Below are positions 1 through 64,000 of a stretch of 64,000 nucleotides of DNA, piece after piece. The notes under the pieces were generated by a model. The model was not told where the DNA came from. It saw only the letters and a program-made list of their open reading frames with translations, and made no database searches. The stretch's first letter is position 1; each line of letters begins with the position of its first letter. Location: IMG/VR virus record IMGVR_UViG_3300008111_000006, positions 32,405-96,404 of that record; one strand, 5' to 3'. The stretch is from a virus. The position numbers were made by a program, and so were the translations under genes.

Positions 1-335
1 CATCAGCACCTTCATTTAAACCTAACGCAACACCGTTTATTGGTAACCCACAACAAGAAGTTATAATAACAAATACGTTTTTTAATCCAGTTATGTTGGA
101 AATAGAAATGGTAGAGTATGATGAAGAAACTTTAGCATATGCATTATTCTCCAACCAAACAAAATCTTTAGAAGATGGTATTTATACTATATACAATTTC
201 GGTAATGAAATTTATAGACAATACAATTTATATGAAGTTAAAGATCAATTTAGTGGTAAACCATTGTTTGAAGTTAGGGAACAAAAATTTACTATTGATC
301 CTACAAAAGATTTTGATGACATAACTAATTTTTAA
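1..335 (+). CDS. 3' end of an unrecognised tail/baseplate-region protein (partial)
   Basis: An open frame enters the window at base 3 and stops at 333-335, so the true start lies upstream. About 110 residues are visible. They are acidic and beta-rich with no motif I recognise. The stop is followed after 7 bases by the giant baseplate-type gene, so it is probably the last gene before it in one structural operon. The internal ATG at 93 is unlikely to be the start because coding continues without a stop to the window edge. The structural role is inferred from position only. Confidence 0.7.
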   Translation, partial: SAPSFKPNATPFIGNPQQEVIITNTFFNPVMLEIEMVEYDEETLAYALFSNQTKSLEDGIYTIYNFGNEIYRQYNLYEVKDQFSGKPLFEVREQKFTIDPTKDFDDITNF

Positions 336-342
336 AACGTAA

Positions 343-3300
343 ATGGCAAATAAAAGAATAAAAGTAGCAGGTTACGCCCAAAGAATATTTTTCAATGATA
401 ACATTGAATATAGGGATTTTAGTCCTGATTTAGTAGGATTACAACTTACTAGTGATGGAGGGACTACTCTATTTACTAATGGTAACTTTACAATATCGAC
501 AAATTTAGATCCTAAACCTGATACGTTATTTATACAGGGTAAGAAATCTAAATTTTTTACGTTAGAAGATATTGTAGAGTCTGATACACCACAGTTAGAG
601 ATTCAAAAAAATATAAAAACTAAATTAAATATAGATTTAACAAATCCGTTAAGTTATATTTGGTATGGTTCTGCGAAAGAAATGGTAAAGGCTTCTTTAA
701 TTGAAATACAAGAAAAATGGCCTGCAGCGATTTATGTGGATAATAAAGTAGGTAGTGTTACTGGAAACAATATCACTAACTATGTTTATGATATAGAATC
801 CGATGAATCTACATTTACGGTTAATAGTAATTACTTTATTAACCCTTACGGTATTAAATACACTATTGATGCTCAATATGTGGGTAATAACGATAGTGCA
901 AATCCTTTAAGAAATTTTACTTTAAATTATGGTTCATATTTAATTGAACATAATGGAATTAGTAAAAAAATTAAAAGTATAACGCCTTCCACTCAAAAAA
1001 CTAATTCTACTATTGAATTAGTGGTAGAAGGTAACCCATTTCCTGAATTGACAGGTATATACATACCTCAGTTATCATTTTTATTTAATAATGTAGATGG
1101 TTCAATACCATATTTTATTAAACCTAATGAATCGGAAATAGAAAAATTTTTTAGTGGATTAAATGAATTACAGAGTAATTTATTAAATAGAAACATATAC
1201 CCAAAATATAAATCTGAAGTTATTAGTACAAATTATACTGATGATGGTGTATTATTAACATCTAAATCAGTTTTAACTTTTCCTGTTTTAGATGATGGAT
1301 ACAATTTAAACTTTTTTGATAGTTTTTATATTGCCTATATCGATCAATTAAATGATTTAGGTAAAGGTTTAGATGATACAAAAACTGATATCATAGTAAG
1401 AAAATATACTACTGAAGCGATATCTAGTTTTGATACTGTCCCTAGAGCGGATGGAAACGACTTAGTTTTAAACGGTGAGAAAGCAACTAAACTATTAAGA
1501 ATTTATGGTGTTGAGTTTGATTACGTTAAAAAATATATAAATGCAATTAAATTTGCACATGTTGTAACATACGATAAGAAGAATAATGTTCCAGATACTT
1601 TGATAAAAGATTTGGCATTAATGTTAGGTTTTGAACCTATTAATTTTATTGATAGTTCATCTTTAAGTAAATTATTTTTACCTAGTAATGGGTCAGGTTT
1701 ATTTAGCGGGACTTCAACAAATCTAACTGAATCAGAGATTGATGTTGAATTATATAGGAGAATAATTTTAAATATTGCTTGGTTATGGAAAAGTAAAGGT
1801 TCTAGAAAAGCAGTAGAATTTTTATTTAGATTTATTGGGGCACCAGAGTCTTTGGCAAATTTCAATGAATATGTGGTAATTGTCGATAAACCATTAGATA
1901 TGGTAGAGATTAAAAAACTTTTATATCTATATACTGGTGACGTAAATTTAGATAATATACCATACGATGAAAACGGTTTTCCGTTACCACCTATTAATGG
2001 AGATATTGTAATATCAAATTATATTGATCCAGAAACTGGAGAAATAGTAGAGAATGATTTTACAGAAATGTACTTCCAAAAAGGGGGTGGTTGGTATAGA
2101 GAGACTTATGGGTCTAATAGTCCTATTGTTTTAAATGGTAATAATCCACATGTGGGAAAATATGATGGCGGTAATGAATATTTACAATACTTTAGTAGGT
2201 GTTTCATACCTAATTTTGATAATGAACCTACAGTAACTTTAACTGCAAAAACATTAGTACAAAATTATTTTATTAATTATAATTATGGTATTTTTAATGG
2301 TATTAATGATAATTCTGAGATATTTACTAACCAATTAACATTTAACGCACTTACCAATAGTTATCAACCAATTAATGAATGTTTAAACGTTAATTATTCG
2401 ATAATAGAAACACCATTACAAAATGATGGTAAAACTACATTACAACAAGCGTTTTCTGGGGCACAGGCAGAGTATAATAGATACTTACAACTGATTAAAG
2501 AAAATAGTTATTTACAATATTCACCTGAATGGGAAACAATAAAAAATAATTATGAATTATCTTTAAAAAATTGTTTAAATGAAATATCAACAGAAAACTG
2601 TGATATTAACAAAACATTAGAAATATGTTTATCTGAGAACCCAAAAGATCTTGTGGTATATAGTTGTAATAATTTAAATTTAGAAAATGCTTCCCCTTTT
2701 ATATATTACACTAATAGTGATGGTGTAAAAGTATCTTTTGACGAATTCCCATCATGTTGTGCATCACAGGACGCAAAATATGTTTCATATGTAAATGAAT
2801 ATGGTAGACAAACAGAATATTGTTCTAGTTTAGCACCTTGTGTTGGTAACCCTATTTCAACTTTACCTAACGGTGTTATAGAATTTGAAATGGTTAACAA
2901 CACCACACCAAAAGATATAATACAAATAGAAACTAGGTGTTTTCAATATATTAATACTACCATTAGTTTTGAAGATTTTAGTGCTCGAGTTGATGCAACA
3001 TCATATGTTAGCGATTTTTGTTTAGGCTTTGTTGATAGGGAGTTTACTTACCAATATGGTTATGGTCGCACTAATTGTGGAACATATTTTAAAGAAGTTA
3101 CTTGTAATAGTACATCGATTGTTAGTAGTCCTGAATGTTGTGCTTGGTATGGGTATGGTTTTGAAATAATTGAACAAGGGGATTATAAATTTATTGTTTG
3201 TAAAGAAAAAAATCAACTTACTACCCCTGGACCTAGAAGAACAGGTATTGGTACAAAATATTATAATGAATATACCCTACCTATAATAGATTTTTCAGTA

Positions 3301-6300
3301 AATAGTAGTTATTATAATTTACAAAACCCAATAGGGGATGTATACAATTATTACTCAACGGAGATTTTTTGGGACAATTTTAATAAGGCAAGAATAGTTA
3401 AGGAAGTTGTTCCAGGATCAAAATCATTATCTCTGCAACCATCATCTGTATTACAGGATCCTTCCCTTATGACACCATCAAATTGGAAGGTAGATTCTAT
3501 TGATGAATATGGTAGAGTTAGTTTTACACCAAAAACTTTTACTGATAATTTTATATTAGATTGGTATAGTTCTGACTTATTAAGTGATTTATATAAGACA
3601 GTTGCCACATATTATGGTTATAAGTTTAGTAAATTTACTTTTGATTATAATAATAATGTTTTAGTGCCTTTTGTGGGTGATAATTTATATAGTGATAGAC
3701 CTAATTCTGTAATCACTGCGGCAGTGGATTCTAATAGAGTAGCTTGTGGTGATGTAAATAGTGTTGCGGTAGTATTCGCTAGTGAAAAATGGAAAGGGTT
3801 TAATTTACCTAAATTAGATGATTGTAGTTGCACTATAGACTTCTCTTTTGATTACATGTTAAAATATGATGTGAATAACTTAACTAGATGTGCTAGTGGA
3901 ATAAGTTGTTATCCTGCATTTATTTACGACAATACTATTGATAACATCAATTGCCTAAATTTTGTTGCATTTACTAATAACGCTAATACGTCAGTTAATT
4001 TACAAAGAAATTTTAATGATTCAACCTTTGTTACCGAAGAATATGTTTTATGGCAAAATTCTACTATATTAGAACCTAATGTAGAGTGTTGTAAGGCAGT
4101 TACAGGTAATGTGGTTGCGTTTAGAGAATGGGCTGAGTCTAATCAGACATGGGTTAAAAAAATAGAGGATACATACATTGCGATTTATCAACGAAATACT
4201 TCTGTTTTAAATTCTTTAGATTTTGACTATACACCTATATATAATCAGGCAATTAAATATTTTGATTTAAAAAGTATATTTTATGATTCGTTACCTTATG
4301 CGGTAATTTCAGAAGGTGTAGGTGGTTTTGACGGTTCAGGAAAAGAATGTTTTACTCCTGATTTTACGGAAGAACCTTGTAATATACTATATGAGAATTA
4401 TATAACTACACAAAATGTATGTTCATTAAATATGCCATTAGAATGTGGTTTATGGAGTAAATTATATGGTGATTATGAAAAATTATCTAGTGAGGTAACT
4501 AGATTAATTGAAGAGTATAATACTAACATTGCAGATTGTGGTGGTACCACTTACAATCAAGTTGTACCTTATTCCTATGAATCTGTTTCACCATCTGAAA
4601 GTAATTACGTTCCCCCAATGGCAGAAATGGTTGTGGTTGATAAAGAAAGGACTTTAAATAGTTTAGAAACTCAGAAAGTAGAACAAATTGCAATTTTAAG
4701 GGCGGATGAAGTAACTTTGACTTCTAATATAAATGATCTTAAAAATACTATTGGGGAAAAAGAATCTACCAACATTGTAATAAGAAAAGCATTAACAAGT
4801 GTTAATTCGGATTTAGATTGTAGCATATATGAAGTTAGTATAAAAGAGATTGATAATTTTAATTATAAAGAATATTGTAACACTATTATTTATAACGGAG
4901 GTATTAATGATGGATCTAAAAATGTAGATTATAATAATTGTGTTTCTACTAAAACTATTGAAAATAGTGAACAAAAATTAGTATATTCTGAGTTATTAAA
5001 TTCTTGTATTTTAAAAAACCAACTTAATAGTCAATTAGTAAATTCTAAATTTGAAAATAATCAAGTATTAACTACGACATTAGAAAATCAAATTCAACAA
5101 TTAAATGTAAAAATTAATGAATTAACTACTAATGCTAATAGTGTTATCGCAGTAAATGAGTCTTACCAAAATTCTAAATTATTAGAAAATGATACTCAAA
5201 ATACTATTAACGTTGTTTCAGAAATATTGAACGTAAGTCCTCAAAGTATAACAGACAGTAGTGGTAATTTAGTTATTTCTGATTCACAAAAATTAAAATT
5301 AAATGTAGAATTAACTAAAAATGAGTCACAAATATCTGGATTAAATAGAGATGTTCAAAATTATTTTGATTCTTTAAATGAAAATATACAGAATCAAAAA
5401 TATATAGAGTATGGTACTAATTTTATTCAAAACGATTTAAAGACTAATATTAATAATATTAATTTGGTTGATCCACCAATAACTCAACCAACTACTCAAA
5501 GAATAGGTATATCTCCTACCACAGATAATAAAATCTCGAATATGGATTATAATCAATATACGGGAGAGTTTAACAATCTTACTTGGGTTAAACCTGATTA
5601 TAACCCAATAACGGAAGAGTTTATTCCAGTTAGAACGGATTATAATCAATTTATTACTGAAGATTTAATTCCGACTAAACCTATTAATAATGGGTTTGAC
5701 GCCTCTATAGGGGGAGAGTACAATAAAACTGAAGAAGTTGCTCAAGTAGTTAATGTTGGTACAGGTAATTTTTCAGATTGTTGTTTAGCATACTTAAAAC
5801 TTAAAGAAAACAATACAATACAGGTTTTAAATGATATTTTACTTGATGTACAAGAAAGTATTAATTTTATTAAAACAAATGTGTATAATGCGTATAATAG
5901 ATGGAATGATACCTTAGAAAATAGTTATGAAAATTATATTGAAAGTAGTACAAATTATTTAAAATATATCGATGATTTAAAAATCAATTTTAAATTATTT
6001 GTTGATAATAATAATATTGATGTGAATAATAGTATAGACACATCTTTAACTTATTTACCATACACTCAATCAATAAATCCTATATGGGAATTTAATCCAT
6101 CAGAAGGATATAGTGGTATTTTATTAGAAGGTGATGAACAAAGTTTGGCGTTAGTTGAAGAATCTATTTTTGATACGTTATCGTCTAAAAATATTAATTA
6201 CAATTCTAATTTGTTTGAACCAGATTGGAAGACGTTTAATTTTACTATACCTGAATGTGTGTGTGACGATTTAAGAAGATTATATCCTAACAAAGATTTT

Positions 6301-8601
6301 TATTTTAGTATTGAGATAGAAAATTATGAATGTGATGTGTGTTTATTAGTTGACAATATAATGGTAAACGTATCTGATTGTAAAACAGATAGGATAGTTT
6401 CGATTAATAATTGTTTAATACCACAATTAAGTTGTGTAATAGATAACAAAAAATCTTGGGTGTATTATGAAGATGGTGTAGTTAAAGAAACCGTTTATCC
6501 TAATGGTGAATGTAATGGTGAATCCATTACTAATTTTGAGGTGGTTAAAATAAATGCACCACAAGAAAGACTATGGACAGATTTAGAATATAGATATACT
6601 AATTATGATAACTATCATTCAGATTTATTATTAAATGTTAAAAATACAACTTTTAGTATTGATCCTGCAAAATCTATAGAATGTGACGTATTTAATTTTT
6701 GGAGAAATATTGATTGTGATAATTGTCCTACATCTAATAATTGCGATTCAGACAATTATATATTCCAAACCGCTGAAGATTATTTGTTTATGGAAGGTGA
6801 CGATTACATCTTTCAAGATCAAATTATAACATATAGTAATTTTAATGATACATTAGATGTAACAGGAACTTCATTTAATTATAATTTAAATTTAGGTAAT
6901 GCAACATTTAATAGTTTATCATTTAGTTGTGAAACATATACAAACACATTACAAAATCAAGTAATAGAACTTAAAAATAAGTATTATACATTAACTTCTA
7001 ATTATTCAGATTCATTAAATTCAACTTATTACGATTTATTAGAAAAAGGTGAAACACTTTCTAATTTTTATATAAATAAAAATAATTGTGGTGGGGATAC
7101 TTTGGTTCTTAATAACAATAACCAAATTGGTAGTTTGTTTAATCTAATAGTAGAAGATAGTGATGGTACTTTAGGGTTATTTGATGTTTATACATATTCA
7201 GGTACACCTACATATAGTGGTGGTTATATACAAGAAATTTTATCTGGTGTAACTGCACAAACATTCAACCAAACAAATAATTTGACTAAAGAATGTTGTG
7301 AATCTATTAACACTTTATTAAATGTTAATGGTATTAATGGTTTAGGATTAGGTAAAAATTATCAATGGGACGAAGAAAATAATTCTTGTAATTGGTACAA
7401 AAATGACGATTGTTCTGATTGTAAAGGGGATTGTGAGTATTGTTCTAAAAGTAAAAGTTGTGTAAGTGGGGTAACTTCTGGTGATACATATAGTGTTTGT
7501 ATTAACCCATTAGACTTTTTGGATATCGATACATCAAACATCAACATTAAAGATATTTTTGATGATTTAGTTTTAAGTAATTTGATAGATGCGAAAAGTA
7601 GACAAACAATTAGCGATTACCCATTATTAAGATTATTCTACGAACTTTATTTAAAGGCTAATAATTGTGGTAAAAATTTATCAAATAAATTTACATATGA
7701 CAGTATGTTTGAATTTATGGATAAAATAGGTGACTACTGGTTAGATTTAATTGAACAAGTAGTTCCTGCAACTACAATATGGGAAGGTTGTGATAATTCA
7801 GGTAAAATTTATAGGAATACTATATTCGATCAAAATAAATTTAAATATAAAAAATCTAGTTTAAATTTTGTAGATGCCACAGTAGTTTGTCCTTTAAGTG
7901 CACAAACAGAATATAGTATTGGTTCAAAAACTATTCATTCTTTAGTTGAACAAAAACCAATATACCCTACTAATCCTGAAATTGAGAATTTAAAAAAACG
8001 AATAAAATTTGAAAATATTCGTATCAATAATAATATTAGGGCGTTAAAAAACTATGAAAAAGTATTATGTTCGTTAAAATTAAAAGATGTTGACACACCA
8101 AATTTAAATAATCAAATACGACTATTAAATAATCAAATACAACTATTAAATAATTCGATAAAAGCTTTAAATAGTAAAGTACTTGGGTTGACATCTCAAT
8201 TGGGTACTTTGGAAACAAAATATAAAGAACAACAAAATAATTTTGATAAAAATTTTATGAGTTGTAGTGGTTTATCAGAAACTTTAAAAACTGCGGAAGA
8301 TAATTTAACTAATTATGTCCCTGGCACAACATCGTATGAAAGACAAAGAAATTTTATAGCATCGATTAAGGATAAATATTATAGATGTGTTAGAAAATCA
8401 AATGTATTAGTAACTGATTATAACACTGTTTTTATAACTCAAATTTATGATACTAATGAATATGAAGGTAATGTTACTATAATAGGTGATGATGATTGGG
8501 TTGACGGTGGACCTTTTAATAATAAAGAGTTAATTCATAACTGTGAGTCGTCTTGGGAAAGAGCTAGAAACTATTGGGATTACTTTTACAACAGATCTTA
8601 A
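343..8601 (+). CDS. giant baseplate/tail protein (2752 aa)
   Basis: The frame has 2752 codons and no interruption. Residues about 466-506 contain an amphipathic segment (LYRRIILNIAWLWKSKGSRK followed by AVEFLFRFIG) of the kind seen in contractile-tail baseplate wedge proteins. Residues about 1435-1700 and 2585-2630 are strongly coiled-coil-like; the latter holds short repeats of the type LLNNQIQ. Residues about 2355-2386 form a dense cysteine cluster (CSDCKGDCEYCSKSKSC), and cysteines are frequent throughout, which is odd for a cytoplasmically assembled virion protein. The start ATG lies 7 bases after the previous stop. It is followed by fibre-type genes, which supports a baseplate hub or wedge role. 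The exact assignment is inference. Confidence 0.75.
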   Translation: MANKRIKVAGYAQRIFFNDNIEYRDFSPDLVGLQLTSDGGTTLFTNGNFTISTNLDPKPDTLFIQGKKSKFFTLEDIVESDTPQLEIQKNIKTKLNIDLTNPLSYIWYGSAKEMVKASLIEIQEKWPAAIYVDNKVGSVTGNNITNYVYDIESDESTFTVNSNYFINPYGIKYTIDAQYVGNNDSANPLRNFTLNYGSYLIEHNGISKKIKSITPSTQKTNSTIELVVEGNPFPELTGIYIPQLSFLFNNVDGSIPYFIKPNESEIEKFFSGLNELQSNLLNRNIYPKYKSEVISTNYTDDGVLLTSKSVLTFPVLDDGYNLNFFDSFYIAYIDQLNDLGKGLDDTKTDIIVRKYTTEAISSFDTVPRADGNDLVLNGEKATKLLRIYGVEFDYVKKYINAIKFAHVVTYDKKNNVPDTLIKDLALMLGFEPINFIDSSSLSKLFLPSNGSGLFSGTSTNLTESEIDVELYRRIILNIAWLWKSKGSRKAVEFLFRFIGAPESLANFNEYVVIVDKPLDMVEIKKLLYLYTGDVNLDNIPYDENGFPLPPINGDIVISNYIDPETGEIVENDFTEMYFQKGGGWYRETYGSNSPIVLNGNNPHVGKYDGGNEYLQYFSRCFIPNFDNEPTVTLTAKTLVQNYFINYNYGIFNGINDNSEIFTNQLTFNALTNSYQPINECLNVNYSIIETPLQNDGKTTLQQAFSGAQAEYNRYLQLIKENSYLQYSPEWETIKNNYELSLKNCLNEISTENCDINKTLEICLSENPKDLVVYSCNNLNLENASPFIYYTNSDGVKVSFDEFPSCCASQDAKYVSYVNEYGRQTEYCSSLAPCVGNPISTLPNGVIEFEMVNNTTPKDIIQIETRCFQYINTTISFEDFSARVDATSYVSDFCLGFVDREFTYQYGYGRTNCGTYFKEVTCNSTSIVSSPECCAWYGYGFEIIEQGDYKFIVCKEKNQLTTPGPRRTGIGTKYYNEYTLPIIDFSVNSSYYNLQNPIGDVYNYYSTEIFWDNFNKARIVKEVVPGSKSLSLQPSSVLQDPSLMTPSNWKVDSIDEYGRVSFTPKTFTDNFILDWYSSDLLSDLYKTVATYYGYKFSKFTFDYNNNVLVPFVGDNLYSDRPNSVITAAVDSNRVACGDVNSVAVVFASEKWKGFNLPKLDDCSCTIDFSFDYMLKYDVNNLTRCASGISCYPAFIYDNTIDNINCLNFVAFTNNANTSVNLQRNFNDSTFVTEEYVLWQNSTILEPNVECCKAVTGNVVAFREWAESNQTWVKKIEDTYIAIYQRNTSVLNSLDFDYTPIYNQAIKYFDLKSIFYDSLPYAVISEGVGGFDGSGKECFTPDFTEEPCNILYENYITTQNVCSLNMPLECGLWSKLYGDYEKLSSEVTRLIEEYNTNIADCGGTTYNQVVPYSYESVSPSESNYVPPMAEMVVVDKERTLNSLETQKVEQIAILRADEVTLTSNINDLKNTIGEKESTNIVIRKALTSVNSDLDCSIYEVSIKEIDNFNYKEYCNTIIYNGGINDGSKNVDYNNCVSTKTIENSEQKLVYSELLNSCILKNQLNSQLVNSKFENNQVLTTTLENQIQQLNVKINELTTNANSVIAVNESYQNSKLLENDTQNTINVVSEILNVSPQSITDSSGNLVISDSQKLKLNVELTKNESQISGLNRDVQNYFDSLNENIQNQKYIEYGTNFIQNDLKTNINNINLVDPPITQPTTQRIGISPTTDNKISNMDYNQYTGEFNNLTWVKPDYNPITEEFIPVRTDYNQFITEDLIPTKPINNGFDASIGGEYNKTEEVAQVVNVGTGNFSDCCLAYLKLKENNTIQVLNDILLDVQESINFIKTNVYNAYNRWNDTLENSYENYIESSTNYLKYIDDLKINFKLFVDNNNIDVNNSIDTSLTYLPYTQSINPIWEFNPSEGYSGILLEGDEQSLALVEESIFDTLSSKNINYNSNLFEPDWKTFNFTIPECVCDDLRRLYPNKDFYFSIEIENYECDVCLLVDNIMVNVSDCKTDRIVSINNCLIPQLSCVIDNKKSWVYYEDGVVKETVYPNGECNGESITNFEVVKINAPQERLWTDLEYRYTNYDNYHSDLLLNVKNTTFSIDPAKSIECDVFNFWRNIDCDNCPTSNNCDSDNYIFQTAEDYLFMEGDDYIFQDQIITYSNFNDTLDVTGTSFNYNLNLGNATFNSLSFSCETYTNTLQNQVIELKNKYYTLTSNYSDSLNSTYYDLLEKGETLSNFYINKNNCGGDTLVLNNNNQIGSLFNLIVEDSDGTLGLFDVYTYSGTPTYSGGYIQEILSGVTAQTFNQTNNLTKECCESINTLLNVNGINGLGLGKNYQWDEENNSCNWYKNDDCSDCKGDCEYCSKSKSCVSGVTSGDTYSVCINPLDFLDIDTSNINIKDIFDDLVLSNLIDAKSRQTISDYPLLRLFYELYLKANNCGKNLSNKFTYDSMFEFMDKIGDYWLDLIEQVVPATTIWEGCDNSGKIYRNTIFDQNKFKYKKSSLNFVDATVVCPLSAQTEYSIGSKTIHSLVEQKPIYPTNPEIENLKKRIKFENIRINNNIRALKNYEKVLCSLKLKDVDTPNLNNQIRLLNNQIQLLNNSIKALNSKVLGLTSQLGTLETKYKEQQNNFDKNFMSCSGLSETLKTAEDNLTNYVPGTTSYERQRNFIASIKDKYYRCVRKSNVLVTDYNTVFITQIYDTNEYEGNVTIIGDDDWVDGGPFNNKELIHNCESSWERARNYWDYFYNRS

Positions 8602-8632
8602 ATAATTATTGGTATCAAAATCAATAAAGAGT

Positions 8633-8643
8633 AATATTTATTA
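8633..8643 (+). promoter_or_regulatory. phage-type AATATTTATTA element
   Basis: One of nine copies of [A/G/T]ATATTTAT[T/A] found just upstream of genes in the structural and internal-protein regions. This copy ends 3 bases before the start codon at 8647. Confidence 0.45.
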
Positions 8644-8646
8644 ATA

Positions 8647-11547
8647 ATGGCAAAAATAAGTGGTAAAATAATAAATCCTATAAAAAGTGGTGGTGAGGTT
8701 ATTAGAGAAATTGAGACACCTGTTGTTTTAAGAGTTGGTACAGACATTAACTATCAAGCATCATCTCTGTCTTCTTTTTTAGAAACCGAATCAGCATTGT
8801 TTTTACCAACAAATTTATCTATGATAGATAATATTTTTGTATTATCTAAACCAGAAAAATATGGGCAGTCTATTTTTAGAGATAAATTAATTGAAAAAAC
8901 TATTCCATTATATTTTTCTGGTAATAGTAGTGATAGTATTTTAACTACCCCAATAATACCTAATAATCAAATTAGATATATTGATGGGGGTAGAAAATAT
9001 CAATTATTGGCTAGTAGGGGAGAAAGTTTACATATTGAAGTGGATATAAGTAATACTGAACCTTATATTCATGTGGAGAGGTCAGATTTTGATAGTTTTG
9101 ATTTTCCTCAAATTACGATGAGATCTGTTCGTAAAATTCCTACATCTAGTGCGGAAACTTTATGTGGTCCTGTATCTTATACTGGGTATACATATGATAG
9201 ATTAAACTATAATTGGTTTTTTGGGCAAAATGTGGGTATAAGTTTTAACCCAATACAAAATGGTAATAATCCAATTACGATAAGTGGTGCGATGGTAACG
9301 CAGGAAGGATGCTCATCAATATCTAACGAAGAAGGTAAGTTATTGTTTTACACTAATGGTGAAACAGTATTTACTAGTGCTAATACTATTATGCTTAGTG
9401 GTGATAGTTTATCTAGTTCAGGAACATCAACACAATCGTCAATTATTGTCCCTAGACCGAATACGGATAAATATTATATATTTACTACTAACTATAATGG
9501 TTTAACAAATGGGTTTAATTATTCTATAGTAGACATGAGTTTACAAAATGGTGACGGTCAAGTTACTACAAAAAATATACAACTAATTAGTAACCCTTTA
9601 ACTGAAAAAGTTACTGCTTGTAGCCATAGTAATGGTGAAGATTATTGGGTAATAACACACACAAGTGGTGATAGTACATATTATAGTTATTACGTTTCGT
9701 CTATAGGTTTAACTGCACCAGTAACTACAAATATTGGTAGTGTTCACAATACTGTTAGGGGGTATATGAAAACATCTCCAGATGGTAATAAATTAATTTC
9801 TTTACTATATGATGAAGACATTATAGATATTTTAGATTTTGAAAGTTCTGCAGGTACACTATCTAATTTGATTAGTATTACGGGAATGACATTTAATGTT
9901 GGTCCGTATGGTTTAGAATTTTCTTCAGATTCGTCTAAGTTCTATGTTTCTGATGGTGCAGGCGAAAAAATCTACCAATTTGATTTATCATATACATCGG
10001 CAACGGAAATGGTTAATAATGTAATAGAGGTGGCAGATATTAGTGGGGCTACTTTAGGTGCATTACAAATGGGTCCTGATGAGAGAATTTATGTGGCAGA
10101 TTATAATAGTGATAAATTACATATAATACATAGGCCAAATGGTTTAGGTGTTCAATGTAATTTTCAGGAAGATGGATTCACATTAACATCGTCTACAGTG
10201 ACAGGTACAACATCATTGTGGGGATTACCAAACGTCATCACTTCTAAAAGTATTTCTTGTGATAGATGTGTGTTTATAACCCCAAAAACTCAATCAGGTT
10301 TTCAGTTTGATTTATTGGTTAATAACATAAATGGAGTTATTGAAACAAATAAGTTATCGTATTATGGTGAGATTTATAAATACAATAGTAATACACAAGT
10401 TTTTAATAATTCTGCATTGTATAATTTTTCACTACCATATGAAACTTTAACTGCAAATACAGGTAACACAATTTTTATACCTTCTTTGAACATAGGTGAA
10501 GGGGAATTTTTATTAAAATCTTATTGGAATTATGATGTCAATACACTTTTGGCTAAACAACAATTAGTAAGAAAGAATAGTTTAGACACATATAAAAGAG
10601 GTAATTTATATGGTATCTACTATCCTGAAACAGATTGGTATTTTATTAATATTTTTTCTGCGGATAAACCACTATTTAATAATAGTGTTGCACCATCTCC
10701 ACCATCTTTAAACACATTTACCGTTTCGACACAATTTACTAATTCAGGACAAACTGATTATTTTATAGATGGGTTATCTGACCCAATAGTAAGTTATAAT
10801 GGTTCTGTATTGGCAAAGGATATTGAGTATAGTGCTATAACAACAGGTGCAACACCATTTATAAGACTTTCATTTAGTCCATTAGATAATCAAATATTAA
10901 CATACGCATTTATTTCAAACGGTAAAACAAATGATTTATTGGCAGACACATATCCGATAACGTCACCAATCAGTAGTGGGGTAACTCAATCTACGTCAGA
11001 TAGAGTATTTTTTAATACAACTACTTTAAAATATGAATTTTATTTAACTAGTTCTCCAGCAACTGATGTAGTTTTATCTTTAAATGGATCAATTTTGTCT
11101 AAAGATATCGAATATTATAGATCAATTAGTGACAATAGAAGAATAATTTTAGAAAATAATTTAAATGTTGGAGATGTATTAGAGGCGTTTTATGTTCCTA
11201 ACGCAGCGATTAATGGTGGAATAAGTACAAACACACCAATAATAAGTTGGTCAATAAATAGTGCACCATCTACCGAAATATATGGTCGTTTTACTGTTGA
11301 GATTACTTCTTCAACAGACATAGAGTTCCAAAGTGTCATATATAGTGAAATAGTAGACTATGAATTAAATCAAAAAACTTATAGTAAGATGATAACGTTG
11401 ACAAATGCGGTGGCAGGAGATAAATTTATATATAGAGTTAAAAATGAAAAATTTTATACACCAATTATAGGTGAAACTATTTATGATGTGTCATATAGTG
11501 ATGTAAATAAAATACAAATATTGACAAATGCTGGTAATGCATATTAA
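8647..11547 (+). CDS. tail protein with a Bacteroidetes-type beta-propeller and Ig-like repeats (966 aa)
   Basis: Residues about 215-530 read as a beta-propeller of the kind common in secreted Bacteroidetes proteins. Motifs include SISNEEGKLLFYTNGETVF, SSIIVPRPNTDKYYIFTT, YGLEFSSDSSKFYVSD, MGPDERIYVADY and a closing GLPNVI. Residues about 690-930 hold three approximate repeats of roughly 95 residues, two with an NGS(V/I)L(A/S)KDIEY core, probably Ig-like fibre domains. The N-terminal 180 residues probably attach it to the baseplate. It sits between the giant baseplate gene and two collar/fibre-like genes, so a host-contacting role is likely. The family resemblance is recalled, not searched. 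Confidence 0.75.
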   Translation: MAKISGKIINPIKSGGEVIREIETPVVLRVGTDINYQASSLSSFLETESALFLPTNLSMIDNIFVLSKPEKYGQSIFRDKLIEKTIPLYFSGNSSDSILTTPIIPNNQIRYIDGGRKYQLLASRGESLHIEVDISNTEPYIHVERSDFDSFDFPQITMRSVRKIPTSSAETLCGPVSYTGYTYDRLNYNWFFGQNVGISFNPIQNGNNPITISGAMVTQEGCSSISNEEGKLLFYTNGETVFTSANTIMLSGDSLSSSGTSTQSSIIVPRPNTDKYYIFTTNYNGLTNGFNYSIVDMSLQNGDGQVTTKNIQLISNPLTEKVTACSHSNGEDYWVITHTSGDSTYYSYYVSSIGLTAPVTTNIGSVHNTVRGYMKTSPDGNKLISLLYDEDIIDILDFESSAGTLSNLISITGMTFNVGPYGLEFSSDSSKFYVSDGAGEKIYQFDLSYTSATEMVNNVIEVADISGATLGALQMGPDERIYVADYNSDKLHIIHRPNGLGVQCNFQEDGFTLTSSTVTGTTSLWGLPNVITSKSISCDRCVFITPKTQSGFQFDLLVNNINGVIETNKLSYYGEIYKYNSNTQVFNNSALYNFSLPYETLTANTGNTIFIPSLNIGEGEFLLKSYWNYDVNTLLAKQQLVRKNSLDTYKRGNLYGIYYPETDWYFINIFSADKPLFNNSVAPSPPSLNTFTVSTQFTNSGQTDYFIDGLSDPIVSYNGSVLAKDIEYSAITTGATPFIRLSFSPLDNQILTYAFISNGKTNDLLADTYPITSPISSGVTQSTSDRVFFNTTTLKYEFYLTSSPATDVVLSLNGSILSKDIEYYRSISDNRRIILENNLNVGDVLEAFYVPNAAINGGISTNTPIISWSINSAPSTEIYGRFTVEITSSTDIEFQSVIYSEIVDYELNQKTYSKMITLTNAVAGDKFIYRVKNEKFYTPIIGETIYDVSYSDVNKIQILTNAGNAY

Positions 11548-11561
11548 TAATTAAAAATTAG

Positions 11562-11572
11562 AATATTTATTT
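11562..11572 (+). promoter_or_regulatory. phage-type AATATTTATTT element
   Basis: A copy of the recurring AT-rich element in the 39-base gap before the gene at 11587, ending 14 bases before its ATG. Confidence 0.4.
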
Positions 11573-11586
11573 AAAAATAAAGGGAA

Positions 11587-13821
11587 ATGAGTTACATAAA
11601 TAAACAAAGTACTACGTTAGTAAGAGTAAAACTAACAGATATAGGTAGAGAACAATTAGCAAAAGGACAATTAACCTTCACCAACTACATTATAGGTGAT
11701 TCTGAGGTTGATTATAATTACGTAAAGGGTTGGAAAGAATTTGTCCCATCTGCTGGGGCAGCAACAGGACAATTTTATTTTACTAATCCTGATGGTAACA
11801 TTCAAAAAAATATATTCTCTAAAGTACTGAGACCAAAAGATGATAATCCATTTTTCTCTACTTTTCTACTTAATCAAAGTAACCAGTTTTTATTTCCTTT
11901 AAATCAACAAAGTAATATACAATTAATTAAAGGTTTAGTGTCTAATAAGGCAGAAGATAGAGGTTTCTTTTCTGGATCAACAGTAGACACAGGATTAATT
12001 GCTCAATCAGATACTAAATTTATAAAAGAGAGTGGTACTATAGATTTAGGTAAATTTAATGGTAATATTAATTTAAGTACATATACACAAGGGGTTTTAG
12101 TTTTAGATACTCCATTAACTGCAACTAGCGTAAACGATTATATAGTATTTAGATTTAGTAATCCAACATTAGGTAACGTTACTGGAGACACTATGACTGC
12201 AGCGACAATAAATACTACTTATAGTATCACATATTTAAGTGGTTCGACAATAAGGGTAGATAGAACATTACCTACATTAAGTGCATACTCAGGCACAATT
12301 ATTAGTTATTATACAATACCTGGTGGTGATGATCCCACAGATAGTTATTATGGATTAAATTCACTTACTGCGTATTGGAATACAGGTACACTATCCTTCG
12401 AAAGTAGTTGTGATGTTTGTGTTGAGAACATACCTGTATGGAATATGAATAATGTTTGGACAGAAAACCCCGCAGGACTTTATAAAGATTCGCCAGTTAA
12501 TTTTCACGAACATAATTTATTTGGTTCTGAAGAATACACTGGTACAAAACAATATTTAGGGTATAATGAAAATTTAGTTTGTGATACTAATGACGCTAAT
12601 TCTATATGTGGTGTTAATGAGTCAATTAGTTATATTGACCCATATAGAAAATCTATTTCTATAATACATTATACGAATAGTTGTATTTCTAATTTTTATG
12701 GTGAACAATTTTACATTGATGCAGAAACTGGTAAACTTTTAAATTTAGATATACCTGTTATGTGGCATAGAAGAAATGATGTTGGTACATCAAGTGGTAC
12801 GACATTAGGTATGAGATTTACATCTGATGGAGTTAAGAAAACATTGAGTTCTAATAATGATGTAGAATATTATGATTTAATAGAGTATAGTGGAATGTCA
12901 GTTACACCTACACTACCTTTAGTAGTTGGTAAAGTTTTCCCTCAATTACAAATAGTTGTTATCGATAATGAGGAATTAATTGCGGCTATGTCATATAGAT
13001 CGAATAGAAATTATACATTACCTGATTTATCAGCGGAATTAATAACATCGGTTAGTGGTAATTGTACGGGAGTTCTTAAAGCTGGTGAGAGAATGTATTT
13101 AACTTATTGGTTAGAGAACGTAGGAACAGGTACGACTAATGTTACAACACCTATATTACCTTGCCAAAGATATTCGGTTATAGATAATAACACTAGTTCA
13201 GATAAAGACGTTCAGTTTAGAATTAACAATCTTGGTCAATTACCATATATGAGGAAAAAAGAAGATGCGTCTTATGACGGATATGGATTCTTTGCAGATA
13301 CATTTAAAGTGTTGGCACAAGTGGTTAACCCAAATACTCAGTTAAGACCGATACCATCTAATTGGAAGGTTATGGACTTCACTAGTAATAAAATTACAGT
13401 CAATAGTGGTGAAACAATTAGTCCATCATTATTAGAAAACCAAAATCCTAATATTACTGGATTTATTATGACAGGTTCACTTTATAGTGGGTCGTCTACA
13501 TTTAATTTAGGTGCAGAATTGGATATGCCTAACGCTAGTTACTATGGTAGATTAAACTTTGGTAAAGAAAGATTATTCTATGGTAACCTTAGAACATATA
13601 TAGGGGCAACAATATACAAGTCACTATTCAATATAAATGTTGATGGGGCAACTATATCATCTAGTAGTAATCCAACATATGAGTTTGGTTATGACAGATA
13701 TATAAGTGAGATTGGTATATTAGATAGTAGTCAAAATTTAGTTTTGGTGGGTAAATTATCCAGACCAATAAGATTGGCTGATTCTACAACCGCTTCAATA
13801 GAATTAACAATAGATTTTTAA
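11587..13821 (+). CDS. tail fibre/collar-like protein, long paralogue (744 aa)
   Basis: The N-terminus (INKQSTTLVRVKLTDIGREQ, then GDSEVDYNY) and the C-terminus (YISEIGILDSSQNLVLVGKL) match the ends of the next gene, so the two are paralogues with different middles. The C-terminal pattern, a strand ending in I-x-D-x-x-x-N-L-V-x-x-G-K, resembles phage tail-collar/fibre attachment domains. The middle 500 residues are serine/threonine/asparagine-rich beta sequence with a CDVC pair near residue 278. A purine-rich AAAGGGAA lies just before the ATG and could be a ribosome site. It probably forms part of the distal baseplate or fibre. Confidence 0.7.
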   Translation: MSYINKQSTTLVRVKLTDIGREQLAKGQLTFTNYIIGDSEVDYNYVKGWKEFVPSAGAATGQFYFTNPDGNIQKNIFSKVLRPKDDNPFFSTFLLNQSNQFLFPLNQQSNIQLIKGLVSNKAEDRGFFSGSTVDTGLIAQSDTKFIKESGTIDLGKFNGNINLSTYTQGVLVLDTPLTATSVNDYIVFRFSNPTLGNVTGDTMTAATINTTYSITYLSGSTIRVDRTLPTLSAYSGTIISYYTIPGGDDPTDSYYGLNSLTAYWNTGTLSFESSCDVCVENIPVWNMNNVWTENPAGLYKDSPVNFHEHNLFGSEEYTGTKQYLGYNENLVCDTNDANSICGVNESISYIDPYRKSISIIHYTNSCISNFYGEQFYIDAETGKLLNLDIPVMWHRRNDVGTSSGTTLGMRFTSDGVKKTLSSNNDVEYYDLIEYSGMSVTPTLPLVVGKVFPQLQIVVIDNEELIAAMSYRSNRNYTLPDLSAELITSVSGNCTGVLKAGERMYLTYWLENVGTGTTNVTTPILPCQRYSVIDNNTSSDKDVQFRINNLGQLPYMRKKEDASYDGYGFFADTFKVLAQVVNPNTQLRPIPSNWKVMDFTSNKITVNSGETISPSLLENQNPNITGFIMTGSLYSGSSTFNLGAELDMPNASYYGRLNFGKERLFYGNLRTYIGATIYKSLFNINVDGATISSSSNPTYEFGYDRYISEIGILDSSQNLVLVGKLSRPIRLADSTTASIELTIDF

Positions 13822-13831
13822 ATATAAAAAA

Positions 13832-15127
13832 ATGGGATTTATAAATAGTGCAACAACAGTATCAATTAGAGCTAGATTAACTAATCTTGGAAGAGAAAGA
13901 TTATTGACTGGTAATAATACAATATTCTCTCACTTTATTTTAGGTGATTCAGATGCAAATTACAATACAGAAACTCCATTACCTACTGGTAGAATACCTG
14001 TTGATAGTGGGGATTTAGGTAATGATAACGGAACAAACGATAATATTTCCGCAAATGTAGACATTAATAGTAAATTATTTGTCACTGTTGCACCTATTAT
14101 TAAGAAAACTGTTGAACCTAATTCATCTTCGGTAAGTTTGATTGTTAGTGAAATAGGTGAGACTACATTAACTGGTTCTAATTTAACGTATTTACAAATG
14201 GATAAAACTAATACGACTAATATAAACACAAACTATTTTAAATCTTTATCCTTACCAATAAAATTAGATACGGTTAACATTTTTACAGGAACTACATCAC
14301 AAAATGGTGGTTGGTCAGATACACCTTTTAGTGGATTAGGTGTGACAAAAGTGTTGATGGGTATTATTGATAATAGTAAATATGGTGAGATAATAGATGG
14401 TAAAAGTGTTAAAATTAATTTACCTGTTTATACTGGATTTACTAGTGGTGGGGTAGGTACAGGAATAACTACTTATAATATTTATAGTACATTTCCTAGA
14501 ACAACTATTTCTAAGACAGAATTAGATAATCATTATATTGATGAGAGTAGTTATCCACAGTCTTTATTTGGTAGAAAAATTAATGTATCTTATTTAGTTT
14601 CCGATCAAATAAAAAAACCAAATAACGATTCAACAAAAAGTTGGTCGACAGGGTATGATACATTTAAACCATTTAGTTTAAATTCTAAGGAATTAATTAA
14701 TGTTCAAACAGTATCATCTACAGGTATTAACGCTGATGAAATAGTGGGTGTTATTTATTTAGATAAAGGTATTTTTGCGATAACTAATCAAACAATAGTT
14801 AATAATATTGCAACTAATTTTAGTGGTGATACAGACACAAATACTATAAATACTGGTTTAAATCTTTACTATTATAGTGCGAGTACTTATAATACGGTAA
14901 TCGATAGTGTACAAAAAGATTTAGTTCAGAATATTGTTTGTATCGCAGCAAGAGGTGAGTTTTACAATTCACAAAATGAAACATTAACAGTTTATGATGA
15001 TGTTAGAATTAGTGAAGTGGCAATAACAGATACCGCAGGAAATATTTTAGCGATAGGTAAAACAGATAGACATATTGTGAAAAAGAAAAATGATTTTGTA
15101 GTATTCGATGTACAAATTATAATATAA
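13832..15127 (+). CDS. tail fibre/collar-like protein, short paralogue (431 aa)
   Basis: Its ends repeat those of the preceding gene. The N-terminus is INSATTVSIRARLTNLGRER plus GDSDANYNT, and the C-terminus is VRISEVAITDTAGNILAIGK. The shared head (about 45 residues) and tail (about 40 residues) suggest a common attachment module with a different middle. It starts 10 bases after the preceding stop, within one transcription unit. A baseplate or short-fibre role is inferred from the modules and position. Confidence 0.7.
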   Translation: MGFINSATTVSIRARLTNLGRERLLTGNNTIFSHFILGDSDANYNTETPLPTGRIPVDSGDLGNDNGTNDNISANVDINSKLFVTVAPIIKKTVEPNSSSVSLIVSEIGETTLTGSNLTYLQMDKTNTTNINTNYFKSLSLPIKLDTVNIFTGTTSQNGGWSDTPFSGLGVTKVLMGIIDNSKYGEIIDGKSVKINLPVYTGFTSGGVGTGITTYNIYSTFPRTTISKTELDNHYIDESSYPQSLFGRKINVSYLVSDQIKKPNNDSTKSWSTGYDTFKPFSLNSKELINVQTVSSTGINADEIVGVIYLDKGIFAITNQTIVNNIATNFSGDTDTNTINTGLNLYYYSASTYNTVIDSVQKDLVQNIVCIAARGEFYNSQNETLTVYDDVRISEVAITDTAGNILAIGKTDRHIVKKKNDFVVFDVQIII

Positions 15128-15147
15128 CATTTTTTATTAAAGTTTTT

Positions 15148-15780
15148 ATGAGTAGAATATTAGGGTTGGATGTTTCCACCAAAACAATAGGTATATCTCT
15201 TTTTGAAGATAATGGGGATAATGGTAGGTTACAATTATTAACACACATTACACCTAAAGTTAAACCAAAACCTACTGATAGTATTGAATTACTAATTAAA
15301 AAAGCACAAATATTTCAGTTTGATTTTTTGGAAAAATATAGTGATATTGATATTAGTAGAGTTATCATTGAAGAACCTTTATTACAATCTAATAATGTTA
15401 ATACTGTTTCTACTCTATTAAGATTTAATGGTATGATATGTCGATCAGTGTATGAAGTTTTAAATATTGTGCCAGAATTTATATCATCTTATGACGCTAG
15501 AAAATTTGCGTTTCCTGATTTAATGCAGATTAGAACTCACAATAAAAAAGGTGAACCATATAGTGATAAAGAAGTTGATAAGAAACAACCTGTATTGTTT
15601 GGTTCATATCCTTGGGATATAGATAAAAAAGTAGTTGTTTGGGAAAAAGTTAACGAAAGAGAACCTCAAATAGTATGGATGTATGATAAACATCAAAAGT
15701 TGGCTAAAGAAAATTATGATATGACAGATGCTTACGCTTGTGTTTTAGGACAAATGAGAAAAGAAGGTAAGTGGAAATAA
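15148..15780 (+). CDS. RuvC-like Holliday-junction resolvase (210 aa)
   Basis: The RNase H-fold resolvase pattern is clear: ILGLDVSTKTIGISLFE at residues 4-20 (first catalytic Asp), VIIEEPLL near residue 72 (catalytic Glu), and MTDAYACVLGQ near residue 192 (C-terminal Asp plus helix). The family cuts four-way DNA junctions. In large phages this resolves branched concatemers before packaging. It is followed by a terminator at 15809 and opens the DNA-metabolism block. The catalytic residues all appear present; substrate preference cannot be read from sequence. Confidence 0.85.
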   Translation: MSRILGLDVSTKTIGISLFEDNGDNGRLQLLTHITPKVKPKPTDSIELLIKKAQIFQFDFLEKYSDIDISRVIIEEPLLQSNNVNTVSTLLRFNGMICRSVYEVLNIVPEFISSYDARKFAFPDLMQIRTHNKKGEPYSDKEVDKKQPVLFGSYPWDIDKKVVVWEKVNEREPQIVWMYDKHQKLAKENYDMTDAYACVLGQMRKEGKWK

Positions 15781-15808
15781 TATCGTTTATTTTACTGATA
15801 ATTTGAAG

Positions 15809-15836
15809 TATCGTCTTTTTAGGCGATATTTTTTTT
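15809..15836 (+). terminator. Rho-independent terminator after the resolvase gene
   Basis: Stem TATCGTC/GGCGATA with a short T/A-rich loop, followed by eight T residues. It separates the tail/resolvase transcript from the primase promoter. Confidence 0.75.
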
Positions 15837-15856
15837 GCGTATTAAAAAAATATTAT

Positions 15857-15864
15857 TACATTTG
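15857..15864 (+). promoter_or_regulatory. Bacteroidetes-type -7 box TACATTTG
   Basis: Matches TAnnTTTG and lies 6 bases before the primase ATG at 15871, so the mRNA would have almost no leader. Confidence 0.55.
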
Positions 15865-15870
15865 TAATCG

Positions 15871-16827
15871 ATGTCTGAAATAATTGTAGAAATATTAGAA
15901 GGTATTTTGGGGCAACCCAGAAAACATTATAAAGATAAATCACAAATATCTTTTGATTGTCCTGTCTGCTCATACGATATAAAAGGTTTAGAAAAGGGTG
16001 ACGGTAAAGGTAATTTAGAAATTAATTATGAAAGTAACGTCTATAAATGTTGGGCTTGTTCCGAAACAAATAATACACATGGTTCAGTCTATAAATTAGT
16101 TAAACAATACGGTACCAAATCGGATCTTAAAAAATATAAATTAGTTACACCTGAGTTAGTAGATAATTTTAAAAAGGAAGTTGAGGTAAAAACTTTAGAA
16201 GGTTTACCTAAAGAATTTATACCTTTATCTGTTGAATCTTTCACTACCGCATATAAAAAGTCTATGGAGTATCTTAAAAAGAGGAATATCGGTATAGACA
16301 TTATTGAAAAATATAATATAGGTTATTGTGAAACTGGTGAATATGCGGGTAGGGTAATATTCCCTTCTTATGATATTCATAATGATATTAATTACTTTTT
16401 AGGTAGGAGTTATGATAAATATAGTAAACTAAAGTATAAGAATCCTGATATACCTAAATCTGAAATTATATTTAATGAGAATAAAATTGTATGGGATTCT
16501 AATATCTATATAGTAGAGGGTGTATTCGATCACATAGTAGTCCCTAATAGTATACCAATGTTAGGTAAAGTGATGAGTGAAAACTTATTCAGTAAATTAG
16601 TAAGGAAGGCGGAGTGTAAAGTTATTATTTTATTAGATTCGGATGCCTATAACGATTCAATCAAACTATACAAAAAATTAAATTCTACTAAATTAATGGG
16701 TAGAGTTATGATTATAAAATTACCAGAAGGTTATGATATATCTGATGTTAATCAGAGGTTAGGTAAAAAAGGTGTTATAGATGTATTAAGTACTGCAAAA
16801 AAGATAAAAGAAAGTTTGTTATATTAA
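15871..16827 (+). CDS. DnaG-type DNA primase with zinc finger and Toprim domain (318 aa)
   Basis: Residues about 30-60 carry a primase zinc-binding pattern (CPVC, then YKCWACSETN). Residues about 210-225 hold IYIVEGVFDHIVV (Toprim acidic Glu), and IILLDSDAY near residue 251 supplies the Toprim Asp pair. At 318 residues it is shorter than bacterial DnaG, in the size range of phage primases such as T4 gp61. It would make RNA primers for lagging-strand synthesis; the helicase partner is not in this window. The ATG follows a -7 box by 6 bases. Confidence 0.88.
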   Translation: MSEIIVEILEGILGQPRKHYKDKSQISFDCPVCSYDIKGLEKGDGKGNLEINYESNVYKCWACSETNNTHGSVYKLVKQYGTKSDLKKYKLVTPELVDNFKKEVEVKTLEGLPKEFIPLSVESFTTAYKKSMEYLKKRNIGIDIIEKYNIGYCETGEYAGRVIFPSYDIHNDINYFLGRSYDKYSKLKYKNPDIPKSEIIFNENKIVWDSNIYIVEGVFDHIVVPNSIPMLGKVMSENLFSKLVRKAECKVIILLDSDAYNDSIKLYKKLNSTKLMGRVMIIKLPEGYDISDVNQRLGKKGVIDVLSTAKKIKESLLY

Positions 16828-16845
16828 TATATTTGCATATATTTG
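16828..16845 (+). promoter_or_regulatory. tandem -7 boxes TATATTTG
   Basis: Two overlapping-phase copies of TATATTTG at 16828-16835 and 16838-16845, upstream of the ATG at 16864. Confidence 0.5.
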
Positions 16846-16863
16846 TTTTTAAAATTAATAATT

Positions 16864-17127
16864 ATGAAAAAGGGTGGTTTTAAAAGTAATTTTTTTATTT
16901 TTTTAAGAAAAATAAAGTTAATTCCTAAAAAACAAATGGAATTAAAACCTATGAAAGTTAGGACTGTTGTTGGTTATGATGACATATATACTGATTTAGA
17001 GGTTCAAAGACATGTCTTTATAATTAATAAACTAAGTGTTAGAAAAGGATGTAAGTTTAATCCAGACACAAAAAGTTGTGTTTGTGGTGCAAATCTCGAT
17101 GAATTTTTAACTAAAAAATATTGTTAG
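16864..17127 (+). CDS. small basic protein with a C-terminal CxC motif (87 aa)
   Basis: Not recognised. The ATG at 16864 is preferred over an upstream TTG because the tandem promoter boxes lie immediately before it. The N-terminal 25 residues are lysine/phenylalanine-rich and the C-terminus has cysteines (GCKFNPDTKSCVCGA and a terminal KYC), which could bind a metal. It ends 1 base before the next gene, so the two are co-transcribed. Confidence 0.65.
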   Translation: MKKGGFKSNFFIFLRKIKLIPKKQMELKPMKVRTVVGYDDIYTDLEVQRHVFIINKLSVRKGCKFNPDTKSCVCGANLDEFLTKKYC

Positions 17128-17128
17128 T

Positions 17129-17506
17129 ATGTTATTATTTCTAGACGATAAGAGAGTCCCTTATGATGTTTTTAGGGACACAATAAATCCGTTGTATGAG
17201 AAAAATGATGATTGGGTTATTGTACGTAATTATTATGAGTTTATAAATGTCATACAAAGAGTTGGTGTCCCTAAATTTATTTCATTTGATCACGATTTAG
17301 ATTATGATCATTATTTAATGGAAAACCAAAAGGATATAAACTATGATGGTTTAAATAGTAAAACAGGATACGATGCAGCTATTTGGTTGTGTAAATATTG
17401 TTTAACTAACGATTTAGAATTACCTGAATATTATGTTCATTCGGCAAACTTAGAAGGTAAAAAGAATATTGTGGATTACTTAGAGACTTTTAGTAAATAT
17501 GTTTAA
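17129..17506 (+). CDS. receiver-like protein of the cyclic-phosphate-processing (cREC) type (125 aa)
   Basis: The pattern LFLDDKRVPYD (N-terminal Asp pair), DWVIVRNYYEF, FISFDHDLDYDH, KTGYDAAIWLCKYC and YYVHSANLEGKKNI matches a receiver-fold family annotated as cyclic-phosphate processing. A second member occurs at 61105-61542. The acidic pocket residues and the conserved HSAN motif are present. Its reaction is not established; an RNA-end or nucleotide function is the family's proposed role. It ends tail-to-tail with a minus-strand gene, overlapping by 4 bases. Confidence 0.7.
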   Translation: MLLFLDDKRVPYDVFRDTINPLYEKNDDWVIVRNYYEFINVIQRVGVPKFISFDHDLDYDHYLMENQKDINYDGLNSKTGYDAAIWLCKYCLTNDLELPEYYVHSANLEGKKNIVDYLETFSKYV

Positions 17507-18075
17507 AATTTTTTAGTGTCTTTAACAAAGGCTCTTATTTTAACCTTATTCCAATTCTTTAAATCTTCACCGTTATCCCCTAATAGTAATATAGACATAG
17601 TACGATGCCAACCTTCTATAAGTTCATATTTACCTTTAGGGTTTCTTACTACTATAATAGGCTCGTTCATACCACTAGATTTGGCGAGCCTTTTTTGTGT
17701 TCTCATTCTTTCTTCATCATTTGGGACTAGATAAGAATCTATGTTACCAAAATCTCTTTCTAAAAATGCGTTAACAGTATTATCATCAAAATCTTCTGGA
17801 TTAACAGTTAACACTTCTAATTTCCAAGGACCTTTTAGGAAATTATCCCAATACCCCCCCTCAAATCTTGATAAAAATAAAATTGGATCACCATAATAGT
17901 TATTTTTTATATCTTTAACATTTTGTCTAATAACGTTATTAAAAATGTCTTTTAATACATATTCAGGTGTATTTTTATAATAATTTTTTATTTTTTCGTA
18001 TGTTTTTTTTTCTATGGTAGGTTCATATTCACCATAGATAGGTATCGATTCTTTTATAATATTTAAAAATTTCAT
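17503..18075 (-). CDS. ParB/sulfiredoxin-like domain protein with an IKES leader (190 aa)
   Basis: Residues about 137-165 read EPIIVVRNPKGKYELIEGWH followed by RT, the ParB/Srx-like nucleotide-binding signature (strand, then GxHR). The N-terminus MKFLNIIKESIP has the [I/L]-x-E-S pattern shared by many proteins in this window. ParB-like phage proteins bind CTP/ATP or act as nucleases; which applies here is unknown. It is last in a three-gene minus-strand block and overlaps the upstream gene's stop by 4 bases, so it is translationally coupled. Confidence 0.7.
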   Translation of the reverse strand: MKFLNIIKESIPIYGEYEPTIEKKTYEKIKNYYKNTPEYVLKDIFNNVIRQNVKDIKNNYYGDPILFLSRFEGGYWDNFLKGPWKLEVLTVNPEDFDDNTVNAFLERDFGNIDSYLVPNDEERMRTQKRLAKSSGMNEPIIVVRNPKGKYELIEGWHRTMSILLLGDNGEDLKNWNKVKIRAFVKDTKKF

Positions 18076-18596
18076 AATTGATATGTGTTTGAAATTATTT
18101 TACCAGCAACTGTAAGTGCACACCAGTGGTTTGGGCAATCTGTACTTCTACCTGCCACATTTTTACCTGTACAATCATTCAGACCACCTAAAACATTTAT
18201 TCTCGGAACACCATTCGAAACGGCATCGTCTACAGATTTTTTAGTACTTTTTTCACAACTATAAGGTTCTACAATATACATTTTGTTTAGATTTCCACCA
18301 TTTTCCTTTAAAAAAGATGAATAATCTTTTGAATAATGCCCTCCTCTACTAAATAAAACTAAAATTGTGTTGGGGTATGTTGAAATAGAATTTTTTATCT
18401 CAGACATACTGTCCCATGCGTGAGCAATTACGTTAAAATACCCTTTACCCAAACCTCTCTCCAAAAGAGACTTTTGTTCTTCCACCCCTTTATATTTACC
18501 ATCATATAATCCACTAACTAAAATAACTGTAGGTGAAGTATTCGTATCTAAATTTTCTATTTCTTCCTTTATTATTTTTTTTATTAATTCTTTCAT
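18072..18596 (-). CDS. predicted alpha/beta-fold protein with an IKEE leader (174 aa)
   Basis: Not firmly recognised. After a charged N-terminus (MKELIKKIIKEEIENL) it reads TVILVSGLYDG, NTILVLFSRGGHYS and MYIVEPYSCEKS, like strand-loop-helix units of an alpha/beta hydrolase-type fold. The C-terminal HWCALTVAGKI could supply the histidine. A nucleophile is not certain: the serine in FSRGG replaces the usual GxSxG. The leader matches the [I/L]-x-E class, so it may be packaged in the head. Confidence 0.6.
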   Translation of the reverse strand: MKELIKKIIKEEIENLDTNTSPTVILVSGLYDGKYKGVEEQKSLLERGLGKGYFNVIAHAWDSMSEIKNSISTYPNTILVLFSRGGHYSKDYSSFLKENGGNLNKMYIVEPYSCEKSTKKSVDDAVSNGVPRINVLGGLNDCTGKNVAGRSTDCPNHWCALTVAGKIISNTYQL

Positions 18597-18617
18597 ATTA
18601 TGAATAAGTTTATATGA

Positions 18618-19052
18618 TTAATCAATTTTTGTTATATCTACCTCATGATCCCAAGTGTCATGAATATCTGTTTTTACATCGTCTTCATCGATTTGAAATT
18701 CATGTATCATATATTCTAATATGATTGGTAGATAAGTGTCATGTATAAACTCCTCTTCAAAATGAACTGTGGCATAATAACTTTTATTTCCCCTATATTT
18801 ATTTTTTATTGGTATTATTACATCATTTTCACTAAAACTACTTAAATTACCATTTAAATTTTTTAATGTTTCATAAAAAGAGGCATATATAAAATCTACT
18901 TCATCCGCATCACTAATACCTAAATCATTTTGAATAAAATAGAATACTTCTTCATATACCATTTTATTTGTGTAAAAGTCATGTACGGAATATGTTTGGT
19001 TAAATTCAGAAAACAATAGTTTAATGAATCTATATAGAATTTTTTTGTTCAT
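18618..19052 (-). CDS. hypothetical acidic protein (144 aa)
   Basis: Not recognised. The ATG at 19052 is chosen over a TTG at 19106, which would read through the divergent promoter region shared with the + gene at 19109. The protein is acidic and aromatic-rich, ending DDVKTDIHDTWDHEVDITKI. It is the first gene of the minus-strand block and is divergent from the nuclease gene. Confidence 0.6.
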   Translation of the reverse strand: MNKKILYRFIKLLFSEFNQTYSVHDFYTNKMVYEEVFYFIQNDLGISDADEVDFIYASFYETLKNLNGNLSSFSENDVIIPIKNKYRGNKSYYATVHFEEEFIHDTYLPIILEYMIHEFQIDEDDVKTDIHDTWDHEVDITKID

Positions 19053-19108
19053 AGTTTGTTTTCCAATAAAAAAATCATTATAATTATTATTTATAAATAT
19101 AATCAAAT

Positions 19109-20023
19109 ATGCAAATTTTAAAAGAGTTATCAGTTTTTAATAATATAAAATACTATGATGAACCACACACCTATTATATTAATGGGGTTAAAGCGATATC
19201 GTGTACAGGACTAATCCATAAATTTGAAGAGGATTTTGAGGATGGTATTTTAAAACCCGATAGATGGGCGGAAAAACAAGGACATATATTCAATGCCAAA
19301 AGTATGGCGGATAGGTACGCTAATAAACAAAATTATTATCCTATGGAATCTGATCCTTATGGTAGACCAGATTACTCTAACCCTAAACCTAAATCGGAAT
19401 GGATTACAGAAGAGCAAATTAAATCTGAGTGGAGATATAAAAATATACATGCAACGTATGAAGGTTCTACATTACACGATTATATAGAAAATTATATAAG
19501 TAATAAAATAAAACCTGAACCTAAGATAAGTCCTGAAGGTTTAATGTTTGAGGAAATAGAATCTACATACAATATAATGAAAGGGTATTTTCATAATTTT
19601 TATAATGATACTATCGCACAAGGTAAATTAATTCCTGTTAAATCAGAATTAGTGGTTGGAGATGAGGAATTGATGTTATGTGGGATGGTGGATCAAATTT
19701 TTTGGAATGTTAAATACCAGTGTTTACAAATATGGGATTGGAAAACAAATACCTTATTGAAGATGTATAATGAATATGGTAATAAAATGAAACATTGTTT
19801 AAAAGATTTGGATGTTTGTGAATTTAATACATATTCATTACAATTAAATGTCTATAAAAAAATAATAGAGAGAAATACTAATTTAAGATTTGGTGATTGT
19901 TATTTAGTTTGGTATAATGAAGAAAATTCTAATTATGAAATTATTAAATGTGAAGAATATTCACATTATGTAGATGATATGTTTCATATGTTACAAACAG
20001 AAAGAGAATTATTATTTAAATAA
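19109..20023 (+). CDS. PD-(D/E)XK (RecB/Cas4-type) nuclease (304 aa)
   Basis: Motifs of the RecB-like nuclease superfamily occur in order: GSTLHDYIENYI (motif with catalytic His), VKSELVVGDEELMLCGMVDQ (motif I-II, Glu and Asp) and LQIWDWKTNT (DxK, catalytic Lys), then LQLNVYKKIIE (QxxxY motif). The family includes exonucleases that process DNA ends during phage recombination and replication. It lies just upstream of the SbcD/SbcC-like pair, so end-processing in recombination-dependent replication is likely. Confidence 0.82.
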   Translation: MQILKELSVFNNIKYYDEPHTYYINGVKAISCTGLIHKFEEDFEDGILKPDRWAEKQGHIFNAKSMADRYANKQNYYPMESDPYGRPDYSNPKPKSEWITEEQIKSEWRYKNIHATYEGSTLHDYIENYISNKIKPEPKISPEGLMFEEIESTYNIMKGYFHNFYNDTIAQGKLIPVKSELVVGDEELMLCGMVDQIFWNVKYQCLQIWDWKTNTLLKMYNEYGNKMKHCLKDLDVCEFNTYSLQLNVYKKIIERNTNLRFGDCYLVWYNEENSNYEIIKCEEYSHYVDDMFHMLQTERELLFK

Positions 20024-20049
20024 TACTTTGAATCGGTTAAATAAATTAA

Positions 20050-20057
20050 TATATTTG
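20050..20057 (+). promoter_or_regulatory. Bacteroidetes-type -7 box TATATTTG
   Basis: Four bases separate it from the ATG of the SbcD-like gene at 20062, predicting a leaderless or nearly leaderless mRNA. Confidence 0.55.
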
Positions 20058-20061
20058 TATT

Positions 20062-20880
20062 ATGGTAAAAAAATTATTTCACATTGCGGATTTACACTTC
20101 AGAACATACAAAAGATTAGATGAGTCTGAAGAAGTCTGTAAACTATTTATAGAAGAAGTTTCTGAATATTTTAAGGAACATAATCTTTCTTATAATGAGG
20201 CTAGAATTGTTATAGTTGGGGATATAGTCCACCAAAAAATAACTATTTCAAATGAACTATTTGCACTCATAACTTGGTTTTTTAATGAATGTAGTAAATT
20301 ATGTCCTGTAGTTATTATTGCTGGAAATCATGATTTGTTAGAGAATAATAAAGATAGGTTAGATAGTATTACTCCAATAGTTAATGCAATTAATAATGAT
20401 AATGTTAGATACTATAAAGATAGCATATGTTATGAGGATGATAATATAGTTTGGTGCGTTTATTCTATATTTGAAGAGAATCATAGACCTAATATAGAAG
20501 AATTTAAAAAATTAATTGGTAACGATAAAAAATATATTGGACTTTATCATGCACCTGTTACAGGTGCCATTACTTCTATTGGTTTTGAATTTGAAGAAAG
20601 TGTAGAATTATCTCAGTTTGATGGATGTGACGCAGTTCTAATGGGTGATATTCACCATAGACAAAATTTTACTTACAAAGGAATTAACATTGCCTATTGT
20701 GGGAGTTTAATCCAACAAGATTTTGGAGAAAGAGTTGACAATCATGGTTACTTAATTTGGGACGTTAATGATTTAACTTATACAGAACATAATATAAAAA
20801 ATAATTACGGTTATTATGTTTTTAGAATAAATTCTTTGGATGATATTGAAGAAGAAAGAGAATATATAACAAATTACTAA
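20062..20880 (+). CDS. SbcD/Mre11-like nuclease, T4 gp47 type (272 aa)
   Basis: All five metallophosphoesterase motifs are visible in order: HIADLHFRT, VGDIVHQK, GNHDLL, YHAPVTG and GDIHHRQ. This is the nuclease subunit that works with an SMC-like ATPase (T4 gp46) to resect DNA ends and load recombinase. At 272 residues it lacks the long C-terminal extension of cellular Mre11. It overlaps the next gene (TAATGG junction), and the ATPase partner follows one gene later. Confidence 0.88.
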   Translation: MVKKLFHIADLHFRTYKRLDESEEVCKLFIEEVSEYFKEHNLSYNEARIVIVGDIVHQKITISNELFALITWFFNECSKLCPVVIIAGNHDLLENNKDRLDSITPIVNAINNDNVRYYKDSICYEDDNIVWCVYSIFEENHRPNIEEFKKLIGNDKKYIGLYHAPVTGAITSIGFEFEESVELSQFDGCDAVLMGDIHHRQNFTYKGINIAYCGSLIQQDFGERVDNHGYLIWDVNDLTYTEHNIKNNYGYYVFRINSLDDIEEEREYITNY

Positions 20881-21491
20881 TGGAAATACCTAAAAAAATA
20901 AAAGACGATATTTGGGAATATTGTAAAATAAACGATATATCAAACATAGATGAGTTTATCATAAAAATGGTTAAACTAGGGTTTACTTCAGAAAAATATG
21001 GATCAACACCTTTAGGTACTACACAAACTGTGGAGGTAGAAAAAATTGTAGAAGTACCTGTTGATGTAATAAAGGAGGTTATTGTTGAAAAAGAGGTAAT
21101 TAAAGAAGTCCCAGTAGAAAAAATTATCACAAAAATAGAATATGTTAGTGATAAACAAAGTGAAAATGAACTGTTCGGAAAAATCGAACAGTTGGAACAA
21201 GATATTTTCCAATTAAATGAACAAATGGGTTTAGAAAGTAAAAATTTTTCCACTAAAACCAAAGAAATGGAAAAAAATTTCCAAAAAGAGATAGATAAAA
21301 AAAATAAAGAAATTAAAAATTTATCCTCATCATTAGAAAAGATAAAAGATGATAGTTTAAAAAAAGATATGGAAATTGACGAATTAAAAAAATCGATTGA
21401 GGAGGGGAATAAAAAGATAAATAATAAACCAGATATCTATGGTGAAGATAGTAAAGGTGGTTGGTTCGGTTCAAATTTATTAAAAAAGTAA
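20880..21491 (+). CDS. coiled-coil protein between SbcD- and SbcC-like genes (203 aa)
   Basis: The first 40 residues are compact (IKDDIWEYCKINDISNIDEF). Residues about 50-90 are a low-complexity VEK/VEVP repeat and residues 95-180 are almost entirely heptad-like coiled coil. The C-terminus ends GGWFGSNLLKK. It overlaps the SbcD-like gene by one base and ends 1 base before the SbcC-like gene. An adaptor or regulator of that complex is a reasonable inference. No family is recognised. Confidence 0.7.
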   Translation: MEIPKKIKDDIWEYCKINDISNIDEFIIKMVKLGFTSEKYGSTPLGTTQTVEVEKIVEVPVDVIKEVIVEKEVIKEVPVEKIITKIEYVSDKQSENELFGKIEQLEQDIFQLNEQMGLESKNFSTKTKEMEKNFQKEIDKKNKEIKNLSSSLEKIKDDSLKKDMEIDELKKSIEEGNKKINNKPDIYGEDSKGGWFGSNLLKK

Positions 21492-21492
21492 T

Positions 21493-23862
21493 ATGAGTGT
21501 TATAAAAAAAGAAAACAAAATTAAATTACCTGAAAAGGCTCAAATAAGAATTGATTGGAAGGGTTATCCTGAAGAAAGGACTTTAGAGAGTGTAAATAGA
21601 GTTAAAACCTATTTTTCTGAAAAATATGGTGTACCTAAAGGATCAATCAAAATTAACTTTATTCCTATATTAAAAAATAGTGTTGGTAAAGTAATTGATA
21701 TTACTGATGGTTTAATTGATAATATAATGGATACCGCATACCAAAGAAATTTATTTGTGGAGTGGTTAAAATTAAATGAAGTAAGTATCGAATATGATAG
21801 ATTGTGTAGATTAGACGATAAGGTTAATGAGGTTTTGATAAACAATGAAGAAGAAGATGTTAGGTATAGAAGATGGAGTATTAAAAATATATGGTTAGAT
21901 AATTTTTTATCTTTTGGTAATAATAATAATATAACATACAAAAATCTTAACGGGTTAACAGTAGTAAACTCAATACCTGCAAATCAAGGGGGTAAAACTA
22001 TTTTTACTATTGATTCACTTTTATTTTTATTTTTTGGAAAAACTACTAAAACAGAAGTCGCTTCAGAAATTTTTAATACTTTTTCTAATAAAGATACTGT
22101 TACTGTTGGTGGGCAAATAGAAATTGATGGTGATGAGTATATAATAGAAAGAGGTTTAAGTAGAAAACTATCTAAAACTGGTGAATATAAAGTGTCTTCA
22201 TCATTAGATTTTTATAAAATTTTATCTGATGGTTCAAAAGAAAACTTAGAGGGTGAACAAAGAAGGGAAACCGATAAGTTAATTGCAGAAACTATTGGTA
22301 GTTATGATGATTTTATGTTGACTATAGTTGCCACTGCAAAAAATTTAGAGGACTTAATTGAAACCAAACCGACACAAAGGGGTAGGTTATTAACTAAATT
22401 TATCGGTTTAGAAGTTATAGAGAAAAAAGAAGATATTAATAAGACACTAATGTCAGATTTCAAAAGTAAGATGAAATCAAATCACTATAACACAAAACAA
22501 TTAGAAATTGATAATGAAGAATATGGTAGAATTATTAGTGAAAATAGAATAGACATTAAAGAATATGAAAAAACTTTAGAGTCTACTATTGAAAAAATAA
22601 AAGATTCTACAGTTAAAAAAGAAGAAGTGTTGGGTAAGAGATACATTATTGATGAAGAAATTATTAAAGTCAATCCCATCACACTTAATAAAGAAATAGA
22701 AGATTTAAAAAACACAGGTGTATCATTAAATCAAAAATTAGTTGGTATTGAAAATGATATAAAAAAAATACCTAAATTTTCTTATGATGAACAGGTTCAC
22801 GATGAACTTAGAGAAGAAGAGAAAAAAATAATGTTAGATAAAAATAATATAGAAAATGTTATTAAGAATTTAGAAAAAACTATATTAGATTTAAAAAATG
22901 GTGAGATTTGCCCTACCTGTAAAAGATCTTTAGAAGAAGTTGATCACACATCTGAGATACTTGAAAATGAAAAAAATGTTGAAGATAAGAAAAAAGAATT
23001 AGAAAATGTTTCAGAAACATTAGACTCTATACTGAAAAAATTAACAGATATTTCAGAAGAGAAAAAAAATTCAGACTTATTTGATAGATTGAGTATGTCT
23101 AAAGATAAGACAGATATTGAAATTGAAAAAATGAGAGTAGAATATAAAGAAAAAAATAATTTATTAAAAAATTATGAAAAAAATTCTACTTTTATTGAAG
23201 AAAATAGAAAATTAGAAAGTACTATTTTAGGGTATAACCAATTAATTGAAACTTTAGAAGTTGAGAAAGATAGTATTAAAAATAAGATACAAACATTATC
23301 TACCGATATTACATTAAAAGAAAATTCAATTACCGAAAATAAAAAAATTATAGAGATAATTAAAAAGGAAGAAGATGTTCTTAAAATTTTTGAAGTCTAT
23401 GGTAAAATGATTGGTAAGAATGGTATATCTAAATTAGTTTTATCTTCTGTAATACCTATCATAAATTACGAACTAACTAGATTATTAGATGAAGTGTGTG
23501 ATTTCGAAGTCCAGTTAGAAATAAATGATAAAAATGAAGTAGATTTTCTTATAATAAAGAATGATGTTATTAAAAAACTTAGGACTGGATCTGGTTTAGA
23601 GACAACATTAGCGTCATTAGCCTTACGTTCAGTATTAGGTAGAGTCTCAACGTTACCAAAACCAAATGTGATAGTATTTGATGAGGTGTTAGGTAAGGTA
23701 GCAAACATTAATTTGGATCAGGTAAAAATATTTTTTGATAAGATTAAAAAAATGTATGATACTATTTTATTGATAAGTCATAACCCATTAGTTCAAGATT
23801 GGGCTGACAAAATTATCACTGTAGAGAAAATAGATGACATTTCTACTTTGCAAATTAAATAA
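21493..23862 (+). CDS. SbcC/Rad50-like SMC ATPase, T4 gp46 type (789 aa)
   Basis: There are split ATPase halves around a long coiled coil. The P-loop is atypical (PANQGGKTIF near residue 163). A zinc hook CPTCKRS sits near residue 473 at the coil apex. The signature region SGLETTLASLALR is near residue 697 and the Walker B VIVFDEVLG near residue 722. An unusual N-terminal extension of about 130 residues precedes the ATPase domain. With the SbcD-like protein it should form the end-resection complex for recombination-dependent replication. Confidence 0.88.
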   Translation: MSVIKKENKIKLPEKAQIRIDWKGYPEERTLESVNRVKTYFSEKYGVPKGSIKINFIPILKNSVGKVIDITDGLIDNIMDTAYQRNLFVEWLKLNEVSIEYDRLCRLDDKVNEVLINNEEEDVRYRRWSIKNIWLDNFLSFGNNNNITYKNLNGLTVVNSIPANQGGKTIFTIDSLLFLFFGKTTKTEVASEIFNTFSNKDTVTVGGQIEIDGDEYIIERGLSRKLSKTGEYKVSSSLDFYKILSDGSKENLEGEQRRETDKLIAETIGSYDDFMLTIVATAKNLEDLIETKPTQRGRLLTKFIGLEVIEKKEDINKTLMSDFKSKMKSNHYNTKQLEIDNEEYGRIISENRIDIKEYEKTLESTIEKIKDSTVKKEEVLGKRYIIDEEIIKVNPITLNKEIEDLKNTGVSLNQKLVGIENDIKKIPKFSYDEQVHDELREEEKKIMLDKNNIENVIKNLEKTILDLKNGEICPTCKRSLEEVDHTSEILENEKNVEDKKKELENVSETLDSILKKLTDISEEKKNSDLFDRLSMSKDKTDIEIEKMRVEYKEKNNLLKNYEKNSTFIEENRKLESTILGYNQLIETLEVEKDSIKNKIQTLSTDITLKENSITENKKIIEIIKKEEDVLKIFEVYGKMIGKNGISKLVLSSVIPIINYELTRLLDEVCDFEVQLEINDKNEVDFLIIKNDVIKKLRTGSGLETTLASLALRSVLGRVSTLPKPNVIVFDEVLGKVANINLDQVKIFFDKIKKMYDTILLISHNPLVQDWADKIITVEKIDDISTLQIK

Positions 23863-23908
23863 TAATTAGTATTTTTGACAGTAAATAATTTAATGTATGA
23901 TTTTTGTT

Positions 23909-23919
23909 AATATTTATAG
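23909..23919 (+). promoter_or_regulatory. phage-type AATATTTATAG element
   Basis: A copy of the recurring AATATTTAT element, ending 2 bases before the ATG at 23922. Confidence 0.4.
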
Positions 23920-23921
23920 GT

Positions 23922-24404
23922 ATGGAAAATAATTTTTTAAAGTCTTACTGTTTAGTTGTGTTAGATGGTAAAGAAAGTTTGATGGACGTTTTAAGTCATA
24001 TATCAGAAACTAATGTAAATTTTGTTAGTGGCAAATTTGTCGGTGGTGAGAAATTAGTTATTGCGACATTAAAAAGTTCGTTTAACATCTTAGAAATTGA
24101 AGAATTACTTAATATGGTTATTAAATCTTATGTGATATTTGAAATGACACCAGGATTTTATGGTGCAAAATTAGAGAATGAATCATATCAAGAGGCTTTA
24201 TTTGGTAAAGAAATGAATAAATTACCTTTTATTAAGATACAGGAGGCGTTAAAGAAAATTAATGATGAAATGATTGACACCTTTACTGATTTTACTAAAA
24301 AAGAATACCCATCTAAAAGTTTAGAGGAAGAATTAAAACATGCGTTAGACAATGAAGATTATGAAACTGCCGCAAAATTACGTGATAAATTAAAAAATAA
24401 ATAA
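23922..24404 (+). CDS. protein with a C-terminal UVR (UvrB/UvrC-type) motif (160 aa)
   Basis: The last 28 residues (LEEELKHALDNEDYETAAKL then RDKLKNK) are a UVR motif, a helical hairpin used by UvrB/UvrC, Clp and McsA proteins for protein contacts. The N-terminal 100 residues are an alpha/beta domain I do not recognise. The ATG at 23922 is chosen because it follows the recurring promoter-like element; a TTG lies 18 bases upstream. It is directly upstream of the sigma factor, so a regulatory partner role is possible. Confidence 0.65.
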   Translation: MENNFLKSYCLVVLDGKESLMDVLSHISETNVNFVSGKFVGGEKLVIATLKSSFNILEIEELLNMVIKSYVIFEMTPGFYGAKLENESYQEALFGKEMNKLPFIKIQEALKKINDEMIDTFTDFTKKEYPSKSLEEELKHALDNEDYETAAKLRDKLKNK

Positions 24405-24413
24405 AGTTTACAT

Positions 24414-25211
24414 ATGACAAATAAGTATATTGACTTATCAGAAGACTCATTAAATTTGTATTTAAAAGACGTTAGAAAAAACGAAATAATTACGATTGAT
24501 GAAGAAGTAGAATTAGCGAAAAGAATAAAAGATGGTGATGAAGTAGCGTTAAACAAATTAGTTACTGCCAATCTTAGATTTGTTATTAAAATTGCCAAAG
24601 AGTATCAAAATCAAGGGTTACCTGTGGCAGATTTAATATCTGAAGGTAATTACGGTTTAATAACTGCAGCGAAAAAATTTGATCACACTAAAGGGTTTAG
24701 ATTTATATCTTATGCAATATGGTGGATTAAACAATCTATTCTACAATCATTAAATGATAATTCTAGGACAGTTAGATTACCTGGTAATATAATTAACAAA
24801 TTATCTAAGATAAAAAAACAAATTGAGTTTTTTGAAAAACAAAATCATAGAGGTCCACAGAATGATGAGGTAGAACAGATTAGTACACCCACTTGTATAT
24901 CTTATAATGTGACAATAAATGAGGATGGTGATGAAATGATTAATTTAATTGAAGATAAATTCTTTAATAGTCCTGATACATTTCACGATGAAGAAGAATA
25001 CCTTAAAGCAAGAGAAATGTCTAAGGCAATAAGAGGGTTATCATCTAGAGAAATTGAAATTGTTAATTGTTATTATGGTATTAATGGAGAACCTATGACA
25101 TTAGAAATGATTGGGGATGAAGTAGGTTTAACAAAAGAAAGGGTTAGACAAATTAAAGAAGGGGCAATAAGGAAAATAAGGAATAATATAGGTGGGGTAT
25201 TTAATATCTAA
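24414..25211 (+). CDS. sigma-70 family factor, Bacteroidetes primary-sigma-like (265 aa)
   Basis: It opens like Bacteroidetes housekeeping sigma (SLNLYLKDVRKNEIITIDEE, then VELAKRI). Region 2 is nearly intact: ANLRFVIKIAKEYQNQGLPV, ISEGNYGLITAAKKFD and FISYAIWWIKQSILQSL. Region 3 is partly degenerate and acidic. Region 4 is present (LTKERVRQIKEGAIRKIRNN). It is shorter than cellular RpoD and should direct host RNA polymerase to phage promoters, possibly those with the AATATTTAT element. A terminator follows. Confidence 0.92.
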   Translation: MTNKYIDLSEDSLNLYLKDVRKNEIITIDEEVELAKRIKDGDEVALNKLVTANLRFVIKIAKEYQNQGLPVADLISEGNYGLITAAKKFDHTKGFRFISYAIWWIKQSILQSLNDNSRTVRLPGNIINKLSKIKKQIEFFEKQNHRGPQNDEVEQISTPTCISYNVTINEDGDEMINLIEDKFFNSPDTFHDEEEYLKAREMSKAIRGLSSREIEIVNCYYGINGEPMTLEMIGDEVGLTKERVRQIKEGAIRKIRNNIGGVFNI

Positions 25212-25219
25212 CAGTAAAT

Positions 25220-25246
25220 GAGGGGGTTCTATACCCCCTTTTCTAT
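25220..25246 (+). terminator. Rho-independent terminator after the sigma factor
   Basis: GGGGG/CCCCC stem with loop TTCTATA, followed by TTTTCTATTT. Confidence 0.8.
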
Positions 25247-25268
25247 TTACTTTAAAATTTAAAATTAT

Positions 25269-25279
25269 TATATTTATAA
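25269..25279 (+). promoter_or_regulatory. phage-type TATATTTATAA element
   Basis: A variant of the recurring element, ending 13 bases before the ATG at 25293. Confidence 0.35.
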
Positions 25280-25292
25280 ATAAAAATTAGTT

Positions 25293-25622
25293 ATGAAAAA
25301 AATTATTGAGTTTGTTAAAAATTATAAGATTTATATCTTATCTACGTTATTGTTCATTTTCTTACTTCGATCTTGTGTAAAATCTGGTGAGGTTAGAAAA
25401 TTAGAAAAAGAAAACATCAAAACAGAAAAAGTTATAGATAGTTTAAATTTATTGGTTAACGGTCAAAGTGATACAATTAAAAATATAACTGAGGTTATTA
25501 GAGTTGAAAAATTAAAGGTTCATAGAGATTATGATAATTTTATTTCTAAAAAAGATAGAGGTGAACAATTAATGGAACTTCATATGGTTGTTAAAGAAAA
25601 CATTAAGAAACTTGAAAAATAA
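25293..25622 (+). CDS. single-pass membrane protein with coiled coil (109 aa)
   Basis: Residues about 10-28 (YKIYILSTLLFIFLLRSC) form one membrane span, followed by a charged coiled coil to the C-terminus. This is the layout of an inner-membrane spanin (Rz-like), and the next genes include an amidase. No outer-membrane partner is evident next to it, so spanin is only one option. It ends 6 bases before the next gene. Confidence 0.65.
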   Translation: MKKIIEFVKNYKIYILSTLLFIFLLRSCVKSGEVRKLEKENIKTEKVIDSLNLLVNGQSDTIKNITEVIRVEKLKVHRDYDNFISKKDRGEQLMELHMVVKENIKKLEK

Positions 25623-25628
25623 ATTAAT

Positions 25629-26705
25629 ATGATTGGTATTTGGAATTGGATAAAAAATAATCCTAATAGGGCTATGTTTTTAGTACCTATTTTATTAGTT
25701 GCTGGTATATCTATTTCTCACGTAGTTACTTGGTATGATATTGCAAACCCATTAAATTGGGCGATTTATTTATCTATTGCAATTGAAGTTGGTGCGATGA
25801 CTGCGTTAGTTGCTGCAACTAATAAGATTAAAGGGGGTGTTTGGTTTATGTTTGGGTTAGTTACATTAATTCAAATGATAGGAAATATATTTTTCTCATT
25901 TAAAGAGATAGACAGTAATGGTGATTTATTTAAATCATGGGTTGAATTAACTGGTCCATTATGGGAAATGGTTGGTTCTGACCCTACTGACTCTATTTCT
26001 ATGAAAAGATGGTTATCATTCTTAGAAGGTGGTTTATTACCTATCATTTCATTAACATCATTACATTTCTTTGTTAAATATGACACTGTAAATGACACTG
26101 TAAATGATGATACGAAATCGATTATTGAAACTACTGAAACAATTAATGACAATATCAGAGTTATATTGGAAGACATTGGTGATGAGGGAATGGGTGAGGG
26201 TGTGTCTGAAACTGTAAATGATGAAGTTGTTGATAAACTAACAAAATTACAAGGTGATAATATAAGGGTAAAGGGAGAAGAGACTGAAGATGTACCTCAT
26301 ACTGACTCAATTGAAAACGGAACATACGAAACAACTAAATTGGTTAATGAATATAATGAAGAATCCAAAAAAGTTTGGGATAAAGTTCGTGAATTAAGAG
26401 AAGAAGGTAAATTACCAACTCAGGAAGAAATTGAGGATGAACCAACGGCATTAGCGTTCACACCATATGAAAATGAGGAAGATGATTTTTCTGATTTAGA
26501 CAATACATTATTAGATGGGATAGAAGAAGAAAATATTATCTCATTGAGTGAAGAAGATACTAATGTTTTTGTGGAAGAAGTTACTAAAGAACCTGAATCA
26601 CCGAATGAAGTTTTAGAAAATGCCTTAAAAAAGTATAAAGAATCTAAAGGTATTTTCGAATCACCAATTAAAAATAAAAAAACTAATATTAAAAGGATTG
26701 ATTAA
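25629..26705 (+). CDS. multi-pass membrane protein with a long acidic tail (358 aa)
   Basis: The first 145 residues contain about four hydrophobic spans (AMFLVPILLVAGISISHVV, NWAIYLSIAIEVGAMTALVA, GVWFMFGLVTLIQMIGNIFF, LLPIISLTSLHFFV). The rest is a very acidic, disordered tail with a short DTVNDTVND repeat near residue 155. Function is unknown. The stop overlaps the next gene start by one base. A membrane role in lysis or superinfection exclusion is possible but not shown. Confidence 0.65.
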   Translation: MIGIWNWIKNNPNRAMFLVPILLVAGISISHVVTWYDIANPLNWAIYLSIAIEVGAMTALVAATNKIKGGVWFMFGLVTLIQMIGNIFFSFKEIDSNGDLFKSWVELTGPLWEMVGSDPTDSISMKRWLSFLEGGLLPIISLTSLHFFVKYDTVNDTVNDDTKSIIETTETINDNIRVILEDIGDEGMGEGVSETVNDEVVDKLTKLQGDNIRVKGEETEDVPHTDSIENGTYETTKLVNEYNEESKKVWDKVRELREEGKLPTQEEIEDEPTALAFTPYENEEDDFSDLDNTLLDGIEEENIISLSEEDTNVFVEEVTKEPESPNEVLENALKKYKESKGIFESPIKNKKTNIKRID

Positions 26706-27313
26706 TGGACATCAACTTAGAAAAGTATAAGTTAGATGATAAAAATTATTATTTAACTGAATTTAATAAAAGACAGATTGTTATAGGTAATAGTTTTTCA
26801 GAAAAAGATTATCACATAAAAGGATGGCAAAATAGAATGGGTGGAGATTATAAAAAAACCTCCACCTTTACTATTTTTAAAAATGGGGAAATACACCAAC
26901 ACTTTGAACCGTCTATGTATTCTGATTTTTTAGATAATAAGTCTATCGATAAAAAGATAATTTCAATATCAATAGAAAATCAAGGTTGGTTACAAAAAGA
27001 TTTAACCAGTAATGAGTATTTTAATTGGGTTGGTAATATTTATAAAAAGAATAAAGTTGTATTTGAAAAAAGATGGCGTGGTTATACCTATTGGGATAAT
27101 TACACTAAAAAACAAATTACTGCTTGTTCAGAATTAGTAAGATATCTTTGTGATAAGTATGATATACCAAAGAATTGTGTCGGACATAATACATATATTG
27201 ATGGTATAGAATATTTTGAAGGTGTGACATACAGAAGTAATTATTATAAAGATAGTACAGATTTAAATCCTAGTTGGGATTTTAAAAAATTTAAAGAATT
27301 AATTGAAAAATAA
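26705..27313 (+). CDS. N-acetylmuramoyl-L-alanine amidase-like protein (202 aa)
   Basis: The C-terminal pattern VGHNTYIDGIEYFEGVTYRS followed by NYYKDSTDLNPSWDF, together with ISIENQGWL and YHIKGW near residue 35, fits the zinc amidase family that cleaves the lactoyl-peptide bond of peptidoglycan. The usual first His-His pair is reduced to YH, so zinc binding should be checked. There is no signal peptide. It is coupled to the upstream membrane gene by a one-base overlap, which suggests a lysis cassette. Confidence 0.75.
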   Translation: MDINLEKYKLDDKNYYLTEFNKRQIVIGNSFSEKDYHIKGWQNRMGGDYKKTSTFTIFKNGEIHQHFEPSMYSDFLDNKSIDKKIISISIENQGWLQKDLTSNEYFNWVGNIYKKNKVVFEKRWRGYTYWDNYTKKQITACSELVRYLCDKYDIPKNCVGHNTYIDGIEYFEGVTYRSNYYKDSTDLNPSWDFKKFKELIEK

Positions 27314-27324
27314 AAAATAGAGAT

Positions 27325-27846
27325 ATGAGTGAACATGATGTAACTAAAAAAATGTTAGATATCATAAGAGAATCTAAAGAAAATAGAAAAAATGTAATCA
27401 ATGAAAGTTTAAAAAGAAAAAGATTTTTATTTGAGGCAGACAATAAAGAAGATAGAGATTTAGATACTAGCGAACTTACTGAAGAAGAAAAAAAATTTAG
27501 AGACACTGTTTCACCTAGAGTTAAATTTAATAGATTTAAATTATATCCTAAAGCTCAGAATGTGGAATTTAGTGGTAAATTTACTGATAGTAACATTGAG
27601 TGGTTTTATTCTTTAGACGATACTAGAGGTGTTTATATTACTGCAGATTTATTACAGTTAAATGATCAAACATTACAACAAATACAAAAATTAGTTGCGT
27701 ATTACGAATCTTGGTCAAATGAATGGGCAACTAAAATTGCAGAAGAATATAAAAACGACAATAAAGACGAAGAAAACGCTGAGAAGGGTCCTGAAAATTT
27801 AGAAAATACTGAAGAGACTGAAGACGAAGAAGGTGGTGCGCTATAA
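27325..27846 (+). CDS. hypothetical acidic protein with INES/IRES leader motifs (173 aa)
   Basis: Not recognised. The first 35 residues contain two [I/L]-x-E-S sites (DIIRES, NVINES), then a charged region, a central alpha/beta segment (VEFSGKFTDSNIEWFYSLDD, residues about 82-101) and a very acidic tail. It overlaps the next gene by one base. The leader motif suggests prohead-protease processing and a virion location. Confidence 0.55.
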   Translation: MSEHDVTKKMLDIIRESKENRKNVINESLKRKRFLFEADNKEDRDLDTSELTEEEKKFRDTVSPRVKFNRFKLYPKAQNVEFSGKFTDSNIEWFYSLDDTRGVYITADLLQLNDQTLQQIQKLVAYYESWSNEWATKIAEEYKNDNKDEENAEKGPENLENTEETEDEEGGAL

Positions 27847-28631
27847 TGAAAAATTTTAAAGATATATTATTAATATCATTATCTATTGTTATAATAGTTT
27901 TATTGTTATTTGGTTGGGTAAAATATAATCAGATGCAAAAAGATTTGCGTGATGAGATAGATGGGGCAAATAAAGCCATATTAAGTATGGATAAAACCAC
28001 AAAAGAATCACAAGGACAATATGCAAAACTAATTAATTATTTTAATACTGAAAAAGATTTAAACCAACAGTTAAAAGAACAAAATGAGGGTTTATATAAG
28101 TTAATTAAAAAACAAGACGAAAGACTTCTAATGATAAATAATACAATAGTTACATTAGAAGATAAAATGATGGAAGGTTTTGGTAGTGTTAATAAAAATG
28201 ATACAAATAAAATAGATTTAAAATTAACTTACCCTTCTAAAGAAAATAGTTTTATCACTTGGAATGGTTACGTCAATAAAAAAACTGCCTTTTATAAGGG
28301 TGAATTTTCTTTTGGAAAATTACCATTACAAATTGTTTTAACTGAAACCCAAAGAGGAATATGGAAATCTAGATTAATCGGTCCTGAATGGTTAATTGTA
28401 GATTCTATGGATATAAATAGTCTACCGTTACCTACACCAGAAAAAGTAAGTAATTGGGGATTATTTTTTGGTGGAGGATACCAAAAAAGTTTTAGTGTTA
28501 ATATATCTAACGCATTTTCTTTATCGTTGGCTGCACAATATAGAAGACATATGTTAGTCTTTGATGCAACAACAAATATGCAATTAGGTTTAAGATATCT
28601 ATATAAAATAGAAAATTTTAAAAATAAATAA
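27846..28631 (+). CDS. membrane-anchored coiled-coil protein with a C-terminal beta domain (261 aa)
   Basis: One N-terminal span (ILLISLSIVIIVLLLFGWV, residues 7-25) is followed by a coiled coil (about 30-100) and a beta-rich C-terminal half ending in a barrel-like pattern (WGLFFGGGYQKSFSVNISNA). It is not recognised. The membrane anchor, coil and envelope-reaching domain, next to an amidase, are compatible with a spanin-like or envelope-spanning role. Confidence 0.6.
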   Translation: MKNFKDILLISLSIVIIVLLLFGWVKYNQMQKDLRDEIDGANKAILSMDKTTKESQGQYAKLINYFNTEKDLNQQLKEQNEGLYKLIKKQDERLLMINNTIVTLEDKMMEGFGSVNKNDTNKIDLKLTYPSKENSFITWNGYVNKKTAFYKGEFSFGKLPLQIVLTETQRGIWKSRLIGPEWLIVDSMDINSLPLPTPEKVSNWGLFFGGGYQKSFSVNISNAFSLSLAAQYRRHMLVFDATTNMQLGLRYLYKIENFKNK

Positions 28632-28652
28632 TCATAACTTTTAATTTTTTAT

Positions 28653-28663
28653 AATATTTATAT
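28653..28663 (+). promoter_or_regulatory. phage-type AATATTTATAT element
   Basis: A copy of the recurring element, ending 13 bases before the ATG at 28677. Confidence 0.4.
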
Positions 28664-28676
28664 AAAAACATTTTAT

Positions 28677-28937
28677 ATGGATAAAAATCGCTTGAGATAT
28701 ATTATTGAAGAATCGTTAACACAGACAGACGAAAATCAAATAGGGGTTTTGATAAGAAAAGAAATTAAAAAAGCTTTTGGGGATGATCTTGAAAAAAAAG
28801 TGATACAAATAATAAAAAAAGAACTAAAAGGTAAAGATCTAAGAAAAGATATTACTGATATTAACAAAGATGTTTTAGTTCAACTATACAAAGAATTGTG
28901 GACTAAAAGACAATTCTGGATAAGCTCAATAAAATAA
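28677..28937 (+). CDS. small lysine-rich protein with an IEES leader (86 aa)
   Basis: The N-terminus MDKNRLRYIIEESLTQ has the [I/L]-x-E-S motif. The rest is helical and basic (KKVIQIIKKELKGKDLRKDI) with a hydrophobic C-terminus. Similar small basic proteins appear in many myovirus internal-protein clusters, but no family is identified. Confidence 0.6.
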   Translation: MDKNRLRYIIEESLTQTDENQIGVLIRKEIKKAFGDDLEKKVIQIIKKELKGKDLRKDITDINKDVLVQLYKELWTKRQFWISSIK

Positions 28938-28942
28938 AAGGT

Positions 28943-30193
28943 ATGGATAAAATGATGAGTGATTATGAAAGGACTAAGAATGTTATTCTTTCGTGTAACA
29001 ATTTAGACCAATTAAAAGTTGCAGTTAAAATGTATAACCAATTAAATAAAAAACATTCATTATCGGATGATAAATTAGATAAATTAGAAAATCTAATTGG
29101 GTTAATGAGGATTAAATTTGGGGAACAAAATGTCGATGAAGGTATTTCTAATATTGGTAAGGAATTTAATAAGGCGGCAATGTCTACAGGTGTGCCAGAG
29201 TTAAAAAAAATTAGATTTAGTGAGTCAACTAAAAAACTTACCGAAAAAGATATTGCAGATTTACATAATAAAGATATAAAAGATATTAAGAGAGAAATAT
29301 CTATAGGTACTACTATTGAGATGGAACATACTGATGATAAAGAAGAGGCTAAAAAAATAGCGATGGAACATATAAAAGAAGTTCCTGACTATTACACCGA
29401 TTCTGAATATGGTATAATAGCGATAGAAGATAAACAAAAACAAAAAAGAAAAACTGTTAGAGTATCTAAAAAAGAAATGGATAGATTACATGATAAAGGT
29501 AAAATTACTGTAGATGGTGTTGAAATACGTTTTAATGAAAAAATAAATGAGGATTTGGATTTAAATGATATATCAAAAACATTAAGAGATCAATTAAGAA
29601 AAAAATCTGAAAAAAGATTTAGTAAAGATCAAATCTTTGATGTAATTAGACAAAGAAGAGAAGAAGAAGAACTAAGGAGAAAAAAGGAAATTGAAGACTT
29701 TAATAAATTTAAAGATGAAGAGTTTGAAGAAGTTGATGATGAAGATGAAAATGTAGATGAAGCAACAGGGGCATCCTCATCAGGATCTTTTGTTGGTAAA
29801 GCTGGTGGACCAATTAATAGGTTATTTAGTAAACAATCTGAAATGATTTCCGAAGATGAAGTAGTAAATTATTGTGATGAGTGTGATAGACTTAAAGAAC
29901 ATTGTATTTGTGATGATAGTTCAGTTGATGAAGCGACAGGGGCATCTTCAAATGCGACATATGCGACATCACCTTGGGGAAAAAGTAAATTTATGTTGAC
30001 AGATAAAGGTCCTGGTAAAGTGCCAGTTAAAACAACACAACCAGATATGTCAAATTTAGGGTATCAAAAAGTTAGGGTAAAGGAAAAATGTAAAACCTTT
30101 CCTTACTGTAACGAAGATCCTAATGCGATAGGATTTTACAATGAAAGTAGAGTAATTAAAAAAATAAAAAAAGGTAATTTAAAATTAAAGTAA
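28943..30193 (+). CDS. virion-associated protein with a DUF5661-like segment and repeated DEATGASS motifs (416 aa)
   Basis: Residues about 110-155 (GTTIEMEHTDDKEEAKKIAM then EHIKEVPDYYT) resemble DUF5661, common in phages. The motif VDEATGASS appears twice (near residues 271 and 331), each time followed by a Ser/Gly/Ala-rich stretch, separated by an acidic coiled segment and a small cysteine cluster (YCDECDRLKEHCIC). The repeats may be prohead-protease or linker sites. The C-terminus is strongly basic. A scaffold or internal head role is inferred from composition and neighbours. Confidence 0.6.
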   Translation: MDKMMSDYERTKNVILSCNNLDQLKVAVKMYNQLNKKHSLSDDKLDKLENLIGLMRIKFGEQNVDEGISNIGKEFNKAAMSTGVPELKKIRFSESTKKLTEKDIADLHNKDIKDIKREISIGTTIEMEHTDDKEEAKKIAMEHIKEVPDYYTDSEYGIIAIEDKQKQKRKTVRVSKKEMDRLHDKGKITVDGVEIRFNEKINEDLDLNDISKTLRDQLRKKSEKRFSKDQIFDVIRQRREEEELRRKKEIEDFNKFKDEEFEEVDDEDENVDEATGASSSGSFVGKAGGPINRLFSKQSEMISEDEVVNYCDECDRLKEHCICDDSSVDEATGASSNATYATSPWGKSKFMLTDKGPGKVPVKTTQPDMSNLGYQKVRVKEKCKTFPYCNEDPNAIGFYNESRVIKKIKKGNLKLK

Positions 30194-30194
30194 A

Positions 30195-30836
30195 ATGGGA
30201 AGAATTGGTAAAATAAAAAGAGATTTAATAATGGAAGCTAATAAAAAATTATTAAATGAGTCAGAAGTGGGCATAGATTTATCTACATGTCATTGGTTTT
30301 TTATGAATGTAACTTTTTTAGACGGTAAATTAGGTGAATTACATTTAACTCAAAAAGATAAAGGATTTTGGTATCTAAAAAAATACACTAATCAAAAAAA
30401 TGTTAATGATTTTACTCAAGATACCATAGAAGTACCTCAAGAAAGTGAAATTGAGGTATATTGGGATAAAGATAAAGGAAGAATAGAATTAGTAGGTAAA
30501 AGTTTAGATGGTTTAGACGCATACAATAAAATACTTCGAGGGAATAATGACAAATATTCGGGTAAATTAATTTATGCTACTGAACAACCATCTGATAAAT
30601 ATGGTTTTAATAAAGATTATCAGTATTTACGTTTTGCTAATGTTAAATTAGTTGAGTCTAGTAAATTGCTAGCTTGGAAAAAAGATGAAGTTAAAATGGA
30701 AAACGGCGCAATACTTAATGATAGTAGTTATTTTGTTAAAAACAATTTATTCGGTAAACCAACATATTATTATATTACGATAAATCAAGAGGATCAATAT
30801 AATGATTTGTTAAAACCGTGTGAAAATTATAAATAA
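30195..30836 (+). CDS. candidate internal head protein, leader paralogue 1 (213 aa)
   Basis: The first 23 residues (IKRDLIMEANKKLLNES at the core) are almost identical to those of the gene at 31358, while the rest is unrelated. The leader has two [I/L]-x-E-[A/S] sites (IMEA, LNES), like T4 capsid-targeting peptides. The body is a compact alpha/beta domain with no recognised motif. It starts 1 base after the preceding stop. Confidence 0.6.
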   Translation: MGRIGKIKRDLIMEANKKLLNESEVGIDLSTCHWFFMNVTFLDGKLGELHLTQKDKGFWYLKKYTNQKNVNDFTQDTIEVPQESEIEVYWDKDKGRIELVGKSLDGLDAYNKILRGNNDKYSGKLIYATEQPSDKYGFNKDYQYLRFANVKLVESSKLLAWKKDEVKMENGAILNDSSYFVKNNLFGKPTYYYITINQEDQYNDLLKPCENYK

Positions 30837-30839
30837 AAG

Positions 30840-31253
30840 TTAATAATATTCAACTAGAACTAACGTTGTAACACCATCTTTATAGAAGTACTCTAAGTCA
30901 AATAGACTATGAGGTAGTTTGTTTTTACTAATATTTTTTTGCATACATTCTATTTGCTTGTCTCTATCATTTACAAAGTAAACTTTTCGTGAATAGTAAT
31001 CCCATCCGTTCTTATGACAAACATAAATTAAGTCAGTAGGGTACATCCATTGGATACTATCCGTATTTACGCCTATAGAACTGAATAATTCATTTACCAG
31101 AGAGTCACAAGTGTCATCCAAATGATCGATATACCATTCATAAACTCCTTCATTGGATTTTGCCCTAAGAGGAACGTCAAAGTCATATTGTCTTTGAGAA
31201 AATACACTTAAAGTTGTAAGTGTTAATAGTGAAGTTAAAATTAAAGTTTTCAT
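30840..31253 (-). CDS. exported protein with an N-terminal signal peptide (137 aa)
   Basis: The start at 31253 gives a clean signal peptide (MKTLILTSLLTLTTLSVFSQ) with likely cleavage after FSQ. The mature part is about 117 residues, acidic, with one cysteine pair, and not recognised. It is antisense to its neighbours and reads out of the duplicated divergent module at 31251-31345, which holds Bacteroidetes-type -7 boxes on this strand. It is likely an early-expressed cell-envelope modifier, by inference. Confidence 0.65.
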   Translation of the reverse strand: MKTLILTSLLTLTTLSVFSQRQYDFDVPLRAKSNEGVYEWYIDHLDDTCDSLVNELFSSIGVNTDSIQWMYPTDLIYVCHKNGWDYYSRKVYFVNDRDKQIECMQKNISKNKLPHSLFDLEYFYKDGVTTLVLVEYY

Positions 31254-31345
31254 AGTGTTTGATTTTATATAAACAAATATAATACAAATATTTTTATCTG
31301 CCAAAATTTTATATGGAAAAGTGATATTTATTAATAAAAAACTAA
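31251..31345. repeat. divergent promoter module, copy 1
   Basis: Nearly identical to 32220-32313 over about 93 bases (roughly nine differences). Toward the minus strand it has TATATTTG-like boxes ahead of an exported-protein gene. Toward the plus strand it has GATATTTATTAATAA ahead of a leader-bearing gene. Confidence 0.7.
31323..31333 (+). promoter_or_regulatory. phage-type GATATTTATTA element
   Basis: The plus-strand element of the duplicated module; ends 24 bases before the ATG at 31358. Confidence 0.45.
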
Positions 31346-31357
31346 AATTAAGATATT

Positions 31358-31888
31358 ATGGGTAGAATTGAAAAACAAAAAAGAGAAATGATAATGGAGG
31401 CGAATATGAGATTATTAAATGAGAGTGACATATCAATAGCCGAACCTGAAATGAATAATGCAACAGTTTCTAAAACTAGTGTAGGAGGATTATCTTTAGA
31501 ATGTGTTAAAATAAATGAAACAGATCCTAGAAATTCAGAATTTTCATACGCAGGACCATATCCTTGGGATTTAGTAGAATATAGTAAAGATTCTAGACCA
31601 GTTAAAATTTTTCTTTATAGAGATAAACCTAGAGATGTAGTGTATGGTGGATCGAATGAGGCAGAAATGACTCTTCACTTTGAAGAGATTACTGATAGGG
31701 TACTTAGAAATTTTTTAGGTATGAATAAAAAATATATTATGGCAACAAATAATGCGCCTGGAGTCACTGGACCACAATATTGTAGAGTAGACGGTAATAT
31801 GGATAAAGATTGGGATGAAAACTTCTTTAGTTATCAGAATAATGGTAATGTTATAGAACCATATCCTGATTTTTCACAATTTAAATAA
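31358..31888 (+). CDS. candidate internal head protein, leader paralogue 2 (176 aa)
   Basis: The N-terminus (KREMIMEANMRLLNES core) matches the gene at 30195 for 23 residues, then diverges completely. The body (residues 30-176) is beta-rich with FSYAGPYPWDLVEYSKDSRP near residue 48 and is not recognised. A shared leader on different bodies is the expected pattern for a targeting peptide. A terminator follows at 31903. Confidence 0.6.
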   Translation: MGRIEKQKREMIMEANMRLLNESDISIAEPEMNNATVSKTSVGGLSLECVKINETDPRNSEFSYAGPYPWDLVEYSKDSRPVKIFLYRDKPRDVVYGGSNEAEMTLHFEEITDRVLRNFLGMNKKYIMATNNAPGVTGPQYCRVDGNMDKDWDENFFSYQNNGNVIEPYPDFSQFK

Positions 31889-31902
31889 AATGGATATAAA
31901 AT

Positions 31903-31930
31903 AAAAAAGGGGTTTTAAACCCCTTTTTTT
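31903..31930. terminator. bidirectional terminator between convergent genes
   Basis: AAAAAAGGGG/CCCCTTTTTT stem with loop TTTTAAA; it can serve the plus gene ending at 31888 and the minus gene ending at 31929. Confidence 0.8.
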
Positions 31931-32222
31931 AATTTGTCTTTTTATAATCGATAGTATCTACTAAATTCTTTACTTCTTTTTCAGAGAAAGAACCACTGGA
32001 TCTCCATTTTTGTTGTTCTTCTTCAGGTAGACTCATTAAAAAATATGCAAATGCCCTTTGTCTTGGGTTGTAGCCTGGTTCTTGTGTACTATCAGCGACA
32101 ACAACATTGTTACTGATTTCGTAATTCTTATTAGTATTAGATAAAACTTTTTTAGAATTTCCACAACTAACGAGTAGAATAGTTATATAAACGACTCCGA
32201 TAATTAAAATTAAATTTTTCAT
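31929..32222 (-). CDS. small lipoprotein (97 aa)
   Basis: The start at 32222 gives a lipoprotein signal (MKNLILIIGVVYITILLVSC then GNS) with lipobox LVSC. The mature part is about 76 residues, polar, ending in a lysine-rich tail. It uses the same upstream module as the exported protein at 30840-31253. A surface lipoprotein in a phage suggests superinfection exclusion or envelope change, by inference. Confidence 0.7.
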   Translation of the reverse strand: MKNLILIIGVVYITILLVSCGNSKKVLSNTNKNYEISNNVVVADSTQEPGYNPRQRAFAYFLMSLPEEEQQKWRSSGSFSEKEVKNLVDTIDYKKTN

Positions 32223-32313
32223 AGTGTTTGATTTTATATATACGAATATAATATAAATATTTTTGTCTACCAAAATTTTTTAAAAAAAAGTGATATTTAT
32301 TAATAAAAAAGAA
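32220..32313. repeat. divergent promoter module, copy 2
   Basis: Second copy of the module at 31251-31345, again with an exported-protein gene on one side and an [I/L]-x-E leader gene on the other. Confidence 0.7.
32292..32302 (+). promoter_or_regulatory. phage-type GATATTTATTA element
   Basis: The plus-strand element of copy 2; ends 12 bases before the ATG at 32315. Confidence 0.45.
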
Positions 32314-32314
32314 A

Positions 32315-33151
32315 ATGGAAAGAAGATTCTTAACTAAAAAAACCAAAATTACTATAACAGAAAATAAAAGTGTTCCTGGTTTAAACACTGCGATGGATAA
32401 TAGATCTAAAAGTGGTGAATTTAATTCTGACTCATTAAAAGATTTTAATAAAAAAATATCTGATTATTATCAATTCGATAATAAAGATGATTTTAAAACA
32501 CCTAAATATAATAGATCTGAATACGAAGAGGCTTACGAAATAGAAGATTTAGGTGCTGGTAAAATGTCTGGTTTAAAATATGATAATGAAGAAACAGAAG
32601 TATTTAAATCCTTTACTGAAAGAATGAATAAATTAAATGATAATTCAGAATACGATAAAGAATTTGGTACGTATGATGGTTTTGGTGAAGGGGAAAAAGA
32701 AGATGATACGTATGATACATTAAAAGATAATAGTGAAAAATATATTAAACATAAGTACGAAAAACCAGAGGAGTATCACTATACACCAAAAGTTAGAGTA
32801 ACAAACGAATCTAAAACAAATAAAATGAAAAGATTAAATTTTAAAAATGAGTTTACATCTGAATATGATATGAAAAAACTTATTCCTGAACATTATAAAT
32901 ATGATGGTCACGTATTTTTAATGGATGACGGTAACCAAACTTATAAAGTTAGATGGGACGATTCAATTAATGAAGGTACGGTTATGTCTTATAAAAATAA
33001 GACTATGATTAATGAAGATATGAATAAGATGAAAAAATTATTCAGTTATTCTTATGAAGATTCTATGGGTAAAACAAATAACTATAGTGAAGAAACTAAT
33101 AAGTTTAAAACTTTATTTGAATCAACAAAAAAGGGTAAAAATATCATTTAA
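32315..33151 (+). CDS. hypothetical charged protein with an ITEN leader (278 aa)
   Basis: Not recognised. The N-terminus MERRFLTKKTKITITENKS carries an I-T-E site. The remainder is highly charged and tyrosine/asparagine-rich, with little hydrophobic core until residues 195-220 (MKKLIPEHYKYDGHVFLMDD). It is probably extended or disordered. A terminator follows at 33172. Confidence 0.55.
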   Translation: MERRFLTKKTKITITENKSVPGLNTAMDNRSKSGEFNSDSLKDFNKKISDYYQFDNKDDFKTPKYNRSEYEEAYEIEDLGAGKMSGLKYDNEETEVFKSFTERMNKLNDNSEYDKEFGTYDGFGEGEKEDDTYDTLKDNSEKYIKHKYEKPEEYHYTPKVRVTNESKTNKMKRLNFKNEFTSEYDMKKLIPEHYKYDGHVFLMDDGNQTYKVRWDDSINEGTVMSYKNKTMINEDMNKMKKLFSYSYEDSMGKTNNYSEETNKFKTLFESTKKGKNII

Positions 33152-33171
33152 ATATAAAAAATTAAATATAG

Positions 33172-33200
33172 AAAAGGTGTCTAATGTGGACACCTTTTTT
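33172..33200 (+). terminator. Rho-independent terminator
   Basis: AAAAGGTGTC/GACACCTTTT stem with loop TAATGTG and a T tract. Confidence 0.8.
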
Positions 33201-33209
33201 GTTTTATAT

Positions 33210-33220
33210 AATATTTATTA
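33210..33220 (+). promoter_or_regulatory. phage-type AATATTTATTA element
   Basis: Ends 2 bases before the ATG at 33223, so it would overlap any ribosome-binding region. Confidence 0.4.
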
Positions 33221-33222
33221 TT

Positions 33223-33975
33223 ATGAAGTTTAAAAATTTAATAACGGAATCTATTATAGATACATTAAAATTATCTAAAGAAGAAAAGGCAATTCTAAAA
33301 ACTTTTAATATTGTTGACGGTGATAAAAACACTTACTCATCAGGAACTTTTGATTTGACTGACGGAGAAAAAATAATTAAAGTTTCTGATATGACAGGTG
33401 TAAATGATTTAGATAAATTATATACTTTATATAAATTTTTTAAAAAATATAAAGATATTTTGTTTAAAGATGAGGTGGGAGGAATCCAGTATGGTAGTAT
33501 AGATACAAAAGATTATGAGATATTATCTCCACTATTTTTAAAATATTTTTATGATAATTTTAATGGTAATACACTATTAAATGTTGATGGTGGTGAGTGG
33601 AAAGTGACTACTATGTATGATATGGAGGAACAAATGGCAGAAGAAGATTATTCGATATTTGTTTATCTATCCTCTGAAACTTTACCACAAGTATCATTAT
33701 TTAGTGGTATTTATAAAGGAGATAAAGAAGGTATAGGTTGGGACTTAATAGCTCAAGATGAAGATCTATCAGTTTTTAACGCAGAAAAGATAAAAAAGAA
33801 AGGTAAGTATGAAGAAATATTAGGTGGTGGGATTATTGACATACCCACACCAAAAAACCTTTCAAAAACAGAGATGGATAAGTACTTCCGTTTATTATTT
33901 TTAAATTTAGAAGATGGTATTTTAGATCAAATGTGGATAATTGAGGATTTTATGGAATATAAGACAAATAATTAA
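33223..33975 (+). CDS. hypothetical protein with an LITES leader (250 aa)
   Basis: The ATG at 33223 follows the AATATTTATTA element directly and gives the leader MKFKNLITESIIDT, a close match in length and form to T4 internal-protein capsid-targeting peptides. The body is acidic alpha/beta with no recognised motif; the segment EYEILSPLFLKYF-like near residue 95 is hydrophobic. It is probably packaged or head-associated, by inference. Confidence 0.6.
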   Translation: MKFKNLITESIIDTLKLSKEEKAILKTFNIVDGDKNTYSSGTFDLTDGEKIIKVSDMTGVNDLDKLYTLYKFFKKYKDILFKDEVGGIQYGSIDTKDYEILSPLFLKYFYDNFNGNTLLNVDGGEWKVTTMYDMEEQMAEEDYSIFVYLSSETLPQVSLFSGIYKGDKEGIGWDLIAQDEDLSVFNAEKIKKKGKYEEILGGGIIDIPTPKNLSKTEMDKYFRLLFLNLEDGILDQMWIIEDFMEYKTNN

Positions 33976-33991
33976 AATTAATAATAAATTT

Positions 33992-34597
33992 ATGTACACA
34001 AGAGAACAAATAAAATCAGCCGTTGAAAAGAAAGGCTACAAATGGTTTAATGACGATGCAAATAAATCCTATGATGTAAATATCGTAGGTATTAGAAATA
34101 GTTCCCCATCAGTTTACAAAAAAGTGACTAACGTATTTGACGATTATATTACTATATCTTTTAAAGATGAAAAAGGTGTGTGGCAATTTTATTGTTGGCA
34201 AGCAACTTGTGATCCAGGAAAAAAAGGTGTACAACAATTCCATAATAAAAAAGGTGTTGCTAGATTAGTTACTGGACAATATAGAACTGTGTGGGCGGTA
34301 GATAAACATCAGGGTAAATATGATGCACTATGTCAAAGATTGGGTAATGTTACAGTTTGGAGAGATGGTAACAAAGATCTTGTTTTTGATGAGGTGGTAA
34401 AAGATACTGGTATGTTTGGTATTAATATACACAAAGCGGGACAAGATTCTACTTGGGTAGAAAATTGGTCGGAAGGGTGTCAAGTGTTTAAAAGAGTAAA
34501 AGATTTTGATGAGTTTATGAAAATATGTAAGAAGGCGGTTAAAATTTATGGTAATAAATTTTCTTACACTTTATTAGAATCTACTGATATAAAATAA
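33992..34597 (+). CDS. L,D-transpeptidase/carboxypeptidase-like protein (201 aa)
   Basis: The C-terminal motif FGINIHKAG followed by WSEGCQVFKRVKDFDEF matches the His and S-x-G-C arrangement of YkuD-type and related phage wall enzymes, which act on the peptide stem of peptidoglycan. The cysteine nucleophile is present near residue 165. The ATG at 33992 is preferred; an upstream in-frame ATG lies inside the preceding gene. It stands 12 bases before a second amidase gene. Confidence 0.65.
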   Translation: MYTREQIKSAVEKKGYKWFNDDANKSYDVNIVGIRNSSPSVYKKVTNVFDDYITISFKDEKGVWQFYCWQATCDPGKKGVQQFHNKKGVARLVTGQYRTVWAVDKHQGKYDALCQRLGNVTVWRDGNKDLVFDEVVKDTGMFGINIHKAGQDSTWVENWSEGCQVFKRVKDFDEFMKICKKAVKIYGNKFSYTLLESTDIK

Positions 34598-34609
34598 AAA
34601 TAAAAAGTT

Positions 34610-35500
34610 ATGTTATTAAAATTAGGTAGTAAAAGTGAGGATGTTAAAATCCTACAAAGATTTTTAAAATTAAAAGATGATGGTTCTTTTGGGTCAAAAA
34701 CTGAATCTGCAGTTAAAAAGTGGCAAAAAGAAAATAAGTTAAAAGATGATGGTATTGTTGGACCTAAAACTTGGGTCGCAATGGGATTAGATCAATTAGT
34801 AACTACAGATAATAGCGAAAGATTAAATGAATCTACAAATGGTTTAGTGGTTGAGCAATATTTTTTACCTAAAGGAGAATATTTGGTTGGCCCAACTAAC
34901 AAAGAATATGTTTTTTTACACCATACTGCTGGTGGACATAATCCTTATCAAGTTGTTGATATGTGGGGAAGAGATACTAGAGGTAAAATTGCTACTGAAT
35001 TTATTTTAGGTGGACAAAGTGCTGCGGGTAATAATACTAAATTTGATGGTAAGTTAATCCAATGTATGCCGACTGGTTCATATGGATGGCATTTAGGTGA
35101 TAATGGATCACAACATATGCATTCACATTCAGTAGGTATTGAAGTTTGTAATTTTGGTTATGTAGTAAATGGGAAGACATATGCTAACACAATTGTTGAT
35201 AAATCACAAATAGTCACATTATCTCAACCATTTAGAGGACATAAAGATTGGCAACGATATTCAGATAAACAAATTGAAGTTTTAAAACAATGGATTCTTT
35301 TTGTTGCGGATAGAGATAATATTGACGTAAGAAAAGGTTTGGTTGAGGAAATTAGAAAAAATGGTGCTAAAGGTTTTGAATTTAACGATAACGCTTATTA
35401 TGGTAGAGTAAAAGGTATGTGGACGCATACAAATACTAGAAAAGATAAAGTGGATATGTTTCCACAACAGGAATTAATTGATATGTTATTATCTTTATAA
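34610..35500 (+). CDS. endolysin: peptidoglycan-binding domain plus zinc amidase (296 aa)
   Basis: Residues 1-60 are a PG_binding_1 domain (LGSKSEDVKILQRFLKL, DDGIVGPKTWVAMG). A linker containing RLNES leads to an amidase domain from residue 85: VFLHHTAGG (zinc His), YGWHLGDNG, SVGIEVCNFG and a late GHKDW His. It should cut the amide between muramic acid and L-alanine. The linker LNES is another possible prohead-protease site, so it could be virion-borne instead of a lysis enzyme. Both are open. Confidence 0.82.
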   Translation: MLLKLGSKSEDVKILQRFLKLKDDGSFGSKTESAVKKWQKENKLKDDGIVGPKTWVAMGLDQLVTTDNSERLNESTNGLVVEQYFLPKGEYLVGPTNKEYVFLHHTAGGHNPYQVVDMWGRDTRGKIATEFILGGQSAAGNNTKFDGKLIQCMPTGSYGWHLGDNGSQHMHSHSVGIEVCNFGYVVNGKTYANTIVDKSQIVTLSQPFRGHKDWQRYSDKQIEVLKQWILFVADRDNIDVRKGLVEEIRKNGAKGFEFNDNAYYGRVKGMWTHTNTRKDKVDMFPQQELIDMLLSL

Positions 35501-35527
35501 TTTCTTAAATTACATTATTATTGTTTT

Positions 35528-35995
35528 ATGGATAGTTTTGAATTTATTAGTTATATGATTGATCCTCTAACAAACGAGCAAATGAATCTTTTGTATAAAG
35601 CAAATGACGTAAAATATGATAAATGTAATTTGTATTACGATGTAATTAAAACATTGAACAAATTAATTGTTGACACATACTTAGGTGATGAATACATTAC
35701 CAATGAGGAACAAAAAATAGAACACTATAATTGGTGTTTTAATACGGTTATAGAAAATTTTAAGAAGGAAAAGATAATCTTTGGGAATATTAATGATTTA
35801 AAAGAATATTTTTTCTTTTTTTATGATGAGTTGTTTTATAAAGATAAACATAAGAATATAGAAAAAATTGATAATCTACCAGAACTTTCTTTTAAATTTT
35901 ATAGGTTGAAGTCTAGATCAGATATGGATATTATGATAGAACTTTACAAATTATTTGAAAAAAGTTTAAACGAAAAAATAAAAAATAAGGTTTAG
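35528..35995 (+). CDS. hypothetical protein (155 aa)
   Basis: Not recognised. It is helical, lysine- and aromatic-rich, with no signal peptide or metal motif. It ends 38 bases before the next probable ATG. Confidence 0.6.
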   Translation: MDSFEFISYMIDPLTNEQMNLLYKANDVKYDKCNLYYDVIKTLNKLIVDTYLGDEYITNEEQKIEHYNWCFNTVIENFKKEKIIFGNINDLKEYFFFFYDELFYKDKHKNIEKIDNLPELSFKFYRLKSRSDMDIMIELYKLFEKSLNEKIKNKV

Positions 35996-36033
35996 TATTG
36001 ATTTTTTTACTTTTTTTCATTATATTGGTTCAT

Positions 36034-36276
36034 ATGAATACAAAAATAAAGTTTTTGGAGATAGTTTTATCTGACTTAGTTTCACAAAGAGACACTTTTG
36101 AACTAGAACTTAACAGAATTATTAATAATGATGAAAAAATATCTGTTAAGAAAGTTGATTTCGAAAGTGTGTTAACACAAATCACTATTACAAATAGTAA
36201 AATACAAACGTTAAGTGATTATTTAACTACTTTGAGTAATTTAGAAAGTAAAACTGAAAATAATAACAATGATTAA
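36034..36276 (+). CDS. small coiled-coil protein (80 aa)
   Basis: The ATG at 36034 is chosen; a TTG at 35998 would add an unlikely hydrophobic leader. Two helical segments (KFLEIVLSDLVSQRDTFELE and a second after residue 45) look like a coiled-coil hairpin. No family. Confidence 0.55.
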   Translation: MNTKIKFLEIVLSDLVSQRDTFELELNRIINNDEKISVKKVDFESVLTQITITNSKIQTLSDYLTTLSNLESKTENNNND

Positions 36277-36288
36277 AATAAATTAAAA

Positions 36289-36471
36289 ATGGAATTGTAC
36301 GAACAATTAGTTAAATTAGTAGGTGAACTTAATGAAAATGTCACTAAATTTTATGACAAAGGTAATAAAGCTGCAGGTACTAGAGTAAGAAAAACTTGTC
36401 AAGACATTAAAAATCTTTGTCAAGACATTAGAGTTGATGTTTCTAATAAAAAAACAGAAGTTAACGCTTAA
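36289..36471 (+). CDS. small basic helical protein, histone H1-like in composition (60 aa)
   Basis: A single helical domain with KAAGTRVRKTCQDIKNLCQD at its centre. Bacteroidetes encode short basic proteins of this form (histone H1-like Hc1 family: start of type MELYEQLVKLVGELNENVTK, length near 60). A DNA-binding role is likely from that resemblance but was not searched. Confidence 0.6.
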   Translation: MELYEQLVKLVGELNENVTKFYDKGNKAAGTRVRKTCQDIKNLCQDIRVDVSNKKTEVNA

Positions 36472-36477
36472 TTTGAT

Positions 36478-36669
36478 ATGGATATACTTAATAGCATATA
36501 TATGTTTCTTTTCGTATTCTCAACATTGAATATACTAAGAAATTTATTTTTCTTAATAAAAAATGTTAGAGATGAAGAAAGATTTACTATGGGTAAATTA
36601 CCATTATTTGTTTTAGGTATATCCATTTCATACTTTATCACTTCAATAATAACAGTATTAATAAATTGA
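36478..36669 (+). CDS. small membrane protein with two spans (63 aa)
   Basis: Two hydrophobic segments (ILNSIYMFLFVFSTLNILRN and LPLFVLGISISYFITSIITV) are separated by a short charged loop. Function is unknown. Confidence 0.6.
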   Translation: MDILNSIYMFLFVFSTLNILRNLFFLIKNVRDEERFTMGKLPLFVLGISISYFITSIITVLIN

Positions 36670-36672
36670 TAA

Positions 36673-37134
36673 ATGTTTCACGAAAAATTAAATGAAATGA
36701 GACCTTATGTGACGGGTATTAGATTTGTAAAAGATCTACCTGTTGTAGATGTTGTCTTATTAGATGGTTGGGATATGTTTGAATCTGATACTGTTTCATA
36801 TAAGCTTGGTAGTAGTAACAAAAATTATTTTATGGTATTCCCACAACAAAATGGGGGTACTATTGATAGTGTTATGGAACACGTACAATTCGTGATCGAA
36901 TTTAACATTGAAAAAGAAAATAAGTTGTCATTACTAAAGGCTAAGATAGAAGAACTTAAAAATTTGTTTAGTGAGAAATCTCTATCTGAATTAGAAAAAT
37001 TAAAGTTTGTTATAGAAACAGTCAATGAACCAACATTAAAAGATATTTCCAAAGTACCAAAAATACACAACGGGGTGGAGTTACCACCTACGAATGGTAG
37101 TATGGTTATGGTAGAAGAAGAAAAAGAGGGTTAA
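36673..37134 (+). CDS. hypothetical protein (153 aa)
   Basis: Not recognised. The N-terminal half is beta-rich (VTGIRFVKDLPVVDVVLLDG) and the C-terminal half is a coiled coil (KENKLSLLKAKIEELKNLF). Its stop runs into a bidirectional terminator shared with the convergent minus-strand gene. Confidence 0.6.
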   Translation: MFHEKLNEMRPYVTGIRFVKDLPVVDVVLLDGWDMFESDTVSYKLGSSNKNYFMVFPQQNGGTIDSVMEHVQFVIEFNIEKENKLSLLKAKIEELKNLFSEKSLSELEKLKFVIETVNEPTLKDISKVPKIHNGVELPPTNGSMVMVEEEKEG

Positions 37135-37147
37135 ACCCTCTTTTTTT
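37123..37147. terminator. bidirectional terminator
   Basis: AAAGAGGGTTTAAACCCTCTTT palindrome (read as two arms) with T tracts in both directions, between the ends of convergent genes. Confidence 0.8.
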
Positions 37148-37466
37148 ATACTTCTAATTTTTCTTGAATTGTATGGATTAACCAAGTGGTACCTGATATT
37201 AAACAGGCATCTAAGAAAATCGATACTGGTGCAAATTCTAAACCATAATGGTAGAATGGTGAAAATTGAGTGAATCCACTAATTTGTGATCCTAAAGATA
37301 GGAAAAACCCTACCCACCAAGGTGTACACATCATACAACCCAAAAGTTTACCAAAAAAGTTTGGGCTATAGACTTCGGCAGTCTCTCTCAAACCATCAAA
37401 AATTGCCCCGTAAACGATAATGTTAGAAATTCCATAACTAACTAAAATAACTAATAATAATTCCAT
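37146..37466 (-). CDS. membrane protein with a CMMCTPWWVGF motif (106 aa)
   Basis: There are three hydrophobic segments. The motif GKLLGCMMCTPWWVGFFLSL is typical of a small phage/bacterial membrane family (DUF1360-like, C-x-x-C then aromatic-G-F). Function is unknown. It is antisense to flanking genes, like the exported proteins at 30.8 and 31.9 kb, and may likewise change the host envelope. Confidence 0.6.
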   Translation of the reverse strand: MELLLVILVSYGISNIIVYGAIFDGLRETAEVYSPNFFGKLLGCMMCTPWWVGFFLSLGSQISGFTQFSPFYHYGLEFAPVSIFLDACLISGTTWLIHTIQEKLEV

Positions 37467-37493
37467 AATGATTACTTTTTTATTAAAAAAATT

Positions 37494-37504
37494 GATATTT
37501 ATTA
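37494..37504 (+). promoter_or_regulatory. phage-type GATATTTATTA element
   Basis: Ends 16 bases before the ATG at 37521. Confidence 0.45.
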
Positions 37505-37520
37505 TTAAAGTATACTAAAT

Positions 37521-38432
37521 ATGAAGGTAATTGTAAATAGAAGACAATACAATAAAGTTATTAATGAAACAAGAGGGTATTCTAAAAATGTTGAAGAATG
37601 GGCTGATTATGTTGCAGATGAGTTATTACCGTTAATTATTAAACAAGATGTGGAAGAAGATGTATATACTCTAAAAAAATTGTCTTTAAAACTTAAAAAT
37701 AAAAAATTTTATGAGGATATCCCTATTGATAGTATTATTATGACAGTTATAATAAATGATGTTGAAGGCGATTCTGCGGATATTAGTATAGGGTATAATC
37801 CATTTTACACACAAATTGTAGATAACGATGATAATAGTTATAACATTTTAGATGTTGAGTTTGATGTTGTGATGAATTTACCTTCAAATAGAGAGGATAT
37901 TGATTATAATACTTTACAATATTATTTTTCTTCATTCTTATCGCATGAATTTATGCATGTATATGAATGGGTTAGTAGAAATTTAGAAACCCCTAGTTCA
38001 ATAAAAGGGTGTGAGGACTTTTATAAAAATGGAGATATTAGTGGGGATGCGATAGAAAGAATTGCATATATGTTATATGTAACACAGTCTTTTGAGATAA
38101 ACGCTTTTGTTCAACAAGCGGCGACTATGTTATCTAAAATAAATCCAAAAAATAACGATGATTTTATGGTTCATTTAAAGAGTTTACCTATGTATTTATT
38201 TGCGGAAACTATGATAAATTTTAATTCGGAAGAATATTTAAATGAAATAAATGAATTATCTAACGATAAAAAAAGTGAACTTTACAATATTATTATGTGC
38301 TTTTATTATGTTGATGGGAGTTTACCAAAAATAAAATCTGTTGATAGATTTTTATATGATTTAGAAAAGAAATTTAAAATTGTTGGTGAATCATTTAAAA
38401 GAAAATTATTAAGATTAATAACCGTAATATGA
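37521..38432 (+). CDS. zinc metallopeptidase-like protein with an INET leader (303 aa)
   Basis: SSFLSHEFMHVYEWVSR near residue 138 is an HExxH zincin motif. The third ligand is not certain but a glutamate-rich helix follows. The leader VNRRQYNKVINETRGY has the I-N-E-T form. The body is acidic. It overlaps the next gene by 4 bases (ATGA). It could be a packaged protease acting on host proteins or a virion-maturation protease; no typical prohead protease is otherwise visible here. Confidence 0.65.
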   Translation: MKVIVNRRQYNKVINETRGYSKNVEEWADYVADELLPLIIKQDVEEDVYTLKKLSLKLKNKKFYEDIPIDSIIMTVIINDVEGDSADISIGYNPFYTQIVDNDDNSYNILDVEFDVVMNLPSNREDIDYNTLQYYFSSFLSHEFMHVYEWVSRNLETPSSIKGCEDFYKNGDISGDAIERIAYMLYVTQSFEINAFVQQAATMLSKINPKNNDDFMVHLKSLPMYLFAETMINFNSEEYLNEINELSNDKKSELYNIIMCFYYVDGSLPKIKSVDRFLYDLEKKFKIVGESFKRKLLRLITVI

Positions 38433-41230
38433 AAAGAATATTAATTACTGAAAAACAATATAAAAATTTATTAAATTTAGTTAATGAACAATTTGTTAAA
38501 TATAATAATCCTGAAGATGAAAAAGATCTTAGTCACGATATTGTAGATACTTTAACATATTTAACTGTTGTATTTAGAGAAAACAACATCAATAAAGATG
38601 TCTTTGTTGATAAAATAGAGGATGGTGTGGTTTATTTGGATCCGACTAAATATACTCAAGAAGAAAAAGACATAATTGAAAAAAGATTACAAACTTATGT
38701 GGATTACCAAAAAAATCCTAGAGATAAAGTTTTAACAAATGCTTTAGGATTCGATAGTGGATTTGATAGTGATTGGACAGGTGGGGATATTGCGGATGTA
38801 GAAGATAATAGTGATGTTGCGGATGTAGAAGATAATAGTGATGTTGCGGATGTGGAAGATGACAGTGATGTTGCGGTTATTGAAGATGAAGCGGAAAAAA
38901 TATATAAACAAATAGAGGCTTGTGATTTTGGAAGAAATTCTAAAGGTAATAAAAGAAAAGTTATATTACCACCTACAATGGATATTAGATTTTATCAGGA
39001 TTTACTTAAAAAGTTAGGTGCAAATTTTACTTGTCAAAAGATGTTATTCTTTTTTGCGTGGAGAGATGGGGAAAGTTCTAAATCAACATATAACCCTTTT
39101 GCGACAACATATAGAGATGAGAAAAACGAAGGTTGTTATTACAATTGTTTAAAAAGTGGTAAGGGATATAAACCTACTGGTTGTAGGACATGTCCTCCAG
39201 GTACAAATCCTGGTGTTAGGAATTATAAAACTTATAGTTCTGGATTAGATGCGACATATAAAACACTAACTAATGGATTGTATCAGAATGTAATTAAAAA
39301 ATTAAAAAATGATAATATTACTGCGGTAGAAATTGCTTCAGAAAAGTCTGAGTTAAAGACTTGGGGAACAGGAGGATTAGTTCTGGATATACTTAAATAT
39401 ACTAATACTATTAGGGTTAATAGAATAGAAAAATATGGAGGAGGTTCGATAGTTGATGATGAGTGTGTTTTAACTACTGCAGAATACAACTTTTATAAAC
39501 AACATATAAAAAATAAAAGTGATGGTGACGCATTTAGAGGGTGGGTTAATTCAGATAGTAGTAGATTAAATTATGTGAATAGAAAATTATCTGATTGTTC
39601 TTTATTTACTGGTTTAGAAAAGACAGGTGAACTTAATGACTATGTTGAAATCGCCTTCAAACATAAGGGTAAAGAATGGGTTAAATTAGGTAAACCAGGT
39701 AAAGAAAGTGAAAATGTAGTAGTTGATAGTAAAAAAGATGAGGAAATAAGAAATAGAATTATAAAATATGCAGAAACTAAATTAGGGCAACCATATATTT
39801 GGGGTAAAGAATTTGATGGTGTAGGTGGAGATTGTTCTGGTTTTATTGATAATGTTTTAAGAAATGTAAATGGTATTACCTCACCTTATGATGGTAGAGA
39901 AACGTCAGCAGTTTTAAAGAAATTAGTTTTAGGGAAAAATGTGGGTAAGAAATCTGGACTTAAAAGGGGTGACATCTTAGTGTTTAACCCTAGAGCTGGT
40001 GGAAGTATAGGTCATGTTGGGTTTGTCCATAACGTAAATAGTGATGGGACAGTAGATATGATACACTCCTCTTCATCAAAAGGGGTAATAATCCAAAAAG
40101 ATATATTAAATAGTGGTATAGGTAAAAGGTATTATGGGGCACTACCAATCGTAAACGGTAGGTATGAGTCATCGAGTACTGGTGAAATTAGTAGTAACGT
40201 TAATGTTAATAATTCTAGGAAAGATGAAGATGATTGTCCTAACTATGATTGTTGGTCATATTTTGGTAAAGAAAGTTTTTGGAATGGTACAAGTAAAATA
40301 AATAATAAAACTGTACCTAAAATTACAATAGAAAAATCTAATAGTTTATTTAAAATAACTTATAAGGGTACATCATCAGGATTTTTACTTAAACATAGTA
40401 AAGGTGGTAAAAATGATACCATTCATCAGTTGTTAAATGTTCTTACATTAGAATTGAATGATTATTTAAAAACCCGTTATTTAAAACCTGTTATTAAATC
40501 TATTAAAATGGATTTGGTTGGTAATAGTTTAACTGTTGAAGTCCCTTTAATTGATAGTGGTAATAAAAAATATATTATAAATAGGAGAGGTAGATTAGGT
40601 GGTGGATCAATAGATGAAAGTGGGTTAGTTAAATATGAAGATATGGATGGGTATGAAGAGGTATACCATACTTCTGGCTCACTTAGAGAGAAATTTATAA
40701 CAGTAATTGACACAAACGTTGGTTTTGGTAATAAAAATGAAGGAATAGAACAACCTAAAAAGGGAACTGATATCACTAAACCTAGTGATGCTAGATTAAC
40801 ATCTCTACCACAAAGTAGTAGATGGGGTAGACCACATCATGGGTATGATATAGTGGGTCCTTATAGTGGTAAAAAATGTTTAATAGTTTGTAATAATCCA
40901 GGAATAGTTACACATGCTGGTAGATGTGGAGGTTATGGTAACCTAGTTGAGATTGATCATGGTATGGGGAAATTTTCAGCATACGCACATCTTCATAAAA
41001 TATTTGTTACTGAAGGTCAACAAATAAATGTAGGTGATGTTATAGGTATTGAAGGAAATACTGGTGGTTCTATGGGTAGACATTTACATTTTGAAGAAAG
41101 GGTAAGAAGACCTAAAAATTTAAAGAATAGATGTGGAAATGGGTCACCATATAATGAAGCTTATGGTTACGATACCGTAAAACCATTAAGTAATTTAGAT
41201 AACTACTTTTATTTTCAACAAGGTATATGA
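38429..41230 (+). CDS. multidomain wall hydrolase: lysozyme-like, NlpC/P60 and M23 domains (933 aa)
   Basis: The leader MKRILITEKQYKNLLNLVNE is followed by an acidic repeat tract (residues about 122-148). Residues about 205-290 (FFAWRDGESSKSTYNPFATT, then GLDATYKTLTNG) resemble virion lysozyme-like domains. Residues about 445-560 are NlpC/P60 (GGDCSGFIDNV, IGHVGFVHNV). Residues about 795-895 are M23 (HHGYDIVGP, GYGNLVEIDHG, YAHLH, HLHFEE). All key Cys/His residues are visible. Such a protein suits local wall digestion during DNA injection. Confidence 0.82.
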   Translation: MKRILITEKQYKNLLNLVNEQFVKYNNPEDEKDLSHDIVDTLTYLTVVFRENNINKDVFVDKIEDGVVYLDPTKYTQEEKDIIEKRLQTYVDYQKNPRDKVLTNALGFDSGFDSDWTGGDIADVEDNSDVADVEDNSDVADVEDDSDVAVIEDEAEKIYKQIEACDFGRNSKGNKRKVILPPTMDIRFYQDLLKKLGANFTCQKMLFFFAWRDGESSKSTYNPFATTYRDEKNEGCYYNCLKSGKGYKPTGCRTCPPGTNPGVRNYKTYSSGLDATYKTLTNGLYQNVIKKLKNDNITAVEIASEKSELKTWGTGGLVLDILKYTNTIRVNRIEKYGGGSIVDDECVLTTAEYNFYKQHIKNKSDGDAFRGWVNSDSSRLNYVNRKLSDCSLFTGLEKTGELNDYVEIAFKHKGKEWVKLGKPGKESENVVVDSKKDEEIRNRIIKYAETKLGQPYIWGKEFDGVGGDCSGFIDNVLRNVNGITSPYDGRETSAVLKKLVLGKNVGKKSGLKRGDILVFNPRAGGSIGHVGFVHNVNSDGTVDMIHSSSSKGVIIQKDILNSGIGKRYYGALPIVNGRYESSSTGEISSNVNVNNSRKDEDDCPNYDCWSYFGKESFWNGTSKINNKTVPKITIEKSNSLFKITYKGTSSGFLLKHSKGGKNDTIHQLLNVLTLELNDYLKTRYLKPVIKSIKMDLVGNSLTVEVPLIDSGNKKYIINRRGRLGGGSIDESGLVKYEDMDGYEEVYHTSGSLREKFITVIDTNVGFGNKNEGIEQPKKGTDITKPSDARLTSLPQSSRWGRPHHGYDIVGPYSGKKCLIVCNNPGIVTHAGRCGGYGNLVEIDHGMGKFSAYAHLHKIFVTEGQQINVGDVIGIEGNTGGSMGRHLHFEERVRRPKNLKNRCGNGSPYNEAYGYDTVKPLSNLDNYFYFQQGI
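38792..38872 (+). repeat. three 27-base tandem repeats inside the wall-hydrolase gene
   Basis: Three in-frame copies of a 27-base unit encoding ADVEDNSDV; the first two are identical and the third has a few changes. It forms an acidic linker between the leader region and the first catalytic-type domain, so repeat number could vary between strains. Confidence 0.85.
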
Positions 41231-41610
41231 GAAAAAAAATATATGGTGGAGTTTTATTAATTGATATTAATAGTAATGAATTTTTATTAGGGCAGAGGGG
41301 TAAAAATACTACCTTTGCCAATTCTTGGTCACTATTTGGGGGTAAAATAGAAGAAGGTGAAGATGTTTTAGATGGGATAAAAAGAGAGTTATTGGAAGAA
41401 ACAGGTATTAGTTCTAAAGGTATAACGTTCAAACCATTTGAGGTTCAGTATACTATGGGGTATCCTTACCATTTTTTTATTGGTTATTGTGACGGACAGA
41501 AAAAATGTATATTAAATGATGAGAATCAAGATTGGGGATGGTTTAATTTAGATAATTTACCTAAACCATTATTTCCTACACTTTATTCTTCACTAGTTAG
41601 AATTTTTTAA
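41227..41610 (+). CDS. NUDIX hydrolase (127 aa)
   Basis: The Nudix box is complete: GGKIEEGEDVLDGIKRELLE followed by ETGI, near residue 39. The N-terminus (GGVLLIDINSNEFLLGQRGK) resembles GDP-mannose hydrolase-type Nudix proteins. It hydrolyses a nucleoside diphosphate linked to some group; the substrate is unknown. It overlaps the preceding stop by 4 bases. Confidence 0.82.
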   Translation: MRKKIYGGVLLIDINSNEFLLGQRGKNTTFANSWSLFGGKIEEGEDVLDGIKRELLEETGISSKGITFKPFEVQYTMGYPYHFFIGYCDGQKKCILNDENQDWGWFNLDNLPKPLFPTLYSSLVRIF

Positions 41611-41623
41611 TTATAATTATCTT

Positions 41624-41815
41624 ATGAATGAATTAAAAAAAATAGAATCTGACATACAGTTAGAAAAATTAAAAACAGAACTTAAAAAAGAAAAATTTAT
41701 AAAAGATATTAAAAATGGGTTAGGTGATCATATTAAAGTTAATGGTGGTTCAGTTAAAAAAATAAAAAAATCATTTATTAAACGTATTTGGGAAAAAGTT
41801 TTAAAAATATTTTAA
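41624..41815 (+). CDS. small lysine-rich protein (63 aa)
   Basis: Not recognised. It is helical and strongly basic (KLKTELKKEKFIKDIKNGLG) with a hydrophobic C-terminal RIWEKVLKIF. It ends 1 base before the next gene. Confidence 0.5.
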   Translation: MNELKKIESDIQLEKLKTELKKEKFIKDIKNGLGDHIKVNGGSVKKIKKSFIKRIWEKVLKIF

Positions 41816-41816
41816 T

Positions 41817-42038
41817 ATGAATTTAGAAAAAGTTTTAGAAATTGCGAATGAATGTATTGGGAATGAATTAATCCCTACAGAAAATCTAACTATAACATAT
41901 AAGTTAGATAAAGAAATACATAAAAAATTAGATGAGGAATTGTTTTATAATACAAACAATAACTTAAATAATTTTATCCATAATGATTTAATCGAAATTA
42001 ATATTGCGGGAATTACATTTATCTTCGAAATAAAGTAA
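41817..42038 (+). CDS. small hypothetical protein (73 aa)
   Basis: Not recognised. It is a short acidic alpha/beta sequence; the start is directly coupled to the preceding gene and the frame is compact with a strand-like end (EINIAGITFIFEIK). Confidence 0.5.
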   Translation: MNLEKVLEIANECIGNELIPTENLTITYKLDKEIHKKLDEELFYNTNNNLNNFIHNDLIEINIAGITFIFEIK

Positions 42039-42084
42039 TTTGACATTTGATAAAAAAATCTATAACATTAGAAAAAAATAATGT

Positions 42085-43095
42085 ATGGAAGAAAATAATA
42101 CGCACAAAGATTTTATGGATTATCTATTAAATGATGATAAAGAAACTTACGACAATGGTTTATCTCATCCTAGTGTTGAATCTGAAGAAAATGAACGTAA
42201 AGTGGTTGATGAAATTCTCGAAAGTAGAATGATAGAATATTATTGTTGTGATAGATTTTATGGTAATGAAAAATTAGTATGTGATAATATAAAAAAATTA
42301 AGTAGTTGGGTGTGTGATGAGGATGGACTTAATATGAAAGAAAATATTAACTTTATATTACAGGACATTGTAGAATGTGAAAACCTAAACGAAATGTATC
42401 AAAAACCATTAGAATATCTACATAGGACAGGAATCGTAAACGATATTATAAAAAAATCGGATGGTAGTTATTATACTAAAAAACTAAATAATTGTTGTTT
42501 AGTTAAAAACTCTAATGGTGAATGGAGTTATGTTAATAAATTAAATACCAACTACAGTGATTTATCAGAATTACTTACCACACTATTCATAAAAGGTGGA
42601 CAGATAGAAAAACTATCTAAAATGAATAGTTCTGAAATAAAAAAGTTTTTACTTACAATTAAAGGTGGTACATTGACTAAACTATTGCAGAAATATTTTA
42701 CGTTAGATGATTATGAAGATTATACTTATAACACTAAGAATAATACTAAGGTTGGTGATTATGTAGAAAATCTAACTAAAGAATTGTTACAAGAAGATGG
42801 ATTTACTTTATTATATGAAGGGTGTAACGGTAATTTTATTGATATGATTTATGGTGTGGATCTTATTATGGAAAAAGAAGGTGAAATATATTTGGTGCAA
42901 GTTAAAAGGAGATCATCCGTTGCAAAACAAAGTACTACTAATGTGAAGTATAGATATATTGATATTTTTGCAGGAGAATCACCTGACTATAATGGTATTA
43001 TGTTATATAATAGACATGAAAAATTCGTAGAAAAATTTATGGGTAGAAATGTTTTAAAAAAGAATATGAATTATTTAAAAGAAATATATAAATAA
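42085..43095 (+). CDS. protein with a C-terminal Mrr-like PD-(D/E)XK endonuclease domain (336 aa)
   Basis: The C-terminal 120 residues read GDYVENLTKELLQEDGFTLL, then FIDMIYGVDLIMEKEGEIYL, then VQVKRRSS. This is the helix, D and Q-x-K core of Mrr-type restriction nucleases. The N-terminal 200 residues are helical with several cysteines and not recognised; they may supply target specificity. It may degrade host or competing DNA. A TTGACA-type element near 42040 may be its promoter. Confidence 0.65.
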   Translation: MEENNTHKDFMDYLLNDDKETYDNGLSHPSVESEENERKVVDEILESRMIEYYCCDRFYGNEKLVCDNIKKLSSWVCDEDGLNMKENINFILQDIVECENLNEMYQKPLEYLHRTGIVNDIIKKSDGSYYTKKLNNCCLVKNSNGEWSYVNKLNTNYSDLSELLTTLFIKGGQIEKLSKMNSSEIKKFLLTIKGGTLTKLLQKYFTLDDYEDYTYNTKNNTKVGDYVENLTKELLQEDGFTLLYEGCNGNFIDMIYGVDLIMEKEGEIYLVQVKRRSSVAKQSTTNVKYRYIDIFAGESPDYNGIMLYNRHEKFVEKFMGRNVLKKNMNYLKEIYK

Positions 43096-43120
43096 TTTTG
43101 TTTTTTAAAAAGATATATCA

Positions 43121-43128
43121 TATATTTG
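43121..43128 (+). promoter_or_regulatory. Bacteroidetes-type -7 box TATATTTG
   Basis: Fourteen bases before the ATG at 43143. Confidence 0.55.
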
Positions 43129-43142
43129 TAGAAAATATTATT

Positions 43143-43769
43143 ATGGGTTGCGATGTTCATATGTTTGTTGAAAGGAAAAATTCTGAAACTAATAGTTGGG
43201 AAAAAGTAAATGATGAATTTTTTTGTGATTATAGTCTAAAAAGTGCGGAGGATTATATAATACATAATTTAGGTTTAACTAGAGAAGAATCTAATCATAT
43301 GTTAAAGAAATTTTTTAAAGGGGATAAACCTAACTCTAAATTAGAGGAGTACGTCATCAATAAGTTTTTGGTAGATGTGTTTTCTGATAATTGGACTGAA
43401 ATAAATGGGTTAGGTAAATTACCTGATCCTAGAACTGATCAACCTTATAACGGTAGAAATTATACATTGTTTGGTGTATTGGCTGGAGTAAGAGACACTT
43501 ATATGCATATGATTAGTGATGAACTTAGAGGGTTACCTATTGATGTGTCTAAAGAAATTTCTGATTTAAGTGATGATTGGGATGTGGACGGACATTCACA
43601 CAATCACTTATATTTGGATGAAATAATAAATAGTGAATATTATGAAATGAGTGATGACGAATTAGATGATATAGGTTTAGGTACTCATTTTTTTAGATAT
43701 ACAGTTAATTCACTTTTAGAAATAGGTGATACTAAGGACATTAGAATAGTATTTTGGTTCGACAATTAA
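43143..43769 (+). CDS. phage protein of the MGCDxH type (208 aa)
   Basis: It starts MGCDVHMFVERKNSETNSWE, a form known from many phage hypothetical proteins. The ATG at 43143 is the obvious start; a TTG upstream would read through the promoter. A central HSHNHLYLDEI and several aspartates could bind metal. Function is not known for the family. Confidence 0.65.
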   Translation: MGCDVHMFVERKNSETNSWEKVNDEFFCDYSLKSAEDYIIHNLGLTREESNHMLKKFFKGDKPNSKLEEYVINKFLVDVFSDNWTEINGLGKLPDPRTDQPYNGRNYTLFGVLAGVRDTYMHMISDELRGLPIDVSKEISDLSDDWDVDGHSHNHLYLDEIINSEYYEMSDDELDDIGLGTHFFRYTVNSLLEIGDTKDIRIVFWFDN

Positions 43770-43795
43770 AAAAAATAATTTTTTTTTAAAAAACA

Positions 43796-43827
43796 TTTGA
43801 CTTTTTAGAAAATAGTATATAAATTTG
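43796..43827 (+). promoter_or_regulatory. promoter of the DUF2828 gene (TTTGAC / TAAATTTG)
   Basis: TTTGAC at 43796-43801 and TAAATTTG at 43820-43827 match the Bacteroidetes -33/-7 pair. The TTGACTTTTTAGA part also occurs in the two tRNA-array promoters. Confidence 0.65.
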
Positions 43828-43848
43828 TATTCAGAAATAAAAAAAGAT

Positions 43849-45264
43849 ATGGAAACACAGTTGACTAATATTGAGAAAGAGAACGTAACATTAACTAAAA
43901 ACGGTATGGTTACTAACCCAACAACACTTAATAAGTGTGTTGACTTATTCTTCTCTATTGGTTCAATGAGAGGTAAGTCAAAAGATAAATTAATTAAAAT
44001 GTTTAATGAGGCATTTGAAGAAAATCCTTTGATTACGACAAAAATTCTTTTTTGGGTTAGAGATATTAGAGGTGGTGCGGGTGAAAGAAAAGTGTTCAGA
44101 GATATTATTGAATACTTGGTAACTAACTCACCAGAAACAGTTAGAAAAAATATTAATCTAATACCTGAGTTCGGAAGATGGGATGACATATTGATTCTTT
44201 TGGGTACAGAATTAGAAGAAGATATGTTTTACCATATCAGAGCAGCGTTAATCAACCGTACCGATGGTTTATGTGCTAAATGGATGCCTAGAAAAGGTGA
44301 GTTGGCAAACAAACTTAGAAAATTGTTTAAGATGACACCTAAACAATATAGAAAAATGTTAGTTGAATTAACTAATGTTGTTGAAACTAAGATGTGTGAT
44401 AAGGATTGGGAATCTATTGATTATTCTAAATTACCTTCTTTAGCGTCATCTAGATATCAAAAATCTTTTAAGAGAAACGATACTGTTAGATATGAGGATT
44501 ATAAAAATGCGTTGGTTGATGGTACCGCTAAGGTAAATGCTGGGGCAGTATATCCATATGATATCATTAAATCTATGAGATATGGTGGTGACGATGTTGT
44601 CAACAATAAACAATGGGAATCCCTACCAAATTTTATGGAAGGATCCACTGAAAGAATATTACCAGTGGTAGACGTTTCTGGATCTATGACTTGTTCAGCA
44701 GGAGGAAATCCAAACCTAACATGTATAGATGTGGCAATATCATTAGGTATGTATATATCTGAAAGAAGTGAAGGTAATTTTAAAGATGCGTTTATCACAT
44801 TCTCTGAGAATCCACAACTACAGTATTTAAAAGGTGATTTAAAACAAAGATTGAACCAGTTACTTAGTGCGGAGTGGGGTATGACTACTAATTTAGAAAA
44901 AGTATTTAAATTAATACTTACACAGGCTAAGAACAACAAAATATCTGAAGATATGATGCCGACTAAAATAATTATTTTATCGGATATGGAGTTCAACGAA
45001 GCAACTCGTAAAGATAGTAGTTCACAATCTATGATTGAAGCTATGTATGAGGAGGCAGGGTATAAAAAACCTGATATCATCTACTGGAATTTAAATGCGA
45101 CTGGAGGTAACTTTCCTGTTGAGTTTGATGAAAACGGAACTGCGTTAGTTTCAGGATTTAGTCCGTCAATTCTTAAATCTTTATTAGGTGGTAAGAATAT
45201 GACACCAGAATCCATATTGTTGGATACTGTGAATAGTGAAAGATATGGTGTTATAACCGTATAA
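43849..45264 (+). CDS. DUF2828 / Ro60-TROVE-related protein with a vWA MIDAS (471 aa)
   Basis: The N-terminal 270 residues are helical-repeat-like (FFSIGSMRGKSKDKLIKMFN, ILFWVRDIRGGAGERKVFRD), as in TROVE/Ro and DUF2828. The C-terminal von Willebrand A domain has an intact MIDAS, LPVVDVSGSMTCS near residue 281, plus IIILSDMEF. Ro60-type proteins form rings that bind misfolded or Y-type RNAs. The ATG at 43849 is preferred over a TTG at 43825 that overlaps the promoter. A structured noncoding region with a boxA-like start follows directly. Confidence 0.8.
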   Translation: METQLTNIEKENVTLTKNGMVTNPTTLNKCVDLFFSIGSMRGKSKDKLIKMFNEAFEENPLITTKILFWVRDIRGGAGERKVFRDIIEYLVTNSPETVRKNINLIPEFGRWDDILILLGTELEEDMFYHIRAALINRTDGLCAKWMPRKGELANKLRKLFKMTPKQYRKMLVELTNVVETKMCDKDWESIDYSKLPSLASSRYQKSFKRNDTVRYEDYKNALVDGTAKVNAGAVYPYDIIKSMRYGGDDVVNNKQWESLPNFMEGSTERILPVVDVSGSMTCSAGGNPNLTCIDVAISLGMYISERSEGNFKDAFITFSENPQLQYLKGDLKQRLNQLLSAEWGMTTNLEKVFKLILTQAKNNKISEDMMPTKIIILSDMEFNEATRKDSSSQSMIEAMYEEAGYKKPDIIYWNLNATGGNFPVEFDENGTALVSGFSPSILKSLLGGKNMTPESILLDTVNSERYGVITV

Positions 45265-45267
45265 AAA

Positions 45268-45276
45268 GTTCTTTGA
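45268..45276 (+). promoter_or_regulatory. boxA-like GTTCTTTGA before the large noncoding RNA
   Basis: Same 9-mer as before the tmRNA and within or before both tRNA arrays; it resembles the NusB/S10 boxA used for stable-RNA antitermination. Confidence 0.6.
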
Positions 45277-45808
45277 AAAAAAATATTTGTGATAGTTAAG
45301 GAATAATTGCAGCAAAATTTAAAACTAAAATTTATAGCTACATACAAAGGGCTTGATAACCCTCCTAACTATAAGGGTGTAAACCACGAAAGTGGGGGAC
45401 CACTCACGGTTAGGTAAAGTGTCAAACTATTCCGATATCACAATCATATTAGGTGTAATGGATTGGAGGTTAACGAACCTCCTTTAAGTCCGATAAACGA
45501 ATGGTTTCTGCAACTCTTATTCTAGGAACTATGTAGATCAGAAGTTTTACCACTTTACTTCAAAAAAAATATAAAGTGGCGACCATAGGTGAGTTTAAAC
45601 GTGGGAAATTCCCACACTTTAGGTCGTAAAACATACCTCTTGTTTATCTCAAGTTAAAAAGGTAGTTGGATTTGTCTCAATTAAAAAAAAGACACCCGAA
45701 CCAGAATGGGCCAATAATATTGGGGTGGGTACTCTACCACCTAAAATAAAAACAGGACCACCATTCCGACACCGACATTTAAAAGGGAAGAGAAATCTTC
45801 CCTTTTTT
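45277..45808 (+). ncRNA. candidate large structured noncoding RNA next to the Ro-like gene (about 530 nt)
   Basis: No coding frame fits the interval. It has many strong local stems. Examples are CCTAAC/GTTAGG (45364/45409) enclosing GGGTG/CACTC and a CCAC-GAAA-GTGG tetraloop; GGAGGTT/AACCTCC at 45465-45482; CCACTTTA/TAAAGTGG at 45550-45579; CGACC/GGTCG (45580/45622) around GTGGGAA/TTCCCAC; and CCAATA/TATTGG. It starts after a boxA and ends in a terminator at 45781. I could not match it to RNase P, group I introns or other classes; a GOLLD/ROOL-like phage RNA or Ro-bound RNA is possible. The exact 5' end is unknown. Confidence 0.65.
45781..45808 (+). terminator. terminator of the large noncoding RNA
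   Basis: GGGAAGA/TCTTCCC stem closed by a GAAA loop and followed by six T residues. Confidence 0.85.
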
Positions 45809-45881
45809 ATTTTATAACATTTACAGTTTAAATTATTTTCAGTAACATTGTTTATAATAACAAAGTTAAGAAATTATATAT

Positions 45882-46355
45882 ATGAAAATTGTTACAAAAA
45901 ACATTAAATTAGAAAAAGGGGATAGACATTATTTAATTTATCTAATGGATCATAACAATAACCCTATTGAATGTAAAGAGGCTATCGGAGAAGAGGATAG
46001 ATTAGGTAAGGAAAATGAATTAAGTAAACAATATAGTATTACTACTGAAAACATTGAGTTTGTGTCCTTAGATAAATTTAAAAGTCAAAATAGTGATTAT
46101 ACCCCACTAATTCTTGTATTTTATTTAGAAAGACACTTATTCTCTAATAGAGATATGATCCAAACCTATGGAGATAGTGTGAGAAAGTATTTGGAGGATA
46201 AAGGTGATGACGTAAGATTATTCTTTTTACCAACGGATGATAAAGAAGAAATAAAATGTATTAATCCTGTTTATATAGAAGATAATGATGAGTTGGAAAA
46301 ATTAAATGATCTGATTGAAGATCTTAATGATAAATTTCAAGTTGGTGTTGAATAG
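45882..46355 (+). CDS. hypothetical protein (157 aa)
   Basis: Not recognised. It is an acidic alpha/beta sequence (TPLILVFYLERHLFSNRDMI near residue 67). It is convergent with the minus-strand gene that ends one base later, with no space for a terminator. Confidence 0.6.
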   Translation: MKIVTKNIKLEKGDRHYLIYLMDHNNNPIECKEAIGEEDRLGKENELSKQYSITTENIEFVSLDKFKSQNSDYTPLILVFYLERHLFSNRDMIQTYGDSVRKYLEDKGDDVRLFFLPTDDKEEIKCINPVYIEDNDELEKLNDLIEDLNDKFQVGVE

Positions 46356-47006
46356 TTAAGGGCGGGTGGATGATCTATATGTTTTATTTATTGTCCACCC
46401 AGTCTTTTCCACAATTCTTTTATATGTTTTAGTTCTATTCTTTCTATTTATTGGACCTGTGAATAAGATATTTTTAACTTTATTAGTTTCACAAAATTCT
46501 AATAAAACCCTATATAATCTTTTAGTATCATAAGGGTTTTTACAAACTATAATATTAAAATCGTAATTTTGATGTATTAATAGTTTATTATTAATATAAT
46601 TAATTTGTTTGATGTTGTCTTCTTTAGATTTATTTAGTATGAACAACCGTAACAATTTTTTAGTATCCATTCTTTCTTTAAACCCATATACAGTAAATTT
46701 CTCCTCATAAAAATATTCTGATTTATGTATCAGACTCCATTTTTCACTATTTAATTTTACTGGTATAGTTCTACCTAATTCATCTCTATCATAATAATCT
46801 ATATCAGTCTCCTCCTTTTCTTTCAGTAAAAGTAGTTCGTATAAAACTGGTTTTATTTTCTTATAGGCATTATTTTTTTTAGGTAATAGTACAATATTTT
46901 TATCCCTAGTTTTGAAGTATTTTTCTTTCGCATTGTTTTCATTACTACCTTCGTATACTATTTTTCTTTTTTTACCGTTCTGAGTAATAATAATTCTGTA
47001 ACGCAT
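46356..47006 (-). CDS. hypothetical basic protein (216 aa)
   Basis: Not recognised. It is strongly basic (about one lysine/arginine in four residues), beginning MRYRIIITQNGKKRKIVYEG, which looks like a small beta domain, and ending RTKTYKRIVEKTGWTINKTY. Nucleic-acid binding is possible from charge only. It is divergent from dnaJ. Confidence 0.6.
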   Translation of the reverse strand: MRYRIIITQNGKKRKIVYEGSNENNAKEKYFKTRDKNIVLLPKKNNAYKKIKPVLYELLLLKEKEETDIDYYDRDELGRTIPVKLNSEKWSLIHKSEYFYEEKFTVYGFKERMDTKKLLRLFILNKSKEDNIKQINYINNKLLIHQNYDFNIIVCKNPYDTKRLYRVLLEFCETNKVKNILFTGPINRKNRTKTYKRIVEKTGWTINKTYRSSTRP

Positions 47007-47061
47007 ATCTTTATTTTCTATTTAAGTATAGTTATACTTTATAAAAAATAAATATAAAATA

Positions 47062-48060
47062 ATGAATAAAGATTATTACCAAATTTTAGGAGTAGATAGA
47101 AGTGCGAATGAATCCGACATAAAAAAAGCATATAGAAAATTATCTAAAGAGTATCATCCAGATCTAAACCCAAATAATAAAGAGGCAGAAGAAAAGTTTA
47201 AAAGTATTGCCGAAGCGTATTCTGTGTTGTCAGACAAAGAAAAAAAAATAAATTATGATAGATTTGGGACTGCGGATGGTAGAACAAATCCTTTTGGTGG
47301 TATGAATATGGATGACATATTTTCTTCTTTTTATGGTAATATGAAATATGGAAGAAATATGAAAGGTGGAGACATTAGAATTAATGTAAAACTTACATTA
47401 GAAGAAATGTATAATGGAGTCCAAAAGAAAATAATATATAGAAAATTATCTAAATGTGAACCTTGTATTGGTAGAGGTGGAGAAACAATTAGTTGCGTTA
47501 CTTGTAATGGTATTGGTGTGGTAAATAATATTCAAAACACACCATTCGGTAAAATACAAACTACTACACATTGTCCTAACTGTTCTGGTAGTGGGCAAAT
47601 CATTACTAAAAAATGTGGTATTTGTTCAGGTAATGGAGTTAGTCAACAAGAAATTCCTTTTGAGTTTGATTTACCTAGAGGAGTTATGGATGGTGAAATG
47701 TTAAGAGTTTTTGGTATGGGTAATTCAGTTAGAAATGGGGTGGAAGGAGATTTATTAATTAATATTATAGAAATACCACATGAAAAATTTAAGAGGGTAG
47801 GTTTAGATATACACCAAAAGATTAATTTAACGTATAAAGATTTAGTTTTAGGTAATGATTCTGTTGAGATAGATACTATAGACAATAAAATAAGGTTTAA
47901 AATACATCCTGGGACTAAGATTGGAACAATGTTAAGGGTACCTAATAAAGGGTTCATTAGAGAAAATTTAAACGGTGATATGTTATTGGAGATATGGTTA
48001 GATATACCAACAAATATCGATGAAGAAGAAAAAGAAAAAATTAATTTATTAAAAATTTGA
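47062..48060 (+). CDS. dnaJ: DnaJ (Hsp40) co-chaperone (332 aa)
   Basis: The J domain has the HPD motif ([20 protein letters not shown]). A G/F-rich stretch ([15 protein letters not shown]) follows, then four CxxCxGxG-type zinc motifs: [25 protein letters not shown] and CGICSGNG. The C-terminal peptide-binding domain is present but shorter than in cellular type I DnaJ (about 375 residues). It would recruit host DnaK for folding or replication-complex work. Full type I DnaJ in a phage is uncommon. Confidence 0.92.
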
Positions 48061-48079
48061 TTTTTCGGAAATTAATAGA

Positions 48080-48087
48080 TAAATTTG
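48080..48087 (+). promoter_or_regulatory. Bacteroidetes-type -7 box TAAATTTG
   Basis: With a TTTG at 48056 in -33 position; 29 bases before the ATG at 48117. Confidence 0.5.
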
Positions 48088-48116
48088 TGTATTATTAATT
48101 AAAAAATATAAAAATT

Positions 48117-48542
48117 ATGGCAAAATTTGAAGAAGTCTTTGAAGACACATTAGAATTGTTTCAAAAACACATTGATGAAAGTTCTATCCCTAAATTCCTT
48201 AAAATTAAAATTTTATCGAATAACAATCTTAAAAAAGATTTTGGTGTAGTTAGTAAATCACAAGATATTGTGAAATATATGACTGACTATGATATCATCA
48301 TTCAAGTTAATGAACCAATATTCGATCAATTAGAAAATACTCAAAAAGAGTATATCGTTAGTGATCTTTTGGCTCAGATTGTATATGATATGGATAAGGA
48401 TAAAGTTAGTATTGTGAAACCTGATGTTAACACATTTAGTGGTGTATTAAGAAAATATGGTATCGATACATATTTATCAATTAAAGAAAGTATTTCAGTA
48501 CTTTTAGAACAAAAACAAATTGAAGAAGATGCAGTTAGATAA
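48117..48542 (+). CDS. hypothetical protein resembling an inactive phage metallopeptidase (141 aa)
   Basis: The layout (strand DIIIQVNEPIFDQLENTQKE, helix YIVSDLLAQIVYDMDKDKVS, then a C-terminal GVLRKYG helix) resembles phage putative metallopeptidases, but the HExxH that should fall in the helix reads VSDLLAQ. If related, it has lost catalysis. Low confidence in the family. It overlaps the next gene by 14 bases. Confidence 0.55.
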   Translation: MAKFEEVFEDTLELFQKHIDESSIPKFLKIKILSNNNLKKDFGVVSKSQDIVKYMTDYDIIIQVNEPIFDQLENTQKEYIVSDLLAQIVYDMDKDKVSIVKPDVNTFSGVLRKYGIDTYLSIKESISVLLEQKQIEEDAVR

Positions 48543-48732
48543 TAGTAATGGTATAAATAAAATTGCCACCGATCCAACCCTATCTAAACAAGAAAAGAAT
48601 TGGGAGTTGATGAGTGTTTTAGGAATGAAATGGTCAGAAACAGTTTCTCTTACTGATGAAGACAGAGATTTTTTATTAACTAAGGTGGAGAAGATTAAAA
48701 TTCATATTGAAAAAAGTAGAAAATTACAATGA
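48529..48732 (+). CDS. small hypothetical protein (67 aa)
   Basis: The ATG at 48529 lies inside the end of the previous gene; the stop overlaps the methyltransferase start by 4 bases, so all three are coupled. It is helical, with no recognised motif (ATDPTLSKQEKNWELMSVLG). Confidence 0.55.
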   Translation: MQLDNSNGINKIATDPTLSKQEKNWELMSVLGMKWSETVSLTDEDRDFLLTKVEKIKIHIEKSRKLQ

Positions 48733-49640
48733 TAAGTTATATTGGTGGCAAGGCTAGGATTTCTAAATGGATAGTACCATTTATATCCGAAGATATAGAA
48801 ACATACGTAGAACCTTTTAGTGGTATGTTTTGGGTATTTTTTAGAATGGATTTAAAAAAATATCCTAATTTGAAGACTGTGGTTTATAACGACTTCAACG
48901 GGTTAAACGCAAATTTATTTTCTTGTTGTAAGGAGTATGATAAATTATGGGATGAAATAATTAAATATCCTTGTCAACAATTAGGGGTGACAGATACACC
49001 TCAGATTTATTCAGAAATGTTTAAACAATACCAGAATGAGTTATTCAGCTCGTCTGGTATTGTTATTACGGAAGAAAATAAATATGATATTGCAGCAAAA
49101 TATGTGTACGTATTAACTCAAATATTTTCTGGTTCTAAACCTGAGACATCTAATTATATGGATTATAAAGGTAAATACAGATGTAAAGTATTAATATTTT
49201 TAGATAAACTTAAAGATAAAAAATATAGAGAACATTTTGATAAAATCACATTTATAGAAAATTTAGATTTTAGTGATGTTATACAGAAATATGATTCCGA
49301 AAAAACTTATTTTTATGTCGATCCACCGTATTGGAAAACAGAAAATTACTATTCCAATCATGACTTTGATAGAAACGATCACGAAAGATTGGCAATCGTA
49401 TTAAAAAACATTAAAGGTAGATTTTCTTTAAGTTATTATGATTTTCCATTACTTAAAGAATGGTTTCCTAAAACAGAATATGTTTGGGAAATGAAAGAGT
49501 TTGCTAAAGCAGCAGCCGCTAAAAGTGGTGTAAAACAAAATATGGGTGAAGAATTACTCATTATGAATTATGGTGAGAACAAATACGTATTACCATCTGA
49601 AGGGACTCAGTTAGATTTATTTAATCATACATTTTTATAG
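48729..49640 (+). CDS. DNA adenine methyltransferase, D12/Dam class (303 aa)
   Basis: The SAM motif SYIGGKARISKWIVPFI and VEPFSGMFWVFFRM at the N-terminus and the catalytic YFYVDPPYW near residue 197 identify a class D12 N6-adenine methylase. It is probably used to protect phage DNA from restriction. The target sequence cannot be read from the protein. It is followed 2 bases later by a second methyltransferase of another class. Confidence 0.85.
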   Translation: MISYIGGKARISKWIVPFISEDIETYVEPFSGMFWVFFRMDLKKYPNLKTVVYNDFNGLNANLFSCCKEYDKLWDEIIKYPCQQLGVTDTPQIYSEMFKQYQNELFSSSGIVITEENKYDIAAKYVYVLTQIFSGSKPETSNYMDYKGKYRCKVLIFLDKLKDKKYREHFDKITFIENLDFSDVIQKYDSEKTYFYVDPPYWKTENYYSNHDFDRNDHERLAIVLKNIKGRFSLSYYDFPLLKEWFPKTEYVWEMKEFAKAAAAKSGVKQNMGEELLIMNYGENKYVLPSEGTQLDLFNHTFL

Positions 49641-49642
49641 AC

Positions 49643-50545
49643 ATGGGAAGAATACCTAAGAAAAGAAAAATTGAACAATTAGCATTGTTTAGTGCAGAAA
49701 CTATGGAGGAAATAACAATATTTAAAGGGGAAGAAACTATAGATGATGTAGTTTTGATAGACGTAGTAGAATCCAAAGAGGTTGGGTTAGTAACCAATCA
49801 AATTTATTGTGGGGATACTGTTGAAACTATGAAAAAAATTAAAGACAAAAGTATTAATTTAATTTTAACTTCTCCACCATATTTGGCATCGATAAGAAAA
49901 GATAATCATAAATATCCAGGTGCTAAAGACCTAATTAAAGATAACCAACCAGTAAAAGAATATATTAGTTGGTTAATAGAAGTGTTTAAACAATATGAAA
50001 GAATTTTGACAGATGAGGGTGTAATTGTATTTAATTATAGTTATACCACATTTAATCCATCTTTACCGTATATGTTAATTAATGAGGTGTTTGAAAATAC
50101 ATCATTAGAGATATATGATACGGCATCTTGGAAAAAGAAATCTTGTGTACCTTTAAGTGGGCATCCAAATAGAATGACTAGAATTGTTGAAATGGTTTAT
50201 ATTTTTGCGAAAACACCTAACTTTAGTGCAAATAAAATAGTATCTTCAGTATCTAAAACTGGACAGAAGTATTTCAATACGTATTATAATTTTATTGAGG
50301 CAAAAAATAATGATGGTAAAGTGGAAGGACATGAGGCAACATTTTCTACAGAGTTTGCAAATTACTTTATAGATTTATACTCAAAACCGAATGACATTGT
50401 ATTAGATAACTTTTCTGGTACGGGTACAACACCCTACGCCGCATCCAAAATGGGTAGACAGTATATTGGGATAGATTTAGTCGAAGATTACTGTGACTAC
50501 GCTAAGGAAAGACTTTCTAAACTATATAAAGAAAATAGTAAATAA
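49643..50545 (+). CDS. DNA methyltransferase, TSPPY class (300 aa)
   Basis: Permuted (beta-class) layout: catalytic LILTSPPYLAS near residue 73, then the SAM-binding VLDNFSGTGTTPYAASKMGR near residue 253. TSPPY is typical of N4-cytosine and some N6-adenine methylases. The first 50 residues are a linker (KKRKIEQLALFSAE). It pairs with the Dam-type enzyme upstream; no cognate restriction gene is adjacent, so self-protection is the likely role. Confidence 0.83.
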   Translation: MGRIPKKRKIEQLALFSAETMEEITIFKGEETIDDVVLIDVVESKEVGLVTNQIYCGDTVETMKKIKDKSINLILTSPPYLASIRKDNHKYPGAKDLIKDNQPVKEYISWLIEVFKQYERILTDEGVIVFNYSYTTFNPSLPYMLINEVFENTSLEIYDTASWKKKSCVPLSGHPNRMTRIVEMVYIFAKTPNFSANKIVSSVSKTGQKYFNTYYNFIEAKNNDGKVEGHEATFSTEFANYFIDLYSKPNDIVLDNFSGTGTTPYAASKMGRQYIGIDLVEDYCDYAKERLSKLYKENSK

Positions 50546-50551
50546 TTTAGT

Positions 50552-50977
50552 ATGGACTGGTTAAAAAAATATTTAAAATATAAATTTAAACGATTTATAG
50601 TAAAATATAAATTATTTGAAGGTCATTTTTTAAAAGAAAATTTTGAGTATACTGGTTATGAAAGAATATGTACCGCAATAGTTCGTAAAACAATAAATCA
50701 TACAGATACTAAATATACCATCGCACCACTTTCAAATAAAAGATACCTAATCAACAAAACTTTAGATATTTTTATTATTATGGAAGATAGTAAAGTAGAG
50801 ATAACTAATCATGTGTATCATTATGTCATTACTTTACCAAAAAAAGAAATGATTAAATTAATTAATAGATTTGATAAAAAGGTTGATGAGGAAAGGATCA
50901 TGTATGAAAATCAAATTAAATCTCAGATAGATTATACCCTACATAAAATTTATGACAAAATAAATTTTTTTAATTGA
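50552..50977 (+). CDS. hypothetical basic protein (141 aa)
   Basis: Not recognised. The N-terminus is lysine/aromatic-rich (MDWLKKYLKYKFKRFIVKYK) and could sit on a membrane surface or nucleic acid. The remainder is alpha/beta. Confidence 0.55.
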   Translation: MDWLKKYLKYKFKRFIVKYKLFEGHFLKENFEYTGYERICTAIVRKTINHTDTKYTIAPLSNKRYLINKTLDIFIIMEDSKVEITNHVYHYVITLPKKEMIKLINRFDKKVDEERIMYENQIKSQIDYTLHKIYDKINFFN

Positions 50978-50987
50978 ATTTTTATTA

Positions 50988-50995
50988 TATATTTG
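50988..50995 (+). promoter_or_regulatory. Bacteroidetes-type -7 box TATATTTG
   Basis: Seventeen bases before the ATG at 51013. Confidence 0.5.
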
Positions 50996-51012
50996 TACAA
51001 TAATTTATTTTT

Positions 51013-51411
51013 ATGGAAAAAGTGGAAGAAAAGTTATTAGAGTATTTAAATGATAAACCTAATTACGAAAAATTTAAAATACTACATAATGAGATGGGTT
51101 ACGATTTCGATTTCATTAAAAAATTATACCCAAAAGAACTTAAAACCTTTTCAGATTTAAAATTTGGAAAGCATGGTAATAGTTGGATGGTAGGTGCGAT
51201 TCAAGCAATTTTAAATTTCGATAATGGACACTTTGTTTCAGTAGTTGGTGGGGGTAATGGTTTATATGGTGATGGGGTTAAAACCTTTGAAGTAGGGTTT
51301 CCGTTACCTGGTGATAGTATAGATGTTGAGGGTTGGTTGTCACCTGAAGAAGTAACAACGTTAATGATTAACATTCAAATGAAAGAACCATATGGGACAA
51401 ACCGAATATAA
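51013..51411 (+). CDS. hypothetical protein with a glycine-rich centre (132 aa)
   Basis: Not recognised. A helical N-terminus is followed by AIQAILNFDNGHFVSVVGGG and NGLYGDGVKTFEVGFPLPGD, which look like a single beta-rich domain. It overlaps the next gene by 20 bases. Confidence 0.6.
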   Translation: MEKVEEKLLEYLNDKPNYEKFKILHNEMGYDFDFIKKLYPKELKTFSDLKFGKHGNSWMVGAIQAILNFDNGHFVSVVGGGNGLYGDGVKTFEVGFPLPGDSIDVEGWLSPEEVTTLMINIQMKEPYGTNRI

Positions 51412-51832
51412 GAGAAGGTTAGAATTTATTAATGAAGACGTAAAAATATTATACGGATCATTAACAGACGAAGTAATTAATACACCTGTCCCTAATTATG
51501 AAAGTGTAGGTGTTCTTTTAAGTAATATAGAAATCGCCTCTAATTTAAATGATGATGAATCTTTGGGTTGGAAAACTAAATTTAACATCCCTACTCATGA
51601 TCCACAAACAGGTGACATTAACCCTTATTATGAAGAACTAACTGGTAGTAAAAACCCATTGGTTGTCTCTAATATAGATAAGATGCCCAATCAAAAGTGG
51701 CATCAGATAATATCATTTATTAAATCTGGAGTTAGAATAGTTGGTTATTGTTTTATACCATTTAATTTAGTTTTGGCAACAGTTTTATTGGTATTAAGTG
51801 AAGTTATTGGTATCGTAGAAGAATTAGTATAG
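51392..51832 (+). CDS. hypothetical protein with a C-terminal hydrophobic segment (146 aa)
   Basis: Not recognised. The last 35 residues (VRIVGYCFIPFNLVLATVLL and onward) are hydrophobic and may be one membrane span. It overlaps the upstream gene by 20 bases and ends 1 base before the next. Confidence 0.55.
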   Translation: MGQTEYKRRLEFINEDVKILYGSLTDEVINTPVPNYESVGVLLSNIEIASNLNDDESLGWKTKFNIPTHDPQTGDINPYYEELTGSKNPLVVSNIDKMPNQKWHQIISFIKSGVRIVGYCFIPFNLVLATVLLVLSEVIGIVEELV

Positions 51833-51833
51833 T

Positions 51834-52109
51834 ATGGAAGGGAAAAAAATTATTACTATCGTATCAGAAGTGAAAGAAGACGGTAGACTTTATTTAGATT
51901 TTGGAATAGATAAAATAAGTGGTATAACAAAGTTAGAATTATTGTCTATAATGACTAATAGTCTGGTTATGTCAACAAAAATGGTTTGTGAGGATTTAGA
52001 TTATGAATCTCAAGGTAAACTAATAACTGATGTACTTGATTTACTTAAAAATAACTTATTTGATGGTGATTCTTTTAAAGATTTAGATGTAAAAATAAAA
52101 GAATTGTAA
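51834..52109 (+). CDS. hypothetical protein (91 aa)
   Basis: Not recognised. It is a small alpha/beta protein (MEGKKIITIVSEVKEDGRLY) with two methionine-rich helices. Last gene before the tmRNA region. Confidence 0.55.
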   Translation: MEGKKIITIVSEVKEDGRLYLDFGIDKISGITKLELLSIMTNSLVMSTKMVCEDLDYESQGKLITDVLDLLKNNLFDGDSFKDLDVKIKEL

Positions 52110-52116
52110 AAAAATA

Positions 52117-52147
52117 TTTGTTTTTAAGTAAATTATATATATATTTG
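52117..52147 (+). promoter_or_regulatory. promoter ahead of the tmRNA (TTTG / TATATTTG)
   Basis: TTTG at 52117-52120 and TATATTTG at 52140-52147 with 19 bases between; drives the short ORF at 52168 and, through the boxA at 52283, the tmRNA. Confidence 0.6.
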
Positions 52148-52167
52148 TAGATATAATAATAACACTA

Positions 52168-52341
52168 ATGAGTTTATCTAAAAAAATATACGAAGAAATC
52201 AAGTATGAGGAAGAAAATATTTCTTACGATGAGAGTGGTTGGGTTGATAGAGTATTGTATACTAAAGATAAATTAAAAGAAAGTTCTTTGAAAAATGGGG
52301 ATGGTTTTGGATTTGACAATCAAAGGTTGAGTTCGGAATGA
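52168..52341 (+). CDS. short ORF overlapping the 5' end of the tmRNA (57 aa)
   Basis: Starts MSLSKKIYEEIKYEEENISY and runs 45 bases into the tmRNA before a TGA. It is acidic and not recognised. The boxA-like site lies inside its reading frame. Translation would interfere with the tmRNA 5' end, so it may be a regulatory ORF or a chance frame. Confidence 0.4.
   Translation: MSLSKKIYEEIKYEEENISYDESGWVDRVLYTKDKLKESSLKNGDGFGFDNQRLSSE
52283..52291 (+). promoter_or_regulatory. boxA-like GTTCTTTGA before the tmRNA
   Basis: Ends 5 bases before the mature tmRNA 5' end. Confidence 0.6.
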
Positions 52342-52700
52342 TGCAAGCAGGGTTAGATGGAAACCCTTAAACACCTATCAAAACATAAATGCAAACGCAT
52401 ACAACGTAGAGGATATCATGAGTATCCCAACTTCTATTACTCGCTCAGCGGTAGTTGAAGAGATTGAATTAATGGAATTAGTTTAATCGGTGGGTCACAC
52501 TTACCTAGAAACAGAAAGGTGTAAAAAATAGAGTTGATCGTCAATACTCTATAAACAATTGACGAAAACAGGGTTGTTGGATAACCATGTTATAAATAAA
52601 ACCAAATATTTTGTTTATTTAGAAAAATAAACTAAGCTTGTGAATGATTTTCTTATGGCGATTTGATTGGACGAGGGTTCGACTCCCTCCATCTCCACTA
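52297..52700 (+). ncRNA. ssrA: tmRNA (ssrA) with a predicted 31-residue tag
   Basis: The 5' end GGGGATGGTTTTGGATTTGA pairs with the 3' CATCTCC in a 7-bp acceptor stem containing the G3-U70 pair that directs alanine charging. The T arm is GAGGG-TTCGACT-CCCTC. The segment ACTAAGCTTGTGAA matches the conserved 3' tmRNA region. The resume region ACATAAATGCAAACGC aligns with ATAGTCGCAAACGA of E. coli, giving GCA at 52391 as resume codon. The tag runs to TAA at 52484-52486: 31 residues, beginning ANAYNVEDIM and ending ELMELV. The discriminator A is at 52697 and CTA follows in place of CCA. Confidence 0.9.
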
Positions 52701-52768
52701 GTGTTGTCGGTTTCTTTGTTCCCTAAAAACAAAGTGGTGGAAGTTGATAGTAATCCTATCGGCCCTTT

Positions 52769-52798
52769 AACCCCTCAGAGTGAGGGGTTATTTTTTTT
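52769..52798 (+). terminator. terminator downstream of the tmRNA
   Basis: AACCCCTCA/TGAGGGGTT stem with loop GAG and a T8 tract; the trailer 52701-52768 also holds CTTTGTT/AACAAAG and GATAG/CTATC stems. Confidence 0.85.
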
Positions 52799-52839
52799 AT
52801 AATTTTAATATTTTGGGAAGGTACAAATTTGAAAATAAA

Positions 52840-53334
52840 ATGGATAAGGTATTAGTTTTAAATAATGACTATACTCCATTAAACTTGACTACACTTAAAA
52901 GGGGGTTTAAATTAGTATATAAAGGTAAGGCAGAAATAATTTATTATGATGAGTCAAATCCTATTATATCTAGTTTTAAAAATTTTAATAGACCTTCTGT
53001 AATTAGATTACACAGATTTATTTATACACCTTATAAAAAAGTACCTTTAAGTAGATATAATGTTTTTAGGAGGGATGATCATAAATGTGTATATTGTGGG
53101 ACAAATAAAAATTTAACTATTGATCACGTAATACCTAAATCTAGGGGTGGTGATAATACTTGGAAAAATTTAGTTACGTGTTGTGGTGTATGTAACCTTA
53201 AAAAAGATGATAGAACACCAGAAGAGGCTGGTATGTTGTTATTAAGAAAACCATATACTCCTACATATATTCAGTTTATTGAAAGAATGAATGGTGTAAT
53301 TAAAGAAGAGTGGAAACAATTTTTAATGGTATGA
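52840..53334 (+). CDS. HNH endonuclease (164 aa)
   Basis: It starts MDKVLVLNNDYTPLNLTTLK, a form common in Bacteroidetes HNH proteins. The nuclease core is CVYCGTNKNLTIDHVIPKSR and WKNLVTCCGVCNLKKDDRTP, with two CxxC zinc pairs and the catalytic DH. The ATG at 52840 is preferred over an upstream TTG that overlaps the terminator. It lies just downstream of the tmRNA. It may be a packaging-associated or homing nuclease; the sequence does not decide. Confidence 0.82.
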   Translation: MDKVLVLNNDYTPLNLTTLKRGFKLVYKGKAEIIYYDESNPIISSFKNFNRPSVIRLHRFIYTPYKKVPLSRYNVFRRDDHKCVYCGTNKNLTIDHVIPKSRGGDNTWKNLVTCCGVCNLKKDDRTPEEAGMLLLRKPYTPTYIQFIERMNGVIKEEWKQFLMV

Positions 53335-53501
53335 AAAAATTTTTTAGTTATCATAAACAAAAAGGGTATTTTAGGTTCAGAATATTTGGATATGGTTTAA
53401 CAATTTCCGATAGATTTACACTTAATCAAAAAAGAGGGCATGTGAAATACATTTACTTTTATGGATATGTAATTACTTTTTTAAAACCTAATAAATTTTA
53501 A
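53331..53501 (+). CDS. small basic protein (56 aa)
   Basis: Overlaps the HNH stop by 4 bases (ATGA). Aromatic/basic residues dominate (MKKFFSYHKQKGYFRFRIFG). No family. Confidence 0.5.
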   Translation: MKKFFSYHKQKGYFRFRIFGYGLTISDRFTLNQKRGHVKYIYFYGYVITFLKPNKF

Positions 53502-53502
53502 T

Positions 53503-54093
53503 ATGATAGAAAGAATAAAATTGTGGTGGGACTTTGATGGTAGATACTACCATAAAGATTTCATTCAAGGAGTAAAAAATCTTTGGAAATGGTTTCCTAC
53601 AATATGGAGAGATCGTGATTGGGACACCAACTTTATCTATGAAATAATTAAAGTAAAATTAAATAACCAATCGGATTATATTGGGGGTAAAAATAGACAC
53701 ACAAGAGCAAAACGTGATGCCGAATTAATGAAATTATGTTCTCGTTTAATCCAACGTTGTCAAGATGACCACTATGATATGGAATATATGGATTATCACG
53801 AATCAAATTACAATTTTTTAGATATCACCGATGAAGATGATATTCCTGAAAAATACAGAAAAGGTAAAAAATTGGATATTGAATTAGTTAGTGAAAACTT
53901 TGACGACTACTTTAAAAAATACTCGCGTCAATACAAACGTGTAATGTCAGGTGAGGTTAGTAGATTCAGAAGACCAATTGAAGAAAAAGACAAACAACTA
54001 ATCGCAATGGAGATTGCACATGAGAATCAGTATAGATGTCGTAAGTTACTTTTTAAAATAATGGAAAGATATATTGAAGGATGGTGGGATTAG
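53503..54093 (+). CDS. hypothetical phage protein (196 aa)
   Basis: Not recognised by function. It is rich in Trp, Tyr, Asp and Arg (LWWDFDGRYYHKDFIQGVKN) with an all-helical look, similar to conserved phage hypotheticals that follow other accessory genes. No catalytic motif seen. Confidence 0.6.
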   Translation: MIERIKLWWDFDGRYYHKDFIQGVKNLWKWFPTIWRDRDWDTNFIYEIIKVKLNNQSDYIGGKNRHTRAKRDAELMKLCSRLIQRCQDDHYDMEYMDYHESNYNFLDITDEDDIPEKYRKGKKLDIELVSENFDDYFKKYSRQYKRVMSGEVSRFRRPIEEKDKQLIAMEIAHENQYRCRKLLFKIMERYIEGWWD

Positions 54094-54106
54094 TTTATAA
54101 AATTAA

Positions 54107-54138
54107 TTTGTTTTTTTAAAAAAAAGTATTTACATTTG
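54107..54138 (+). promoter_or_regulatory. promoter (TTTG / TACATTTG)
   Basis: TTTG at 54107-54110 and TACATTTG at 54131-54138, 20 bases apart, before the small gene at 54156. Confidence 0.6.
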
Positions 54139-54155
54139 TTTTAAATTAGAAAATT

Positions 54156-54293
54156 ATGAAATCAGGTGCAAGTGGTAAAACTACTCATAGTAGAGTATCA
54201 GCAAAAGAACAATTGAGAGAAATAGAATTGAAAAGGGCATTAAAAATTTTGTCCCAATCTATGTTGAATTATATTAAGAATAATCCTAATTAA
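54156..54293 (+). CDS. small basic protein (45 aa)
   Basis: Reads MKSGASGKTTHSRVSAKEQL and continues helical to NYIKNNPN. The start is supported by a promoter 17 bases upstream and the stop is 1 base before the next start. Not recognised. Confidence 0.5.
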   Translation: MKSGASGKTTHSRVSAKEQLREIELKRALKILSQSMLNYIKNNPN

Positions 54294-54294
54294 G

Positions 54295-54471
54295 ATGGTA
54301 AGGGTTAGATTTCCAAATGAGACTTATTACGATGTTATCCCAAACTTCAATTGGAATGAATTCAAACCTGGTAAAATTAATAGTGAATTCGTTTTTGGGT
54401 GGTATCAAGATGTTTATATATCTGTCGATAGAGAAGATTACGATGAATATGTTACTAAAAAAAATAATTAA
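54295..54471 (+). CDS. small acidic protein (58 aa)
   Basis: Reads MVRVRFPNETYYDVIPNFNW and ends EYVTKKNN. Tightly packed between two other small genes. Aromatic and acidic; no family. Confidence 0.5.
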   Translation: MVRVRFPNETYYDVIPNFNWNEFKPGKINSEFVFGWYQDVYISVDREDYDEYVTKKNN

Positions 54472-54476
54472 TTAAT

Positions 54477-54701
54477 ATGAAAAAAATTTTATTAGATACC
54501 TTAATTATGTTATCAACAGGAATTGTTTCAGGAATTGGTTTTACTGCATTAACTATTGCATTGGATATGGGTATAAATAATTATTTTATATTTATTCCTT
54601 CTATTATAGTTAGTTGGTTAATACTTTACCCTTCATATAAATTTTGGTCGGATATCTTTAAAAAAATGTTAAATTATGAAAAATATAATCAAAAAGATTA
54701 A
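54477..54701 (+). CDS. small membrane protein with two spans (74 aa)
   Basis: Hydrophobic segments LDTLIMLSTGIVSGIGFTAL and YFIFIPSIIVSWLILYPSYK, then a charged tail. Overlaps the next small gene by 26 bases. Confidence 0.6.
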   Translation: MKKILLDTLIMLSTGIVSGIGFTALTIALDMGINNYFIFIPSIIVSWLILYPSYKFWSDIFKKMLNYEKYNQKD

Positions 54702-54792
54702 AGATCATATTTCATTGTGGTGGAGAAGAAATATTGTGGATTACTGCCCACCAGAATTAGAAGACGAGGAATTTTCAGAAAAATATAGATAA
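54676..54792 (+). CDS. very small protein (38 aa)
   Basis: MKNIIKKIKDHISLWWRRNI, then an acidic end. It overlaps the end of the membrane gene in another frame. It could be a peripheral membrane peptide; tentative. Confidence 0.4.
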   Translation: MKNIIKKIKDHISLWWRRNIVDYCPPELEDEEFSEKYR

Positions 54793-54803
54793 AAAATATA
54801 ATT

Positions 54804-55574
54804 ATGTCGAATTTTATTTATTCTAGAGTTACAATTGAGCCTTTAGGGGCTATGGACAAAATTTGCAACTTAATAATGGGTATGCCTGAATATGAGTATG
54901 GAAAAGAAACTACAACGGTAGTAAAAACATTTTATACAGAAGAAGAAATAAGAAAACCTTATAAAGGAGAAGAAACTGAATACCCAATAACTGAAGAGGG
55001 AGTTAATCACGGTTGGTTGTATGATAATGTAGGGACTAAATGGATTATAGTGAGTATTGATGATGATATTAGAATTGAATCACCATACTATATACCTGAT
55101 GGTTTTCTTATTAAACTATATAGTTTATGTGTTGATGAATTTGAGGGTGTTAGTATAACATGTAAGTGGTATGACGAAACAGAAACTCAGTGTGGTACTG
55201 CATTAATTTGGAATGGTATCTATACAGAAGATGAAGAAAATTTAATCGGTGAAGAAATTTCTGATCCTGTTTATGAAGTTACTGGAGAAGAAAACATTGA
55301 TGAAGTTAAAAAATGGATTTTAAGTGAAATTTCTGAAAACTCTTATATTAAATCTGAAGAAGTTGAGGAAATGGATGAGGAAAGACTTCGTGAGTTATTT
55401 GAAGATTGGAAAAGACAAGGTAAATGGGATCATATTGTTGAACGTCAGGAATCTATGTATTATTCTTGTGAAGAAGCAATAGAAACAGAGGACTTCAATT
55501 TCCCTATAACAAAAGTTAAAAAGATTGCAAATAGAAAGTATGAAATGATAACAAATTGTTACCCATTTCAATAA
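54804..55574 (+). CDS. Api92/DUF1281-like phage protein (256 aa)
   Basis: The pattern LYDNVGTKWIIVSI followed by RIESPYYIPDGFLIKLY resembles the ferredoxin-like domain of phage Api92-type proteins (N-x-G-T-K-W then S-P-Y-x-P). The C-terminal half is acidic and helical. Function is unknown in the family. Confidence 0.6.
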   Translation: MSNFIYSRVTIEPLGAMDKICNLIMGMPEYEYGKETTTVVKTFYTEEEIRKPYKGEETEYPITEEGVNHGWLYDNVGTKWIIVSIDDDIRIESPYYIPDGFLIKLYSLCVDEFEGVSITCKWYDETETQCGTALIWNGIYTEDEENLIGEEISDPVYEVTGEENIDEVKKWILSEISENSYIKSEEVEEMDEERLRELFEDWKRQGKWDHIVERQESMYYSCEEAIETEDFNFPITKVKKIANRKYEMITNCYPFQ

Positions 55575-55628
55575 ATAAGAAATAAATGAAAGTAAAGTTA
55601 TTAATAAAATATTAGTTAGAGATTGATT

Positions 55629-55931
55629 ATGTTTGAGATTATTGGTATTGTGTCTTTATTTGCGGTAGTATCTTTTTTACTGTTTATACAATATAGTTTA
55701 GTTGGTGCAGGTGTAATGAAAGAAAGTTTAAAGTGGTATGGGAAAGTTATTAGTTGGATCCCATTATTACCTTTTATTATATTTATTTTATTTTTTTTAA
55801 ATTTTATGGTTATGATAGTGTTAAATAAATTAGTTAAGTGGTTTGAATTAAATTGGGGATGGTTTTTTATAAATGGTAGAAATCAAGCGGTTTGGGCAGA
55901 ATATTTAAGAAAAAAATATGGTGAAGAATAA
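55629..55931 (+). CDS. membrane protein with two spans (100 aa)
   Basis: The ATG at 55629 is used. Hydrophobic segments are IIGIVSLFAVVSFLLFIQYS and WIPLLPFIIFILFFLNFMVM. The polar C-terminus ends KYGEE. Last coding gene before the tRNA arrays. Function unknown. Confidence 0.6.
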   Translation: MFEIIGIVSLFAVVSFLLFIQYSLVGAGVMKESLKWYGKVISWIPLLPFIIFILFFLNFMVMIVLNKLVKWFELNWGWFFINGRNQAVWAEYLRKKYGEE

Positions 55932-55936
55932 AAAAT

Positions 55937-55981
55937 AAAAAAATATTTTTAAAATATTGACTTTTTAGATAAACTTTTGTA
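55937..55981 (+). repeat. tRNA-array promoter, copy A
   Basis: A 45-bp segment identical to 57393-57437. It contains TTGAC (55957-55961) and a downstream AAACTTTTG, a Bacteroidetes-like promoter pair. Confidence 0.75.
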
Positions 55982-56012
55982 TAATTGGTTATATTTAATT
56001 AAAACAGTGAAA

Positions 56013-56099
56013 ATGAAAATACATAATATACATATTAATTTTAGCCAATGGTGTCAACCGTATATCGGCGGATTGGGGTATATTATGGATATAATTTAA
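56013..56099 (+). CDS. leader ORF of tRNA array 1 (28 aa)
   Basis: Starts MKIHNIHINFSQWCQPYIGG and stops at TAA 56097-56099. It is the same length as the leader ORF of the second array although the sequence differs. Codons 20-23 contain the antiterminator arm ATTGGGGT. Its role is probably to be translated, not to make a product. Confidence 0.5.
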   Translation: MKIHNIHINFSQWCQPYIGGLGYIMDII

Positions 56100-56157
56100 T
56101 TGATAGTTAAATAAAATCAAAGTGAAACCCCAATTCAGAAATGATTTGGGGTTTTTT
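56072..56157 (+). promoter_or_regulatory. candidate attenuator of tRNA array 1
   Basis: Segment 1 ATTGGGGT (56072-56079, in the leader ORF) can pair with segment 2 ACCCCAAT (56127-56134). Segment 2 can instead pair with segment 3 TTTGGGGTTT (56145-56154), which is a T-tailed terminator hairpin. The two pairings exclude each other. The first tRNA begins 10 bases later. Confidence 0.65.
56125..56157 (+). terminator. attenuator terminator hairpin, array 1
   Basis: AAACCCCAA/TTTGGGGTTT stem followed by TTTTTT. Confidence 0.75.
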
Positions 56158-56166
56158 AATTTATTA

Positions 56167-56242
56167 CGGTATGTGGCCAAGTAGGTTTAAGGCATCTCGC
56201 TGATATCGAGAAGATTCGTAGGTTCGATCCCTACCATACCGA
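56167..56242 (+). tRNA. tRNA-Ile (GAU)
   Basis: Acceptor CGGTATG/CATACCG, anticodon loop CTGATAT in a TCTCG/CGAGA stem, T arm GTAGG-TTCGATC-CCTAC, discriminator A. First tRNA after the attenuator and before the boxA. Confidence 0.9.
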
Positions 56243-56252
56243 CAGAACAAAA

Positions 56253-56261
56253 GTTCTTTGA
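56253..56261 (+). promoter_or_regulatory. boxA-like GTTCTTTGA in array 1
   Basis: Followed by ACATATTG, between tRNA-Ile and tRNA-Asn. Confidence 0.6.
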
Positions 56262-56282
56262 CATATTGTTATAAAAGTGAAT

Positions 56283-56355
56283 GACTCAGTAGCTCAGTTG
56301 GTAGAGCAATTGACTGTTAATCAATCGGTCGCAGGTTCGAATCCTGCCTGAGTCG
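56283..56355 (+). tRNA. tRNA-Asn (GUU)
   Basis: Acceptor GACTCAG/CTGAGTC, anticodon loop CTGTTAA, T arm GCAGG/CCTGC, discriminator G. Confidence 0.92.
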
Positions 56356-56356
56356 C

Positions 56357-56418
56357 AAACTAACACAGAATGAATGATACGAGCCTCACAAGTTCGAAAG
56401 GAGTCAGGGTGTTAGTTT
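56357..56418 (+). ncRNA. structured spacer between tRNA-Asn and tRNA-Tyr
   Basis: A perfect 10-bp outer helix AAACTAACAC/GTGTTAGTTT encloses 42 bases containing CAAGTTCGAAAGG. It could be a processing spacer, a degenerate tRNA or a small RNA. Confidence 0.4.
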
Positions 56419-56422
56419 AAAT

Positions 56423-56506
56423 GGGAATACGCCAAAGTTGGAGAGTTGGGGCAGACTGTAAATCTGTTGTCTTATGATTGAGTAGGTTCGAATCCTACTA
56501 TTCTCA
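56423..56506 (+). tRNA. tRNA-Tyr (GUA)
   Basis: Acceptor GGGAATA/TATTCTC, anticodon loop CTGTAAA, long variable arm as expected for bacterial Tyr, T arm GTAGG/CCTAC, discriminator A. Confidence 0.9.
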
Positions 56507-56507
56507 C

Positions 56508-56588
56508 AAAATATTAAAAGGAAGATTTCAGCAAAAATAACTACGAACTGCAAATTTGGATATGTAAAAACATTTTCCTGAATATTTT
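56508..56588 (+). ncRNA. structured spacer between tRNA-Tyr and tRNA-Trp
   Basis: Outer helix AAAATATT/AATATTTT continued by AGGAA/TTCCT, enclosing an ATGT/ACAT hairpin. Same design as the spacer at 56357. Confidence 0.35.
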
Positions 56589-56592
56589 ATTA

Positions 56593-56663
56593 GCGTCTCT
56601 GGTGTAACGGTAGCACCAACGGCTCCAACCCGTTAAGTAAGAGTTCGAATCTTTTGGGGCGCG
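56593..56663 (+). tRNA. tRNA-Trp (CCA)
   Basis: Acceptor GCGTCTC/GGGGCGC (two G-U pairs), anticodon loop CTCCAAC, T arm AAGAG/CTTTT, discriminator G. Confidence 0.88.
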
Positions 56664-56668
56664 CAAAT

Positions 56669-56744
56669 GGTGATGTAGCTCAGTTGGTAGAGCAATGGAC
56701 TGAAAATCCTTGTGTCGGTGGTTCGATTCCGTCCATCACCACCA
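56669..56744 (+). tRNA. tRNA-Phe (GAA), CCA encoded
   Basis: Acceptor GGTGATG/CATCACC, anticodon loop CTGAAAA, discriminator A and a genomic CCA at 56742-56744. Confidence 0.92.
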
Positions 56745-56752
56745 AATTTTAA

Positions 56753-56827
56753 CTGGGTATTGGCTAATTGGTAAGCCGCCACATTTGGGATGTGGACATA
56801 GTGTGAGTTCGAGTCTCGCTACCCAGA
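56753..56827 (+). tRNA. tRNA-Pro (UGG)
   Basis: Acceptor CTGGGTA/TACCCAG, anticodon loop TTTGGGA in CCACA/TGTGG, T arm GTGAG/CTCGC, discriminator A. Confidence 0.92.
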
Positions 56828-56834
56828 CTAATAT

Positions 56835-56908
56835 TGTCCTGTAGACGAATTGGCAAAGTCATCACGCTTTGAACGTGAAGTTTGGAAGTTCGAGCCTTCC
56901 CAGGACAA
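56835..56908 (+). tRNA. tRNA-Gln (UUG)
   Basis: Acceptor TGTCCTG/CAGGACA, anticodon loop CTTTGAA in TCACG/CGTGA, T arm GGAAG/CTTCC, discriminator A. Confidence 0.92.
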
Positions 56909-56910
56909 CT

Positions 56911-56984
56911 GTGTATGAAGCTAAAGAGGTCGAGGCGTCGGGTTGTGATTCCGATAATAGTGGGTTCGAGTCCCATCGTACACC
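56911..56984 (+). tRNA. tRNA-His (GUG)
   Basis: Acceptor GTGTATG/CGTACAC, anticodon loop TTGTGAT, T arm GTGGG/CCCAT, discriminator C. The base before position 1 is T, so the usual genomic G-1 is missing. Confidence 0.88.
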
Positions 56985-56988
56985 TAAT

Positions 56989-57075
56989 GGAAAGATGACA
57001 GAGTGGTTTATTGTGGCACCCTGCTAAGGTGTTGTACTCGTAAGGGTACCATAGGTTCGAATCCTATTCTTTCCG
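56989..57075 (+). tRNA. tRNA-Ser (GCU)
   Basis: Acceptor GGAAAGA/TCTTTCC, anticodon loop CTGCTAA, long variable arm with GTAC/GTAC stem, T arm ATAGG/CCTAT, discriminator G. Confidence 0.92.
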
Positions 57076-57083
57076 CAAAATAT

Positions 57084-57155
57084 GGGGATGTGATGTAACG
57101 GTGAACATGCTACTCTTATACAGTAGTCTCGGTGGTTCGACTCCACCCATCCCTA
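57084..57155 (+). tRNA. tRNA-Ile (UAU)
   Basis: Acceptor GGGGATG/CATCCCT, anticodon stem CTACT/AGTAG with loop CTTATAC, so anticodon UAU; T arm GGTGG/CCACC, discriminator A. Reads AUA directly, unlike the usual lysidine-modified CAU form. Confidence 0.82.
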
Positions 57156-57159
57156 CAAC

Positions 57160-57232
57160 ACACTCTTAGTTCAATGGATTAGAACCTATGACTACGGATC
57201 ATAAAATGGGAGTTCGAATCTCTCAGAGTGTA
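57160..57232 (+). tRNA. tRNA-Arg (ACG)
   Basis: Acceptor ACACTCT/AGAGTGT, anticodon loop CTACGGA in TATGA/TCATA, T arm GGGAG/CTCTC, discriminator A. Needs inosine editing at A34 to read CGN codons. Confidence 0.9.
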
Positions 57233-57234
57233 CA

Positions 57235-57301
57235 ATAAACTTATTTTTGCTACAATAAACAGATAAAGTTTATCATGCAAAATCTAGTTTAGTGAACTAA
57301 T
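57235..57301 (+). other. structured spacer between tRNA-Arg and tRNA-Cys
   Basis: ATAAACTT/AAGTTTAT and TTTTGC/GCAAAA arms plus AGTT/AACT near the 3' end. No tRNA or gene seen. Confidence 0.35.
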
Positions 57302-57375
57302 GGTCAGATGCCTGAGTGGTTTAAAGGGGTAGTCTGCAAAACTATTTTTCGGGGGTTCGAATCCCTCTCTGACCT
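57302..57375 (+). tRNA. tRNA-Cys (GCA)
   Basis: Acceptor GGTCAGA/TCTGACC, anticodon loop CTGCAAA, discriminator U as expected for Cys. Last tRNA of array 1. Confidence 0.9.
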
Positions 57376-57392
57376 CATAAATAAAAAAAATT

Positions 57393-57437
57393 AAAAAAAT
57401 ATTTTTAAAATATTGACTTTTTAGATAAACTTTTGTA
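57393..57437 (+). repeat. tRNA-array promoter, copy B
   Basis: Identical to 55937-55981 over 45 bp, with TTGAC at 57413-57417. Confidence 0.75.
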
Positions 57438-57487
57438 ACTTTGTGTATATTTAATTAAAAACGAAATAAAATTCAGTGAAAACTACA

Positions 57488-57574
57488 ATGACATACAGAT
57501 TAGAGGTTGCTAAGGCAAAAATGGATGGGGCGGATTCGCTTCTACCAAATCTTAGGGTATATCATTATAGTTAA
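57488..57574 (+). CDS. leader ORF of tRNA array 2 (28 aa)
   Basis: Starts MTYRLEVAKAKMDGADSLLP and stops at TAA 57572-57574. It has exactly the length of the array 1 leader ORF. Its codons 22-24 contain the antiterminator arm CTTAGGGT. Confidence 0.5.
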   Translation: MTYRLEVAKAKMDGADSLLPNLRVYHYS

Positions 57575-57634
57575 TCAAAAAAATTTAAAATACTATATTA
57601 TGGAAACCCTAAGTGAAAACTTAGGGTTTTTTGT
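57551..57634 (+). promoter_or_regulatory. candidate attenuator of tRNA array 2
   Basis: Segment 1 CTTAGGGT (57551-57558, in the leader ORF) is identical to segment 3 (57620-57627). Both are perfectly complementary to segment 2 ACCCTAAG (57606-57613). Segments 2:3 form a T-tailed terminator with loop TGAAAA; segments 1:2 would prevent it. The sequence differs from array 1 but the design is the same. Confidence 0.7.
57604..57634 (+). terminator. attenuator terminator hairpin, array 2
   Basis: AAACCCTAAG/CTTAGGGTTT stem, loop TGAAAA, then T residues. Confidence 0.8.
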
Positions 57635-57639
57635 TTTTA

Positions 57640-57648
57640 GTTCTTTGA
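57640..57648 (+). promoter_or_regulatory. boxA-like GTTCTTTGA in array 2
   Basis: Followed by CATATT, directly after the attenuator and 15 bases before tRNA-Ser. Confidence 0.6.
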
Positions 57649-57663
57649 CATATTAAAAAAAAT

Positions 57664-57749
57664 GGAAGAGTGGCAGAGTTGGTTTATTGCACCTGTCTTG
57701 AAAATAGGAGTACTTAACGGTACCGTAGGTTCGAATCCTACCTCTTCCT
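57664..57749 (+). tRNA. tRNA-Ser (UGA)
   Basis: Acceptor GGAAGAG/CTCTTCC, anticodon loop CTTGAAA, long variable arm (GTAC/GTAC), T arm GTAGG/CCTAC. The discriminator reads U where G is usual for Ser. Confidence 0.88.
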
Positions 57750-57751
57750 CA

Positions 57752-57897
57752 AAATGATAATAAAGGGATTGTTTCTGCAACAATTATTTTAGCCTTTTAA
57801 GCTCGGGGTCGTAGGTTCGAATCCTACCTGAGGACATTTATTGTCTTCAGTAGCTTAGTGGTAGAGCACGTATACAACCCAATCCTGATTATCATTT
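57752..57897 (+). ncRNA. candidate circularly permuted tRNA (Lys UUU-like)
   Basis: The 3' part of a tRNA comes first: anticodon-like loop CTTTTAA (57794-57800), T arm GTAGG-TTCGAAT-CCTAC (57811-57827) and acceptor strand CTGAGGAC (57828-57835). After a 7-base loop comes the 5' part: acceptor strand GTCTTCAG (57843-57850, pairing 8/8 with one G-U), TA, and D arm GCTT-AGTGGTA-GAGC (57853-57867). The ends AAATGATAAT...GGATTG and CAATCC...ATTATCATTT pair perfectly over 10+6 bp. The anticodon stem pairs 4/5 at best. Confidence 0.55.
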
Positions 57898-57901
57898 ATT
57901 A

Positions 57902-57977
57902 GGTCCATTGGTGTAATGGTTTAACATACATCACTGTCTATGATGTGCTGAGAGTTCGATTCTCTCATGGACCGCCA
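57902..57977 (+). tRNA. tRNA-Asp (GUC), CCA encoded
   Basis: Acceptor GGTCCAT/ATGGACC, anticodon loop CTGTCTA, T arm GAGAG/CTCTC, discriminator G, genomic CCA. Confidence 0.92.
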
Positions 57978-57978
57978 C

Positions 57979-58051
57979 AGTCTCTTAACTCAGTTGGTAG
58001 AGTGCTTGTTTTACATGCAAGATGTCGTAGGTTCGAATCCTACAGAGACTA
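57979..58051 (+). tRNA. tRNA-Val (UAC)
   Basis: Acceptor AGTCTCT/AGAGACT, anticodon loop TTTACAT in CTTGT/GCAAG, T arm GTAGG/CCTAC, discriminator A. Begins one base after the previous CCA. Confidence 0.92.
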
Positions 58052-58059
58052 CTAAATAC

Positions 58060-58133
58060 CGCCCGTTGGACAAGTGGTTTAAGTCGTTTCCCTTTCACGG
58101 AAAAGATCATGGGTTCGAATCCCATACGGGTGA
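58060..58133 (+). tRNA. tRNA-Glu (UUC)
   Basis: Acceptor CGCCCGT/ACGGGTG, anticodon loop CTTTCAC in TTTCC/GGAAA, T arm ATGGG/CCCAT, discriminator A. Confidence 0.92.
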
Positions 58134-58139
58134 CTATTA

Positions 58140-58211
58140 GGTTTTGTAGTTTAGTCGGTAAAACTCTTGATTTGTAATCAAGTGTCCTCAGTTCGAATCT
58201 GAGCGAAACCT
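58140..58211 (+). tRNA. tRNA-Thr (UGU)
   Basis: Acceptor GGTTTTG/CGAAACC, anticodon loop TTTGTAA in CTTGA/TCAAG, T arm CTCAG/CTGAG, discriminator U. Confidence 0.9.
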
Positions 58212-58217
58212 CAACAA

Positions 58218-58292
58218 TCCTTCGTAGCTCAGTTGGTTTAGAGCAGTACACTTTTAATGTACGGGTCACAGGTTCGATTCCTGTCGGGGGAA
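58218..58292 (+). tRNA. tRNA-Lys (UUU)
   Basis: Acceptor TCCTTCG/CGGGGGA (several G-U pairs), anticodon loop CTTTTAA in GTACA/TGTAC, T arm ACAGG/CCTGT, discriminator A. Confidence 0.92.
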
Positions 58293-58326
58293 CTTAAATA
58301 TACCGAATTCGGTGTAATTAAAAAAT

Positions 58327-58404
58327 AGCGGGGTAGACTGGAGGTGGTTCCAGCTCGGTCTCATAAGCCGAATTACGTGGGTTCGAGTCCCATCCCCGCA
58401 ACCA
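58327..58404 (+). tRNA. tRNA-Met (CAU), possibly initiator, CCA encoded
   Basis: Acceptor pairs GCGGGG/CCCCGC with an unpaired A1-A72, an initiator-like feature; anticodon loop CTCATAA, T arm GTGGG/CCCAT, genomic CCA. The anticodon stem lacks the full GGG/CCC of initiators, so elongator is not excluded. Confidence 0.85.
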
Positions 58405-58407
58405 ATT

Positions 58408-58481
58408 GGGTCATTGGTGAAGATGGCTATCACACCTGATTTGCACTCAGGAGTCCTCGGTTCGATGCCGAGATGTATCCA
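58408..58481 (+). tRNA. tRNA-Ala (UGC) with a bulged acceptor stem
   Basis: Anticodon loop TTTGCAC in CCTGA/TCAGG, T arm CTCGG/CCGAG. The acceptor GGGTCAT pairs with ATG-T-ATCC only if one U is bulged; the G3-U identity pair is kept. Confidence 0.8.
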
Positions 58482-58508
58482 CTAATAATAAAAATAAAAA
58501 TAAAAAGT

Positions 58509-58640
58509 ATGAAAGAAGTAATGTCTGGGACAATTAAGTCCTCAAAGGAAAATTTTAATATGTTGAGACATAGAAAAAATTCAATCGATTTAAGTAAGTT
58601 GGTAGAATTTATTAAATTTAAAAAGATTAGGAAAAAATAA
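58509..58640 (+). CDS. small basic protein inside tRNA array 2 (43 aa)
   Basis: Reads MKEVMSGTIKSSKENFNMLR and ends KFKKIRKK. It has a plausible ATG, lies in the only coding-sized gap of array 2, and is strongly basic. Not recognised. Confidence 0.45.
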   Translation: MKEVMSGTIKSSKENFNMLRHRKNSIDLSKLVEFIKFKKIRKK

Positions 58641-58647
58641 TCTTAAT

Positions 58648-58720
58648 GCAGGTATCGTATAGTGGTTTATTATGTCTGACTTCCAATCAGAGGACGAGAG
58701 TTCGATTCTCTCTACCTGCT
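58648..58720 (+). tRNA. tRNA-Gly (UCC)
   Basis: Acceptor GCAGGTA/TACCTGC, anticodon loop CTTCCAA in TCTGA/TCAGA, T arm GAGAG/CTCTC, discriminator U. Confidence 0.92.
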
Positions 58721-58726
58721 CAAAAT

Positions 58727-58801
58727 GCCAAAGTGACGGGAAATGGTATACCTCTTTGTCTTAGAAACAAAGGTTTGTGAGTTCGAATCTCACCTTTGGT
58801 A
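58727..58801 (+). tRNA. tRNA-Leu (UAG) with a short variable loop
   Basis: Acceptor GCCAAAG/CTTTGGT, anticodon loop CTTAGAA in TTTGT/ACAAA, T arm GTGAG/CTCAC, discriminator A. The variable region is only about 4 bases, whereas bacterial Leu tRNAs normally have a long arm. Confidence 0.82.
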
Positions 58802-58818
58802 CAATTATTATTAAAATA

Positions 58819-58850
58819 TTTGTTTTTTAATTTAATAGTTTTTATATTTG
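58819..58850 (+). promoter_or_regulatory. promoter (TTTG / TATATTTG)
   Basis: TTTG at 58819 and TATATTTG at 58843-58850, 20 bases apart, before the gene at 58864. Confidence 0.6.
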
Positions 58851-58863
58851 TTAAAAAAATATT

Positions 58864-59022
58864 ATGGGAATACCTCAAATCACTTTAATTTTATTATTTT
58901 CTTTAAGTTTATTAGCTGCAGCTCATTTGCACGGTAAAGAAAGAACCCCACATAACTTTTGGGTTACATTTATTGCAGTCATCATCGAAGTATCTATTTT
59001 AATATGGGGTGGGTTTTTTTAA
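58864..59022 (+). CDS. small membrane protein with two spans (52 aa)
   Basis: Reads MGIPQITLILLFSLSLLAAA, then HLHGKERTPHNFW, then a second span ending ILIWGGFF. A promoter lies 13 bases upstream. It resembles conserved small phage membrane proteins. Function unknown. Confidence 0.65.
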   Translation: MGIPQITLILLFSLSLLAAAHLHGKERTPHNFWVTFIAVIIEVSILIWGGFF

Positions 59023-59031
59023 ATTAGTATT

Positions 59032-59385
59032 ATGAGTAAAAGAACTATAGAGGATGTAGAAAGAGAACTTTATATGGCACAATTCAGAGTTAAAAAATGT
59101 CAATATAATGATCACCTTTATGATATGGAAAAATGGGAATATGAAGTTGAAATTCTTAAAGATGAATTAAAAAATATGAAAATGGAACAAACACCAGTAG
59201 AATGGTTTTTTAAACAACTTACAGAGGTTGATTATGGATGTATAAACAAAACATTCTTACAAAACAATAACAGTTTAGCGGGCCATAAGTTGAGAGAACT
59301 TCTTGAACAAGCCAAAGAAATGGAAAAAGAAAGATTAGAATCTCTTAAAGATTTTGATAATTGGAAAGAATGGAAAAACTCATAA
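59032..59385 (+). CDS. helical charged protein (117 aa)
   Basis: Coiled-coil-like (ERLESLKDFDNWKEWKN at the end; EKWEYEVEILKDELKNMKME near residue 43). Not recognised. Overlaps the next small gene by 16 bases. Confidence 0.6.
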   Translation: MSKRTIEDVERELYMAQFRVKKCQYNDHLYDMEKWEYEVEILKDELKNMKMEQTPVEWFFKQLTEVDYGCINKTFLQNNNSLAGHKLRELLEQAKEMEKERLESLKDFDNWKEWKNS

Positions 59386-59519
59386 TAATATGTCATACTA
59401 TAGAATCAAAATTAGAATGGATTAAAGAAGATGGTAAAGATTGGTTAGAACCATTTGTTGAAGCGGTATATAAAGTTTGGGACAAATTTAACATCCAATA
59501 TGTGAGATATTCTTGGTGA
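59370..59519 (+). CDS. small hypothetical protein (49 aa)
   Basis: MEKLIIICHTIESKLEWIKE to VRYSW. ATG inside the end of the preceding gene. Acidic/aromatic; tentative but well packed. Confidence 0.45.
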   Translation: MEKLIIICHTIESKLEWIKEDGKDWLEPFVEAVYKVWDKFNIQYVRYSW

Positions 59520-59535
59520 TATTAAAAACTTTTAG

Positions 59536-59543
59536 TATATTTG
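59536..59543 (+). promoter_or_regulatory. Bacteroidetes-type -7 box TATATTTG
   Basis: Located 21 bases before the ATG at 59565. Confidence 0.5.
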
Positions 59544-59564
59544 TATTATGAAAAATTGAAACCA

Positions 59565-59807
59565 ATGGCAAAAATAAGTAAATTAGCACAAAGACAAGTT
59601 GTATCAAATCATCACGATATTCATGTTGGATTGACTGGTGACATCGGTTACATATCAATAACTGATAACGGATTGTACCCAGATAATGATAGCAGAACAC
59701 ATAGACGTGATTTGAACTTTCATACAATGATGGTTCCTCTCATGACCAGACAACAACTCAAAGATTTGAAAATAGCAATTGAAGAAGTCTTAAAAAATTC
59801 TAAATGA
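59565..59807 (+). CDS. hypothetical protein (80 aa)
   Basis: Starts MAKISKLAQRQVVSNHHDIH, with a beta centre (VGLTGDIGYISITDNGLYPD) and a C-terminal helix. The ATG at 59565 is preferred to a TTG at 59541 overlapping the promoter. Overlaps the next start by 4 bases. Confidence 0.55.
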   Translation: MAKISKLAQRQVVSNHHDIHVGLTGDIGYISITDNGLYPDNDSRTHRRDLNFHTMMVPLMTRQQLKDLKIAIEEVLKNSK

Positions 59808-60082
59808 TTATGAGTACGAATAAACGAATAAAAGAAACTTTTGAAAAGTTAGGTAAAGATTTGATTATATCTAAACAAGGATGTGATACAAAAAAGATGT
59901 TGGAGAACATCAAAAATAAAGTAGAGATAAAAAAAATTGTTGCAGAAATAATTGACACACTAACAGTATCTTCTATTATGGTAGATGCGTGGTGGATGGA
60001 TTTAAGTGATGAACAAGAACAAGAAGTTTACAACAAATTAGAAGAAATTATTACTAGAAGAATTGGTAAAATGAAGATTTAA
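59804..60082 (+). CDS. hypothetical helical protein (92 aa)
   Basis: Not recognised. Helical, with VDAWWMDLSDEQEQEVYNKL near residue 63. Starts in the ATGA overlap with the preceding gene. Confidence 0.55.
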   Translation: MIMSTNKRIKETFEKLGKDLIISKQGCDTKKMLENIKNKVEIKKIVAEIIDTLTVSSIMVDAWWMDLSDEQEQEVYNKLEEIITRRIGKMKI

Positions 60083-60110
60083 TAATAATTTTATTAAAAA
60101 ATAAATTTAA

Positions 60111-60803
60111 ATGAAGAAAAAAATTACTTTTATTAGCGATACCCACACCAAACACGAAAAACTAAATAGTTTTTTACCTGGTGGAGACATCCTTATTTGT
60201 GGGGGTGATATTAGTAGTAGAGGTTATGTCTCAGAAATAGAAAACTTTTTAAAATGGTTTGATAATATAGATAATTACGATTTTAAAATTTTTATCGCAG
60301 GAAATCACGATTTTGGGTTTCAAGATGATTATGAAAAAATTATGGGGTTATTAACTGGTTACAAAAATATCGATTATCTTCAGGATGAAAAAATGGAACT
60401 TTGGGACGATGAAGATATGCAGTTGATTGTATATGGATCCCCTTGGCAACCTGAATTTCATAATTGGGCATTTAATTTACCTAGAGGTGAGAAAATAAAA
60501 GAAAAATGGGATATGATTCCACACAATACAGATATTTTAATTACTCACGGCCCACCATACGGTAAATTAGACTATGTAAATTATGACAACATCAATGTTG
60601 GTTGCGAAGAACTATTAAAAGTTGTGGAGGATATAAAACCTAAAATACATGTGTTTGGACATATTCATGAAGGGTTTGGTTATGTTTTTGACGGTAACAC
60701 ACATTATATTAATGCGGCAGTATTAAATGGTAGATATGAATTTAGAAATAAACCAGTAAATGTTGAGTGGGACATGATAACTAACGAAATACAATTTTTA
60801 TGA
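60111..60803 (+). CDS. calcineurin-like metallophosphoesterase (230 aa)
   Basis: Motifs are complete: FISDTHTKHEK, ILICGGDISSRG, FIAGNHDFGFQ, ILITHGPPYGKLD and HVFGHIHEGFG. This class removes phosphate from small molecules or nucleic-acid ends; the substrate is not clear. It is separate from the SbcD-like gene and belongs to the metallophos/Icc-type group. Overlaps the next gene by 4 bases. Confidence 0.85.
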   Translation: MKKKITFISDTHTKHEKLNSFLPGGDILICGGDISSRGYVSEIENFLKWFDNIDNYDFKIFIAGNHDFGFQDDYEKIMGLLTGYKNIDYLQDEKMELWDDEDMQLIVYGSPWQPEFHNWAFNLPRGEKIKEKWDMIPHNTDILITHGPPYGKLDYVNYDNINVGCEELLKVVEDIKPKIHVFGHIHEGFGYVFDGNTHYINAAVLNGRYEFRNKPVNVEWDMITNEIQFL

Positions 60804-61108
60804 AATCCATAAGACAAATTTTTAAAACTAACGATTCACTTATGGAAGAACCTGAGGTTTCAGAATTAATTGATTATTGTAAAGATTTAGAAGATGAAGT
60901 TGTAGAATGTATCCAAAAAAATGATCAGACAATAGTTTTAAAACAACTAATTTCAGAAATTAGTAAAAGTTGTTATGAATTAATTGAGGAAGATAAAAAG
61001 TCTGAACGATGGGAACATGATTTTGAAAAGATTGACTTTAAAAAATCTATAATTAATTTAAGAGAATATATAATAAAATATTGTTTAGATAATAAAATAA
61101 AATTATGA
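60800..61108 (+). CDS. hypothetical helical protein (102 aa)
   Basis: Not recognised. Acidic helices with two cysteines (LIDYCKDLEDEVVECIQKND). Coupled to both neighbours by 4-base overlaps. Confidence 0.55.
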   Translation: MKSIRQIFKTNDSLMEEPEVSELIDYCKDLEDEVVECIQKNDQTIVLKQLISEISKSCYELIEEDKKSERWEHDFEKIDFKKSIINLREYIIKYCLDNKIKL

Positions 61109-61542
61109 TAAAGTATAGAATATATTTGGATGACATAAGAACTCCAGTGAGTCCTAATAACGAATGGGTTGAAGGTGTTGAAGAATGGACAGTTGTTCGT
61201 TCATATGATGAATTCGTTCAAAAAGTAAATTCGGTAGGGTTAGAAAATATTGAAATAATTTCGTTGGATCACGATTTGGGTGATACTGCGATGAACGAGT
61301 GGTTATATGGTGTAACTAAAAACTACTCAATTAATTATGATAATATTACCGAAAAGACTGGTTACGACTGTGCTAAATGGTTAGTTAATGAGTGGATGGA
61401 TGGTAAACCAGTTGTTAGGGTAGTAACACATTCGGCAAATGCAATCGGTAGTGCCAACATTATGGGTTATGTAAATAATTATTTACACTTAAATCGTTTA
61501 CCGCAAAATTGTGTAAGAGTACAAATAGAACATACAGTTTAA
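61105..61542 (+). CDS. second receiver-like (cREC-type) protein (145 aa)
   Basis: IYLDDIRTPVS, EWTVVRSYDEFVQKVNSVGL, IISLDHDLGD, KTGYDCAKWLV and VVTHSANAIGSANI match the protein at 17129-17506. Acidic-pocket and HSAN motifs are kept. It lies in a run of phosphatase-type genes, which supports a role in phosphate or RNA-end chemistry. It starts in a 4-base overlap. Confidence 0.7.
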   Translation: MIKYRIYLDDIRTPVSPNNEWVEGVEEWTVVRSYDEFVQKVNSVGLENIEIISLDHDLGDTAMNEWLYGVTKNYSINYDNITEKTGYDCAKWLVNEWMDGKPVVRVVTHSANAIGSANIMGYVNNYLHLNRLPQNCVRVQIEHTV

Positions 61543-61543
61543 T

Positions 61544-62092
61544 ATGAAAGTAATATTTTTAGATCACGATGGTGTGATATGTTTATCTGATCAGTGGGGT
61601 GGTCGTTATAAGAAAAAAGGATTTAACTCTAATCCTGAAACCCCTTTAGATATTAGAATGGATAATTTTGACACTAAGGCAGTTAAAGTTCTTAATAAAA
61701 TTATTGAGGAAACTGGTTGTGAGTTGGTTATTAGTTCAGATTGGAAGAGATGGGGAACGTTAGAACAAATGAAGGAAATGTATGTGACTAGAGGTATTAA
61801 ACCACCGATAGATCTAACACCAATGATACAAGAATGTACGGTACATAGTGATACATTTATATGGTCACCTATGTGGGAGTTGGAACAAACCAGATCACTT
61901 GAAATCCAACAATATGTGCACGATCATCCAGAGATTACGCATTGGGTCGCAATTGATGATTTGGATATGGGTAAGAACGGTCAAGATTGGCGAAATTGGG
62001 GTTTAGATAATTTTATACATTGTAAAAAACCTCATAGAGAAGGGATAAAACAATCAGGTATAAAAGAAAAAATATTAAATTTTTTAAAATGA
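61544..62092 (+). CDS. HAD-like phosphatase of the RNA-repair-associated type (182 aa)
   Basis: HAD motif I FLDHDGVICLSDQW, motif II LVISSDWKRWGTL, and motif IV HWVAIDDLDMG. The form resembles HAD domains linked to RNA-repair proteins (HAD_SAK type). It may dephosphorylate nucleic-acid ends or nucleotides. Overlaps the next HAD gene by 4 bases. Confidence 0.72.
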   Translation: MKVIFLDHDGVICLSDQWGGRYKKKGFNSNPETPLDIRMDNFDTKAVKVLNKIIEETGCELVISSDWKRWGTLEQMKEMYVTRGIKPPIDLTPMIQECTVHSDTFIWSPMWELEQTRSLEIQQYVHDHPEITHWVAIDDLDMGKNGQDWRNWGLDNFIHCKKPHREGIKQSGIKEKILNFLK

Positions 62093-62475
62093 AAAAAAGA
62101 GTTTACTTAATTGACATTGATGGTACAGTGTGTGATGATATAAAAAATGAAGATAGTCATTTATATAAAGACGCTAAACCATACGAAGGTTCAAAAGAAC
62201 AAATTAATAAATTATTTGAAGAAGGTAATACTATAGTTTTTTTTACTGCGAGGGAATATAAAGATAAAGGAGTAACCCTATCTTGGCTTTGGAAACACGG
62301 ATTTAAGTTTCATGATCTGATAACAGATAAACCAAGATGTATGGATGATGAGGAATATGTGTGGATTGATAATAAACCAGTAAGAGGGATAACATACAAA
62401 GGAGAATGGAGTCCAATTGTAGAAACCAATAATCAAGAAGTAAAAACATTATTAAATTTTAAAAACAATGTGTAA
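62089..62475 (+). CDS. HAD-like phosphatase (128 aa)
   Basis: Motif I YLIDIDGTVCDDI, motif II VFFTAREYKDK and a C-terminal acidic MDDEEYVWIDNKP. Similar to small phage/bacterial HAD phosphatases, including polynucleotide phosphatase-like forms. Overlaps the next gene by 8 bases. Confidence 0.75.
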   Translation: MKKRVYLIDIDGTVCDDIKNEDSHLYKDAKPYEGSKEQINKLFEEGNTIVFFTAREYKDKGVTLSWLWKHGFKFHDLITDKPRCMDDEEYVWIDNKPVRGITYKGEWSPIVETNNQEVKTLLNFKNNV

Positions 62476-62728
62476 GGCGAAATTAGAATTTGATCTAACA
62501 GATTCAGACGATAAGATGGAGTTTGATCGAGCAAATAAATCTACTGAAATGGCATTAGTGTTGTGGGAAATGGTTTATAACTCAAAGAAAAAACTTTATT
62601 ATAAATTCGAGGAAATGTTAGAAAAAGGAGAAAATCCAAATGTATATGATGGAGTAGATTCATTTTACGAATTGTTATTAGATGAATTAAATGAAAGAGG
62701 TGTAATGATAGATAAATTAATAATATAA
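62468..62728 (+). CDS. hypothetical acidic protein (86 aa)
   Basis: Reads MCKAKLEFDLTDSDDKMEFD followed by helices. Phages often carry small proteins with this L-x-F-D-L-x-D start; function is unknown. Confidence 0.6.
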   Translation: MCKAKLEFDLTDSDDKMEFDRANKSTEMALVLWEMVYNSKKKLYYKFEEMLEKGENPNVYDGVDSFYELLLDELNERGVMIDKLII

Positions 62729-62735
62729 TTAAGGT

Positions 62736-62945
62736 ATGAATGATTTTAAAAAAGTTTGTTTAGAAATATCGGAAAGATTAACTAATCTACCATATGTTGA
62801 TGGTGACATTTCTGACATTGGTAACGAAATAGGTTATGTAATATCAGATTATTTAGTTAGTGATCCTTTTGGTTGGGATAAGGATAGTTTTATTTCTGGA
62901 TTAAATCATGGGATAGATTTAAATGATATAGAAAAAGATAAATAA
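62736..62945 (+). CDS. small hypothetical protein (69 aa)
   Basis: Not recognised. Acidic helical sequence with FGWDKDSFISGLNHGIDLND near the C-terminus. Ends 1 base before the deaminase gene. Confidence 0.55.
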   Translation: MNDFKKVCLEISERLTNLPYVDGDISDIGNEIGYVISDYLVSDPFGWDKDSFISGLNHGIDLNDIEKDK

Positions 62946-62946
62946 A

Positions 62947-63411
62947 ATGGATAAAGAATTTAAATTCACATACAAAAATTTACCATTAGAATCATTGGAT
63001 GATAATGATATGTTATTATTTGAAAAGGCGGTAAGTGGTATGGACAATGCTTACGCCCCTTATAGTAATTTTAAAGTGGGTGCTTCTGTAAAACTTGAGA
63101 ATGGTGAGATTGTTGTTGGTAATAATCAAGAAAATATTGCTTACCCATCAGGATTATGTGCGGAAAGAGTTGCTTTATTTTATGTGGGCGCAAATTATCC
63201 TAATGAGACTATAGAGACAATATGTATTGTCGCTAAGGGTGATTTAATACCCGTAGATTCAGTACTCGCACCTTGCGGATCTTGTCGACAAGTTATGATT
63301 GAGTCAGAGAAACGTCAATCTAAACCTATTAGAGTTATATTGGTAAACCAAAACAAAACTGTTGTGGTTATTGAGACAGTAAAACATTTTTTACCATTTA
63401 TATTTGGTTAA
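62947..63411 (+). CDS. cytidine deaminase (154 aa)
   Basis: Complete CDA signature: AYAPYSNFKVGA, then GLCAERVALFYV (the CAE motif with zinc Cys and proton-shuttling Glu) and APCGSCRQVMIE (PCxxC zinc pair). It converts cytidine/deoxycytidine to uridine in pyrimidine salvage, shifting pools toward the A+T-rich genome's needs. An N-terminal extension of about 30 residues precedes the core. Confidence 0.9.
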   Translation: MDKEFKFTYKNLPLESLDDNDMLLFEKAVSGMDNAYAPYSNFKVGASVKLENGEIVVGNNQENIAYPSGLCAERVALFYVGANYPNETIETICIVAKGDLIPVDSVLAPCGSCRQVMIESEKRQSKPIRVILVNQNKTVVVIETVKHFLPFIFG

Positions 63412-63462
63412 ATTTGACAAATAGGAATTAAATCATTAACTTTAAATAAAAAAATATGGACA

Positions 63463-63840
63463 ATGGACAAGAATGAAATGGATGAATATCTAAAATCTAT
63501 CGGAGGGTTAGAAAATGGTTTCTATGCAGATAGAGAACCGATAGTGAGCTCAGACTTTTTTAGTGTAAGTGATGGTTGGTTGGGTTTAATTAAAGAATTA
63601 ATTGAAGATTTAATATCTTTAGGTTGGGATAAACAAACTTGTCAGGTTAAAGAAAAATTTGGTGGACTTAGATTTTATATTAATGGTGGAACTGACGAAA
63701 TCTATAATCGTATATCTAAAGCGGAAAATGATAGTTATGAGATATGTGAAGAGACAGGAAAGCCTGGTACATTAAGAACTGATATTGGTTGGTACAGAAC
63801 TCTTTGTGATGAAGAATATGAAAAATTTAAAAATAGATAA
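63463..63840 (+). CDS. hypothetical protein (125 aa)
   Basis: Reads MDKNEMDEYLKSIGGLENGF, GWDKQTCQVKEKFGGLRFYI and CEETGKPGTLRTDIGWYRTL. The VKEKFGGLRFY and C-x-x-x-G-x-P pattern recurs in phage hypotheticals. No function known. The ATG at 63463 gives the frame; an ATG 8 bases upstream is out of frame. Confidence 0.6.
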   Translation: MDKNEMDEYLKSIGGLENGFYADREPIVSSDFFSVSDGWLGLIKELIEDLISLGWDKQTCQVKEKFGGLRFYINGGTDEIYNRISKAENDSYEICEETGKPGTLRTDIGWYRTLCDEEYEKFKNR

Positions 63841-63845
63841 AAAAA

Positions 63846-64000
63846 ATGGAATATAAATTTATAAACAGATACGGTAACGAAATACTTTTCATTAGGGAAG
63901 GTGATTCTTTCGAAATGAAGGGTGGTGATTACTACAGATACCTATTTAATGTGGATGATGAAGGTAATTTTTTAAATTATAATGCAATTGATCCGTCAGG
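63846..64000 (+). CDS. 5' end of a hypothetical protein (partial)
   Basis: Starts MEYKFINRYGNEILFIREGD and runs off the window without a stop. Beta-rich; not recognised. Confidence 0.5.
   Translation, partial: MEYKFINRYGNEILFIREGDSFEMKGGDYYRYLFNVDDEGNFLNYNAIDPS

Follow-up and report, generated by a model that had tools for sequence, protein, structure and literature searches.

The 64,000-nucleotide window analysed here belongs to a 96-kb IMG/VR virus record and carries a tRNA array in which the gap between tRNA-Ser (ending at 57750) and tRNA-Asp (starting at 57902) is filled by an element (57751-57898; plus strand, as are all of its parts) that is most likely a Y RNA-like mimic of tRNA. Its components follow one another in the order basal helix, CUGCAA, anticodon hairpin, variable region, T arm, acceptor 3′ strand and a short loop, after which come the acceptor 5′ strand, U8-A9, the D arm and the returning strand of the basal helix. 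The 3′ part of a tRNA precedes its 5′ part between tRNA-Ser and tRNA-Asp, as the initial annotation had described, and each component that it named lies where it had placed it.

The basal stem is composed of two helices, both supported by folding and alignment. The outer helix pairs 57753-57761 with 57888-57896, and the inner helix pairs GGATTG at 57766-57771 with 57880-57885; their 3′ strands, which together span 57880-57896, are separated by TG (57886-57887), which lies opposite an AAA 5′ of the inner helix to form an internal loop. Three nucleotides past the inner helix is a CNGCAA motif (57775-57780), which reads CTGCAA here and CAGCAA in the relative L008. The anticodon hairpin, AGC-CTTTTAA-GCT with anticodon UUU (57791-57803), is invariant in L008 and a further relative, L007, and is followed by tRNA positions 42-43 (CG, 57804-57805), which pair with positions 27-28 (CG, 57869-57870) across the opening of the cloverleaf. 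The opening had been assigned to 26/27; instead, the basal helix opens the tRNA between 28 and 29, with C27-G28 pairing to C42-G43. The T arm (57811-57827) and D arm (57853-57867), likewise supported by folding and alignment, flank a capped acceptor hairpin (57828-57850), for which the proposed pairing of the acceptor strands holds while its size is revised from 8 bp across 7 nt to 9 bp with a 5-nt loop. The acceptor length, which had been noted as unusual, is accounted for by this cap.

Folding of the element gives -40.8 kcal/mol (z-score -3.5, with 1 of 200 shuffles equally good), and the predicted fold contains the paired ends, T arm and D arm already recognised in the annotation as well as the capped acceptor. 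Neither ARAGORN nor Rfam at its gathering score reports a gene at 57751-57898. Deletion of the stem in silico and restoration of the usual order yields a perfect 72-nt tRNA-Lys(UUU). An ordinary tRNA-Lys(UUU) lies 320 bases from the element, which counts against the suggestion that this is a permuted gene maturing into a tRNA.

Conservation of the fold and further stems in the window

A search with the nearby phosphoesterase gene returned 22 related loci. The element of L006 is identical to that of the window, those of L007 and L008 are 83-84% identical to it, and a fourth variant is found in L073/L074; L009 and L010 have the same array without the element and without tRNA-Asp at this place. 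In the covariation alignment, which consists of three distinct sequences (the window, L007 and L008), L007 and L008 keep all 38 pairs of the permuted cloverleaf and basal helix, with 100% of cells paired compared with 31-43% when the partners are slid against each other. Six of the 38 pairs are changed on both sides, and five of these covarying pairs lie in the acceptor hairpin, which in L007 and L008 reads CCGUUGUCC-UUCG-GGGC(A/G)GCGG. The covariation check in relatives that had been proposed for this locus is therefore borne out, with both helices kept and compensatory changes present. The acceptor linker, a 5-nt loop in the window, is a UUCG tetraloop with extra pairs in L007 and L008, and this comparison shows the cap to be maintained as what is predicted to be a stable hairpin.

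Three more RNAs of this kind are found in the window, all on the plus strand. Y1 (45286-45445), located just downstream of a DUF2828 gene, has the same kind of stem, although its partner strand is followed by GA instead of TG, and is also conserved in the L008 record, where one compensatory change is present. Y2 (45491-45777), likewise directly downstream of the DUF2828 gene, is a larger and less certain candidate with CTGCAA and a partner strand CCATTC followed by CG; it too is conserved in L008. Y3 (56508-56589) is a short stand-alone stem that fills the gap between tRNA-Tyr and tRNA-Trp, and its outer helix covaries in four relatives (L007-L010), with a folding z-score of its own of only -0.9. 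Y3 and the element each occupy nearly the whole of a gap between two tRNAs, and both would be set free once their neighbours are trimmed.

A stem motif in tRNA-like and tRNA-free RNAs

The stem motif, consisting of a helix, an AAA/UG internal loop, a second helix and NNN-CNGCAA, is common to many phages. In a linear series, an open, unpermuted and otherwise regular tRNA carries the stem between its positions 28 and 29, and the pairs 27-43 and 28-42 are maintained on either side of the stem in 114 of 126 cases, compared with 24 expected, among the matches listed. A permuted series comprises at least 155 candidates in at least 127 loci recovered by pattern scans, with the same two pairs holding in 123 of 155 (28 expected), again among the matches listed. 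For the permuted RNAs that bear the motif, a 6-bp helix beside CNGCAA is present in 88 of 93 compared with 29 in shuffles, and the helix together with the UG that follows it in 60 of 93 compared with 8. The acceptor linkers of the permuted series are 3 to 66 nt long, mostly 4-9. Since the scan patterns were fixed, all these survey counts are lower bounds with selection effects, and UUCG caps are over-represented because one pattern required TTCG. Once the stem is removed and the halves are un-permuted, ARAGORN accepts all 86 strict permuted cases, whereas it recognises 6 when the order is left as it is and, on average, 31 when halves are swapped. Exact scans for the arrangement of the window itself and exact pattern scans of genome contigs returned nothing, as did a distant blastn search of isolate phages with one permuted relative.

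Unpermuted tRNAs with the stem at 28/29 carry diverse anticodons (L049:14658-14774, L060:3543-3664, L065, L120, L299, L232 and many others) and also occur on bacterial MAG contigs, many of them from Lachnospiraceae. Some isolate genomes have stem-bearing tRNAs annotated as tRNAs of 110-127 nt, as tRNA-OTHER or with a wrong anticodon. One tRNA body (anticodon TGA, 93% identical over 72 nt) is permuted in L329 and L359 and unpermuted with the stem in L120, so that these records provide a direct conversion pair. Permuted tRNA-like units with another type of stem are present in L365 and L368, which encode RtcB and have neither DUF2828 nor a TROVE match.

The stem also stands free of tRNA. In Listeria phage A511, three stems occur in a row immediately upstream of the DUF2828 gene with no tRNA part, and several stems beside DUF2828 in isolate phages likewise carry none. 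A strict form of the motif (a 6-nt strand, 3 nt, CAGCAA, and the pairing strand followed by UG) was searched for near the DUF2828 gene of 11 isolate phages and gave 25 matches in the sense orientation and none in antisense, compared with a control mean of 0.09 and a maximum of 1 among 200 controls. Phage HY02 has four such stems downstream of its DUF2828 gene. Vibrio phage PG216 and Mycobacterium phage Snenia have a DUF2828 gene with no such stem within 3 kb. The suggestion in the initial annotation that this could be a tRNA-like RNA with another job is supported, given that its basal stem belongs to a family that tracks DUF2828 Ro60-like proteins and is also found without any tRNA.

DUF2828 proteins and the relation to bacterial Y RNAs

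The likely partner in the window is a Ro60-like ring protein of 479 aa encoded by a DUF2828/DUF7788 gene (43825-45264, plus strand). An AlphaFold2 model built from 20 homologues (pLDDT 84) has the HEAT-repeat ring and vWA domain of the Ro60 fold, and the ten best matches in a Foldseek search of the PDB are all Ro60/TROVE structures (best E-value 8e-10, TM-score 0.54-0.60 for most). The DUF2828 family profile also finds Ro60 by sequence. As Pfam detects no TROVE domain in the protein, reporting DUF2828/DUF7788 and a weak vWA_Ro60 match instead, we describe it as Ro60-like and not as a TROVE member by sequence. DUF2828 is encoded in 26 of 27 large phage records that have motif-bearing tRNAs and in none of 16 without them (Fisher p = 6e-11, or 1e-9 after near relatives are collapsed), in a record set that was chosen partly by the motif and whose members are not independent. 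Gene and RNA are often 0.7-3 kb apart in phage records, although in the window they are separated by 13 kb. RtcB does not track the motif and was rejected as a responsible ligase. Through this association, an uncharacterised family present in 682 isolate-phage records gains a recognisable RNA partner; our literature search found no paper naming DUF2828 together with phage.

The closest parallel is to the bacterial Y RNA YrlA, the basal stem of which is bound by Rsr and the tRNA-like domain of which comprises D, T and acceptor arms (PMC8394870). Its structure superposes on tRNA by circular permutation and has been described as a tRNA mimic (PMC11472068). In Deinococcus, a Y RNA tethers PNPase (PMC8394870; PMC7790460). 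Among Rfam families, the element matches YrlA best, with the same order of arms, at 30.9 bits for the window and 33.2 bits for L008 (E-values 3e-5 and 6e-6, from short searches); both lie below the gathering score of 69 bits, so the element is not filed as a YrlA member. Like YrlA (RF02553; structure 6CU1), it has a basal stem of paired ends, a permuted tRNA-like domain of T arm, capped acceptor and D arm, and a Ro60-like protein, here encoded in the same phage. The known kind to which it corresponds is bacterial YrlA, from which it differs in the AAA/UG loop and CNGCAA motif of its stem, in having DUF2828 rather than TROVE as partner, in its complete anticodon arm, and in having sister RNAs in which the stem lies inside open, unpermuted tRNAs. 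This points to a mimicry of tRNA that, in RNAs of this type, can extend to the anticodon arm. A 2014 study reportedly found Y RNAs next to the genes for Ro60 in numerous bacteria and also in mycobacteriophages.

A second permuted series, in which the 3′ part ends in ..GGTTACTTC, accompanies a TROVE protein encoded in 7 of 9 records scanned. These RNAs are also permuted, capped tRNA mimics, but their stem is without CAGCAA and TROVE takes the place of DUF2828. They probably represent a classical Y RNA system in phages, which strengthens the parallel to the DUF2828 system. The series occurs in L323, L319, L391, L318, L348, L329 and L313. Furthermore, Listeria phage CKA15 produces three very abundant RNAs beside an Rsr-like gene that were suggested from the transcriptome to be Y RNAs, their identity being left open (PMC12282133). 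Considering the three tRNA-free stems at the DUF2828 gene of the related phage A511, we infer that the abundant RNAs of CKA15 are the stems described here.

Permuted tRNA genes of algae and archaea, with which the initial annotation had compared the element, also place the 3′ half before the 5′ half and have paired ends. However, the element has a capped acceptor, with UUCG and extra pairs in L007 and L008, apparently in place of an intervening sequence with normal tRNA ends, no splicing-endonuclease motif is apparent in it, it coexists with an ordinary tRNA-Lys, and its stem is meaningful without splicing. The rearranged ‘tRNA’ is real, but most likely not a tRNA gene, and the earlier interpretation is partly supported overall.

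Proposed function and alternative readings

The following mechanism seems most likely for the element, taken as the Y RNA-like component of a Ro60-like ribonucleoprotein of the phage that mimics tRNA in circularly permuted form. The RNA would probably be freed from the transcript of the tRNA array by trimming of tRNA-Ser and tRNA-Asp and would stay linear. Its basal stem of paired ends would be bound by the DUF2828 ring of the phage itself, for which the genomic association provides good support. The upper part would present a tRNA-Lys(UUU) cloverleaf that is cut in the anticodon stem and rejoined through the capped acceptor, leaving no free CCA end. Such a mimic could not be charged and may, in infection, attract or block a tRNA-binding factor; by analogy with YrlA, it could act as a handle that brings this factor to the Ro-like ring or as a gate that keeps it away. 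Candidate factors are an exonuclease (PNPase being the example from Deinococcus), an enzyme that modifies tRNA, or an anticodon nuclease for which the invariant CUUUUAA loop would act as bait.

The Y RNA-like reading is favoured by the retention of the capped acceptor through compensatory changes and by the three other such RNAs in the window. Against it stand the YrlA score of 31 out of 69 bits, the 13 kb to the DUF2828 gene, the extra anticodon arm, and the many sister RNAs in which the stem sits in an open, unpermuted tRNA, a form that YrlA does not explain. Within the system, it is these unpermuted, open-acceptor forms that are least well understood. The reading accounts for several odd objects in tRNA arrays, namely permuted tRNAs and over-long tRNAs annotated as tRNA-OTHER or mis-assigned. 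As phages of laboratory E. coli carry the pair, the function of bacterial Ro-Y RNA complexes becomes testable in a simple system.

A less likely, though still credible, proposal is that the capped, unchargeable mimic of tRNA-Lys serves as a decoy for host anticodon nucleases directed at tRNA-Lys(UUU). Such a role need not compete with the Y RNA reading and may be one of the tasks of the Y RNA. For YrlA, it has been suggested that an anticodon nuclease is inhibited by competition (PMC7790460). The CUUUUAA loop does not vary among the three distinct aligned sequences, and UUU is the most frequent anticodon of the linear set as well as of the permuted one, among the matches listed. However, sister RNAs carry many other anticodons and some upper parts are not tRNA at all, while a test for decoys among class-II anticodons gave a mixed result (7 of 57 permuted RNAs of the type of the element and 5 of 74 linear ones).

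We consider it improbable that the locus is a permuted tRNA gene with a small intron, in which the stem is the intron, with halves at both ends, and is spliced, perhaps with the help of DUF2828, into a circle that RNase P and tRNase Z would open at the acceptor cap to give tRNA-Lys. This was initially favoured because removal of the stem restored perfect tRNAs (86 of 86 cases, as described above), and the 27-43 and 28-42 pairs across the stem in the matches listed (114 of 126 in the linear series, 123 of 155 in the permuted one) point the same way, as does the report of introns in Lak phage tRNAs (PMC6784885). These pairs can equally form in the unspliced RNA, however, and a cap reinforced by extra pairs does not provide regular 5′ and 3′ termini. 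An insert of this size is too small for any known ribozyme, none of the intron families in Rfam gives a match, and a group I intron was rejected on size and on the absence of Rfam matches. The ordinary tRNA-Lys also makes a spliced product redundant, as in phages CBB and GAP32, and RtcB does not follow the motif. Above all, the same stem is present in A511 where there is nothing to splice; the idea of a small tRNA intron with DUF2828 as splicing factor was dropped in view of the tRNA-free stems beside DUF2828 there and in other isolates, as a stem found on its own next to a protein gene can be understood without any splicing. Slightly more doubtful still is the general case, in which DUF2828 assists excision of the stem from linear and permuted pre-tRNAs, the permuted ones via circular tRNAs; this would constitute a bacterial tRNA-splicing system of a previously unknown kind. 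Splicing is kept alive, at low probability, by the unpermuted forms with open acceptors.

Finally, it is virtually ruled out that the locus consists of two neighbouring tRNA relics that remained after deletions in the array and pair by chance: the missing element and tRNA-Asp in L009 and L010 do indicate that this stretch of the array is fluid, but the two strands of the acceptor covary on either side of the cap, the basal helix has been retained, independent examples exist in many phages, and the compensatory changes, with 38 of 38 pairs retained in L007 and L008, refute the independent drift of the two halves that such relics imply.

The Lak megaphages, for which tRNA introns have been reported, are also large phages having long tRNA genes with unexplained inserts, and Lak-B5 encodes DUF2828. 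For Lak-B5, an identity of these ‘introns’ with the stem was checked and rejected, as the motif is absent from both of its long tRNAs (L619:66-182 and 188-314); a loose stem match lies upstream of the DUF2828 gene (L584:2799). The window further contains a phage tmRNA (52297-52700, Rfam 104 bits), for which the tag peptide predicted by ARAGORN is very long, at 31 residues; that of the related L010 reads AKEEVVFA. A conserved ORF of 28 codons (MTYRLEVAKAKMDGADSLLPNLRVYHYS, 57489-57575) lies between tRNA-Cys and tRNA-Ser, is also present in L009 and L073, and is followed by a terminator-like hairpin.
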